NCBI GenBank assembly: GCA_027382625.1
Contig: JAJKFJ010022611.1
Span: 62,001-126,000 of the forward strand
Length of the DNA: 64,000 bases
From: Tetmemena sp. SeJ-2015
Taxonomy: Eukaryota > Ciliophora > Spirotrichea > Sporadotrichida > Oxytrichidae
Reading direction: 5' to 3'
A program made the translations under genes and the position numbers. Shown here one piece after another: positions 1 through 64,000 of the stretch; the first letter of the stretch is position 1, and each line of letters starts with the position of its first letter. The notes under the pieces are model-generated. The model was not told the origin of the DNA and did not search any database. It saw only the letters and a program-made list of their open reading frames with translations.

Positions 1-3000
1 TTTTATGGTTGGAAGATTCAATATCAGAATACTCTAACTGTGAAAAATCAACATCTTCATATCTCTCGAAAAACTGATCGAACTTTTGTCCTCTCTAATT
101 CCTGACATTATCCTCCCAGGGTTCCTTCAAACTTGGGAGCTGTGGCAATACGATCCACTCGCACTTATTTTACTCGTTCCTGGCTATCATGAGTGGCCTG
201 TTCATGAGGCTACTGCTTCTACAGGCCCTCGCTCTTAAGTCTATGGCCGCCCTCTGTCTCTCGTTTTTAGAAGCTGCTTGCGTTTTCCTTCTCTGTATCC
301 TATTCTCCTTGATGTAGAGTTTCTCCATGTCTTTCATTAGTTTTTTGGTTACTTTAAAGTTTTGTGCATCACAAAGCAGCTGGTGGCTGTCCACAGTCAA
401 TTCGTCATTGAAGTTCTTAATCACCTCCACAAAGTTCTCATTAAAGTTGGAATGAGGCTCAAGGGCAAGGCTCTAGTTTTGCAAAGTCTTCATTGCAAAG
501 TTTAGCATGGCGAGAGCGATTTTGATGAGCGACTTGAAACCCTCCACCATAAACAGATCTATTATAGTCAGCACATTCTCAATGCCCAGATCATAAGTGA
601 AAAGAAACGAGGAATCAATTTATAAATTCTAAAGATAAAAAGTAACTTAAAAACATAATAAGAGGTAACTCCTCTTGTTAAATTAGAAATTTCATTTTAA
701 ACCTTATTGTAAGAATTTAAAATGTAAATCTAGTGAAAAGAGTGAGGAACCACTTAGTTGCAAAATATTCAGAGTCGATGTCTTGCTGTTCAAATATTTC
801 AGAGAGCTCAGGCAGATAGGCCTTGATGAAGCAGTCCAGTTGAAAGCATAGCAATCTGAGTTAGTCAAAGTTATTTAAGTAGAGGTCTTTAAGTTTGTAT
901 ATCTCCAGAATTTGAATGAACATGAAGAATGTGTTCTCCTCGTTTTATAAATTCAACAGAAGAGATAGAGCAATTTAATGCATGCCTTGCACGTACCCCA
1001 GATCAGGCATGTGATTCGCAACAGCGTTTAAAATCCTCATTAGCATCACTTTAGCCCTTTCTTTATTCCCAAATAGCTGAATTATCGTGATAATACATCA
1101 AAAGAAAATTTAATAGCGTATTTACATTTAATAAGACGAGACTTTCAATAAAAAAGCTTTTTAGTTAAAGACTTTTCCAATTTTGAAGCAGATTAAATTA
1201 CTTTTCTCAAAATCTATTATAAATACATTTCTTTAATAATTAATAGGTCCTATCTGCGTCTAATTATATTTCATTGTTGTAAGAGCTCACTCTCTTTGCA
1301 AGCCTTCTGTAAAGATTAGGAAGCTGCCCCTTTTAGATTTATTTAGCCTAAATCAGCTGAGTTTTGTTGTACCACAGTTTCATTCTCTCAATAGTTGAGA
1401 GACCTGAGTGCACTATCAAGTATCTTACTCAATAAATCAATTATGATGATCAACAAATAAATCAGAAATAAAGCAAAATATAACTAGAATATTAAGTATA
1501 ATCTTTGTTGCTTGATAATTTCCTTCTGAAACTTATTCCTGATCTCGGCTTTGTTGCAATTGTGAATTTATAGAGTCTCACTCATGTTGAGGAAGGTGAT
1601 GACAATTCTAAATATTTATTTTTGCCTAATCTTCTAGCAGAGTTACTTGAGTCCTCTGTTGTCCTTTATTTAAGGTGAAGAATATCCTATGGAAGGGGAT
1701 CTGCCTGAAGCTGGAGTAAACCAGTTTGAACTGTTTGAGTTTTAAAAACCCATTTGCGTCTCTTCAATCATCAATTGTAAACAGAAAAAAATAGTCATTA
1801 AAAGGAGAGAAGAAGACTGAATTTATTAAGATTTACTTTTGTTTTATTAAATTTAAAATCCACTTATTTATTTCTATATTTGTTATGTATAAGTTTAGGT
1901 TTGTCTCTGAAGTGTATACCTCAGTAATCTTTACAGTAGGAGTACTTAAATGTATATAAATACTTTTTGCTCCTCTTCATCTTCTTGGTCCCCAAAATGC
2001 CTTTTAAAGAGCTGTTAATTGCCTCCTCCCCCTCTCTATTTCTGATTTAGGGATATTCTGGTCACCAAAGAATTATTTAGTCCGCAAACAGTAAGAGACT
2101 AGTTTTGATTTTCAATAATCTTAGAATGTGTACTTTAAAGTAGCTCTTCTGGCTTCATAATAGACTTATTTAGAGTCTTACTCACAATTTAGTTCTCAAA
2201 AATACACATATTCAAAATAAAATATTGATACATTCAAATAAAAAAGATAATAAAATTAAAAGAAGTTTAACCACATCTTACTTTTTAATTATGAATATAA
2301 TTTTTGTCATTATATTTTTTGAAAATGAGCAAAAATAAAAAACATCTAGTTCGAATTCAGTTAGAAATCTCCCTTTTTATTTTTGAAGGTATCCTTAAAG
2401 TTAACAAATTTCTAGTACATAAGAGTGTGGCCTCCTTCCTCATTTTACCTCTGTCGCTCTGTCTTAGATCCTATATTTAGAGAATCATACCATTTATTAT
2501 CGATTGCATGATTTCTGTTTTAAAATTTCAAAAGCTAAGACTGTGCTGATTAAGTTGCATCTTATTTTTGCGTCATTTAGCTTTGATCCTTCCTCTATTT
2601 GTGATTGTGAAGTATAGTAGGAATAAGGCTCTCTAGTCTCTGAGTGGGTCTGTGGGTCTTGAGTTGCCAATTCTATTGAATGGCTTATTGTGCTGGTTTT
2701 TGCCTTGCATTGACCTAAAGTACCTTAGCGTATTTTTCATTTATCCTGGTCTCAAAGAAAAGAGGGGGCTCGATCTAGGCGTAGGGCTCTTTCTCAGACG
2801 GCAATATTTCTTCATCCACGTTCTCCATTGAACTAGAATCTGCATCAAATTAAATACAATCACCATTCCTAAATGTAATGTCTAATAAACCAAATTTAAT
2901 TATGAGCATCTTGAATCTTAATTTTGTTATAATTTTTGTGATTTGAGATATCTTATGGCTATTGAGACTCAAAAGCTGCGTTAAATTTTCCAGTGAGAGT

Positions 3001-3690
3001 GTTCCTCCTAGTTGCAAACATAGATTGGGGAGATTAAGCACTTTGATTCAACAATGCTTTGGGCTAGAGAAGCATAATATCCTCCACCTCCTTCATTAGG
3101 TCTCTCATCACTATTAATATGTTTAAAAAATAAATCATCTTGAATCTCTTATGCACCGGAGACTATTGCACAAATTAAAAATATGAATGAGAGAGTAACA
3201 AACTTGATTTATTAATGCTCAATATTGAGTATCCTTAAAAGGGAGATGATCTGATTGAAAGCTTTGCTAAAATCTCTTAACTTGATGTGGGAATCTGGAA
3301 GACAATTGTTGTTTATTTTAAGAAGCTCCTTTAAGGTTGGATACTTGAGGTGCTGATTTATCATTTGTGTGTGAGGGATTATTATTAGACTCCTCCTAGC
3401 AGATGTTCGTGGATTTAGTGAGTGATATTGAATTGCTCTGCATGCCTAGGGAGGATCTGAGTTTCAAATTTCTGATGCCACCTTGCATCAAAGCTGAACT
3501 AAAACCTGAAGGAACTACGTCTATGCTTTTTAAATTACTTTAGTTGCTCTTTTGGTTCTGATAAACTTTAAAATAAAAGATAAAAAAATTTATAAGATAT
3601 TCTTCATAATTTCATAGAAGTTTAAGCTGAATGGTTTGAAGTAGAGGCGGGCTCTAGTGATCGAACGTAGTCCTTTTGCAAATTCAAAAT
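1..3690 (-). CDS. TBC-domain Rab GTPase-activating protein, partial, interrupted by IESs
   Basis: Minus-strand coding pieces, with TAA/TAG read as Gln, give a TBC domain in native order. About 1424-1265 reads IVHSGLSTIERMKLW and then IQLDADRTY, the IxxDxxR arginine-finger motif. About 1060-735 reads HMPDLGYVQGM and later YFATKWFLTLFT, covering the glutamine-finger YxQ region and the following WF motif. 605 downwards reads IIDLFMVEGFKSLI, the last TBC helices. TBC proteins stimulate GTP hydrolysis by Rab GTPases in membrane traffic. A basic, Gln-rich tail stays open through position 1, so the C-terminus is outside the window. Upstream pieces (about 1.6-3.7 kb) include ARLYFKPFSLNFYEIMKNI near 3600-3665, which resembles a GRAM/PH-type lipid-binding region. 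These N-terminal joins are not all resolved. The TBC call is firm; the exact subfamily is not. Confidence 0.8.
596..741. other. IES with 10-bp pointer in the TBC gene
   Basis: The direct repeat AGTGAAAAGA lies at 596-605 and 732-741. Removing one copy and the DNA between restores WFLTLFT-YDLGIENVL in frame across the TBC domain. The insert is AT-rich and contains stops. Confidence 0.85.
1090..1264. other. AT-rich insert in the TBC gene (boundaries approximate)
   Basis: Non-coding stretch between the arginine-finger segment (ending RTY) and the segment with LFGNKERAKVMLMRILNAV. A TATTA repeat occurs at both edges, but that join leaves the frame off by one, so the true pointer or a second small insert was not found. 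Confidence 0.5.
1422..1504. other. IES with ATCT pointer in the TBC gene
   Basis: ATCT lies at 1422-1425 and 1501-1504. Joining on it gives EIIKQQR-YLIVHSGLSTIE in frame on the minus strand, at the start of the TBC domain. Confidence 0.7.
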
Positions 3691-4195
3691 AATAATTTAA
3701 ATAAATAATTATAAAAATAATTTTTTAAAAACATCTGATGAGTGAATTTATTCTATTCTTTATTTATTAAATTATTTGTTAATATTGATTTGATTTATAA
3801 CTAAAAATGATCCTGATGGTTGCCATAGAAATTTTGTGGAGTTTTGTTCTGTAAGGCGTATTTGTAATTAGCAGGATTCTTTGAAGTCTATAATGTCTGC
3901 ATTTTATATAAATTATTTTTAATAAAGTGATTTAGACAATATGATAAAATATTTTATTCATCATAAAATAAATTAAAAACATTAAATCTTTCTCTTATTT
4001 AATCAGTAATTTAATCTATAAATAATCAGAGAAATAGTTTAAGTTAATTTTGGATGACAACCCAGCTGAATTATGATTTATATAATTATTTGTAAATCAA
4101 TAAAGTGAATAATAAATATATTTATCTTTTTTAATTCTTCAAATATAAATATTTTTATTTTCCATTACAGATATCTTTTTTATCTTAATTATTTA
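3691..4195. other. AT-rich stretch without recognised gene
   Basis: About 500 bases of very AT-rich sequence between coding-like pieces. I see no family match, long open frame or clear repeat. It may be one or more IESs or intergenic germline-limited DNA. Confidence 0.4.
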
Positions 4196-4199
4196 ACTA

Positions 4200-4970
4200 G
4201 TTGGTGATGTTATGATTTGGATTAGAGGATGAGGAGGAAGACAAAGAAAGTCTGGATTCTTAAAAGCTGGCAGCTATCTAATTAGCAGCAACGTCATCAA
4301 TGACTTTCCTCTTTACTCTTATGATTTAATCGTTCATGTGATATTGCTATGTGATAGAGCTCATTGTCTGGTTAGTTTGTAAATTTGATAGAGATAAGTT
4401 TTAAATTTAACTCCTACCCTCTTGCAAGTTGCTCATAACTTAACACCATATTTAATTTATTTAATCTCGTTTCTTTTACAATAAAATATAAATAGAGTCT
4501 AAAAAATATTAAATGAAGCAATATTTTAATAAAAACATTATGGTTTAAATGAAATTAAATTGAGCAAGTTAGTATATATTTTTAACTTTAGACTATTATA
4601 GCTAGCTGAGAATGGTTTTGACTTGAGATGCGTAGTTCTGGTGATTGACGTTCTCCCTTGAGTTGATTTGTCTTTTTATTCTGAGATTAGTGTTGTTGTT
4701 GGTGGTGGTGGTAAGTAACTTTGTGTTTTGCGCTTATTTTTAGCTCTGTTCTAGTTATATTACTTGCTCTCTTTGGTAAACTGTTTAATTCTGCAGCTTT
4801 AAGCTTTGACCCTATTATAGTGCATTCTGTTTGCTAGTTTTTTATTTCTGCGGAGTAACTATAGTCTGCGGCTTAAACCATTTTAGACTGGTTTTGTGCT
4901 TTATTAAAAGGTGTACTGGCCGATAAGGATAGTGCAGTCTAATTCGTATGCACTCCCTTTTGATTTAGAA
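4200..4970 (-). CDS. Low-complexity Gln/Ser-rich coding pieces, no family recognised
   Basis: Two minus-strand pieces are open when only TGA is a stop. About 4970-4570 reads SKGSAYELDCTILIGQYTF, later RKTQSYLPPPPTTTLISEQ, and ends near KPFSASYNSL. About 4364-4200 can start at an ATG (4362-4364) with MSSITQQYHMNDQ and ends in a Ser/Asn-rich run with six serines. AT-rich DNA separates the two. They point the same way as the TBC gene and could be its disordered N-terminal region, or a separate gene. No function is inferred. Confidence 0.4.
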
Positions 4971-5229
4971 ATGTTAAATAAATATTAGGAGATTACTGTT
5001 TGAGTAACTAACTGTTGACTATATTTGCCTCATTTAAACTTATTTATACTTAATTCACAAAAAACATTTAATATTTGTCATGCTCATGCATTATAAATGT
5101 TTTTGAAGTATATAAGAATTTTTATAGCAAATAAACTTCCTTAAAACCTATTTATTGCAAATAATTTTATTTTAATTATTTCTACATCACTATATGATAT
5201 ATTGTAAGCAAATAAATTACAAATTTAAA
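4971..5229. other. AT-rich spacer between divergent genes
   Basis: No coding signal seen. It separates the minus-strand pieces on the left from the plus-strand FHA-RING gene, so both 5' flanks would lie here. No specific promoter motif could be recognised. Confidence 0.4.
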
Positions 5230-8200
5230 ATGGAAAACTCTAGCAAAGATCAATAATCCGATAAAAATTCAAGCTAAAAGGTTTCTTATAAGGCAATTGA
5301 TTTACCTGCCAGTACTTAATTCACAAATCCTTAAACTTATAGATGAAATATGTTTTATTTATTGTGATGAGATATGGGGTAAACTGACTAGTTTGACCAA
5401 GAGAGTGGAGAATTAAGAACTGAAGACAAACACACCAGTATTTTCAATAGGCAGAGCTCAGTAAAGTAGTCTGTAGATCGTGGACCAGCGTCTCTCATCC
5501 ATCCACTGCAGACTCAACCTACTTCAAGAGGAGTCAACTGGAAAGATGGTCGCGTTTCTTGAGGATGCCTCCACCAATGGAACCTACTTGAATTTAAACA
5601 TATTTATACTTTTAAGAATGGAGAAATAGTAAGATAATATTCACACACTCCATAGCTTTTAACTCCATTAAATAAAATTCTGACCGGTTTATTCTGATCA
5701 ATTTGAAATAAATAGGTGGGAAAAGGTTAGAGGAAGATTTTAAACAGTGGGGACAAAATCCACCTCCTCAAAGAAATAGACGGCTAAATACAAGAACAAG
5801 AGGAGATTGGCTTCATTTTCGTACTACTCAAAGACTATTCAGTACAGAAACCTCAAGCTCCTTCTTAGAGCTACTTTATATTTAAAGTTATTTCATTTGA
5901 TGGAGCGAAGTAGATGAGAAGAAAAAGGTTGAGGAGAAATTGAAAAGATCGATAGAGGAGATTTCTGCCTCCAAGGAAGAGCTAGAGGAAAAAAAGAAGC
6001 AACATGAAGACTACAAGAAAAAGATTAACAACATGGCTGAGCAGTTTAATATTTGCTATATATGTGCAGTTGTATTGTAAGTTTGAATGTGGTATTTGCT
6101 ACATGACAATGCACTAGGCAGTGTCATTGATTCCTTGCCTGCATACATTTTGTGGGGGGTGTTTCTCAGACTGGATGAAGCGTTCTAAAGAGTGTCCAAG
6201 TTGCAGAGCACAAGTGAAGGAAGTAAATAAAAATGCCCTCGTCAACAGCTTAATTGAGAACTATCTGCTGCTTAATCCAGATTAAAAGAGAGACCCGCAG
6301 GAATTAGCTAAGTTAGAGAAGTTAAACGTCTTTAAGAATGAGGTTTTTAAGATTGAAAACAGTAAATAATATTTATAAACTTTTATTACAGCTAAAAAGA
6401 GGAAGAGAAAAAGTAACCTGCACCTCAAATTATCATGAATGCACCAATATAAGTATTTGGCTAGCAATAGCAGCAATAGCAGCAGCAGCAATAATAATAA
6501 TAACCGAGATTCCAAAATTTTGTGAACATTTTTAAGCCATTTTAGAGTGCCTTTTAAAGGTAAGTTTACAAATTTAAAAAGTTAGAGTCTCATTTTTATT
6601 TAATAGGGCATTACCTTAGCCGAATTAGTAATTAAATAAAGCAGTACCAAGAAGGCAAAGATCTGTAAGTTTATTCATAAGTTAAGATATATAAATATTA
6701 TTATATTTATTAAAATATAGAAGAAGCTGTTTTAATTTGTGGATGATAGGTAATTGTTTTTATAAAGCTAGACTCACTATCAAATATAAAAAGAAAAGTT
6801 TTTGATAAGTACTATTTAAAGATTAAGAGATAACTTCTGAATAAAAATTTATCTGATCAAATGGGTTTAAATTACTAAACTATATTTAATTTAAAGACTA
6901 TCTATATCCTTAAAGCGTTCCTCCAGTTTAAGTGAAGAAGAGTCTGCAGATTAATCTTCTTCAGATTAGCAGTCCAAAGTTTAAGTCAAAAAACCAAATA
7001 CCGAGAACAAGCCATTAAAGGGAAACCCACCAGCAAGAAAGCAGAAAAAGAAGACTGGCAATCAAAGATTTGTAGACTGACTCAACGATAGAGGTTAGTT
7101 GTGATAGTGATGAACAAATTTTAAGATAGTTTAATTCTTGCTTTTGATAACTTTAAATTCTTAAGATTTATAAAGTTGTTCTTTAGATGATGAGGATTAT
7201 GGGGATGAAGATGAAAGTGATGAATCAGATTATTCAGAATCTGATGAATCAGACTCAGACGAAGTATCATTATAAGAAAGTGACAGTTTTGATAACCTTT
7301 TTTCAAATAAATTAAAAGTTAAATAACTTAAAATATTACTATAAATTAGTTGAAGTTAAAAAAAATTCAAATTAATAAATCTTGATACTTTTAAGATTTA
7401 TAATTTATTTTATTTACCATTTTAGTGCATAAATATTAATTACTTTAAAAGTAGAATTCTCTAATCAAAATTATAAGGATCTTTCTCTATAAATTTTAAT
7501 TTTTATCAAACTATTTTAATTTTTACTGAAAGGATAAATTACTTCTCGCTAAAAAGAGAGAAAAAAAATTTATTTTTTTAAACAGCTATAAAAATAATCA
7601 ATATAACTAATGTATCAACCAAATAAGCTTTAATTTTAGACCCAAGCTCCCTTGTTATTCAAAATCAATAATTCTTTTATCAATTCTATTAATCATTGCA
7701 AATTTAATTTTAAAAATAAAATGAATTTGTTATGAATTTTATTTATTTTAAAACCACTTAAAGTAGCAGTATCAAATGAAATAGCAAACTTTCGCTGTCT
7801 AAGCAAACAATTTTGGCATGAATAAGAATGCCTAAAATCCTAAACAAAAAATAAATACAAAAGCTGATCATAAGAAAGTTGATGAAGAACTGATAGCAAT
7901 AAGTAAATCTAAACTAAAAAGCTGTAAAAGGTAGAAGACTTGTCAAACTGGATAATTAAGTGCCCCTCTTCAAAGATAAAGAAGTTTATAAGTTTTAATT
8001 TTAAGATGAGAAAGAGAAGTGCTAGTTTTGTGACAAAGCTGGAGAGGACTTATTCAAGTGCAAGAAGGACTAGGTTCATTATCGATGCGCAAGCTGTAAC
8101 TCACTCTTTCCAGAGAGAAATTAATTTGACTAGCAGTGCTTTTTCTGTGACAAGTACATTTGCAATCTTAACGAAGAGTGCTCCAAAAATAATCTATTTC

Positions 8201-8810
8201 ATTTAAAATTTTTAGCAATCATTAAAAAGCCAAATTTGTGAATAAGATTTATACTTATTTTTAATCAGGTAGATTAATTTTCGTAAAAAAATATTTATTT
8301 AGTTGTGTCGTTTGTCTGAACAAAAACTTCTACTGAATTCTTCCAAGAAGCCACTGTTTTATGATGACTGGAATGAAGACTCACAAAGAGACTTAGATTT
8401 AGTGATAAAGCGGTAGAAACTAACTTAAATTTTGAAGATATTATTATCATTATTCTTTATAATAATTATTTTAACTTTCCTGAAGTTGTTTCAATAAATT
8501 CTAAAAGAAGACATCAAAGATATGACAGTTGCATTTTTTATTTAACTTTGACTTTCGAGAAACAAAACCCTCATGAGTAAGAAGAAGAAGAAATGAAAGA
8601 GCAGGAAAAGAAGGGTATTAAACTGGCGTAGAATACTCCTGTTTGTAGGGAGTGCTGCACTTAAACTATTCACAGCTAGATGTTCAATGTAATTCCTGCA
8701 ATTACAAGATCCACCAAAGCCAGAATTTTAATTTATATACTTAGTAAGAATAACAACCAGCTAGAGTTATTCCAATATATCAGAAGCCTAGATATGTCAA
8801 AGGTAAGAAA
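5230..8810 (+). CDS. CHFR-like FHA-RING ubiquitin ligase, interrupted by IESs and introns
   Basis: A candidate start ATG at 5230 gives MENSSKDQQSDKN; its join to the next segment is not resolved. An FHA domain (phosphothreonine binding) follows: WGKL at 5375, FSIGR, SSIHCRL, EDASTNGTYLN, then after an IES VGKGQRKILNSGDKIHLL. A coiled coil rich in Lys/Glu covers about 5913-6040. A RING finger (about 6085-6215) reads CGIC-x12-CLHTFC-GGC-CPSC with the C-x2-C-x12-C-x-H-x2-C spacing of CHFR. Next come a poly-Q tract, a basic region, an acidic Asp/Ser/Glu stretch (about 7185-7275) and a Cys-rich block (about 8005-8190) with repeated CxxC. Near 8635 NTPVCRECC resembles the C-terminal cysteine region of CHFR. 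CHFR-type proteins are E3 ligases of mitotic checkpoints. The CHFR PAR-binding zinc finger was not found. The C-terminal end is approximate. Confidence 0.8.
5591..5709. other. IES with AAT pointer inside the FHA domain
   Basis: AAT lies at 5591-5593 and 5707-5709. Excision joins STNGTYLN to KQVGKGQRKILNSGDK in frame, giving a normal FHA fold sequence. Confidence 0.8.
5899..5915. other. 14-bp IES with GAT pointer
   Basis: GAT lies at 5899-5901 and 5913-5915. Removing 14 bp joins FKVISFD to EKKKVEEKLKR in the frame used by the coiled coil and RING; without removal the frame meets TGA. Confidence 0.7.
6043..6084. other. 37-bp IES with AGTTT pointer before the RING finger
   Basis: AGTTT lies at 6043-6047 and 6080-6084. 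Excision gives MAEQF-ECGICYMTMHQAVSL and so a RING with exact CHFR spacing. Unexcised, the frame meets TGA. Confidence 0.8.
6359..6391. other. 29-bp IES with ACAG pointer
   Basis: ACAG lies at 6359-6362 and 6388-6391. Joining gives KIENS-QKEEEKKQPAPQIIM in frame and opens the poly-Q frame downstream. Confidence 0.7.
6462..6503 (+). repeat. Poly-glutamine tract coded by CAA, CAG, TAA and TAG
   Basis: Fourteen Gln codons in a row in the frame set by the upstream IES join. They mix TAG, CAA, CAG and a run of four TAA. It sits between the RING finger and the basic region of the CHFR-like protein. The mixture is direct evidence for the reassigned code. Confidence 0.8.
6560..6606 (+). other. Probable spliceosomal intron (47 nt)
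   Basis: Starts GTAAGT and ends TTAATAG. Removal joins SAFQR to ALPQPNQQ in frame. The same join can be written as an AGG-pointer IES, so the two readings cannot be told apart here. Confidence 0.55.
6665..6720 (+). other. Probable spliceosomal intron (56 nt)
   Basis: Starts GTAAGT and ends AATATAG, AT-rich. Removal joins RRQRS to KKLFQFVDD in frame. Confidence 0.6.
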
Positions 8811-9427
8811 TGATATATTCTCAAATTCATTTGATCTTTAATTTCATTCTAACTTGCCATCCATATAATTTCATAAAAGTCGCATTTTCGAGAAAGATAG
8901 AGGAAAATATATAGTGGGAATTGGATTTATTAAGACAGCAAAGATAGACTAAAATATTCTTAATCCTTACCATAGCTCTATTTCTCAACAGTTTGTTAAG
9001 AAAGTTCCTAGAACACATTAAATTCATTTTAAAAAACCCAGTTTCGAGAAACTCGCAAATCCTAGCAAAACCAAAATTCAAAGCTAATGAAGATATTTTA
9101 TGAAGGAAGAGAGAGTATGGAAGGGTCAGGGAGAATGAAGGAGGGAGATTAGAGGAAAGAGAGTGTGAATTTAAGATAAGTGAATTAATAATATGAGTTA
9201 AAGTAAGCATTTCTAAGTATAAGAGCAAGCGGTAGCATCGTTCTGAGTCATCAATAATATATAGACGTATCTACTACTCATTGCATGCATCCTAGTATTC
9301 GATGATGATAAACTCATTATAATTAAACCCGCACGAACCTGCATCCGGGGTTACGTAGCAACTCCAGCTACAAAAATTCGTGGGGATTTTAGTGGTGTTA
9401 CTCAAATAGTGAGTGAGTTGTGGTTGC
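8811..9427. other. Region without recognised gene
   Basis: Partly purine-rich sequence (about 9095-9230) between the CHFR-like gene and the TLC gene stop. Open frames here have no family features. The 3' flanks of both convergent genes must lie here. Confidence 0.4.
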
Positions 9428-10467
9428 TCACATGTGGTATCTCTCGTATGAGCTAATACCGTTCTTCTTTAGCTCTTCGGTATCGGCAGCAGTGAACCAT
9501 CCAATGGTGACCTTCAAGCTCTAGATCTTTTTGAACTCCTTCCATCTCTGGGCCATTAGGGGAGGAATCTGGGTGCAGTAGTACCATGATTGGATACAGT
9601 GAAGAGGGAAGATAACCTTAGCGATGGGGCTGACGGTGGGTGCGTTGAACAAGAAGTAGTAAACTATTATAGCATGGCAATTTCAATTTTCACATACTCT
9701 AATAATAGCTTAGGTGGAGGGAATCCAAAGAGTCCTGCAAACTAGATACTCAATGTAAACCCAAGACAATCATAGATTTGATTTCAACTTAATTAAAGTG
9801 TTTAGTAGCAGTAGTCATTAAGGTAGTATATCTTAGAGTATCTGAGGCCGCATCTCTTGATGATCTCTCTCATGTGCATGGCAACGTTTGAGATTTCACC
9901 TGGAAGCAAGTGGTAGGCCATGATGCAGTAGTCAAAGCCGCTGTAGGCGAACTGGGAGTAAACAACAATACCAATCAAGTGATGGCTGAGGTTACCCATG
10001 TCAAGAAATCCCTCATACTTCATGAAAATGCCGTCGAGAGTCAGATAAGCAAGGGTATTTGAGAGCATGCATAGCTCCAATAGGCTGTTTCTGCGACCGA
10101 ACTGCAAGTTGAAATCGGTGAAGTGCCAGTAAAGGGACATCAGCACTCAAATATAATAATTTGATGATAAACAAGGATAGAAATTAAATTTTTGTTTGAC
10201 TGCTGAAGCTCCGTGATAGCAGTTGACTACTCTGAATCTGAAGATGAGTTTATCGTATGGCTTCATTCTCTTCTCGAGTCCCTTGGGAATTGGGTGGTGG
10301 TAGCATCCCACGAAGAATAGGAAGATCCACAGAGCGTAGAAGGATCCTACAACAGTAAGGGTCAGCTTCACGTGAGCGGGATCAGTAGGCAGAGTCCAGA
10401 AAGTAAGGGGCTGCTCGAGAGAGCCGGTTGGGCTGGTAGTTTAGGTGATATCGGCGTCGATGGTCAT
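9428..10467 (-). CDS. TLC-domain (TRAM/LAG1/CLN8-like) membrane protein
   Basis: Start ATG at 10467-10465 gives MTIDADITQTTSPTGSL and the TGA stop is at 9430-9428. After removal of two IESs the frame is continuous, roughly 300 residues. Hydrophobic segments include VVGSFYALWIFLFFVGCY near the N-terminus. The body reads FRVVNCYHGASAV, SLYWHFTDFNLQFGRRNSLLE, then LDMGNLSHHLIGIVVYSQF and LLPGEISNVAMHMREI. The His pair after a preceding Asp and the later Glu fit TLC proteins, which are multi-pass membrane proteins linked to lipid sensing or synthesis. The C-terminus ends SSYERYHM. Codon use is more GC-rich than the neighbours, which may point to high expression. The LAG1 ceramide-synthase motif is not clear, so no enzyme activity is claimed. 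Confidence 0.8.
9657..9807. other. IES with TACTA pointer in the TLC gene
   Basis: On the plus strand TAGTA lies at 9657-9661 and 9803-9807. Excision joins YYLNDYCY to YFLFNAPTVSP in frame on the minus strand; about 146 bp are removed. Confidence 0.85.
10145..10201. other. IES with AGT pointer in the TLC gene
   Basis: On the plus strand ACT lies at 10145-10147 and 10199-10201. Removing 54 bp joins CYHGASAV to LMSLYWHFTDF in frame; unexcised, the frame meets TGA. Confidence 0.85.
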
Positions 10468-10761
10468 CTTATCTAGAATGTCTAATATATTAATTATCAA
10501 TCACAACATCCTCTGCTTTAAATAAGCTCGCCTTATCTCGTATAATAAAGATACTACACTCCCAATTTTTAATGTTATTAGCTAAGAATAATAAAATCTA
10601 TCTAGTCACAACTATATTATTTATACCTATCTACTAGGATCCTTGGGTCAACTTTTAATTTCAATATGGACAGAAAAAGTATATTTACTATTCTAAATCA
10701 AATCCTATGGTAGTTTTGAATTGCTTCCGAGAATTTTAATTTGAAATATATAATTCCTTTA
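10468..10761. other. Non-coding stretch before the FN3 array
   Basis: AT-rich, no recognised gene. It holds the 5' flank of the TLC gene and the left edge of the first FN3 segment, which starts in mid-protein with no plausible start codon context. Confidence 0.4.
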
Positions 10762-13700
10762 TCCCTGCAACTCTTCCACTTGCTCCTTTGACTATCACAA
10801 TGACTTCTTACACTTCAAGCTCTTTGAGTCTATCTTGGACAGTACCTACAGATACAGGCACTGGAGGCACTACAACACCTATCCTTAACTACATGCTTGA
10901 GGTAAACGAGAACTTTGGAACAGTTGGATTCGTTGAACTCTCCGAGCAAACAACAACCAGCTTCACTCATCAGAACTTGATTATGGGTCACACCTACACT
11001 TACAGAGTCATGGCTGAAAACTTCATGGGCTATGGAGCTTACTCCACCAGCTTTTCCTTTACGCCAATCACCGTGCCAGCTAAGCCTCCTTCAGCTCCCT
11101 AAAATGTTATTGCGAGTACCACAAGGACAACTATCTTCATTCAATACAACGCACTGATAAACATTGGAGGCAGTCCTATTCTCAACTACAACGTGTATAT
11201 TGATGATGGAAATGATGGACCTTTCTCTACTATAATCAATAACGGGCTTCTTTTAACTTACAACACTGCCTTGATCGCACCTGCACTTACAACTGGAAAG
11301 ATCTACAGATTCAAGTACTCAGGTGTAAACACTGCAGGTGAGAGTGCACTCTCTGACGAGGTAGCCATTCTAATGGCAGTTCCTCCCTCAGTTCCTACAA
11401 CCTTCACTAGAATCAATCAAGCAACACTTCCCAGTGGATAGATTCAAGTCTCATGGGCCTTGCCTGCTGATAATGGTGGTACCCCAGTAACTGGCTACAA
11501 GCTCTATCTAAATGGAGTTTTACAGTATGATGGATCTACCCAAGCTAGCATTATTTAATACCTCGCTCTGAACTTGAATGTAGGACAGACATATGAAGTT
11601 TCAGTATCTGCTGTCAATAAAGCTGGTGAGGGCTCTCAAACTTCTCTATCTTTGATAGCTGCGAGTGTACCTCCTAAGATGACAACACCTTCTTTGAATT
11701 CAGCGACCTCTACTACCATCACCATTTATTTTTAATGGGCGGCGCCTAGCTTCGATGGTGGAGCAGCAATAACAGGATATGCTATAAGAAGAGATAATGG
11801 ACCTAACACAGACTTTCTTTCTCAATCGACTACAACTGCCCTTACTTTCTAATTCACTGGACTAAGCAGCTCATAGTTGATCTATAGATTCCAAGTAGCA
11901 GGAATAAACTCCATAGGTTAGGGAGCATGGTCTGAATCAATAAGCTTATATACTGCAGATGTACCAGGCGACCCCACATCTTTCTCCGTGGTCTCCCAAT
12001 CTCAATCTTCAATATCATTGTCTTGGGTCGCACCAGTTTCGAATGGTGGCTGCAACATAGAAGGTTATCGAATCCAAATGGAAGATATCTTGGCTCCGGG
12101 TTACAGTATAGTTTATAATGGAATAACTCTCCCTACACTTACCAAGTTCACAATTTCCACTCCAAACATCCAGCCCAGCAAGTACTACAAATTCCTACTT
12201 CAGACTAAGAACTGCGGAAGATTTTCATCTGGAGTTGCTTTGACAGTTGCGAGCGCGAGTGTACCTTCATAAGTACCTGCACCTCCTTAAGTGATGTCTT
12301 TTGACTCTGCAACGACGATGACTATCAGTTGGAGTAAGCCTCTTTAGAACGGAGGTTTCGCTTTGCTTAGTTACAAAATCTACTCAAACAATGCAGTCTT
12401 AGCAACTACATAACCAAGTCAACTCTCATATCAGCTTACTAGTTTAACTTTAGGAACTTCTTACAAGCTCCAAATATCATCAGTTAATGAAGTGGGAGAG
12501 AGCCTGCTTTCTAACTCGAATACTGTACTATTTTCAAATGTCCCTACAGCACCTGCTACACTATCATTAACCTCAACAGCAAATCCTGATCTTACTGCTC
12601 TCTGGACAGCACCTACCTCATCAAATGGAGATATCGTGAGAGGCTTCAAACTCTACATAGATGATGGACAAGGAGGAGACTTCTCATTAGTTTACGATGG
12701 AACTGGATTTGCTAACATCTATACTTACACGATCGGCTCTGATTTTGTTAGTTGTGGAGTTACCTATAACCTTCTAGTCACTGCTTTGAATTCAGCAGGA
12801 GAGAGTTCACCCACAAGAGCATCGATCAGAGTAGGATAGCCACCTCTAGCGCCTCAAAACTTGAAGATGACTGCGGTTTCTCCAAGTGTGTCTCTAACTT
12901 TGGCTTGGACTCCTCCTCTAGACAATGGTTGCCTACCAATCACTCAATACACTCTTAACAAGGATGGAGTTGACCTAGCAGCAGTAATCACCCCAGAACT
13001 ACTATCATACACTGACTTAATACCAACCAGTCCAATAGGAACTGCGATCACTTACAAGCTAAAGGCACTTAATTAAAGTTATAAGTTTTTAATGTTGCAG
13101 GAAGTTCTGTGTACACTGAAGACTTAGTAATAACTGTGGGATAGGTTCCAAATGCACCAGCTAACTTGCAAATTACAAGTCAAAATGTCTAAACTGAAGT
13201 GGATATTGAATGGGATACTGAGACTGCAATCGCAAGCAATCTGGCCACGATAGGATACAAGGTATATTTAGATGACCAAAGTGGAAACGCTGCTTAAGTT
13301 ATTTTAAGTTGTGGTTGATACTACAAAGACAGCTATAACTACATTTGCAACCCTCACTAACTTAAAGACTTATTTTTTAATAAATTTGAAAGTAAGGCAT
13401 GTAAGTCAAAACTATATAAAGGAAAAAGATATATTTCTATTAAATCTATAGAAAAATTATTATAGAGAAGTCTTTTAACCAATCTCATTGAAACAACTTC
13501 TTTTTTGAATAAAATTTATTAAATATTTGTACTATTAGCAGTGGGACAGACTTTGATATTTATTTTACTTATCTCGTGCACGTTACAGCTGTAAACCAAA
13601 TTGGAGAAAGCTTAAGCTCAAACATCCTGACAGTTCATGCAGGCACTATACCTTCAAAGATTACAACCGTGAGCTACGTATCATCTACCACTACCACTAT

Positions 13701-16700
13701 AAAATTCAACTGGCTCAACCCGACTTCTAATGGTGGCCTACCTATAATAAAGTTCACAGTTTACATGGATGTTGGGCAGACTGGAACCTTTACACCATTC
13801 TAAATCACTGATCCAAGTCAAAACTACTATCTTCATTTTTTATTAGAGCGGGACACTTGCATCGAGAGCGTTGGTTGATGTGCAAATCACCTCTTGGAAT
13901 ATTAACGGAGAAAGCTAAAAGAGTGATATCGTAACATTCTATGTGGCTACAGCTCCCGCTACTCCAAGTGTTCCTGTAGAGAATCAAATCTTCTTACTCA
14001 ATGGATACGCTAATGACCAAGCAGCAATTCAAGTTTCATGGTCAGCTCCTGCAGATAACGGTGCTTCAATCACTGGGTACAGACTATATATGGCTGAGAA
14101 TGCAAACCAATTCTACCTGATCTATGATGGCACAGGAAGATCAGATATCTTGACCTACACTTAAACTAGTGGAATCAAAAAGTCCTCATACTACAAGTTC
14201 AAAGTAGAGGCTATTAATGCAGTAGGTGTTTCCTCACAGTCACTTGCACTTACTAGCTTTGCAGCAGTTGTACCTTCAACTCCTGTCAATTTCACGATAA
14301 CTGAGTCAGGCTCTGGCACAATTTCAATTGCTTGGGAGCCTTCTTAGTTTGATGGTGGTTCAATTCTCTATGGATACTATGTCTACTACAAACTCACATC
14401 TGCAGGTACTTACTCAAAATCTGCTATTATCCAGCCAAATGAGAACACTTTTATCGTTAGTGGACTTACTGCGAACAGCAACTACCAACTATACATGACA
14501 GCATCGAATATCAAGGGCGAAAGTGTAATGACAGGATTACTCTACTAAGTTGCTGGACCTGTAGCCTCTGGACTAGTAGCACCCACCATTGTAGATTTAA
14601 CTAGAACTGACTATTCCATCCAAGTCTAATGGGTGGTTCCTACTACCAGTACTACTACAGTTTTAGGATATAGGCTATACATTAACGATCCTAATTCTAA
14701 CGATATGCCCTCCATCTTAGCGTATGATGGTTAAGCTATTCCATCTGTGCTCCAAACAACCATCTATAGCCTTTAGACTGGGAAGAACTATTTGATTGGA
14801 GTTTAGGTGCTGAATAGAGCAGGCTGGTCGAGTCTCAGTCCCACATTGAATTTCATGGCAGGTAGACTCCCCTCCCCTCCAGCTTCTGCACCCATGCTAG
14901 TTTCATCTTCTAGCTCCTCAATTCAATTCTCTTGGATACCTACAGCAGACATTGGAGGCGCTGTAAAACTAGATAGCTATAAGATCTATGCAAACTCTGT
15001 GCTTCTAGATACTGTACTGCTTCTTCTTTGAGCTACACTTACTCAACAGTAACAGCAGGCACATCTTATTAGATTGCAATCTCTGCTGTCACTGCAATTG
15101 GCGAGGGATCATAATCTCTCATATCAACTTTCTGGGCCATCGACACTCCTCTTGCACCCACTCTCAGCTTAGTAGGCACAAGCAGAGACAGCTGCTCCGT
15201 CTAATGGACCGCAGTTACTCCTCCTACTAACTCTCTCATCACTGGTTACGTCTTGCTTATAGATGATGGTAAAGGAGGATCTTACAAAGTTACATATAAT
15301 GGAAGAAACAACCCATCAGTATTATCGTATTCAGTATATAATCTGAATGCTATCTCTAACTATAGGCTCCAAGCCTTTGCTGTTAACAAAGCAGGAGACG
15401 GATTAAACTCTACTTCAGTGACTTGCTACACAGCGGCGGTTCCAGGCTAACCGGGAACCCCTTAGTTAGTCAGCTCAACTTCTAGCTCAATAACTTTAAG
15501 ATGGGATCCCGCCTACGATGATGGTGGCTCTCCCTTAAAGCAATACTAACTCTATATGGATGAGGTTGAAGGGCTCGGAGTGGCTAATATAGAATCCTGG
15601 TCTCAAATCTACACTGGAAATGGTCTCACCTACACAGTCACTACTGGACTACAGCCAAAGTTCAGCTATAGATTTAAAGTACTAGCAGTCAGTGAACAGA
15701 ATCTTCAAAGTATCTACTCATCAGTTGCTGAATACATTGCCGCTCCTCTACCTCCAACAGTGACTTTCCCTATCAACCCATTCCCAGAGACTACAAAGAC
15801 TTCGATTGAACTTGCTTGGACTAAGCCTACTCTCAACACTATCAATGAGATTCCAATTCAATCGTATCGCATCTACTCTGACTTAGGATATCTCTCATCA
15901 GGTTCTTTCATACTTCTTGCAGAAATCAATTCCTATGATCAGACCTTCTACACGGCAAGTAATCTCGTGATGGGAACTCTTTATAGATTCTAAGTGTCAG
16001 CTGTAAACTAGATTGGAGAAGGCACTCTATCAGTAGAGGTTTCGTAATACGCTATGGCTGATCCAGCAAAGCCTTAGCCAGTGTTTAGAGTGGATACTTA
16101 GTTAGTGACCACAACGGCAACACTCACTCTCGGATGGTACGCCCTTGTGGATACAGGAGGCGTTCCTCTAACTGGCTATAAACTCTACGCATATGATACT
16201 AGCACAAGTACTCAGTCTTTAGTTTATGATGGTACAAATGCTCCTCACATTAAAATCAAATTATTAAAATTTCCTAACTTAAAGAGGATAAAATATGTAA
16301 ATTTAATTCAAGACATCCTTAAAAGAAGACTGGTTGTATATTTAAATAGGATCAAGTTGTAGAATTTTAATCAGACATCTTGCTAATTATCAAAATATTA
16401 AGATTAAGTTTCTCGATTTAATTTAAGGCTTTAATTACACTAGGCAGTAGTTTCTGGATTGACCTTAGATGCAGACATTCAGTTTTGGGTGACGGGTCTC
16501 AATCCCTATGAAGGCCCTTCAAGTGATCGTGTTACTTTCAGAGCTGCGGGACTCCCATTAGCTCCAGGCCCTATAATTGAGGTTGCAAGCTCAAGAACTG
16601 GAAGTAGTATAGGTCTCTCTTGGACTGCTCCTTCTTCAAACGGAGGTTCAGCCATAATATCTTACACCTTAGTGAGAGTCATAGAGAATTAAGATGACGC

Positions 16701-19700
16701 TGTGGAATACTTTGGAAGCAGCCTTACAACTGTTGTCATAGATTTACAAGCAGGTAGTGAATACACATTCAGAGTTAAGGCTACCTCTTTGGTGGGAGAT
16801 GGACCCTGGTCTAATCTTTATTAGTTCCTCATAGTTGACTAGCCTAGTGCTCCCCTCAATCTTCAGCTCATTTCCTTTGATAATACAGAAGTATCATTCA
16901 GCTGGGAATAGCCAATTTACAATGGAGGGCAAGCACTCTCGGGCTTCAACATCTACATTCAAGACTGCTCAGACCCAGACAACAACTTAGATTATTTATT
17001 TAACGATCCACAGTTCCTTGCTCAAGTTTCTCCTTCTACTTTCACCTACACGGATTCATCAATAGTTGGAGGAATGACTTACTGCTTTTCAATCACATTC
17101 ATTTATTTTTAACAGCCTATAACTCTCTTGGTGGAGAGAGCTAGCCCAGTACTCATTTGCAGGTAGTACCCATCACTATCCCATCTGGCTTATCTGCTCC
17201 TACTCTTGTTACCAAGACTCTAACCTCATTAACTGTTCAGTGGATAGCTCCTACCTCTAATGGCGATTCAGAGATCATAAACTATTAGCTGTATATGAAG
17301 GCTGACTTTGAAACTCAATACAAGTAAATCTATTAAGGCAAGAGAACTTCTTACACAGCTACTCTTCTCAACACAGGATTCAATTACCAATTCAAGGTGA
17401 GCGCAGTTAATGCAGCTGGCCGAGCGCATTAAGCAGTGCAAGCTTACCATTTATCACAGCTTTAGCACCTAGCGTTCCTCTTGCTCTTGACCTTATTAGC
17501 AGAAGTGCTTCTTATATATTTTTCTCAGATTACTATCGGCTGGTAACCTCCTGTAAGCAATGGAGGATTATCTCTTTCCGGCTACAAAGTATATATGGCA
17601 TAGGGAAGTGGAAGCTATACTTAGATCACTGCAGCACCTAGCACAGTGAACCCAACTATCACCACTTACACCCACACTACTCCTATCACAGCGGGCTCTG
17701 CTTATATTACAATAATGTACATTAAATGAGAGTATCTCTCATTTAATTTACTTGTGCAATAAATTCAAGATCGCAGCTACAAATGTATTGGAGATAGTTT
17801 GCAAACTGACTACATTTATGTCCTTGCTTCTGATCTACCTAACGCACCGATTAATGCTCCAAATATCGTAACTATCACCAAGACTTCTGTTTCAATTACT
17901 CTTGATCCTATTCCTCTGGCAGATAATGGTGGCTCTCCAGTCACTGGTTACATCGTAATGATAGATGATGGACTTGGAGGAACTTTCAAGCAAGTCTAAG
18001 ATTCCTTGAATCTCGCTCTCACTATAAGCAACCTTAAATCTGGAAGAAGCTACAGAATCAAATACGCAGGAAGGAACATAGTCTACGATCAGGGTAATAT
18101 GTTTGACTGTGATCAGATAAGATTCAGCGCAAGTGTTTTAGCACTGACTGCAGTAACTCCAGCAGCGCCGACTAATCTCCTGAAGAGCGCCACACTCAGA
18201 TACCAAGACTAGATAGTAGTACTGTGGCAGGCGCCTTCTGACGATGGAGGTTCTCCTCTAATTAGTTACACCCTTGGAATTAAAGATGGTACTACTAGCA
18301 TTGAAACTTCAGTGGTTATTTCTTCATCAGCCACAAGCTACACCTTCACAACTCTCACTCCTGGCAACTCTTATAGCATTAGAATCTAGTGCAAGAACTT
18401 AATTGGGGATTCAGAGTGGACGCCTTACATACTCACTTATGCTGGAATAGAACCAGTCCGCCCAGGCTTGATTACATTCTTATCAGCAACTAGGAATTCA
18501 CTCAACATCTAATGGGATCCTCTCTTAGGTGAAGATACAGGAGGTAGTACTACTATTATAAAAAATTAATGCTATTTCCCCAAATTAATTCAACCAATAA
18601 TATGCGAATTCTTTAGAAAATAGGGTACAAAAAGGTTAAAAATATAAGATAAATTTAATATAGGTTTGGAGAGAAATTAGTATTTTATTTATTGCTTGAT
18701 TTTTATTTACTTTCTTTCTAATAGTCCTATTGCAATTACAGCTTATGAAGTCTATATGGATAATGGATATGGAGGAGATTACAGTCTCGTTGTTTCTTAA
18801 ACTACAACGACTTACACTGTCACATACATGACTCCAGGACTTATGTATCGTTTCAAATTGAAAGCCTTAAATGGAATTGGCTACGAATCTGAGTTCTCAA
18901 CTGTTTAATACATGATGTGTGGCACTTTGCCTTCTTCTCCAGGGTCCCCTCTACTTATCTCTTAGTCTTCTTCTCTTATAAACTTTTACTGGAATGAACC
19001 TTTTGATAATGGTGGCACTTCAATAACTTCCTATGAAGTGCAGATTCTCAGAGTACTAGACTCTAATCTTCTAACATTCACAGTGATAAACTCCAATGAG
19101 TATCAGTTTGATAGCGTGTTAGGTCTTCTCCCTGGCTATGAATATCATGTTAAGCTTAGAGCAACTAACTACATCACAGAGTATTTCAGTCTCTCAGGCG
19201 GGTCATGGAGTCCTACCATTACCTTCTACTCCAGTGATCTACCCAGCAAAGTTTCAACTTTCGCATATAGTGGGCTTTCTAAGACAGGAGCTACTCTTAC
19301 TTGGAGTATCTTCACAAGCTAAATTGACAAGGGCTACTCAACTACTGACCCAATTTATACTCTTCAAATGGACGATTGCAAGAACGGAGCATTTTAGAAC
19401 AACTTGCAGGTATCAACCACCGCTACATCATATGCGATATCAAGCATTACTCCAGGAAGCATTTGCAGATTCAGGATGCAAGTTGCCAATATCATCGGTG
19501 CTAGTGATTACTATCCTTATTTTAAAACAGATTACTCAGATATCCTAACTATCGAATTCGCTCAGAAACCTGATGCTCCATAGACCCCAGCATTTGTCTC
19601 GAGATCTGGCGGAGTAACTGCTACTGGAGAGACCCCTTACATTTAAATTGCTTGGAATGAACCTTTTGACAATGGTGGCAGCCCTATCTTGGGTTTCAAA

Positions 19701-22700
19701 GTTGAAGTTTCTCAAGATGGAGCAGCTTATATAGTAGGATATGATGGATCTACGAATCCTTATCTCAAAACCTACAAGTTCTAATCTTTGACAGCTGGAT
19801 CTACTTACTCATTCAGAGTATATGCAAGAAACGACAAAGACTATTCCGATCCCAGTGCTCCTCTTGTGGTGATAGCAGCAACCTTACCTTTCCAAATGGC
19901 CACACCTAAATGAATATTTATTTTCTTCTACAGTTACAGCAGTTGACTATTCTACTCAAAGTGTATCTCTTCAATGGTTAGTTCCTTCTTTGAACGGAGG
20001 TAGTGGTATCACAGGCTACTATCTCTAGATTAACAGTGGATACTCAACTAGCTTCATTTAGCCTGGAACATTAATTCCAGTTGGTACTAACACTTATAAA
20101 CTTATATAAGAACAATTTTACAAAAACTATTGTAAAAAATCAGGATAATTATATAATCATTAAACTCATTTAGCCTGAAATTTACTTACTCTGGACTTGT
20201 CCTTGGAGCAATTTACAAGTTCAGAATAGCTGCAGTCAATGCTCTATGGACAGCGAACTTGTTCGACGGGGATGTGATTAACTTCTCAGATCCAGTCACT
20301 CAGATTGTAGCTAACATACCATCCCAAGTATCAGTCTTCTCTCAATAGAGTTTCGATTATGTGAAGGGAAGCTGTATTATTTTGTGGCAGGCACCAAGCA
20401 GCAATGGTAGTCCCATTACAAGCTACACTCTCCTCAAGGATGTGGGTTCAGGAGTTTTCTACACTGTCTATCAAGGAAGTAATACCTCATTCACTGATAC
20501 TGAGCTCGTTGAAGGAAATTCTTACAACTACAAAATCTATGCTACTAACGCCGCTGGCAGTGGACCAGTCAGCAGTAAATTAATTTAAGTACTCTTACTG
20601 CGATTGCAGGAGCTGAACCTGGCAAAATTACCTCAGTCTCAATTGGCCTTCAGAGTCAAGCTACGCTTACTATAAACTACTTAGCTCCCGACGATAAAAT
20701 TATTTTTCATACTGGTGGACTTGCTATTTCAGCTTATTGGATCTTGACAGATGAGGGTAACTTCATCTACAATCCTGCCATTAGCAATGGCCTCGCCCTC
20801 ACTTACTCAAAGTCTATTACTTAGCCAGGAAATGAAGGCAAAATATTCAGATTCAAAGTAGCTGCAAGCAACGTTCTAGGGATAGGTGAGTATAGTGATG
20901 AGATTCAGTTGATGGCAGTTGATAAGCCAGACCCACCTACTTTAAAAAAATAAATTTGTTGTTAGTCGCTGCTAAACGAACTTTAACAACTATCCAGCTA
21001 TAGTTCATTCCAGACACTGATACTGGAGGCTCTCCAATCATTGGCTATCTTCTTTACAAAGATGAAGGAGTAGCGGGAAGTCCTTTCTCTCTTTACTATA
21101 ATGGAACTGGTAAACCAGAAGTGATTTATGTGGATGTCACTGGTTTGTAAACAGGATAGACTTACAGATTTTAGCTTTACTCTTAGAATGCAATCTATCT
21201 ATCGAGTGCACCAGGAACTCTCTCCACTTTGATTGGAACTGTCCCTGATCCTCCATCCAAGCCAGCTTATGTAGCGTCAGACTATGTCGGCTAATATATT
21301 ACTGTCTCGTGGACAGCTCCAAAGTATACAGGAGGAAGTCCAATCACCTCTTACAATCTCTGGATTGATGATGGAAATGGAAACTGGCCTCTCACTGCAT
21401 CATATTCATTCACCACTCTTACTACACTTCAATACTAGTTCAATGGTCTCACTGGAGGAAGTATGTATGGAATCAAAATTGAAGCTGTTAATAGCGTTGG
21501 TGATTCTTAATTCTCTGATCCATCTTACTTCATCTGTGCAAAGGTCCCAGTAGCTCCAGCAGCACCAACTCTCGAAGGCTCATAGAAGTCTTCTATCACT
21601 ATCGCTTGGAACGCTCTAACTGGAATCACGAACACAGGAGGCACGCCAATTACTGGCTACAGAGTTTATTTCAACGACTTGCTGAGCGATACTTGGAAAC
21701 TTGTATATGACGGCTCGAACTATCCTTCAACTTTAACTTATCAACAGACAGGCCTATCTGCTGGAAGGTACTATAGATTCAAAGTCACAGCCATTAATCA
21801 AGTTGGCGAGGGACCAGCATCTACCGAGGTCCAATTCATAGCTGCTAATTTCCCTAGTGCACCGTCTCAGCCTCAGTTAGTCAGCTCTTCCATAAATAGT
21901 GTTACTATAAGCTGGACTCCTCCAACTGATAACGGAGGAGCAATTATCACAGGATATGAGGTATGGTATAAGACCGCAGTTCAGGATGAAACTCTGTGGA
22001 CTCTATTGTACAATTTAAATTAAATTAGGCGATGATATTGTCTGAAATTAAATTCAATCGAATTTCACATTTTATCAAAGTAAGATATAAAAATGATATA
22101 ATAATTTGTGAAAACTATTCCTTATGATTATAAATCAAATTTGCTATAATTGGAACAGTTGATTTGAATACCTTAACTTTCACTCACAGCTCATTAACTG
22201 GAACTGATGATGTGCAATACAAAGTTAGAGCGCTTTCTAACAAGGGTGATGGAGCCTTCTCAGTAAGAAACACTTTCATTCTCGCTTCTACTCCTACAAT
22301 AAACACAGCTCCGATTAAACTTAGCTCTTCCAAGTACTCAATCACAGTCAGCTGGGGTTTGACTTCTAACGGAGGTTCTCCTGTGCTAGGATACAAACTA
22401 TATCAAAACAATGTAACCACTGGAGGAGAGTACCTTATCTATGATGGAAGTTCCATTTCAACAGTTACTAGCTTTACTTCAAGTGGATTAACTCCAGGAA
22501 ATGTTTACTAGTACAGAGTCTCCGCACTCAACAGAGTTGGCGAAGGCACAGTAAGTCCTTACAGCATTAAGATTAAAGCAGCCAACGTACCAGGAAGACC
22601 TAGCACTCCAATTTACGTGAGCTCAACAGCTACAAAGATTGTCATTAGTTGGGGAGATGTCTCTGACAACGGCGGTGCTCTGATCAACTACTATAAAGTC

Positions 22701-24396
22701 TATGCTGATAATGGAGTTCTACTCTCTAATTCTTTCAACTATCTGTAATCGACTTCGTATCTTACTTACACATTGGACAATACAGCGTTCACTAGTTTCA
22801 CTACTGGATCTATTTACAAGTTTAGGATAACCGCTGTCAATGAGATCGGTGAAAGCTAGGCTAGCAACTACGTTAGAATAGCCCTTGCTTCACTGCCTGA
22901 TGCTCCAAGTGCTCCCTAGATAGATATCTCTAAATCTACTTTGACTTCTCTCTACGTCTATTGGAGTGCGTTAACTCTCTAAGATATTACTGTGAATGGT
23001 TATAAGTTATATATGAGCGACAAAGTTTCAGGCCAATTTAGTCTAATTTATGATGGATCACTTAACTCAGACACCCTAAGTATAAACGTTACAGGTCTCA
23101 CTACTGGCAAGTAATACTCTTTTGCAGTGTCAGCAGTCAACTTCAATGGTGAGGGAGATTAGTCTCAAGAGATTTAGCAACTAGTTTGTCAAGCTCCATA
23201 GCTGCTTTCAGCTCCAGTTTATTCTGCTTCTACATAAACAAGCTTGACTGTATAATGGTCCCCACCTGATGATGATGGAGGCTGCCCTATCTATACTTAT
23301 AAACTTTACATTAACGCTGGCGATGGAACTCAGCCAACTACTTAAGTTGATCCATCTTAGTTAGATGGCAAACCTTACTTAACTATCTACACTGTCAACA
23401 GTTTGACAGAGCTTGGAGAACCCTATCTATTCAAGGTTCAAGCGTACAATGACATAGGATTTGCAGAATCGCCTGTTTCATCAATCGTCTTGGCTTCAGT
23501 TCCAGATCAGCCTTTATCAATAATCACTTAGATTTTTGCAGAATCCTCAGGCTCTCAAATAAAGCTCACTTATCCATATTTAGCCACAACTCAAAATGGA
23601 GGAAGTCCAATTTTAGGTTACGATTTGTGGAGAGATGATGGAGCTAATGGAGATTTCTTCCATTTGTATAGCGTTGATGTTGTTCTCGCTAATAACTACA
23701 TAGACACAAATGTAACTAGAGGAAAGACGTACAGATACATCTATAGAGCAAGAAATGCAAATGGCTGGGGAGATTTCTCATCAGAAGCATATTTATTTGC
23801 AGCAGACGAGCCCAGCTAACCTGCCTCTCCAACGGTCAAGTCATTTAGTAGTGCTTCAATCGACATCTAGCTTTATGCTCCTGAGGACTCCGGAGGTACT
23901 GAGATATTGCTGTATGCCTTAGAGATGGACTAAGGAACAATAAATTCCGCTTTCACTCCAGTCAGCTCTTATGATGGTTAATCATTAGAGAAAATAGTCT
24001 ATCCATCTGATGGTTTACCCTAGGTTTAATCTATTCCTTCAGACTGAGAGCCAAAAATGTAATAGGATTCTCAGAATACTCTGATGTCTTAAGAGTAGGA
24101 TTTGGAGATAGGATATTGGCTCCTGCTACAGTCAGTGCAGACTTGACTAATACTGGGCCAAACTATATAACTATCAACTGGAGCAAAGTCGCAAATGCAA
24201 ACTTACCAACTATGGGCTACGTAGTCTAGATGCTCTATGGGAACCTATGGGTTACAGTCTATGATGCCTAATATAATCCAGACGCACTCTCGTTTACTAT
24301 GTTTGGTCTTATATAGAACACAGAGTACTCTTTCAGAGTTTATGCTACAAATTTCAATGGTTGGAGCTTGCCAAGTAGTATTGAGACTGTACCTTA
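10762..24396 (+). CDS. Giant FN3-repeat protein, block A
   Basis: Tandem FN3 modules of about 100 residues in one direction, once IESs are removed. Each shows S-W-xx-P early, a GG-x-x-I-x-x-Y strand, often DDG-x-GG, then Y-x-F-x-x-x-A-x-N-x-x-G-x-S near the end and a Pro-rich linker. It begins inside a linker (PATLPLAP), so the 5' end of the gene is elsewhere. TAA and TAG occur often at Gln positions. No kinase, Ig or other domain was seen and no membrane segment. Such arrays form long elastic or adhesive proteins in other organisms; a structural role is inferred only. The last modules (22.8-24.4 kb) follow the same four-type order as block C, ending NFNGWSLPSSIETVP. Confidence 0.8.
11725..11734. 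other. 6-bp IES candidate, TTTA pointer
   Basis: TTTA lies at 11725-11728 and 11731-11734. Removing 6 bp changes ITIYFQWAAP to the usual ITIQWAAP. The frame is open either way, so support comes only from module spacing. Confidence 0.45.
13311..13544. other. IES with GTGG pointer, 230 bp
   Basis: GTGG lies at 13311-13314 and 13541-13544. Joining on it turns a TGA-stopped half module into AAQVILSCGTDFDIYF followed by LVHVTAVNQIGESL, a complete FN3 module. Confidence 0.85.
15011..15018. other. 5-bp micro-IES candidate, ACT pointer
   Basis: The sequence ACTGTACT breaks the frame with TGA. Removing 5 bp gives LLDTASSLSYTYSTVTAG, a regular module. Confidence 0.6.
16246..16440. other. IES with CAC pointer, 192 bp
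   Basis: CAC lies at 16246-16248 and 16438-16440. Excision joins YDGTNAPH to QAVVSGLTLDADIQF in frame. Confidence 0.85.
17095..17114. other. 17-bp IES with ACA pointer
   Basis: ACA lies at 17095-17097 and 17112-17114. Excision gives MTYCFSI-TAYNSLGGE, the normal strand F of an FN3 module. Confidence 0.75.
17419..17425. other. 5-bp micro-IES candidate, GC pointer
   Basis: GCCGAGC; removing 5 bp gives VNAAGALSSASLPFITALAP in frame. Left in place, the module reads out of frame. Confidence 0.45.
17510..17525. other. 13-bp IES with TCT pointer
   Basis: TCT lies at 17510-17512 and 17523-17525. Excision gives LISRSASQITIGWQPPVSNGG. Confidence 0.75.
17721..17747. repeat. Perfect 12-bp inverted repeat within an IES
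   Basis: ATTAAATGAGAG, then TAT, then its exact reverse complement. It lies in a non-coding insert of roughly 60 bp that splits SAY from FKIAATNVLGDS. The pointers of this insert were not resolved. Confidence 0.8.
18546..18725. other. IES with AGT pointer, 177 bp
   Basis: AGT lies at 18546-18548 and 18723-18725. Excision joins GEDTGGS to PIAITAYEVYMDNG in frame. Confidence 0.8.
19906..19930. other. 22-bp IES with CTA pointer
   Basis: CTA lies at 19906-19908 and 19928-19930. Excision gives QMATPTVTAVDYSTQS; unexcised, TGA follows at once. Confidence 0.7.
20098..20180. other. IES with AAA pointer, 80 bp
   Basis: AAA lies at 20098-20100 and 20178-20180. Excision joins PVGTNTYK to FTYSGLVLGAIYKF in frame. 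Confidence 0.7.
20941..20957. other. 14-bp IES with TTT pointer
   Basis: TTT lies at 20941-20943 and 20955-20957. Excision restores PPTLLLVAAKRTLTTIQLQF; without it the frame is wrong. Confidence 0.7.
22023..22151. other. IES with AATT pointer, 125 bp
   Basis: AATT lies at 22023-22026 and 22148-22151. The join gives LLYNLNQIGTVDLNTLTFTH in frame. The module is slightly long, so another pointer is possible. Confidence 0.5.
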
Positions 24397-24433
24397 ATAA
24401 TTTTTGTGACTAAGAATAAATTTTTATAAGGTA
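24390..24433. repeat. Scrambling breakpoint flanked by an inverted repeat
   Basis: TACCTTA (24390-24396) and TAAGGTA (24427-24433) form an inverted repeat around a short AT-rich insert. Block A ends a module on the left. On the right, block B starts half-way through a different module type (SVDCDGSN). The missing half module is not between them, unlike ordinary IES sites in this window. Confidence 0.65.
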
Positions 24434-27400
24434 TTCTGATTCAGTGGATTGTGATGGAAGCAACTCAATCATCATTGCAAACTTGCTTTGTGACATACCT
24501 CTGTCTACTCTGAGGCAGATTCCTTTCAACATTTAATCAGGGGACATAATCTAAGTTAGAGTAGCAGCTATAAATGTAATAGGAATAGGTGCCTACTCTC
24601 CTGCTCAGGCTGTCACTTAACTTGAGACAGAGCCTCAAGCTCCAGCTGCTCCAACCAGAGGTGCAGCAACTAGCACATCTCAAATCTAGATTCTATGGAC
24701 AGATTTAACCACCAGAGATTAGACTGGTGGTTCTGATATTACCTCATATCACTTATAGTGGGACAAAGCAACAAATCAAGGAAACTGGTATGATGTAGTG
24801 GGCCTTGATAGTCCTTTCACTGGAACTTCATTTACTCAAATCGCTAATTTTTATATGCTAATGTCGCGAGTGGAAGCCGATACTATTTCAGACTAAGAGC
24901 TCAAAACGAGCATGGATGGGGACCTTACTCTGCAGTGAGCTCTATTCTGGCAGCATACTATCCAGACTAAGTATAGATGCCAACTGTTACTGAGAACTTA
25001 GATCAGACAGTGTAGATTTATTGGAATGTTCCAAGCAGCAATGGTGCGTCAATTACAAAGTACAACATATTCATTCTGTCAATGGATGTTCTTAAATTAA
25101 TTAAATTGATGGCAATTACTACAATACTACAGCTTGCAGTGGATTGGACGCCACTATTGTTTCCCAACATTCTATTAAATAAACAGAAATAAGTGAAGAG
25201 AATCGTATATTATAAGAATAAGATCAAAGCCCAATTTTAAATTAAATGTTTCTAATTAAAAGGATAGAGTTTGGGCTAATAGAGATTAATTCTAATACTA
25301 ATTGGTGTTTAATATAATGATCAGAGCTATAATTTAAACTCTAATGTTTAATTGGGTTTCTTTTTAGAGATCTGTGATTAATCAATGGGGTGTCTAAATT
25401 TAATTAAAAACTAATCTTTTACTATTTATTAATTAAAATATATCATACTTTTCTTCTCAAACCTGAAAACATTCTCATTCACTCTAACCACTTGCTTAAA
25501 GACAAATAAATTCTTATTCTTATAACCCACGATTTATTTCACTTATTACTCTTTATTGTGCTTAATTTGTAATGAGGACTTAAAATAATTGATTACTGCA
25601 ACGTTCAGATGAGTGTGTTCTTGTCATTACCATTTGCAAGAGTTCAAGGAAACTAAATTACAGTCAAGGTACAGGCTTACAATGAAATCGGATGGGGTGC
25701 TTTATCAGACGCCAACGTCGCTGGTGCTTTGATTGCATCAGTTCCATTAAAACCAACTTCTACTCCAACTATGGTTTCTTTAAATAATTAAAAATAAAAT
25801 TCATCATTTAAAATAATTTTTATTTTTTTCAAAAAATAATTTTTTAGAGATTTTAAAAATTTGAAATTATTTTTTTTAACCATTTTTTAATAAAATTTTT
25901 TTTAAAAAAATTTTTTAAAATTAAAAATTTAGAGTAAAGGGTTAAATTCTATTGCTGTTTCAATGCCAGCTATAGTTGGACTCCTTACAGGTGGCTCTAC
26001 TATCCTTTCATACAATCTGCAATACAAGCCAAGCTCGTCTACCAACTACACCACTTTAGTAGGAGAGGCCCCTGATAGCTTGATTCTAACTTACACTAAG
26101 AACGGCTTGACAGCAAATGTCCTCTACTAATTCAGATATAGAGTGAGGAATAAGTATGGATGGGGATCTTTCTCAGATGCTGTCGCTATACTCGCAGCCT
26201 AGGTTCCTAATCAGTTAAGCACTCCAAGCATCAGCATAGTTAATGATGTCTACGTGAGAATTGACTGGACCGCGCCCTACAACGGAGGAACACCCATCAC
26301 TGCTTATAGCATTCTAATATAAGATGACCAATTATTAAATAGGAAAACAATTAATTGGGACGAGTGCTTGAGTGGTCCATGTTTTCCAAAAATTTCCTTT
26401 CTATCTTTGGCAATGATGTCATAGAATCCGATGATGAGGATGATGACTTTGAAGAAGTCAGTGACTGGGAAGAAGACTTACCCCAGGTTATTGAAAAGGA
26501 ACAAGAAACTGAGTTTCCTGACTTCAATGTTGGCATTGACTTCGAGAGTGAGCTTGATGAAAAAGACACGTGGACAAAACACGACAAATGTTTTGCGAGA
26601 TACCTTGACCTACTACAACCTCAAACACTTTGCTGGAATGGTATGAGAATCTAAGTGGTGCAAGGAGTGCCTCAGGGTGCAAAAATGTCCCCAAAACTCT
26701 TCAACATTTACGTGGATGGAATGTGGCGAACATTCCAATATGATCCAAGTAAGACCAGGTTCAAACTTTACGCGGACGACCACGTCATTCTTTTCCGAGG
26801 TTTAAGTACCGATGAACTAATTTCTGAACAGAAAAGAATAGCTCAGCATACCGGTCTGTATGGTCTACTATTAAATAGTAAAAAGTCTAAGACCATGAGA
26901 CTGAAGAAAGATATTCCCTTCTTTGACAAATTCCAGATACTAAAAGCCTAAGACATGACTACTCACTATAAATACCTGGGCACAACTATGACACATGACC
27001 CGGATGAAGTCTTAGAGAATATGTTCAGGGAATATGAACAAGATGTCAACAAATACACGAACTACTGGGCTGGTACCATTGACGAGAAACTCTAATAGAT
27101 TCTCTACAACTCCTATGTGTACTCAAAAGTCCAACACAAAATCATGCCTAACATAATTACATACTACTAATACAACAAACCCATAATAGATAGACTTAGG
27201 AAAATACACTGGGAGCATGTGAGGAAGAAAGATTACTTCCTGAAGTTTGTCTTTAGCAAAAATGACTACAAAAACCAAGCCTTCACGCCTCCAGAGGCAT
27301 TGATATATTCGGCCTTCGTAAACAACTGGTAAGAAAGAAAAAATGAAGCTGGAGAACACATCAGAGCTACAATACTAGACAACTTCCTGGGCAAAACAAA

Positions 27401-30400
27401 TTTCAACTTCTCGTGGAAAGAAATGCCTGTTTGGGATTAAGAAACTATAACTAGACTAACCCAATTCATCCCTAGTGAATTCTTCCCTTTACTTCGAAAA
27501 GGTCCCCTTAGATACATGGGAAAAGTTCTTAAATGCTACTGCGGTATTAAATGCAAAAAACACGACATGGAAGACCTATGCCTAGACACCCATATGTATT
27601 GTATGGAAAGAGGCATCAGATTCCCCTATATGGATATCTTAAGGGAGGTTGCTTAACTTGGCCAAACCTATAACAGAACTAAGAGAAGCAAAATGAAACT
27701 GAAGGAGCAGATTCAAGACATTGAGAAGGAAAAGGTGGCCCTCTCTGGCCTGAAAGACAAATTCAACTTTCACTGGAAAGAGATCAAACTCAACCTCAAG
27801 AAAAGAGCTGGTTTGAAGTGAATTATATCTAACGTAACACGGGAGGTCATGACTTCCCTAAGTTTAAACTATAACACGCAAGACGCTAGATCGTCTAAAA
27901 TGCGTTGTTATATTATTATTTATTATATTTATTATTATAGTTAATGATGTCTACGTGAGAATTGATTGGACTGCGCCCTACAACGGAGGAACACCCATCA
28001 CTGCTTATAGCATTCTAATATAAGATGACCAAGGAGATTTCATTACAGAGACCCAATACTGCGATGGCACTTCTTTGATTATAGTATAGCAAACCTATTG
28101 TGATATTCCCTTCACCACTCTAAGATCCTCATCAACATTCAATCTCTAATAAGACGATTTGATCGTGGTCAAGATATCTGCAATTAACAGTATAGGTATG
28201 GGAAGCTACTCTACTCCTAATTCTAATGGCTTGACGATTTAAACTGAGCCAGATGCCCCTATCGCAGCTCCAACACTTCAAACTTACTCTGAATCTCAAG
28301 TTACAATTACTATGACCTACTCTACTGGCTCAAGACTATTGATTGCAAGTACATAATCTAGTGCTATACTCTACTATGATCTGACTTGGGATTAAGGACT
28401 CGGAGGAACAAACAACTGGGTATCTTACACAGTCACAGCTTTGAACACAGTGACAGTGACTGGTCTATCTTCTGGAGTGGTTTATAGATTCAAGTTTAGA
28501 ACTCAGAACATATTTGGCTGGGGAGACTATTCCCCAGTGCTTACAGTCCAAGCTTAAAGTGTACCGCAAGCAGTTCCCGCAGTAACTACTACTAATGTTG
28601 CTAAGAATGTTCTTATTGACTGGACTGCACCTTACAGCGGTGGATTAGGTGTCAACATTTAATAAAAATTTATGATAACTTATCTGTTAAGACATTGAGA
28701 AGTATGATATTGCTCATATTATAATCACTTGAATTGAGAAGATTGTTGTTCTAAACTGCAAATTATTTTATAGATTTAAAAGCATTGAATAAGATATAAC
28801 AAATTTCATTAGGTTCAATATATCTTATTTATATCTTTTGAATATCAAGATCATGAAAGCTGATGGAACGTATACTTAGTACCTGACCACATGCGATGGA
28901 ACTGATGCAACTATCAATTCTATTTATAATTATTTATCATTGCATAAACATCTTGTCTGGTACCGATGAGTATACTCACCTCAACAGGCGCAGGAGGATT
29001 TTCCTTGACTTAGGGCACACTTATAGTAGCAATCGTATCAGCCTATAATGATTTGGATCAAGGACCCTACAGCTCTCCAAACACAATAGGAGCGTTAGCT
29101 CAAGTCGTGCCACTATAGCCACCTACTGCTCCAAGAAGAGGATCTTCAACCACTGACTAGCAAATTCAAGTTGATTGGGACTTCATTCAGAACCCTTGAC
29201 AATCCTTGGAGGAGCACCAGCAATCTCCTATGAGCTTCAAATTGATGATGGTAACGGAGGAAGCTTCTCAGAAGTAGTTGGATTCACAAGTCTCTACACC
29301 TTGAATTCTTACAATATCACTTCCTCAATAACAAGCGGAGCTACTTACAAAGTCAAGTATAGAGCAGCTAACATAATTGGATACGGAGCATTCAGTGCTG
29401 AGACATCCATTCAAGCCTCCACTGTTCCAGGAGCTCCTGGCTAGCCGACAACCTCTATTAATTAAGATCAAGTAGTCGTGAGCTGGGCTTAGCCTTCATT
29501 CACTGGCGGAAACGGAATACTTCTATCAAGCTATAGAGTGTAGATATTAATGAAATTTGAAGTCATTCTTGTATTTTCTAAAGAGATTTTTAATTCAATA
29601 CTAGCCTTAGATGGAACTTATAAGAACGTTTCAACTTGTACAGGTGCATCATTGACTAGTGCTACAACCTCGTGCACTTTCCCAATGGCAAGTGTAGTTC
29701 TCTCACCTTACTCACTTGTGTATAATAGTGCGATTAAAGCTATAATCTACGCCTCAAACTCAAATGGAGAGGGACCAGCTTCAATAGTGAGCACTACCAA
29801 CTAAGTAGTAATCACAGTGCCTCTCAAACCTTCCTCTTCTCCTCAAAGAGGAAGCAACTCGGACTATAATCAACTGGAAGTAACTTGGGGCGCCTTGGTC
29901 ACTCCTTCAGATGGTGGAAGTTCTATAACTTCCTATGAACTGCTTTGGGATAGCGGAGTTCAAGGAGGAATGTTCGGTGAAGTAGTTGGATTCAGCAATC
30001 CCTATACTTCAACCTCGAAGTTGATCAGCGTTACACCAGGAACGACCTATCAATTCAAGTATGCAGCTAAAAACGTAATTGGTTGGGGTGCAGTATCCGA
30101 TACTATAAGCATCAAAGCTGCTACAAAGCCAAGCAAAATTGCTACAGTTACTACTGTAGTTGAGAATCAATATGTCAAGGTATCTTGGAGCTATCCAACT
30201 GATAACTATGATGCAGTAACAGCTTATGAAATCTAAATCCAAGCTACAAATACATCTTTCCTCAATCAGATAGCATACTGTGATGGAAACTAAACAGCAA
30301 TAATAACAAACAGATACTGTCACATTCCAATGACTATCCTGAGAGATGCTACCACATTTAATCTGGCATACAACACTTTGATAGTTGTGAGGATAAGAGC

Positions 30401-33400
30401 AAGGAACACAATTGACTGGAGTGACTTTTCTGATATCAACACAGCAGGAGCCTAAATATAAGTAGAACCAGTTCAGATGGCTGCACCAACTCGAGGAAGC
30501 TCAACCTCTGCCACTTCTATCTAAGTTTCTTGGACTGCCCTCACTACAGCGTCCGATACTGGCTCATCAGCAATTACCTCCTATCATCTCCAATGGGATC
30601 AAGATGGAACTGGAACAACCTACTATGATCTAGTAGGACTATCCACAACATACACACTTACAAACTAAAATCGTTTTATTACTTACCTCGTATATAATCT
30701 CTGCTCTTCCTTCAGGAGCAAGTTACAACTTTAGAGTGAGAGCTAGAAACAGTTGGGGCTTCGGACCTTACTCTCTACCAACCAAGATCTAAGTATCTAC
30801 AACTCCCTTGACTATTGCTGCACCAACTGTTTCAGTATCTGGAGTCAATGTGAGAATTACCTGGTTACCTCCAGACACTCAAGGAAGCGCTATTACTCAG
30901 TATTAGATTCTGGTAAAGTAATCTAGTGGAGTCTATTCTGAAAACACTCAGTACTGCGATGGATCCTTAGCTATCATTGTTAGCCAGAGCTACTGCGAGA
31001 TTCCAATGAGCACTCTCAGAGCTTCTCCTTATTCTCTCGGCTATAATGATCTTGTTCAAGCCAAAGTTCAATTAATTTTTTTACAGGAAAAAATTATACA
31101 TTTAAGTTTCCCTTTATAGATAATGGTATTAATAATTTAAAAAGTAAGAGAAAAAAGAAATATTTTTAGAGAAAAAAATATTTGAATTAAAGTTTTAGCT
31201 AAGAATGCCAACGGATGGAATACCGTTTCATCTATAAATACAGCTGGAGCTCTAATCTAAACAGTACCTACTCAAATGGCTGCAGTAACTCGAGGTTCAT
31301 TGACTTCAGAATCTCAAATCGAAGTCAAGTGGGTCGCTCTGAGCACTAATGCACAAATAGGAGGATCACCCATTGTGTCTTACTATTTACAATGGGACCA
31401 AGGATCAAATGGAGCCTCAATTATATTTTAAGCCACTTGGTATGACTTAATTGGTTTGACTTCTATTTACCCATTCACATCCTTCATCGTAATAACGAAC
31501 GTAGTTGCAGGTACAGACTACTAGTTTACAATTTCTGCAAGAAACGCGCACGGCATCGGTGCTGCATCTGCGATATCTACGATTGAAGCTAGTGACATAC
31601 CAGTTTAGATGACTCAAGTATAAACCTTCATAGCTAATGATATCTATGTCAGAATAAAATGGGATGCTCCTGATAGCAACTCTAACCTTATCAAGGCCTA
31701 TAAGATATTCATTATGAAAAAAAGGAATTTATTTCTTCTAACTAATTTAAAATTATTGATTGATCAAGACTAAAGCAGGCGCTTATGTTGAAGATACAAC
31801 TAATTGCAATCATATCAAAGCTGGAATTTATATTATCTTAATCTTCATATAATTAATGGCGCTAATCCAACTATTATCTCTCAGCAATATTGCGATATGT
31901 TAATGACAACTCTCAGAGCATCTCCATATCTCCTAGCTTATAACGACTTAGTTCAAGTTTTTTAAAAGGATATCCATATCATTAATTTTTTTAAATACGA
32001 AGGTCACAGCTTAAGAGGCGATGATAACTTGTAAAATAATGAATTTATCAATAAAGTCCAGAATATTTAGCCAAAATGTTAGAATTTTAACTCTTTTTTT
32101 AAATTAGAGCACATACTGTCATTGACGAGGCTAATTATATCTAGAAAGGCTGAGAATGCCCTACAAACTGACTAATATCCTATGGCCATAGAATAGAAAA
32201 ACAGCGCATCCTGGCAAAAATTTTGTTTGTGCAAAGAGCAAGCTTGTATCCTTTTTCAATTTTCGGTTATATACTCATATCAGTTGTATCATTAATTAAA
32301 ATTATAGACAAAGCAGCCTAAGACGAAAGAGCTCAATCTTTAAGGTAACTTTTCAAAAAGAATTTGAATATTTTATATATCTGTTTGAGTATTAAATATC
32401 TTATTTAAAAATATAAGACTGGCCGCTGTCTCGGGAGAATTATGATTCAAACTAAAATGGATTTTTATTTTTACTCCCTCAACTTTAACTAAATAGTTCA
32501 AGCAGATTTAATTAATTTTTAATAAAGCAGTGGCTTAAGCCCAAAATGATATCGGATGGTCTATTCTCTCACCTGTGAATACAATCGGTGCAACAATCGA
32601 GACTGAGCCTTTCTAGATGGCAGCCCCAACTAGAGGTTCTCAAACAACAGAACTGTAAATAGAAGTGTTCTATGCAGCTCTCACTTCAAATTAAAATGGT
32701 GGCGCAACAATTGACTCCTATAATCTACAGTATGACAACGCTACTAATGGAGGAACATGGACTGATCTCTAGGGACAAGCTGGCTCTTTCTCTACTTTAC
32801 TTACATACATAGTAAGTTAAAATGTTGTCAAGGGATCTGCTTACCAGTTCAGAGTTAGCGCACATAATATATTCGGATGGGGTGTGTTCTCATCAGTCAC
32901 GACAATTTACTCTGCAACAGTCCCAGCAAAACCTGTTGCACCAACGACTACCATTAACAACATCTTCATTAAGGTGAAGTGGGATCCACCTTATAGCAAT
33001 AGTGGAACTATCACAGGCTATAGAATTATGGTAGCAGATAGGAACGTTTCATTCTCAATAGAGTCCACTTATTGTAATGGACTTATCAATCCTGTGCTCA
33101 GTCAGTTGTATTGTGAAATTCCAATGACTGTACTTCGAGCTCTTCCTTATCTATTGCCTTTTGATCAAGTGGCCTACTTCAAAGTCTAGGCTTTAAATCA
33201 ATATGGATCCAGCGACTGGTCAGATGCCAACTCAGCAGGAGCTTAGATCTAAGTAGAACCTATCAAAGTTTATGGACTAGAGAGAGGATCTAATACTAAC
33301 GAGGCTTAAATTGAACTAAGTTGGGACTATCTCACTACTCACATAGAAACAGGAGGTTCAGACGTGATTACTTATAATCTTCAATGGGATGCTGGTTATA

Positions 33401-36400
33401 GCTAATTGCTTTGGTCTGACCTTGTTGGCTATACATCTCTCTACACTGGAAGTAGTTACATAGTAACTCAAGGTGTGATTGCTAACAGATAGTACAGCTT
33501 CAAAGTAAGAGCCAAGAACTTCTGGGGCTGGGGCAACTTTAGTGATATCATCACTATCAAGTCAAGTGCAGCTCCTTCTAAGATGAGCACAGTTACAACT
33601 TCAATCTATGCACTCACAGGAGGAGTGAAGATTACATTTGTTGCACCAAGTCCAAACTCAGACGTTATCACAAAATACAAGATCGAGATCTAGAAGTAAG
33701 ATGGCACATTCGCAGAGGACACTACAAATTGTGATGGCACAAATTCAGTGATAATTGCTCAATTGTACTGTGTAGTCCCAATGGCTGTTTTGATAGATTC
33801 AACAAAGTTTGATCTTGACTTCTAAGATCTAGTTGTGGTAAGAGCTAGTGCTTACAACGTAAATGGTTGGGGAGACACTTCAGATGTTAATTCAGTAGGA
33901 GCTACAGTTAAGATCATTCCAATACAAATGGGGGATCCAGTGAGAGGTTCTTTAACTTCACAGCAGTAGATTCAAGTTAACTGGACTCCACTTACCTCAG
34001 TTAGTGCCACTGGTGATTCACCCATAACTTCATACTAATCTTCAATGGGATGCAGGAACTAACGGAGGAACGTGGACTAATCTAATAGGATATTCATCCC
34101 CTTCTACCTCTCTGAAATTCACTGTTTCGTATGGAATAACACCAGGACAGTAATATCTGTTCCAAGTGAGAGCAATGAACATTTATGGATTTGGAGAATT
34201 CTCCAACCAAGTTTAAATCCAAGCCTCAGGCATTCCAAGCTAAACTGATATTCCTCAAGTCTCACCTCAAGGTCTGCAAGTAAAGATAAGTTGGGTCAGG
34301 GCTTCCTTAAACTCTGCAGATCTGGTTGGATATAAGGTTACAATCAGAAAGAGCGACGGCACATATGTAGAAGACACCACTCTTTGCAACGGAATGGATT
34401 CAACAATCATAAGCCAGCAGTACTGCCTCATACCTTTCACTTCATTAAGGAACGCAGCAACTTTCAATCTTGCACTTGGAACTCTGATTCAAGCAAGAGT
34501 CTAAACTGAGAATGACAATTTAAAATGCAAGCCAAGATATTGAGCTTAAATTTCACTTATCTTAAATGGATGGGGAGATACTTCAGAGCCAAACTCATCT
34601 GGAGTTTAATATATATTTTTAGCAACAATACAAACTGAACCAGGAAAAGCATCTCAGCCTACAATGAATTCCATTTCAAGTACTTCAGTCATTAGCGTTG
34701 ACTGGACTGCAGTGAGCATTACTGGAGGCTCTCCAATACTTTCCTACAAAGTAGAGTGGGATCAAGGATCTAGCACTTGGTAAACTGTCCAAGGAGACGT
34801 TGGTTCACCAGCACTTAGCTTTATTACACGACAACCTAAGTTCTCACGCCTGGAAGTACTTACTCATTTAGAGTAACCGCAGTTAACCTTCATGGCTCAG
34901 GAGCGGTATCTGATGTTACCCAGGTCTTAGCCTCAGGAGTTCCAGATACCCCAGTCGCACCTGAAACCTAAATCAACAATAACTTAGTAAGAGTGACTTG
35001 GAATGCCCCTTTCAATAACTTTGAAGCCGTCAGCCAATACAAGATTGTCATTCAGCAAAGCAACTCAGTATTCTCTGAGCAGCTATTCTACTGTGATGGA
35101 AGCAGTTTAGTTATCATAGGTCAGCGATACTGTGAGATACCTATGAGTGTGCTACTTGCTAGTCCTTACAGTCTAAGTGCAAACACCATCATTGCTGTAT
35201 AAGTTCAGGCCAAAAATTCAAAAGGATGGGGACCTCTTTCAAGTTCAAGCGTCTAATACGCTATTGTCTAAACTGTGCCTTCTCAAATGACTCCAGTAGT
35301 TAGGGTCGATAGCACAACCACTGTTGCTTAAATCACAGTCTCGTGGACTGCCTAGACTTTAGCAAACTCAGGATACTCAACAGTTACCTCTTATAACATC
35401 CAATTTGATTCTGGAACAGGTGGAGTTACTTGGGTAAACTTGACTGGTAGTACTTAAGATTTCCTTCCTTCCCCTCTGAGCTATACCGTTTCATCTTCGA
35501 TCTCAGCTGGCACATTTTATTAGTTTAGAATAAGGTCAGCAAACAAATGGGGCCTGGGAGCTTTCTCAGATACGACAATTATCAAAGCAGCAACATCTCC
35601 ACCTCAGATGAGTGCTCCAGTTTTAAGCATTGACAGCTCCACTGGAGGAGTGAAGATTGCCTGGACCGCTCCTTATAACAATGCAGATACTATAACAAAG
35701 TATAAGATTGAGATCTTAACTGACACTGATGCTACAACTCCCAGCACCTACCTTGAAACCACTACTTATTGTGATGGCACTTCAGCTTCAGTCATTATTG
35801 CATTAATAACGATTAGGAAATTATCAATAAAAAATGGAGTCTATTCTTATTATAGAATTGAAATTATAAAAATTCTTTATAGCCAAGCAATTAAATGAGT
35901 TATCTTATCAACTTAAAATTAAATCTATGAATAGCAACTCATTCTGCATTATACCTATGAGTGCTTTAATAGCATCTCCTTACAGCCTCGACTATCTAGA
36001 ATAAGTTATAGCGAGAGTGAGTGCTTACAATTCCTATGGATGGAGCACAGTTTCTCCCTCTAATACAGCAGGAGCCACTATCAGAGTTGTCCCAGTTAAA
36101 ATTAATTTCATTTAAAATGGTATCTCCATCTCGAGGTACAGACACCACAATTTCTCAAATTGAAGTTGACTGGACTCCACTTACTACTACCTCTGACATA
36201 GGAGGCTCAGCTATTACTAGCTATAGACTTTAGTGGGACTATGGCACAGCACAAGGAGACTGGCAAGACTTAGTTGGCTATGACTTCAACTATGTAAACC
36301 TCAGCTACTTAGTAACAAGTGGACTATTGCCCAATAAGCAGTACTACTTCAGAGTGCAAGCCAAGAATATCTATGGATTCGGCGCTTTCTCAGATCCCAC

Positions 36401-39400
36401 TGCAATTTCTACGGAGTAAGAGCCTGCTTAGGTGACCGGAGTAAGCACCTCAAATGATGGATTATATGTTACTGTGGCCTGGTAGAACCCTTTCAATAAC
36501 TACGATGATGTAACAGCATACAAGGTCGAGTTCAGAGATGCCTCTGGTAACTATCATGAGATACCAACTTATTGCGATGGCTCTCTACTCACTATAGTCA
36601 ACACTCGAACTTGCACTAACATTCCTATTACTGTGTTTAGAGACACTCCTACAATATTCAGCCTCACTTATGGAATGCTTATAGCAGCAAGGGTCAAGGC
36701 CTCACAAATTTTATATAAGCATCTTTACATAAGACAAAAATCATTATTTTTTTTAAGTATTAATTAGAAATCTAGTAATTAAGGTGGCATTGAATTTTTG
36801 CTTTCAAAATTTTATTTTAAGGCTTAGAACTCATATGGATGGTCAATTGATGGACAACCAAATACTCAGGGTGCTGTTATATAGACAGTCCCAACTTAAA
36901 TGAACACTCCTACCTATCTGCCACTACTATCCTCATAAAGTTCGATATCTCTGAGTTGGTCTGCTCTCACTACCAATGCAGCTAAGGGTGGTGATCTAGT
37001 CATCAACTCTTACAATCTTCAGTACATAGCTGGACCAGACTTCACACCCGACATTTGGAGTGATATTCAAGGCTAAGACGGATCATTAACTGATGCAATT
37101 ACAGGAGCACTCTCCACAGGCATTACTCTCGGTACTCAATACAGATTTAGAGTACGTGCAAGTAACATTCATGGATGGGGAGCCTGGAGTGCATACTTGC
37201 AAGTGCTAGCTACAGATGTTCCTGCCAAGCCTAGTGCAGTTCAAACTCAGATTGATAACCTAAATGTAAAGGTCACCTGGTCAGTGCCCAGCAACGTAAA
37301 CTACGCTACAGTAACAGGTTATAAAGTCAAGATTGTGAATTCTGTTGGAGCCTACATAGAAGATACTACTTACTGTAATGGAATGGACTTCTAGATATTG
37401 GCACAACTGTACTGCACCTTGCCCATGCAGTACCTCAGAGATAGCACTGGAAGTTTCTAACTCTCTTATAACACACTTGTTACTGCTGTTGTGTCTGCCT
37501 ATAACATCAATCTATTAAATTTATGTCATCATACGAGAAATTAATTTAAAATCATTTAAATAAACAATGTCTTTTAAAATTAAGTAATTTAAGAAGTCAA
37601 TAAAATTTTCAAATTAAGGTTCTAAAAAAGACTCCCAAATATCTTTAATTTTAAGATAACCTTGCAATTTTTACACAAAAAATTTAATCTTGAATATATC
37701 TTATTAAAAAGTGTAATGGTATTGTTTATCGATTTACTGTGAATGGCTATGGTGCGTTCTCAGATCCTAATTTATCAGGTGCAGTTATTTAAACTGAGCC
37801 AGTGCAAATGGCAATAGTAACTAAAGGCTCTTTGACAAGTTAATCTCAAATCTAAGTGGCTTGGACAGCCTTGAGCACTGCTCCTCAGAATGGCGGTTCA
37901 GTAGTGCTCTCATATAATCTTGTCTATGACTCAGGCACACTAGGATTATCTTGGACACCTCTCATCGGACTGACTGCAAACTACCTGTCAACTTCTTATA
38001 TTGCTTCAACAGGCATAGTGCCAGGCAGCAGCTATCAATTTAAGGTGAGAGCTTTGAATAAGTGGGGATGGGGAGCCTACTCAGATCCCTTCACTGTTCA
38101 GGCGTCAGCAGTGCCAGCGTAGCCTGACGCTCCTCAGACTTCAGTCTCAAGTATTAATGGAAACTTAGTCATTACGTGGAATCCTCCTAACAGCAGAAAC
38201 AATGCTATTGACAAGTACTTCATTGAAATTAGAAACAAGCTAACTACAAATTGGTATTAAGACTCCACTGACTGCAATGGAGCAGACTCAACAGTCATTA
38301 TTCTTTAAGTATTCTCAATTTTAAATTGTTTGGAGTACTAAATAATTAAGCAATAGCAATTTGAGGTGTGAGATTCCTATGAGCACCCTACTAGCAATAC
38401 CATACAATTTAGCCTTATCGGGTCTAATTGTGGTAAGAGTAAGCGCTCATAATGCAAACGGATGGAGCTCCACCTCAAGTTAAAATACATTTGGAGCGAC
38501 TGTTAAGACAATACCTGCACAGATGACAGCTCCTTCTCGAGGCTCGGAGACATCTGAATAGTAAATTCAGATCACTTGGTCGGCACTCACAACTACAGTT
38601 TAAACTGGAGACTCGGCTATTCAAAATTTAAAAACCAAAGCATAAATCTAATTAAATCAATATCATATTGAATATTCTCTCGTATATGCTAGAGTGGGAC
38701 TAGGGTTCAAGTCAGTGGCAGGTACTAGTAGGGTTCCCTAGTAACTCACTCCTTCTCTCTTACATAGTCTCAACATAAGTAACTGCAGGCTCCTCTTATG
38801 TGTTCAGAGTAACTGCTAAAAACATATATGGCTTCGGCCCAGTTTCCTCTCTGACTACAATTGATGCAAGTGATGTCCCAGAGCAGCCTGATCCGGTCAC
38901 AACTGTCAACTAAGGCGATCAGATTGAAGCGACTTGGAATGCCCCAGACTCAAACAGTGATGACATCTTTGCCTATCAAATTCAATTCCTGACTTCTGAT
39001 GGCAGCACTTTCCTTGAAACATCAGCATGTAATGGCTATACATCTCCAGCAAAGGATAATCGAGTCTGCCTAATTGATATGGACATATTTACTGACGCTT
39101 CGACTTACGCATTAACTCAAAATGATTACGTTGTAGGGAGGGTAAGAGCTTAGAACGCAATTGGATACTCGGACTGGTCTTAAATTTCAGCATCTCTCTC
39201 AGGAGCCTTCATTAAGACTTTGCCATCTTAAGTATCAGCACCTTATCTTGGCACAGATATATCTCTCACTCAACTGGAGGTGTTATGGGATGAATTAAGT
39301 GGAGACTCAACTGGCTCAGACGATATCGACTCCTACTAGGTTGATTATGACGCAGGTTCAAATGGTTTGACTTGGACTGAAGCTCGCTGGCTAGGATGGA

Positions 39401-42135
39401 AGCTACTCTCTTGACACTGAGATCACAGTGAAGTTACTCTCTGCCAACATCAATTATACTCTAATTAAATAATTAAGAGTTGCTAGATTAACCAATGTAA
39501 TTTAAATAACTTAACTTTAATATCTATAAAAGTTGTAATAGAATTAAAGTAGTGATGGATTAAAAAATTAATTTGCAATACTAATTCCGAGTTAGAGCTC
39601 ATAACGTGATGGGTTGGGGGCCTTACTCAACTGTAGTCACCTTCACGACTTATGATTATCCAGCAGCTCCTATCAATGTCAATTCTCAACTCATAGGCAT
39701 GAATCAACTAAATATTACTCACTAAAATATTAGCTAAATGATTTGTATCCTTTAAAAATCAATCAATATATAGTTAATGAACGTAAGAATAGGATGGACA
39801 GCAGGTAGTCCAAACTACAGAGCCATTGATGGTTACAAGATTATGATCCTTAACATCAACACTGGAAATGAGTTTGAAGATACACTCTATTTATTTTTAT
39901 TGCAACGGCTCGCAAGCATTGATAGTGTCTCAGCTCTATTGTGATATCCCCTTAACAAGACTTAGACTCACTCCTTACTAGCTACAGTATAGCCAACCAG
40001 TCACAGCCAGAGTGCAAGCACACAATCTCAGAGGCTGGGGAAGCTTTTCTGTATATTCTTCAACTAATCTAGCTTTGCCAACAGAACCTTTCAAGATGGC
40101 CTCCCCCACTCGAGATTCAGCCACTAACTCACTACACTTGGTAGTCGACTGGACTGCTCTTGACTCAACTAACAATGGAGGAGCGGCTGTCACTTCTTAC
40201 AATCTGATGTGGGATGCAGGCAGCTCTGGAGTTTCTTGGTTCAATCTGATAGGTGCAGACTCATAAGGTCCTTTCACCTTGACTCAATTTATAGCATCCA
40301 CTGGAATAGTAATGGGCTAAGACTATTAGTTCAAGGTGAGAGCTCAAAATATGTGGGGCTGGGGACCCTTCTCAGATCCCTCTACTATAAGAGCAAGTGA
40401 ACCTCCAGCCAAGATGACAGCACCTGTGACCTCAATCGACTCAGCGACGGGAGGTGTGCGCATCAGCTGGGCTCAACCAAACAACATGGGCAACGCCATT
40501 ACCAAGTACTTCATAGAAATTTAGAACTTGCTGCAGTCAAGTTGGATAAGCTCAAGCTCATGTAACGGTGCGAACACTAACATCTTCCAAAATAGATACT
40601 GCATCATACCAATGAGTGAGTTCTTAGTTGCACCTTACTATCTCACCTTTGGAACGATTATTAAAGTGAGAGTCTCTGCTTATAACGTGGTTGGGTATGG
40701 CCTCCCTTCTGATCCAAATACTGTTGGTGCTACAATTAAGACTGTTCCAAACAAAATGGCAACTCCTACTAGGGGATCAGCCACAACCACGAATAAGATT
40801 CAAGTGAACTGGGCGGCTGTAGTGTACCCTGACGATGGTGACTCTACTATCTTGTCATACAGACTTGTGTGGGATGCAGGCACTGGAACAGCTCAGCAAG
40901 ACTTGATAGGTGCAGCTGCTTCCTTCACCAATCTAACATACACCATAAGTTCTGCTATAAGCGTGGGAGTTGACTACACCTTTAAGATTAGCGCTAGAAA
41001 TATTTACGGGTGGAGTACCTTTAGCGATGATGCAGTCATCACTGCTTCAGACATACCTGCACAACCTATCATAGTCACAACTTCCAGATTGAATTTCTTT
41101 TTATTTCTATAATTATTTATTCAACTTATTACGATACGGTGGATCCTCTGAAATTAGTGATTGATTTTACCACTCCTAGCTCTAATGGAGCAACTATTCA
41201 AAAGTACGATATACTCATAGCAGACTCAACTGGAACCACTTTCAATATTACTCAAATTATTAGAAGGGAAATCATTTATAAAAAATCAACTAAAAATAGG
41301 CCAAAATATGGTAGAGTCTCTATTTAAGTGATAAAGATATATTTAAACATGCAAAGCTCTGCTAAAGAGATGAATTAAAAATTAATTATTTTTTCCAATT
41401 TTGGGATAAGTGAAGTCTTAAGCTAAACTTATCCTTCTAAATGCTTTGTTGTTTATAGATTTATATCGAGTGCAAAATTTTGAGGTTCCGATTCCGAGCA
41501 TTACTCTCCTTCTAAATTAAAAAATAAAAGGTTATAACTATCTATTTGTAAAAATTTAATTAAAAATACTTTTAGAATTTTTTATAACTTTAAACTTTTC
41601 TTTGTAGATGATTCTTTCTTTTTTAAAATAAAAAATAGTTTTAATTTATTTTTTATGATAACGAGCTAACAGACTGTTCTGGCTCCGACACTCTTGTCAT
41701 AATCAAATACATTCTGCAAGATTCCTATACTTATTTTTTTTAATTTAATCATTCATAATATAAACTTTGGAGTTTTTATTCTGTGCTTATAACTTATAGA
41801 GAGGAAAATATTTTGATAACTTTAAACTTCAATTGCATAAAAATAAACTTTAATTTAAAATTAAAAAATAAAATTCCAATAAGTTCGCTTCGATTGGCTC
41901 CGTTCAACTTAGTATATGGTCAATTAGTTATTGTGAAGATAGCTGCATACAATTCAAACGGATGGGGACTATACAGTCAAGTCAACTTCGATGGAGCTAC
42001 TGTGAGAACTGAACCTGGTCTGGTTCCTTCATTCAGCTACGATCCCACTCAGAGTAGCTTGACCACTCTGATGCTAACTTGGACAGAACCTAGTGGCGAT
42101 CTCACTGGTGGATCAGCCATAATTTCGTACCTTAT
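24434..42135 (+). CDS. Giant FN3-repeat protein, block B (two-module super-repeat)
   Basis: FN3 modules alternate between two types with a period of about 200 residues. Type 1 carries a C-D/N-G motif (as in EDTTYCDGT) and then a YC-x-IPMS-x-L motif, ending GWG-S-x-x-N-x-x-GA-x-I-x-TEP. Type 2 starts PTRGS, has GGS-x-ITSYNLQWD-x-G and ends YQFKVRA-x-N-x-x-GWG-x-FSD. The paired Cys in type 1 is nearly constant, so a disulfide or metal pair is possible. The block starts in mid-module at 24.43 kb and stops in mid-module at GGSAIISY near 42.13 kb. It holds many IESs and one retrotransposon. A single extra T at 34036 also breaks the frame within SY-NLQWDAG, with no IES solution found. Confidence 0.8.
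25085..25111. other. 23-bp IES with GATG pointer
   Basis: GATG lies at 25085-25088 and 25108-25111. Excision gives NIFILSMDGNYYNTTACSG, a normal type 1 module. Confidence 0.8.
25169..25594. other. IES with ATT pointer, 423 bp
   Basis: ATT lies at 25169-25171 and 25592-25594. Excision joins ATIVSQH to YCNVQMSVFLSLPF in frame, restoring the YC-x-x-x-MS motif. Nothing else was recognised in the insert. Confidence 0.7.
25780..25947. other. IES with TTAAAT pointer, 162 bp
   Basis: TTAAAT lies at 25780-25785 and 25942-25947. Excision joins PTMVSL to NSIAVSMPAIVG in frame. The insert is almost pure A/T. Confidence 0.8.
26236..26331 (+). repeat. Left copy of 96-bp target-site duplication
   Basis: Begins ATAGTTAATGATG and ends GATGACCAA. 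It matches 27937-28032 at 94 of 96 positions; both differences are C/T at third codon positions. It codes for half of a type 1 FN3 module (NDVYVRIDWTAPYNGGTPIT). Confidence 0.9.
26355..27821 (+). CDS. Retrotransposon reverse transcriptase, C-terminal part
   Basis: About 488 codons open to TGA at 27819-27821 when TAA and TAG are Gln; several such codons occur. The first stretch is acidic. Then come GVPQGAKMSPKLFNIYVD (RT motif with G-x-PQG) and LYADDHVILF (catalytic YADD), followed by a thumb-like region with HYKYLGTTM. A C-terminal cysteine cluster reads CYCGIKCKKHDMEDLC. The N-terminal RT finger motifs are missing, so the start is not a native one and the enzyme is probably inactive. The intact frame suggests a recent insertion or one kept from decay. 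It uses the ciliate code, so it is resident and not a contaminant. Confidence 0.8.
27841..27905 (+). other. Stem-loops in the retrotransposon 3' region
   Basis: 27841-27858 is a near-perfect palindrome (GGGAGGTCATGACTTCCC). 27876-27905 can pair ACGCA with TGCGT and AGACG with CGTCT around a small loop. They lie between the RT stop and the TTA-rich tail, where many LINEs hold the RNA structure bound by their own RT. That role is inferred. Confidence 0.6.
27937..28032 (+). repeat. Right copy of 96-bp target-site duplication
   Basis: Second copy of the duplication described at 26236-26331. The reading frame of block B continues directly from it into GDFITETQYCDGTSL. Confidence 0.9.
28919..28953. 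other. 32-bp IES with TCT pointer
   Basis: TCT lies at 28919-28921 and 28951-28953. Excision gives CDGTDATINSCLVPMSIL in frame. Confidence 0.75.
29544..29600. other. 54-bp IES with ATA pointer, frame-neutral
   Basis: ATA lies at 29544-29546 and 29598-29600. Excision gives SYRVQILALDGTYKNVSTC. The insert has no stop and is a multiple of 3, but its 18 residues would split a module strand. Confidence 0.65.
30656..30686. other. 25-bp IES with ACTTAC pointer
   Basis: ACTTAC lies at 30656-30661 and 30681-30686. Excision gives TTYTLTSYIISALPSGASYN in frame. Confidence 0.75.
31063..31194. other. IES with AAAGTT pointer, 126 bp
   Basis: AAAGTT lies at 31063-31068 and 31189-31194. Excision joins DLVQAKV to LAKNANGWNTVSS. 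Confidence 0.85.
31414..31434. other. 18-bp IES with GCC pointer, frame-neutral
   Basis: GCC lies at 31414-31416 and 31432-31434. Excision changes NGASIIFQATWYDL to NGATWYDL, the usual type 2 spacing. Confidence 0.65.
31704..31764. other. 58-bp IES with GAT pointer
   Basis: GAT lies at 31704-31706 and 31762-31764. Excision gives LIKAYKIKTKAGAYVEDTTN. Confidence 0.75.
31808..31857. other. 47-bp IES with AAT pointer
   Basis: AAT lies at 31808-31810 and 31855-31857. Excision gives EDTTNCNGANPTIISQQYCD, a canonical type 1 module. Confidence 0.8.
31949..32502. other. IES with 9-bp pointer TAGTTCAAG, 545 bp
   Basis: TAGTTCAAG lies at 31949-31957 and 32494-32502. Together with the next IES it rejoins YNDLVQ to AVAQAQNDIGW. 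The largest pointer-resolved IES in the window. Some of its interior (about 32100-32300) is less AT-rich than most inserts, but no gene was recognised. Confidence 0.75.
32502..32530. other. 25-bp IES with GCAG pointer, next to a 12-bp MDS
   Basis: GCAG lies at 32502-32505 and 32527-32530. The coding segment between this IES and the preceding one is only TAGTTCAAGCAG, nearly all of it pointer. Confidence 0.65.
34520..34566. other. 42-bp IES with TTAAA pointer
   Basis: TTAAA lies at 34520-34524 and 34562-34566. Excision gives QTENDNLNGWGDTSEP and removes an in-frame TGA. Confidence 0.7.
34826..34833. other. 5-bp micro-IES candidate, ACA pointer
   Basis: ACACGACA; removing 5 bp gives PALSFITTQVLTPGSTYSF in frame. 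Left in place, the rest of the module is lost to a frameshift. Confidence 0.6.
36096..36118. other. 16-bp IES with TTAAAAT pointer
   Basis: TTAAAAT lies at 36096-36102 and 36112-36118. Excision gives VVPVKMVSPSRGTDTTISQI in frame. Confidence 0.8.
36696..36823. other. IES with AAGGC pointer, 123 bp
   Basis: AAGGC lies at 36696-36700 and 36819-36823. Excision joins AARVKA to QNSYGWSIDG. Confidence 0.8.
37509..37744. other. IES with AAT pointer, 233 bp
   Basis: AAT lies at 37509-37511 and 37742-37744. Excision joins VVSAYNIN to GYGAFSDPNLSG. Confidence 0.7.
38619..38676. other. 55-bp IES with ATT pointer
   Basis: ATT lies at 38619-38621 and 38674-38676. Excision gives TGDSAILSYMLEWDQGSS, a normal type 2 strand. 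Confidence 0.75.
39382..39388. other. 4-bp micro-IES candidate, GCT pointer
   Basis: GCTCGCT; removing 4 bp gives LTWTEAGQDGSYSLDTEITV in frame. Left in place, the frame meets TGA. Confidence 0.6.
39888..39901. other. 10-bp IES with TATT pointer
   Basis: TATT lies at 39888-39891 and 39898-39901. Excision gives FEDTLYCNGSQALIVSQLYC, a canonical type 1 module. Confidence 0.75.
41256..41881. other. Two long IESs around a short MDS of about 65 bp
   Basis: Two AT-rich inserts flank a short coding piece near 41665-41729 that reads TDCSGSDTLVII and then, one base out of frame, TFCKIPI. The second insert is bounded by ATA at 41727-41729 and 41879-41881 and joins KIPI to SSLRLAPFNLVYGQ. The left boundary of the first insert, and one extra base inside the short piece, are not resolved. 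Confidence 0.55.
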
Positions 42136-42176
42136 CTTGAAATTCATAGCTTGAAGTAATGAAATTGAAAATAAGG
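42130..42176. repeat. Imperfect palindrome at the junction of blocks B and C
   Basis: CCTTATCTTGAAATTCAT on the left pairs, with a few mismatches and one offset, with ATGAAATTGAAAATAAGG on the right, around about 11 bases. Plus-strand coding ends on one side and minus-strand coding ends on the other, so two 3'-directed segments abut here. Confidence 0.7.
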
Positions 42177-45100
42177 GAGTTGCCATCGTCTCTAAAGATC
42201 GAATAGCTAGTAATTGGACATCCTCCATCGTCCAGAGGCTCAAGCCAGAACAATTCAACTGAGGTTGTATTAACTACGCCTCTGAAAGGACTGCTGATGC
42301 CACTTGGGTTCACGCAAGAATAAACTGTTGCAGAATCAGATTATGGACTCAATCCAACTGCATTCTCAGCAACAACGTAGAATCTGTAAGGCATGCCAGT
42401 TTGCAAGTTGCTTACTGTAGTTTAGAGCACAGTCTGTTTTCCTTTACCATTATAGATTAGGTTAAAGTTGCCGTTTGATCCATCGTCCATGTATAAGTAG
42501 TATCCAGTGATGCTACCAGCAGGTAATTGAGTATTCGCACTAGCTGCCCATGATATGATAGCTGAAGTTCTAGATGTGAACGAATCCTAGAAGACTTAAA
42601 CTGGGGTAGCTGGCTTTAGTGGACTATTGGCAATAGGAACCAGAGTGATGCCACTAAAGTCAGAGTCATCGATTATGTTGGTCGCTAGGAACTTGAATTG
42701 ATAATACAGTCCAGCTGTCATTCCTTCTCCTGCTATTGAGAAAGTAGCTGAGTACCCATTAGTACTCCAAGTATAAGAAGTTGTGAGAACTTGCTGGAAA
42801 GCAGAGCCATCAGTTCCTAAGTTTCGCCACAGCTCATAGTTAGTCACTGGACTTCCTCCGTTGTCTGTAGTAGGATACAAAGTCAAGGAGAGTGATGTTG
42901 ATGTTATGGAAACTGCTTTGGGCGCTGGAGGAGCTGAGGGGTTTGTTGCTGCTAGCACATAGAGCTCATCTGAGAATGGGCCTGAGCCATAGCAGTTGAT
43001 AGCTCTGTATCTGAAACGGTAAGTTAAACTTCTAGTCAAGGAAGTAACAGTTTAAAATTAATACAGTTAATGAGGGCATCAAGAAGGGAGAAGTTAGTCC
43101 AGCTAATGAGGTAAAGTATCCTCCCTATCCATCATCCATTTATATCTCAAATGATTTGATGGTGCATCCTCCGTTTGAACTGGCTGGGAAACTTGCAATG
43201 CTTATGGTTATCTAAGTGTCATTGCTATAGGCCAAGTCCTTTGTTGGTGTGGGAGGCTTAAGTGGAAGGTCTGCAAGTCTTGCTCCTAAAATAGGACTCT
43301 CCAAGTATCCAGCTGAATTGTAAGCTCTCACTTTTACTCTATAAACGTTGCCTACAACCAAAGGAGATAGCCTTGTGATGATGAGTTGACTTAGAGAGGG
43401 AAGACTTCTCACACTGATATCATTGTCTACATTGGCTTCTACGAAGGAACCTCCTGCTCCATCGTCCACAAAGACTGCATATCCAGTTATAGGACAGCCT
43501 CCATTATCCTTTGGCTCATTCCACTGGACTGTGATTGATGATTAAGAGGATGTTACTCTCGAGGGTCGAGACCAGCCTGCAGGGACATTACATGGCGGGA
43601 ATGAAGAAATCGAGGAGTTTGCAGAAGCTCTATTGAAGTTGAAAGACCTGACTTGGAATCTATAGGGAAGAGCTTTCGTCAGACCAGTCACTAGATAATG
43701 ATCTATGTTTGGTGAGATGTTTACTGAGCTATAGATCATCTTGAATCTTCCTCCATATCCATCATCCATGAATAGTTGATAGCCTGTGATCTCACCGCCA
43801 ACTCCTGTCCCGTCATCAACCAAATCCCATTGAACATAGAGACTTGTATTGCTCTTGAAATTAAAAATAAGCTGCTTAGAGTGTAAATGACAGTAGGGGA
43901 GTCTGGGATGTCTGGTGGGTCATTTGGACTCGCGTACAAGATCTCGCTATAGTCAGAATCACCCTTGTCATTTGAGCATCTAAAGCGAATCTGATAGATT
44001 AGACCAGTTGTAAGAGTTGGCATTTTAGTTGTATCAAAAGTGTAGTCCATTACAGCTGCTGATTAGTCGTAAGTGGGTGCATCCGAGAAAATACTTCCAT
44101 CAGTACCAGTGTTTATTTATAGCTCATGAGTGGTGATATGGTTCCCACCATCGTCAGGGCAAGTTTGCAGTTAAACTCTGATTGAAGTATCTGAAGCTGA
44201 GACAAGAACTGGCTCCGCAGGCTAGATTGGTACCACTGCTACTAGAGAAGTAAGAACAGGAGACCATGATGAAGAGTAGCCATAGATGTTCTTGGCCTCT
44301 GTATCTGAACTTGTAACTCTATCCTCTTGTTAGGTTGTATGCTGTATAGCTTGTGAGCAGAGTGTCTGGCATCATCTAATCATTTATAGAACCTCCGAAC
44401 ACATCATGATAGTTATCTGATCCAGTTCCATCATCCATTTGTAGGTTATAGCTAAGGATAGTTGAGCCACCTGTTTGAACAGTAGTAGTTAAGGCAGCTA
44501 TTGAAACAGAGATGGAGGAGTTAGTCACCTAGACTTCAGTTGGTGCTGAAGAAGGTGTTATAGGGATAGCTGCTAGAATATAACTAGCTGTATTCGAATC
44601 AATACTTCCAACTAGATTGTAAGCCTTTACAAGGTAAGCAAAGGTTCTACCTGTTGCTGCAGTATTTGGAGCTGGGAAAGTAGGGTAGAAGTTTACTTGA
44701 GTTGTAAAGAGAGTTGGTTTGTTCCTGATATTAGTATCGCTATCTTGATTGACTTCTACGAAAGTAGTTCCTCCTAAGCCATTGTTGCGATGGACTGAGT
44801 AGCCAGTGATTAGGCAGCCACCATTGTCAGCAGGGGAAGTCCAAGCTATAATAAAGTGTGTAAAACTAGTTGTAAGGTTGAAGCATCAGAAGTCACTCTT
44901 GTGGGTGCTGCCATATTAGAAGGAGCAATGCAAGCATAGGTGAGAACTTCACTTGATAAGGGTCCTTCTCCGTTGTAGTTGATGGCTGATACTTTGAACC
45001 TGTACATTTGCCCAGTAGTCAGGTTCTTAGTAATAACTGAGAGGATGTTGGGAATACCATTGCCATCATAGACTTGGGTGAAAGAAGCAGTTGGACCTTA

Positions 45101-48100
45101 TGCCATGTAGAGTCTGTATCCTCTTATCAAACCACCATCTCCGAGTCCATTAGCAACTGCTGTCCAAGATATCTATATTTGAGTCTTGGTCGTACCAGAG
45201 TCTATTCTTATGGGTGTTGCAGGAATGGCAGGCACTGCATTTAGAGAGACTTATAGAGAGTTGGAATAGTCACCATAGTCGATAGCATTTTAAGCTCTTA
45301 GTTTGATCTTATAAATTCTTCCTGTTGTCAGGCTATTTGCTGTCTTATCTATGCTGTGGATAGAAGTTTGACTCATTAACATTTAATCAATATGATCATC
45401 TTAGGTTTATAAAGTTTGACTATAGCCAACTACAGGAGTGTAAACTAATCCATCTAGTCCATCATTATTCAAAATGAGGAATGATTCAATTCTATGAATG
45501 ATAAAATTGGTCTTTTTATAATCTCAAGTGAGTAGAGGATGATGGGAGTTCCTCCATTGTTGATATTCAAGTCGAGAGCTACTTTGATATAGGAATCTGT
45601 TGCTTCAACGAATACTGGAGGTAGAGGCTTGGCTGGGACTTGTGCTGCAAGAGCATAAGTGACATCTGAATATGCAGACCAACCATACTTATTGTAAGCC
45701 TTGTACCTGAGTCTGTAAGTAGTTCCTCTAGTTATACCTTGAGAGATGGTTATGTCTGTAGCCATTTGATAGATGCCGGGAACTGCTCCACCTAGCGATC
45801 TGTAAGGACCTCCTGCTCCATCATCTATCTCCAGAGAGTAAGAGAGGATAGGTGAGCCTCCTGTTTGGTCAAGCAGAGGATCAGAAGATGATACTAAAGG
45901 AGTGATAGTGACGCGAAGTCTTGTTCCTGAAGAAGAGGCAATGACCAGAGTGGGCTTAGTTTGAGGTTTATTTGGAACGCTTGCAAGTGTTATAAGAGCA
46001 GGATCTGAATCTATTGAACCTTCAACAGTGAAGACTGTTACCTTAATTCTGTAATCCAATCCTGGAGTAAGTGGAGTGAGAGTATTTATAGCGAGCTAGT
46101 TAAGGCCAGGCTACTCTCTTACGTTGGGATCATTTAATTAGTTGACTTCATAGAAGGATCCTGCTGCTCCATCATCTGCAAACACTCAACCTCTTTTACA
46201 GATTTTATATGCAAGGTTAATTTATTCTATCATGAACTAATTATAATTAAGAATCGTTCTCTTTTATAACAGAACACTATTAGTTTTATTTTAAGCAAAA
46301 AAATTAAAAGGTTAAGAAAATCCTTAAAATGCTTTAATTATTTTCATTTAATTTATAATTCCGAATTCATATTTAAAATTTGAATCCTATAGTGATCCTT
46401 TTGGGGGTTAAACTGCATAGCCAATTAGATTGAATCATATTATTTTTGTAATAAAGGGAATTAATTTTGAATGATTTCACAACCACCGTTGTCTGCAGGA
46501 GGATTCCATCCTATAGTTATCTAGGTTCTGTCAGAAGTGATTCGATAAGGAGAGGCGAATCCACTTGGGAAAATGCAAGAGTAGAATGAGTATTCATTTG
46601 AGGTAGTTCCAGCTCCATTGATAGTGTAAGCAGTGACTGTGAACTTGTACTCATGAGAGGGTTAGAGCCCATTAACAGAGAAAGTAGTCTAGTCAGGCAG
46701 GGAAAGTGAAGGTCCATCGAAAGCTGTCCACACTACTCCGCTCATGCATTCTTTCACCTTCAGAACATAACCAATGATCTTTCCTCCTGGAGAAGTACCA
46801 GCAGTAGATGCACTCCAAGATACACTGATGCTGGAAGGAGTTGAGAGAGCTTCGTTCTTAGTGATTGCACTTGGAGCACCAAGGACTGCAGTTGCAGCTA
46901 CTCTTAGCTCATCAGAAACAGGGGAACTTCCAAACTCATTTATAGCATACCATCTGAATCTGTATATGCCTCCATCAACTATTCCAGATGAAACCGTAGT
47001 TATTTTTATTCGAATGTGAATTAATAAATAAACAAAGGCATTCAAAAGTCAAGGAGGATTTATTTTAAATAGTTGTGTATGTTGGGACAGAGAAAGTCTT
47101 GGCAGTACTGAATGATGGAGTAGTATCCCCTTCGTAGAGCATATCAACTATGTAACTCTGAATCTGTGATCCTCCATCATCCACAGAAGGATTAAGAGTG
47201 AGCTTGATCTGTGAACTGCTAGTGCCACTGGGATCAAGTTGCAAATCGTTAAGTTGAGAGGGAACTACTCCCACCCTCTGTGTTACGGTTGGAGACCAAT
47301 CGCTCCAGCCTTTCTCATTAAGTACTCTAAACCTGAATTTGTATTATTTGCCTTTAGTCAAGCCAGTAGCAGAGTAAGTGGTCCTCAAATTGGGATTATC
47401 TACATCTCCTCCATTCAAGTCGATCCATTGCTCTTAGTAAGCATCAGTATACTGCAAATGATAAGAGAGAATAGGACTACCTCCATCAGTTACCCCTGCT
47501 GAGTAGGTAAGTGTGATCGAGCTTATCGTCACTTAGTTTACAACTGGGGCGAGAGTAGGGGCATCTGGAATCGTTGAGAAAGTAAAGCAAACGCTTTCAC
47601 TATCGACATAGTCTCCTATAGAGTTGAACACTCTAACCTTAAACTTGATGTTTGATCTGATGAGACTGTTACTTAAAGTAGCTGAAGCCTGTCGAAGAGT
47701 GGGTATGTTTCTTATCAAGGGATCATTGTTTGAGTTTACTTCTATTGTGGGAACTCCTGTCACACCATCATCTCTGAATACAGCATAGCCAGTTATTGGA
47801 CATCCTCCTGAGACAAGTGGAGCTTGCCAAGCTATTAGTCATAGAGGTAGTTGTACTAGAGACAAATACGGGAGGTCCGAAAGCTGAAGGAGGATTACAA
47901 GTCCAGAACGTAGCGATGTCTGAGAGCGGCCCAAACTGATTGAAGCTCTCTGCTTGTATTCTGAACCTATAAGGCAGAGATGTAGTTAGGTTGTTGACAA
48001 TATTAACTTGCTTTAAATAATTTCACATTTCTTATGGTTCATGGTAAATGTAGTTGCTAAAAGTGGCCACGTTTTGTCCGTAGAAAATCTTAGAAATATC

Positions 48101-51100
48101 TAGCTAAAAATGATAATAAATAAATCTCTAAGATGTCTCCATTCATTCCATTATCCATGTATATTTTGTAACCAGTGACTGCGCCTCCTGGAAGTGTTCC
48201 ATCTGTATTAAGAGCCCACTATATAGCGATTGAGGTGTTAGATGACATAGCTCTGATCTAAGTTGGCGTGGCTGGCTTGTCAGGCTGGTCAACTAATGCG
48301 ACTGAGAGTATTGAAGAGTAGTCTGAGTAATCTAAACCATTGTATGCTCTCGTCATGAATTTATAGATTCTGCCTGTGATCAGTGTAGCATCTGCACTTT
48401 GAAGGAATAGTGCTTCATTAGGGTACAGGTATTCCTGAATTTTGGTGGGTGTACCTCCAAGGCCATCGTCTCTCCATAGTTCATACTTGGTAATTGTTTT
48501 GCCTCCGTTCTCATTACTTGCCCAGAGTCCTATAGTCATTTGATCATCGAAGGCGCTTATATAAGTTGGTGTGTCTGGTGGAGAGGGCTTGACAGAAGCA
48601 TATATGTATCCTATTGGTGAGTAGGAACTCCATCCCACTGCGTTTCTAACTCTGTATCTTGCTCTGTACACATTCCCTTTCTAAACTCCTCTAGAGAAAG
48701 TGTAACTAGTTGACAGTGATGGTAACTAATTGTAAGGTGAGTCTGTCTCTCCATAGACAGGCTGAAGTAACCCACCCTGTCCATCATCTACTTCTAGTGA
48801 GTAGGAAGTAATTGCAGATCCTCCATTATTTGCAACTAGCACTGGTGTTATGTTTATTTTCACAACTGAAGTAGTGGTCACTGCTAAGTCTGAAGATGGG
48901 GCGGCAGTTGGAGTCGCAGGAGCATCAGCTAGTACAAAACCTATTGAGTTTGAAAATGTTGTGCTTATCACATTTACAAATAAAATTTAAGTCTATCCAG
49001 ATAAAAGTAAAAAATCATTTAGGCATTTTTTAACTTTTCACTGGGCAAGTATATTTTTTAAATTCAATTTAGAATTTATTTTAATAAGTTAAAAGGATAA
49101 TAGACCCTTATATTATGATAAAATATAAGGGGTTTAATTGTAGACAGCGATCTTAAACTAGAAGGTGCTTCCTATCATTCCAGTTGGGAAAGTGGATGTA
49201 GTGTGATAAGTATACTCAGGCTTGTCTTTGATGTCTGCTGAGTCAATCTCAGTGAATAGTAGACCTCCATTTCCATCGTTGATGTAGAGACCGAATCCTA
49301 AAATAGGACATCCTCCGTTGTCTTTGGGTTAAGTCCACGTTAATGTCATTGATGTGCTTGTGCCACTCACAAAGACAGGTGGATCTGGCTGAGATGGGCC
49401 CACACAGGAGTAGATAACTTACTCCAAGCTATAATCTGTGAGTCCATTTAGATAAGCTGCCTGCACTCTAAACTTGTAGTTGATTCCAGCTGAGATATTT
49501 TAGCGCTACAGGAAGGTAGTAATTGCAGGGTAACCGTATTAGCCATCAAATACTGATGACCATATTCCAACTCTAGGATCATACATCTGAAGTATGTAGC
49601 CTGTCACTGCTCCACCTGGGAGAGTGGTGTCACTTGAAGAAACCCACTGAACACCAATTTGATTCTGGTTTGTGAAGGCAGTAAGACTCTGAGGCTAACC
49701 TGGTGCAACTGGGGAATCAACCAAAGCAAATCTAGCAATAGGAGAGTCTACTGAGTTGCCAATAGAGTTGTAAGCTTTGAATAAGAGCTTGTATATACTT
49801 CCAGTTGTCAGGGCATCATCTGTTTTCTTGAGAGTGTGAGTGAGAGTATTGAGAGTATAAGTCGTTACTAAATTGGTAGGGTCGTGTGTATCAACTCCAT
49901 CATTAATGTAGAGCTCATACTTAGTGATCTGTGCTCCACCTATATCATCAGGTCTGTAAAATTGCAAAGTCATCTCATCATCGTCAGCAGAGATCAAAGT
50001 TGGTGCTTTGGGTTGAGATGGAACAATTGCCGCTTGTATCGAGACTACGTTAGAGTAATCACTCCATCCATTTACATTTCTGCATCGATATCTAAATCTA
50101 TAGAATTTTCCTTATTATAAAAGAACAGTTTAATTAAAACAGAAACGAATATGTTTTCTAATCCGAAATAATGGTAAAGAGATAAAGTCTTTTGAATGAT
50201 ATCCTCTAATTATGAAATTTTAAGGAAATTTTTTATGACAACTATTTAATTAAATTATTTATCCTTTGACTATTCCATCTGAAACAACTATTGAGTCTAA
50301 GGACATTTATTGTCGCTCCGACGATGGTAGTGAAATCTCCACCTAACCCATTATCAATCTAGAGTTGTATTCCCACAATTGGAGCACCATTGTTACTCGG
50401 AAGAGTAGTTCCAAAGAATACCTTGATCATTTGATCATTGGTTACTGTTGGGTCGTTGAATGGATCTGCAGGCTTTGAAGGTGGCATCGCCATTAGGAAA
50501 GTACCAACTCCACTTGTAACCATTCCTGCAGAATTGTAGGCTTCCAATTTCATGAGGAATGTCTTTGAAATATCTGTCGAAGCTATAGGTACTTGATAGT
50601 TGTAAACATTAGGCTCTACTGAGTCCACAACAATCGATGGCACTGCTCCTGAATCACCTACATTCTTGTATATTTTGAAATTTGTCAAGGGGCAACCATT
50701 CAAGGTGGATGGAGGTTGCCATTATATTGTAATTGAGGTCGTATCTGATGTAAGATAAGTTGGAGCGTTAGCATGTTTTAAGGAGGAAGACAAGAGTAGA
50801 CCTGCAATTCAGTAGAGTCTAAACTTTCTCCGTTAAAGTTAATAGATCGAACTTTGAATCTGTAAGACTAGCCAGTTGTCAGATTCTTGGCTGTATAGTA
50901 AAAGATTCCTGGTGAGCCTGAGCCAGCTAGCATAAGTTGATAGGATCCTGTGTTTCCAGTGTCCATATACAAGTTATATCCAGTTATGGGGATGCTAGAA
51001 TCAGCAACCTAATCCCATAGAACATAGATCGAGGTCAAGGTACTGAAAGAATCTAGCTTTCTTAGATTAGTCGGAGCAGTAGGCAAACTCTCACAAGCAA

Positions 51101-54100
51101 CTTACAGCTCATCAGAATATTGAGAATCACCCATTGAGTTAGTTGCCTTAAGTCTAAAGGCATAAGTCTTGCCTGTGACTAATCCGTCGCTCGCAACTGT
51201 AAGAGTATCCTATAAGCTACTTCCATCATAAGTAGCTATTGGTGCAAATACTAAAATTTAATTAGCAAAGGTATAAGAAGGGAGCTGTCTCATCTCTAAT
51301 GTGTAAAGGCTTATTAGTGCTCCTCCATTATCACTTGGTTCTTAATATGATAGTGATATACTAGTAGAGGTGCTAGCAACATAAATAGGTGTAGGAGGCT
51401 TTGATGGTACTTGAGCAGCTTAAATAGAAGCTACATCTGAGAAGTCAAAATAATTTTGAAATGTAAGTCAGACCAGCCAATTAGGTTCTTAACTTTGTAC
51501 TTGAATCTATAAACGAGTCCCTTTGAAATACCTTGAGTGATATAGAAACTTGTGATCATACTATTTGAGCTTTCATCTCCTGCAATGATATAGAAGTCTC
51601 CATTCCTTCCATCATCCATCAACACTTAGTATGATATTATAGAGGATCCGCCATCATTAGGAGTTGATATTTGAGGCATGTAAACGCCGATAGTAGTTGC
51701 AGATATCTAAGAAAGTATAGGCTAAGGAGGAGTTGCTGGTGTTAATGGTATTCCAGCAATCAAAGCAGTTAAATAGGCATTGCTTTAAGTATCTCCTCTA
51801 GTATTAGAAGCCTAGAGTAGGAACCTCACATTCTTTCCAGTAAGAGTGCCTGGTAAAGTGAATGTATATTGGAAAAGATAGGGCTTATTCTAAATGTCTG
51901 CTTGATTCATTATCGTAGTTATAAGTCCATTCTGTCCATCATCTCTGAATAGAGCATAAGATGTGACTGGGCAGCCTCCAGTTGCTTGAGGTTATGTCCA
52001 TCTTAAGGTTACTGAAGTTGAAGTAGAAGAAATTAGAGAAGGAGCTTGTACACCTGAAGGTGCAACGCAGGATATAATCTAAGCTTTGGTAGAAGCTATT
52101 CCTTCTCCATTAAAGTTTACACCTGTTACATAGAAAGTGTAGAGGACACCTGGTGTCAGCCCTGTCACATTTGTGTAAGTCAAACTTCCAGTATATGCTA
52201 TATTAAATAGAACTCCATTACCATCATCCATGTAAAGATTGTAGTTTAGAACTTGAAGAGTCTATAGAGTCAGCGCATCCCATTAAACTCCTATTGAGGA
52301 CTCTGAATTGCCAATTGTTCTTCTATAAGGGGCAACAGGCTAAGTTGGCAAAGGACCGAGGCCAACTCTAATGGTATCACTAAAGTCAGAGTAGCCCATC
52401 ACATTCTTTGATACAAACTTGAATCTGTATTTTTGTCCTTTTACAAGAGCGTTTGCTAACTAATCAACTTTGAAGCTGAATAGATTGGTACTATAAGAGT
52501 ATGTGGTAAGTTTGCTGAAAGATGAAGTAAGAGATCCATTGTCAATATAGAGTTCGTAAGTTAGAATCTATGACCCTCCATCATTTTCGCTTCTATACAA
52601 GTCAAGTGTTATGTAATCATCAGTGGAACTGGAATAAGTAGGAGCAGGTGGTGCTGAGGGTACTGAAGCAGGTTGAATGAAAGCTATAGGGCTCCATCCT
52701 GAACTACCAACACTATTAATAGCTCTATATCTAAATCGATAAGTCTCACCAAATTCTAGTCCAGTTATTGTGTAGGCGTTTGCGAGGGAGTAATTAGATG
52801 AAGATCCAATCACATCGAAGAATCCTGAACCATCGCTCAAAGTTCTTTGCAGATGATAAGAAAGTACTGCAGTGCCTCCATTATCTGCGACTTAAGGATA
52901 TAAAACACGGATTTGAGTTCCGTTGGTCTCAGCCGAATCATATGTAGGAGCTGATAAAGGAGTCGATGGAGGATCTGCTGCTACTGCAGAAATGATGTTT
53001 CCAGTTGAGCTCCCAACATCATTGTAAGCTATTATTCGAACTCTGTATCTGTAACCTGTAGTTAAAGTATAGTCAGCTGTTTTAACATCGTATCTAAAGG
53101 TTGAGGGACCAAGGCCTGTATTTAGGTCAGTAAAAATTCCTCCTTAACCATTGTCAATAGAGATAGAGTAGCTGTTGATGGTGCAGCCTCCATTATCTGC
53201 AGGCTATGCCCAAACAACTGTGATCTAAACCTTGCTTGTGCTTTTAAGGCTCACTGAAGTGAACTAAGATGGTTGATCGCAAGAAGCTCTGAAGTTGGAA
53301 GGTGAGAAATCTGATGGTCCGTTAAAGTTGAGTACTTGCAGTTTATAGTAGTAAACCGATCCTGTTGTTAAGTTAGAATGAGTGAATGATAGTTTGTTGA
53401 TGTTTCCCTCTCCGTCATAAATTAATGAGTAGTCACCATTCAACCCCAAATCAGAGTAGAGTCTGTAGCCTGTAACTGGTGTGTCGATTGAGACTCCGAT
53501 GCTCCAAGTGACAGTGATTGCATTTCTACTAGATTTCAATACATTGAAGGAAGGAGCGGAGGGAGTAGTAGGAGGCCTGGCTAACACTACTTTCAACAAG
53601 TCAGAATCAGGACTGACTCCAATACTATTGATGGCTACAAACTTGAAAGTATAGACAAGTCCTGAAGCTATAGTAGTTGAGATTGATCCTTGAGTGAAGA
53701 CATCTCCAACATTAATGATAGCCTAAAGAGAGGCCTAGTTAAGAGATGAAACAGGAACGAAAGAACTTCCATCTGATCCCTGGTTAATGTAAAGTATGTA
53801 ATTGCTTATGTCACTTCCTCCATCATCCTAGGTTTCACTCATATCCAAAGATAAGCTAGTTTAACTGACTGAGTCTATTACTGGGGCTGGAGGAGCTTTG
53901 GGAATAGTAGCTGCTTTAACATAATTGACATCGCTCCAAGGTCCAGCGCCGATCGAATTGATAGCTCTGTATCTCAGTCTATAAGTCAATCCTTTGGTGA
54001 TCCCATTAGTTACAATCACCTCTGTGTCTAGAGTATTGCCATTTGCGCCCAGCACAGTTTAGAAGTTGCCATTATTACCATCATCTATCTGAATCTGATA

Positions 54101-57100
54101 ACCTAAGATATAGGTTCCTCCATTATTAACGTCGTCCAACTCAGCAATAACAATCATCAATTATGATCCGTCCGAGTACTCAGTGTCGAGCTAGGGAGTT
54201 GTTGGAGGTTCATCAGGTACAGTAGCTATTATAAAGGCTGCTATGCTAGAAGTTGAAGTGTACAATGTGTTGCTAGCCTAAAGTTAGAAGCGGAAGACTT
54301 TGCCAGTATCAGTTGAGGTGAAAGTTATCATATGCTGGCTAAGATATGGCTTGTTGTTCACGCTAGCAGGATCTACATTGCTACTTATAGCTCCGTTTTA
54401 TCCATCATCTATCTAAAGGTTGTAGCTTGTTAAAGGACATCCACCATCATCAGAAGGTGCAGTCCATTGAAGTGTTAGAGTGGTCTTTGTTCCTGCTATT
54501 ATGATAAAAAAAAAGTATTCTCTTTGGCAAAGCTGGCTTTGAGGGTGCGGTACATGAATAAGCTATGAATGCATTGCTAAGAGTAGATTCTCCGTTAAAG
54601 TTAACTGCAGCAACCTTGAATTGGTAGATGTTTCCAGTAATCAATCCACTCATGAGATAGTATCTTTGAAGAGGGTTTAAGAATCCATTGTAAACTAGTG
54701 AGTATGATCCTGATCCATCATTCATATAGAGAATTAAACACACCCTTATAAATAAGAGTCTATATCCTTGGATGGGAATTTGAGTCATAGCTGATTGAGT
54801 CCATCTTATCATTATTGAAGACTTTGTTGAGAATGTTAAGTCTTTGTAAGGTGGATCAGGTTAAGTTGGAGGTGAAGCTGCTGCGAATCTTGCTTCACTG
54901 CTATAGGCCGAGTCTCCCTTGACATTAGTGGCTAGGAAGATGAAAGTATAAGTGGTGCCTGCTACTATGCCGTTAGAAGCCTGGGTGACAGTATGAGTCA
55001 TTGCTGAGCCAAGATAGTTGCCAACAGGAGAGAAAGTTGAGCCCAACGTTCCTTAATCCATATACAGACTATATGAAAGGATTTTGGATCCTCCATTATC
55101 TGCAGATTCATACAGCTGTAGCTAGATAGAAGTTCCAGTGGCCGAGATTAGTGTAGGTGCAGGGGGTGCTTGTGGTACATTTGCTGCAAGCGCATAGAGA
55201 ACTGGAGAGAATCCACTCCAACCTGCTCCATTTAGAGCTCTATATCTCAGTCTGAAGGTTCTCCCTCTTACAATGCCAGCTGTAATAGTATAACTAGTGA
55301 CTAATGAGTTGGAGGTATATCCTCCAGCAGATGTATATTCACCTCCGAAACCATCATCGATCTAGAGTTCATAGGAAATAATTGCACTGTTACCATTACC
55401 GGTGTCTGGTATTAGAGGAAGAGTGACTGTAATTTAGGTGTCAGATGTTTCGTCATCAACTAATGTAGGTTTTAAGGAGGGATTGCTTGGAGGTCCAGCC
55501 AAAAGCATAGTCCTAATAGGAGAATCCTTAGATCCTTCACGATTATATGCTGTAACTTTGAATCTTATGGAGGTTCCAGTAACTCCTATGAAATTTGATA
55601 CGATAAGTTATCTGAGAGTAGGTATTCCTCTAACTGCTGGATCATTAGCGACATTAACCTCTGTGGTTAAGTCTGAGCCAGTACCGTCATCTCTAAACAC
55701 AGCGTAACCTATGATAGGGCAGCCACCATCATCCGAGGGCTTTTACCAGGATAAAGTTATCGAGCTAGTAGTTGAGGTTACTTTAGTAGGTGCTGCTAAA
55801 TCTGATGGAGTATTGCAAGCATTAAAGACGAATTCAGGACTCTCTGGTGATTCTCCATTAAAGTTCATAGCTATAAGCTTGAAAATGTACTATTGACCTG
55901 TGGTCAAACCTGTTACAGTATAGTCAAGCTTGAGAGGTCTGCTTGTTCCATCATAAATAGTCTTGAATGCTTAGCTTCCATATTCAGACATCTAGAGTAA
56001 GTATCCCGAAGTCTCAGTCTGGGTGTCAGGTACTTTGTTCCAGTAAATGTTGATAGCTGTCTTATTTGAGAGTAATACATTCTTGTAGAGAGCAGTAGGA
56101 GCACTTGGTAAAATTGCTGCAATGGCTATAGTTTGGTAACTCGATAAGGACAATCCAACTGAGTTTTCTGCAATTACAATGAATCTATACATTACTCCTG
56201 ATGAAAGTCCTGTCACAGTATAGGTCGAGTCGATTCCATTGTAGCCTGCCACACTTGTACTAACAGTTGAAGAGTAGTCGCCTAAATCTCTGTAAAGATA
56301 ATACTTCTTAACTATGGCACCATTGTTATCAGCTACAGGCAAGATTTAAAGTGTAATGCTGCTTGCAGTTGAGCTTATGTAAAGAGGTCTGGGTGGCCTT
56401 TCTGGAACGCCTGCAACTTGAAGATATGCAGTGTTGCTATAAACTGAAAAGCCATTGTCATTTGCGCATCGATACCTTGCCTAAACTATTTAGCCTTGAG
56501 AAAGAGTTCCATTTAATAAGTAAGTTAACTCAAGATTGTATTGAGGATAGCCTAAAACTGTTTACCAAACATCAGTTGAAGAGTATCGTAGCTATAGTTA
56601 ATAAGAGATGATTGGCACTCCTCCATTTGATGAAGGCGGCGTCATCTGTATCGACAAGTAGGAGCCATCAGAAGTGCTGGTAGCAGGACTTGGTTGGGAT
56701 GGAACACCTGCAAGTATAACTCCTATTGAATCACTAAGTGTCTCACCCACATTGTTGTATGCTCCTATCATGATTCTATAGACATTTCCAACCACTCCAT
56801 TCAATCCTGTTGCAGACATATCGATAGCATACATATCCAAAAATGGTTTATCTTCTACATTAGCCTAGTCGTATTCTGAGAAGCTGCCTTGAAGACCATT
56901 ATCAACATAGATTCTATATCCTAAAAGTTAACAGCCTCCATCATCTTCAGGCATCAACCAACTAATGACTATCTAAGTTTATGACACATCCATCAATACT
57001 GGGCTATTCACTGAGCTTGGATAAGTGCAAGGCTTGAACCTTTTGATTACAGAAGGTTAAGATTCTCCATTGAAATTGATTGAAGTAACGTAGAAGTTAT

Positions 57101-60100
57101 AAGATAGGGATGAAACTATCTGAGAGGATACGAATGTATAGCTAAAGATCTCAGGCATGTTATTTCCGTCATAAATCAAAGAGTAGCTATCATCGTTTCC
57201 TTAATCGGCATAAAGTCTATAACCAAGAATGGGAAGACTATCACCTATTACTCTAGTCCATATTACTGATATCGCAGTTTCATTTGAGAGTCTATCAACT
57301 TTCAGAAGTGAAGTTGGAGGAGATGGCATAGAGCCAAATGCAAATATCAACTCATTACTGTAAGCTGAGTATTGCAAATCTTAGTTTATTGCTCTGAGCT
57401 TAACTCTGTAGATTGTACCAACTGCTCCTAGATTATTAGCAACTTTCTAGAGTTGATAGATCGATTAAAAGCTCGTGCTTGTAAAGGATCCAACTTGAGT
57501 AAAACTACTAAGGAGGTCATTGCCAGCATCTATCCAAAGCTCATATCCTGTGATTCGAGAACCATTATCATCTTATGAGGGGTAGAGATGTATGTCTACT
57601 GTCGTTGTAGTTGCATCGATAAATTCAGGAGCAGGGGGAGCATCTGGGACTGAGTAAGCTACAATGTATCCAATGTCTGACCAGTCACTCCATCCATTGA
57701 CATTCATCACTCTATATTTAAACCTGTAGTAGTTCCCTCTTTCAATTCCATCTTTAACTATCAGAGATGTCTATTGAGCTGAAAGAAGTATTGTGAAGAA
57801 ATCTCCCTCATGTCCATTATCTCTCTAAAGTTCTATTAAGGTAACAGGAGAACCTCCATCATCTGTATTAGTATTTGCAAAGGATACTAAAATCTGGCTT
57901 GTGGTCGTATTTGATATATCTGCGAATGGAGCAGGCACTGGTTTGCCTGGAACACTTGCTAGTACAAATTGCAAACTTGGGCTGAGTACTGATCCCATTA
58001 CATTTACTGCTTCAACTTTCACTCTGAATGTTAATCCAGTGTAGGTGTTCGCAAGTACAATTTAATTGAATATCTTTTTTTTAATACCTTATTTAAATTA
58101 TAGACCTGAGTATGTAAATGTTGCATTATTAGAAATTTATTTTATAACAAAGATATTAAATGACTAAATGGGCCTTTAAATTTTACTTGGGAATATAATT
58201 ATTTGCGAGGAAAAAAAAATCCTGTCAATCATGAAATTTGATACTATTTGCTTCTAAAAAACTCAGAAAATTTAAATAAAATATAATTATCAAATTGAAT
58301 ATGATTATATTAGGAAAAATTAATAAAGTCCAAATGAGATTTGTTAGGTTTTTCCTTAATTATCGCATTATAATTATTCACTTAAACTAATTGAAAGCAT
58401 AGGCCTTTCAATTCTCCGATAAAATTTATTTTAATTTTAAGATTCCATTAAGTTAAAATTTTAGATTATTAGAAATAGTAGACATTAGTGTAGAAATACC
58501 AAGACCAGTACCCATGTCACTATAAACTTTGTAGCTTGTGATTGAGCAGCCTCCATTACTCTTTGGCAGATCCCAAGTAATAGTGAAAGTGAGCTTTGCT
58601 ACACTCACTAAGGTGGGTGCACTTAGCTTAGAAGGAGCAACGCATGATATATAGGTAAACTCATTAGAGAAAATTCCAAGTCCATTCACATTCACAGCCA
58701 CTGCTTTAAATCGGTAGCTTCTACCTGAGAGCAGGTTAGACGCAAGGTAGGAGAGCTATTGAGGATTTACTGAGCCATTATAAGCCACATTAAAATCTCC
58801 ACCAATGCCATCATCGATATACAGGATATAACCTAGTACAGGTAAGGCAGAGGTAGTCACTTAGGTCCAAGAGACTTATAAGCTCGTGGCATTTGAAAGT
58901 AAAGAGTCTACTGAAATAGTGGTAGGTGCTGGAGAAGGGCTTGCAATACCGGCTATCAATTCATTCGAGTAATCTGAGTCTCCAAGCTAATTGTTTGCCA
59001 CTAAAACAAATCGATAGATCTTTCCAGCTAAATTTAGAGCTGAGAATTAAATAATATTAAAAAATTAAAAATATAGATTGCGATGATTTATGAAAATCAA
59101 GTCAGCTAAAATGAGAGATTATCTTTTGAAGCGAATTTTATTTTTGCTAGTTTAGGTTGGCTTTTTGTACTAGAATATTCCAGATAGCTCAGTAAATTAC
59201 TAGGGATCGTGCTAATTTGTTCTTAAAGAAACCAATATTTCTATTTTTTTAAGCTATCATTTTAATGTGTTGCTACAAGTAAAATAATGTTTAAAGGATC
59301 AAAATGCTTTTAAAATTATTTATCTTTATAAATCTACTCCTACTATATATAACTGAATGATTATAACATATAAATAATGAAAGCTGTGAGCAGAGTTTCG
59401 ATTGCGACGTCAACTTTATAACTCATTGATGATCCATCGTAAAATTAAAGCTCAGTGAAACTGCTTGTGAAGTATAATTAAATATTGCACTTATAAAGTC
59501 ATTTCCAGCATCTGCATATAGTTTGTAGGCTAATATGGGAGCCCCTCCATTATCTAGAGTTTAGGAGAGAGCGAGAGTGACAGTTGTAGAATCACTAATC
59601 ACATACTAAGGAGCAGGTGGTTTCATAGGCTTCTAAGCTGCAAGAATAAAAGCAACATCTGAGTATTATCCCCAGCCTATCAGGTTCTTTGCCCTATATC
59701 TGAATCTGTAAACTCACTAAAATTAATTAACCCCTCATGCATATATTTTGTGATTTACAATACTCCCTTCGTAAGATTTTAGGTTACAGTGTATGAAAGC
59801 TTCAAGTATAGTTGAAGTAATTACATTATATTAACAATAATTATATACATTCTAGCAATAATCAGTATTTACTCCAATCAGATCCTAGAAATCACCTCCT
59901 TTTCCATCATCAATTTGCAAGTTGTAACTAGTTATATCTGTGCCTCCATCATCCAAAGGTGTAACGAAATTTACCTTTATCTGGCTAGAGGTTGTGGCTG
60001 TTAGATCTGCTGTGGGAGCACTAGGAGGCTTTGCTGGCACATCAGCCATTAGAATGTTAGTGAGAGTACTTGTGACACTACCGATAACATTGAATGCTGA

Positions 60101-63100
60101 AATCTTGATACGGAAGTACTAGCCTGTCAAAAGGGGATCGGTGAATGTCAAAGTGTGCGATCTCAGATATGGCTTATTCTCAATAGATGTGGCGTCGACT
60201 TCGGTGAAGCTACCTCCTGAGCCATCATCCGCATATAACTTGTAGCTGGTTATAGGGCATCCACCGTTATCAGTTGGTGGCACCCAAGCTACGCTGATTG
60301 TGAGCTTCGAGGTATCAGTTGAATAAGGAGAAGATAGTCCTGATGGGGTTGTGCATGCTGTATACGATACCGATGTTGATCTCGGTCCTTATCCATTGAA
60401 GTTGAATGCTACTAGTTAGAAACTGTAAGTTGATCCTGTTGTAAGATTACTGATTGTGTAAGATAAGACGTTTGGATTAGAAGAGCCATCCCAAATCAGC
60501 TACTCTGCTTGAGTGCTAACATCAGTCATGTATAATTAATACCCAGTTGCAGGTTGAGTATCTGGGAGTGTGACCCATTTTATTCTCATCGAAGTTCGTG
60601 TAGAGTAAGCTTAATCTTTGGTAACTGGATCAGGCTGACTTGGAAGCGGAGCTATTGCTGCAGTGAGTTCTTCAGAGAAAGCTGACTCTCCATATGCATT
60701 CTTCGCGAGGATTCTGAATCGATACTATCCATTAGAGAGTATACTATCAGTTCCAACGTTCAAGGTATAACTCATAGAGCTTCCATCGTAAGAAGTCACA
60801 TTAGACCAAGTAGTTGTCTTGTAAGGAGATATTTGAAGTACGTAGCTTGTAATAATAGAACCTCCATCGTCAGAACTAGGTGAAAAGACAAGAGATATAG
60901 AGCTGGAGGTTGAAGCGCTATACTCAGGAGATGGAGGTCTAGAAGGTGCTTGAGCTGCGGTAATGTAACCTATGTTCGACCATGGTCCGGCTCCATTCAC
61001 GTTCCAAGCTCTGTATCTGAACTGATAAGTGAATCCCTTTTGGATTCCGCTTGCATAGATAGCTGTATTTTACAAAGAGAATGCATCTTAGCCTCCCACA
61101 ATGCTAATCCATTAAGATTAGACAAGTGAGTAGATCTCGATCTCGTATGAAATGATGTCTGTTCCACCATTTAAAGTTGAAGCCATAGCATCATAATTGA
61201 CTTGGATTTGATAAGATGTTGTCTCAGCCAAGTTAAGGTAAGGGGGGTTGGGTGGTTATAGAGGTACTGAGGCCAGAATGAAAGCAACAGTAGTAGTTTA
61301 GACTTAGCCTATTACATTTATAGCTAGCATGTAAAACTTGTAGGTGGGAGCAACTCCAGTAGCTGCGGGCAAGGTGATTGGATAAGTTCTGAGAGATGGA
61401 TTGTTGTTCACTATCAGTGGGTCAACTTCAGTGAAAGAGCTTCCACCTGCTCCATCGTTTATGAAGATCTTGTATGAGGATATAGAGCATCCCCCATTCA
61501 ATACTTTAAAAAAGAGAGATGATAAATTGTTAAAATTTAAAAATATATTAGAGGATGGAGCCAAAAAATTAAGAGAGTATTAAAAAATTAAGCCTTCCAA
61601 GATAATGTCATTGACGTCTAAGAAACACTTGAAAGGGTAGGACTGCTAAAACCTGATGGTGCTATGCAAATGATAAATGGAGCTGCATCAGATAGCAAAC
61701 CTTCTCCATTAAAGTTTAGAGCAGCTACTTAGAAGTTGTATTTTAATCCGGTTGTCAATCCAGTCTAGGTGAACTTCAGAACATTCATTAAAAAATTTGG
61801 GTTTAATTTGCTTAAGCTAATTAGATTTGCATAAGATTAGGATAGTTCTGTCCATTGTAAACCATTATAAATATCTCAGATTTAGTGTAAAATTGGAAAT
61901 TGTTTATATTATAGAGAAATCTCCGCCATATCCATCGTCCATGTATAAATTATATCCTATAACTGGTAGATCCTTATCAAGGCTTTTCAGCCAACTTATA
62001 GTAATATAGGTTTCACCACTTTCGCCTGCAATCTTAGTAGGTGCAGATGGCTTATCAGGAAAATCTGAGACTGCAGCTTCTACTTCATCTGAATAATCTG
62101 AAGCTCCAAAGCTGTTTATGGCTTAATACTTAAACTTGTATATGCTTCCCGGGGTTAACAGGTAAAGGGTCTTGTCAAGTTTAATTTAAGTATCCTGAAC
62201 AGTTAGTGTCTTAACAATTGTATAGTTGTTAGAGACTCCTCCTTAGTTACGCCAAAGCTTGTACTATAAAATATCGCTTCCTTTGTTATCAGTTGAGGGA
62301 GAGAGAGTGAAAGTTATTGAATCAGCATCTGCAGTTAAGAACTAAGGAGCCGGGGGTCTTGTGGGAACTGTTGCAGCTTAGATATAAGTTATAGGGGACC
62401 AATCAGACCAGCCATTGATGTTCCTTGATCTATATCTGAATCTATATTGCACACCTGTAGTAATTCCAGAAGCTATCGTGTACGTTGTCTCAAGAGAGTC
62501 TAAGCTTCCTCCAATTAGGCTTGAGAAGTTTCCTCCCTTTCCATTATCAATTTGCAGCTCGTAGCTTAATATCTCACTTCCTCCATTGTCAATAGTGGCT
62601 TAAGGTCCAAAGTTAACCTTGATTCTAGTATTATCTGTTACTGTGGCATCTGAAGTTGGACCTGAGCCTGGAGTGTTAGGAACAGCAGAGAGTACAACGC
62701 TTAAAGGATTACTGTCTGAATAGCCGGCGTTGTTATAAGCTCTGATTTTGAACCTAAATGTCTTAGAGACTGGAGCAAGACTGCTGATCGTATATTCTCT
62801 TAGCGAGGGCTTGTTTTAGATGCTACCTGGATCTACATTTATAGCAAGATCATCGGTGTTTCCAGTATCTCTATATATTTCAAAACCAGTTAGAGCACAT
62901 CCGTTAGAGCTAGGCTCTGTCCAGGCAATTGTAATAGATGTTTAAGTTGTGCTAACTTTTGTTGGTGGATCTAATTGAGAGGGCTTTAGACAAACATAGA
63001 TAGTTGTTATGTCAGAGTCTGGAGAATCTCCATTGATGTTAGAAGCAACTACCTTGAATCTGTAAGGGAGACCTGTTGTAAGTCCAGGCTAAGTATAAGT

Positions 63101-64000
63101 GTTGATTGTAGGATAGCCTTGTCCGTTGTATATGATTGTGAAGTCTCCATTATAGCCGTCATCCATGAACAGCTAATAGCCTGTGATTGAGACTGAATCA
63201 AGAGGGACTTGAAGAGGCCATTAGAGAGCTATAGATGTCTAAGTACTCAAGAGCTCAATTTTAGAAGGAGCTGTTGGCTTATATGGAAGTGAACCAAGGG
63301 CTGCTCTTGTTTCTTCGGAGAAGGCAGAAAACCCATATTGATTCTCAGCTTGCAAAGTAAATCTATATGTCACTCCTGCTGTCATAGAGAAGGAAGATGC
63401 AAGTACATCAGTTGACAGACTTGAACCATAGTATACAATCTGGAAATTGGGAACTGCTTAAATTGTATCCATCCAAAGTCGGAAGTTACTAATAGTCACG
63501 CCACCGTTATCATCAGGAGGTATGAATTGCAGACTAATCTTTGTAGAATCAGAGCTGATATAGATTGGAGCATCAGGAGTTGATGGGTATGAAGCAGCCT
63601 TAATATAACCTACTGTACTCCAAGGACCCCATCCGTTGAAGTTCTAAGCTCTATATCTGACTCTATATGAGTTACCTCTAACTATATTATTAGTGACTGA
63701 GATACTTGGACTGAGTGTGAATACACTCGAATAGAGTCCTCTCTATCCATCATCATATTGAATCTGATAATTTAGAATCGGGCTTCCACCATTGTTGGCA
63801 CTTGTAAAGGTATCTATGAGAATGAGAAGTTGGTATTGATTAGTGCCATCAGTGTCTGCATAAGGAGGATTAGTTGGTTGACTTGGTAAAGAAGCCAGAG
63901 CAACTGAAAGTGCATTAGAGGAAGTTGAGCCCGCATTGTTTATAGCTTCCACTCTAAACTTGTAGATTCTTCCTACTACTCCAATTGGAATTGTAGTTGT
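42136..64000 (-). CDS. Giant FN3-repeat protein, block C (four-module super-repeat), inverted
   Basis: Minus-strand FN3 modules enter from beyond 64 kb and end in mid-module near 42.15-42.19 kb. They follow a four-type cycle of about 400 residues. Type a follows GW-x-x-WS and has PPAP, with DNGG. Type b has TSI-x-I-x-W, then GYQLFMDDG-x-x-G. Type c has a Cys before PS in the linker and NGGCPITSY in the body, so two conserved cysteines. Type d has VLA-x-VP and GGSPILSY-x-L-x-DDG-GG. The last piece reads DDGGCPITSYSIFRDDGNS, a type c first half. The opposite strand and the matching super-repeat phase suggest this is an inverted part of the same gene as blocks A and B. Numerous IESs are present. 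Titin A-band FN3 arrays are also ordered in super-repeats, but homology is not claimed. Confidence 0.8.
43851..43873. other. 20-bp IES with AGC pointer (minus strand)
   Basis: On the plus strand GCT lies at 43851-43853 and 43871-43873. Excision gives IYTLSSNTSLYVQWDLVDDG in frame. Confidence 0.75.
46190..46490. other. AT-rich IES, boundaries approximate
   Basis: Splits a type c module between NPPADNGGCEI (above 46480) and VFADDGAAGSFYEVNQ (below 46190). No gene was seen inside. Pointers were not fixed. Confidence 0.55.
46997..47073. other. 73-bp IES with ACTA pointer (minus strand)
   Basis: On the plus strand TAGT lies at 46997-47000 and 47070-47073. Excision gives VPTYTTTVSSGIVDGGIYRF in frame. 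Confidence 0.75.
48000..48130. other. Two IESs around a short MDS, boundaries approximate
   Basis: A short minus-strand coding piece near 48045-48095 reads FYGQNVATFSNYIYHEP, which fits the middle of a type b module. AT-rich inserts lie on both sides of it. Exact pointers were not fixed. Confidence 0.45.
48972..49139. other. IES with AAT pointer, 165 bp (minus strand)
   Basis: On the plus strand ATT lies at 48972-48974 and 49137-49139. Excision joins STFQFKIAVYN to VISTTFSNSIGFVLAD in frame. Confidence 0.7.
50110..50266. other. IES with AAGG pointer, 153 bp (minus strand)
   Basis: On the plus strand CCTT lies at 50110-50113 and 50263-50266. Excision joins VSDGIVKG to KFYRFRYRCRNVNGWS in frame. 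Confidence 0.75.
54497..54519. other. 19-bp IES with AATA pointer (minus strand)
   Basis: On the plus strand TATT lies at 54497-54500 and 54516-54519. Excision gives LPKRIAGTKTTLTLQWTAPS and corrects the frame. Confidence 0.75.
54728..54758. other. 27-bp IES with CTCT pointer, frame-neutral (minus strand)
   Basis: On the plus strand AGAG lies at 54728-54731 and 54755-54758. Excision gives QGYRLYMNDGSGSYSLVYNG, the normal type b spacing. Confidence 0.75.
58125..58476. other. IES with 12-bp pointer ATTATTAGAAAT, 340 bp (minus strand)
   Basis: The 12-bp repeat lies at 58125-58136 and 58465-58476. Excision joins STLMSTISNN to ATFTYSGL in frame. A second small IES lies just below it (about 58055-58105), leaving an MDS of some 30 bp between the two. 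Confidence 0.8.
59040..59500. other. Long AT-rich insert(s), boundaries not resolved
   Basis: Non-coding DNA between FN3 pieces of block C, probably one long IES plus a short coding piece near 59390-59450. No gene or known element was recognised. Confidence 0.4.
61500..61920. other. Cluster of IESs in block C, boundaries approximate
   Basis: AT-rich inserts near 61500-61595 and 61790-61915 break type c and type d module pieces. Coding between them (about 61600-61785) reads as FN3 linker and strands on the minus strand. Confidence 0.4.

Follow-up and report, generated by a model that had tools for sequence, protein, structure and literature searches.

The retroelement that interrupts an FN3 gene in the window (the whole 64,000-nucleotide stretch of Tetmemena DNA that was analysed) is quite likely to belong, as segment C, to a multipartite LINE-type retrotransposon, in which the reverse transcriptase (RT) is split between two segments, N and C. 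It is also fairly likely that the family comprises at least four segments, and perhaps six, of about 1.6 kb each; they would jump separately, have common ends and be immobile alone, with the RT divided within its palm between two of them. Half domains, intact ORFs under selection, common termini, separate insertion events with target duplications and element-free copies of the locus are all observed. The mutual dependence of the segments is suggested by the complementary RT halves together with the selection on them.

The C segment of the window is a full-length element of 1605 bp (26332..27936; all the features given here lie on the + strand). Its ends are common to other copies of the family, and it measures 1574 bp from the leader to the tail core. 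The 5' leader (26332..26378), which contains TATTAAATAGG and, further on, GGACGAGTGC, is common to the N and O segments and partly to X. It is followed by an intact ORF (26379..27821) of 480 codons and a TGA stop, in which TAA and TAG are read as Gln. In the encoded protein, an acidic N-terminal stretch precedes the C-terminal RT half. The region 26589..26987 encodes palm motifs B (GVPQG) and C (YADD) and matches RVT_1 profile positions 101-204 of 205 with an E value of 5e-13; the original prediction of a retroelement in coding DNA is thus borne out, the host gene having fn3 domains. No endonuclease match was found in the C segment. The 3' tail (27835..27936) carries two conserved RNA hairpins, the first of which is shortened here, and ends in a T/A-rich run. 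C matches occur on 17 contigs. The frame is intact in three copies, and the dN/dS of the ORF is 0.03-0.04 against C536, C2573 and the 5'-truncated C2879. The possibility that the element is itself a 5'-truncated LINE was rejected, as full-length copies share its start base and diverged relatives (39-51% identity) begin at C residue 1. With a group II intron RT, the alignment begins at residue 157 (E 0.004). A structure model of the C half alone was of low confidence (mean pLDDT 35).

The first half of the RT is found on N, an element of 1.6 kb that is separate from C and shares its leader and tail. The N frame codes for an APE endonuclease, followed by the first RT half (fingers, palm motif A), where it stops. 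N matches Exo_endo_phos 1-225 and RVT_1 6-93, the latter with 19.6 bits against a Pfam cut-off of 29.6. Neither segment, therefore, encodes a complete RT as an autonomous LINE does, and the endonuclease sits on N. Three N copies are intact (C3475, C2059, C1247), and in each of them the stop codon lies one base short of the tail core. Another copy, L077, is broken and diverged (main pieces at 55-76% identity), and it still matches up to the last residue of N, where it adjoins the tail. The dN/dS between intact N copies is 0.02-0.04. N matches were also seen on 17 contigs, none of which is among the 17 with C. The two segments weakly match adjacent stretches (549-631 and 645-685) of a single, contiguous RT-like protein from this genome; in a search of three sequences, the E values were 0.01 and 0.08. 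A profile of N made from three near-identical sequences gave no match among solved structures, and no relatives of C and N were found in a set of 5.8 billion proteins by a search limited to relatives sharing short words.

Other segment classes are joined to these two by their ends. C, N and O have the leader and the tail in common, with lengths of 1574-1614 bp; X has the tail and, of the leader, the GAGTGC..ATGAGTG part; its length is about 1593 bp from an assumed start. Y, which has two overlapping ORFs, and Z have the tail alone in common. The proteins encoded by O and X are without an assigned function; the dN/dS is 0.05-0.09 between intact O copies and 0.06 between the two long frames of X. 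The tail fold is supported by covariation across the classes, with 19 double-changed cells, a value as high as which was seen in none of 500 shuffles. By a second measure, the number of pair types, the observed value was reached by 73 of 500 shuffles and is not unusual.

C, N and O are inserted separately, each with its own flanks and target duplications, while no target duplication was resolved in the one X copy examined. Among 26 copies, a target duplication was resolved in 11, always of 10-14 bp, and in none of the remaining 15. The 5'-truncated copies begin at element positions 199, 267, 610, 748 and 763. The duplications, the 3' tail and the 5' truncation point to insertion by target-primed reverse transcription, of which the priming step is a prediction. 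Three other C copies were also checked for an empty site: one has an empty homologue at 92% identity (C787), and none was found for the other two.

Non-autonomous elements often have the 3' tail of their partner. The common tail would, in this respect, be typical of N, C, O and X if these were non-autonomous and derived from a single complete LINE absent from the searched contigs, as tail hitch-hikers with remnant ORFs. The extent of the search is in favour of this proposal too, as it covered 146 Mb of contigs, of which those examined for length were all longer than 10 kb. Nevertheless, it is unlikely. The coding sequence of a non-autonomous LINE derivative or SINE would not be kept under selection, whereas the dN/dS between intact copies is 0.02-0.09 in N, C and O and 0.06 in X, which are four different classes. 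Moreover, the RT domain break points of C and N are complementary, no contig among those searched matches both halves, and the same boundaries are kept in diverged relatives. In the 146 Mb, neither a complete endonuclease-RT element of the C/N family nor any complete partner carrying that family's tail was found; germline sequence may be partly missing from it. A complete parent element could sit in such missing sequence.

The searched contigs yielded 14 RVT_1 matches. Eight are of the C type (profile start 85-108), and the first half is present in none of the eight. Five matches to profile positions 6-102 are not N segments, and the four of them that were examined prove to be LINEs in which the end is RNase H-like and a long insert separates motif A from motif B. 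Both RT halves are held by three of the four (in one case across a frame break), so a split of all RTs throughout the genome was rejected; the fourth is decayed. The C/N-type tail is absent from the examined stretches of these LINEs. The complete RTs of the RNase H-type LINEs might help in trans.

For the multipartite retrotransposon, the following mechanism is proposed. N would supply the APE endonuclease and the fingers and palm motif A of the RT, and C would supply palm motifs B and C and the downstream part. The two proteins would associate in trans to give a complete endonuclease/reverse transcriptase. This complex may bind the conserved hairpin tail of the RNA of any segment, nick the target, and copy the segment RNA in by target-primed reverse transcription. 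Each segment would thus jump singly and yet need the others. The FN3 gene of the window would have received its C segment in one haplotype, with element-free copies of the locus persisting.

The interrupted FN3 gene extends outside the repeat to the left (25944..26235) and to the right (28033..28659). Between the flanks and the element lie the two copies of a 96-bp repeat (copy 1, 26236..26331; copy 2, 27937..28032), the sole direct repeat of at least 50 nt reported at window positions 10000-45000 with a 20-nt exact seed. The copies are identical at 94 of the 96 nt and differ only at 26265/27966 and 26271/27972, with C in copy 1 and T in copy 2. Both changes are silent, Asp and Ala being retained, as had been claimed. 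The claim that removal of the element with one copy restores the protein also holds; the two together comprise 1701 nt, a multiple of three, and the frame stays open after the deletion.

Like an IES, the element lies between direct repeats, and its exact removal restores the gene. It could be an IES whose developmental removal uses the 96-bp repeat as pointer, which would be compatible with the multipartite reading. Direct-repeat pointers are used by spirotrichs (PMC9797194), and in Blepharisma retrotransposon sequence is reported to be partly excised as IES (PMC9942856). The other copies of the locus, however, make such a role quite improbable. In the 146 Mb searched, the FN3 locus is present on three contigs, namely that of the window, C4901 and C1088, and the latter two are without the element. 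In C1088 the site is uninterrupted within a 1614-aa ORF, and in C4901 the reading frame is uninterrupted at the insertion site. C4901 keeps AT-rich inserts within about 300 bp to the left and 620 bp to the right of the element-free site; thus, an empty germline allele probably exists, and an uninterrupted copy is available without excision. C4901 may be a mixed contig, as four inserts further right in the window are missing from it.

The two C/T differences, moreover, are allelic. Copy 1 has the C,C alleles of C1088, and copy 2 is identical to C4901. Their origin as mutations after the insertion was rejected, because both alleles occur on other contigs. The variant kept in the soma would, therefore, be uninformative as to which copy is retained.

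The length of the repeat is not a trait of the family, an idea rejected on account of the 10-14 bp of relatives where resolvable. The 96-bp duplication is an outlier and perhaps an assembly effect. There is a considerable possibility, somewhat short of an even chance, that the duplication or its two differences are an assembly product, the contig switching haplotype at the element. The left flank (26037-26271) has C1088 alleles at 8 sites, and the stretch to the right (27937-29085) has C4901 alleles at both C/T sites and at 16 further sites. The window contig changes haplotype side elsewhere too. A comparable mixture is seen in C4518, which joins the left flank of the C2879 insertion to the right flank of the C1900 insertion, and the C536 and C2879 insertions have the right flank alone in common. 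The Tetmemena assembly was merged from short- and long-read contigs (PMC9797194). The insertion itself, however, is real, since both element junctions fall within the FN3 gene at a distance of 96 bp and in the same orientation, and the 3' junction starts with ATA as in several other copies. A haplotype switch would also account for the two differences more easily than for the repeat.

Both the unusual length and the allele switch would follow from a single event if the insertion had been resolved between homologues, with the T,T chromosome priming the cDNA and the C,C chromosome receiving its other end 96 bp away. This is highly improbable: copy 1 carries the C4901 allele at 26319, a third site, and allele switches are common in the window contig anyway. 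In target-primed reverse transcription, the first base of copy 2 (27937) would correspond to the first-strand nick.

Segmented genomes are known in viruses. To our knowledge, no segmented retrotransposon is known, and none is among the matches listed by searches of the open-access literature. If the multipartite reading is true, the catalytic residues of one RT would be supplied by two genes that are inherited separately. Such a natural split RT would be a new layout for an enzyme, and the segments would be selfish elements that cooperate obligately. Further questions would be why the segments are nearly equal in length, whether they are co-packaged, and how all of them are kept together in meiosis and in nuclear development.

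Among known systems, APE-type LINEs resemble the N/C family in the APE endonuclease, the RT, the conserved hairpin-bearing 3' tail, the target duplications (10-14 bp in resolvable copies) and in that no LTRs were seen; they differ in that N/C has the endonuclease with the first RT half and the second RT half on separate elements. Spirotrich IESs are similar as inserts between direct repeats in coding germline DNA, but here element-free copies of the locus exist, and the repeat is of 96 bp as against the 2-12 bp that the original prediction gave for pointers in the window. SINEs and other non-autonomous elements have a LINE tail in common and are inserted separately, as are N, C, O and X, each of which, unlike SINEs, has a long ORF that is strongly constrained by purifying selection. 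In HeT-A/TART of Drosophila, one element uses the RT of another; that RT is whole and on one element, whereas in the N/C family it is split. Segmented RNA viruses consist of several segments, each of which has conserved ends and codes for a protein of its own. The N/C family is alike in both respects, with the difference that its segments are chromosomal retroelement insertions.

The element at 26332-27936 interrupts a gene for a long FN3 protein and lies between two 96-nt repeat copies, copy 1 at 26236-26331 and copy 2 at 27937-28032. With the settings used, no other direct repeat of 50 nt or more came up in 10000-45000 of the window. It had been predicted that the copies differ by two silent C/T changes and that deleting the element with one copy restores the protein. 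Both points were borne out: there are two differences, both silent, and the frame stays open once the 1701 nt are taken out. As in spirotrich ciliates, TAA/TAG encode Gln and some contigs start with C4A4 repeats. The contig set searched (146 Mb) may be the long-contig part of the assembly, contigs being >10 kb wherever size was seen; PMC9797194 gives 237 Mb and an N50 of 14.7 kb for the Tetmemena sp. germline assembly, and a MAC GC of 37%.

Three contigs, namely the window's own, C4901 and C1088, match both the 388-bp left flank and the 723-bp right flank. The latter two carry a single 96-mer each, without the element. Since C4901 retains AT-rich inserts on both sides of the site (at window ~28655-28841 and, as another version, at 25779-25943), it has, by sequence, the look of a germline chromosome whose site is empty. 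Further right, it lacks four window inserts and has ten extra ones, and thus may be a mixed contig. These 14 inserts (16-233 bp; window 29544-38168), each in one contig only, would reflect either an assembly in which germline and somatic DNA are mixed or real IES polymorphism. The IES at 25779-25943 (742-941 of the fetched C4901 stretch L009) differs strongly between the two contigs; by eye, the window's version seems to have a shifted right boundary, such that simple pointer removal would lose about five codons. In C1088, most inserts are absent, five are present that the window lacks, coding stretches differ by 2-3%, and the reading frame is open across the insertion site; it may be a largely processed molecule, a different allele or a paralogue. 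Also in C1088, sequence matching 66268-68085 (window numbering carried on beyond the window end) is joined to window 24434 through a 15-bp overlap, the frame staying open (positions 1840-1854 of the fetched stretch L010), which would be either scrambled gene order or a paralogue.

Over 26037-26271, the window agrees with C1088 and not C4901 at eight sites, including both C/T sites of copy 1; from copy 2 up to 29085, its base is that of C4901 at both C/T sites and at 16 others. A third site in the repeat (26319) shows the C4901 base in each copy. As both C/T variants match other contigs, the two differences are, on this comparison, allelic and uninformative on insertion age. Along the window contig, the agreement passes from one contig to the other several times, and entire inserts are either there or missing. 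This suggests a consensus in which haplotypes are mixed, and probably also molecules from germline and soma. Moreover, in C4518 the C2879 insertion's left flank is fused to the right flank of that in C1900 (each 100% over ~410 bp), while C536 and C2879 have a common right flank and different left flanks. Contigs are therefore also mis-joined at copies of the element, which weakens every phase-based argument at the window site, our own included.

Beside the window's, 26 copies were examined for target duplications: 12 of the window element's class (C), eight of class N, five of O and one of X. A clear duplication was found in 11 (C: 13, 13, 12, 13 and 13 bp; N: 11, 14 and 14 bp; O: 12, 13 and 10 bp), while in 15 none could be resolved, mixed flanks, AT-rich runs and cut contigs being among the reasons. 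Among the resolved cases, the 96 bp in the window is the single exception to 10-14 bp. Eight of the 11 start with ATA or TAT, and the window's with ATA; this would fit priming on the (TTA)n tail, a weak argument in such AT-rich sequence. At C787:746-1554 lies a homologue (92% identity) of the C1900 locus, with the site of its C insertion empty.

The C class encodes the second half of a reverse transcriptase (RT), and N an APE endonuclease with the first half. Each matches at least 17 contigs (for N, C240 and C1970 mainly via flank in the query), and among the 17 N-matched and 17 C-matched contigs, these counts being lower bounds, none matched both. On a contiguous RT-like protein of C2749, N aligns at 549-631 and C at 645-685, with very low scores; the N profile gave zero matches to solved structures. 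An RVT_1 profile search of the 146-Mb genome returned 14 matches: eight C-type, five to the first part, which are other LINEs (four fetched), and one at C2749. N segments are absent among them, presumably because their RVT_1 match is weak.

Several other loci were noted. N segments occur as inverted pairs at C107:7504-10510 and C2617:118351-119987. In the diverged contig C2473, an X-like and an O-like segment are separated by 2 kb, and both have a tail of their own. At C2749:195500-199000, an open frame of 1166 aa looks like an endonuclease together with an RT; by eye, YADD and the first motif A Asp are missing from it, and it is possibly a domesticated or dead RT gene. Contigs C80, C192 and C3382 carry LINE RTs in which one locus holds both halves (in C3382, across a frame break), a long insert separates motifs A and B, and the end is RNase H-like. 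Y and Z, at two fetched loci each (L089, L091; L090, L092), are two more tail-bearing classes with uncharacterised proteins; in Y, two frames overlap, and a frameshift might be needed.

As a measure of selection on the frames, dN/dS is 0.03-0.04 for the intact C pairs (window-C536, window-C2573 and C536-C2573, window-C2573 being the safer, with C536 perhaps a mixed contig), 0.02-0.04 for three intact N pairs and 0.05-0.09 for three intact O pairs. For X, the two long frames give 0.06. When two shorter copies from this subfamily are included, four pairs give 0.04-0.08 and one gives 0.18, and against a diverged copy the values are 0.09-0.22 where computable. Y (0.2) and Z (0.17) have few changes behind both values. 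Pairs with broken or truncated copies often run higher, up to 0.42 (C), 0.39 (N) and 0.32 (O), as decay would lead one to expect.

Two hairpins are kept in 16 tails spanning all six classes, with 93.7% of cells pairing and both-side changes at seven pairs (19 cells); the window's tail lacks a few bases within hairpin 1. The structure was drawn with the alignment already in view, and relatedness among the sequences inflates the shuffle test, in which 0/500 shuffles were as high for cell count, percentage paired and covariation score, 1/500 for the number of both-side-changed pairs and 73/500 for the number of pair types. The covariation signal was lost when partners were slid.

An autonomous LINE would require a whole RT on one element, and C, when tested, does not carry one; a decayed or parasitic derivative would not be expected to hold its frame under such selection. 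This leaves cooperating segments as the probable reading. The sequences show that the segments have shared ends and similar length, hold half domains and intact frames under selection, and inserted independently; the proposed step is that the N and C proteins would work jointly. Searches confined to open-access literature turned up no split or segmented retrotransposon. In the Oxytricha macronuclear genome, RVT_1 is reported in telomerase only (PMC3558436), and such elements are therefore probably germline-limited in hypotrichs.
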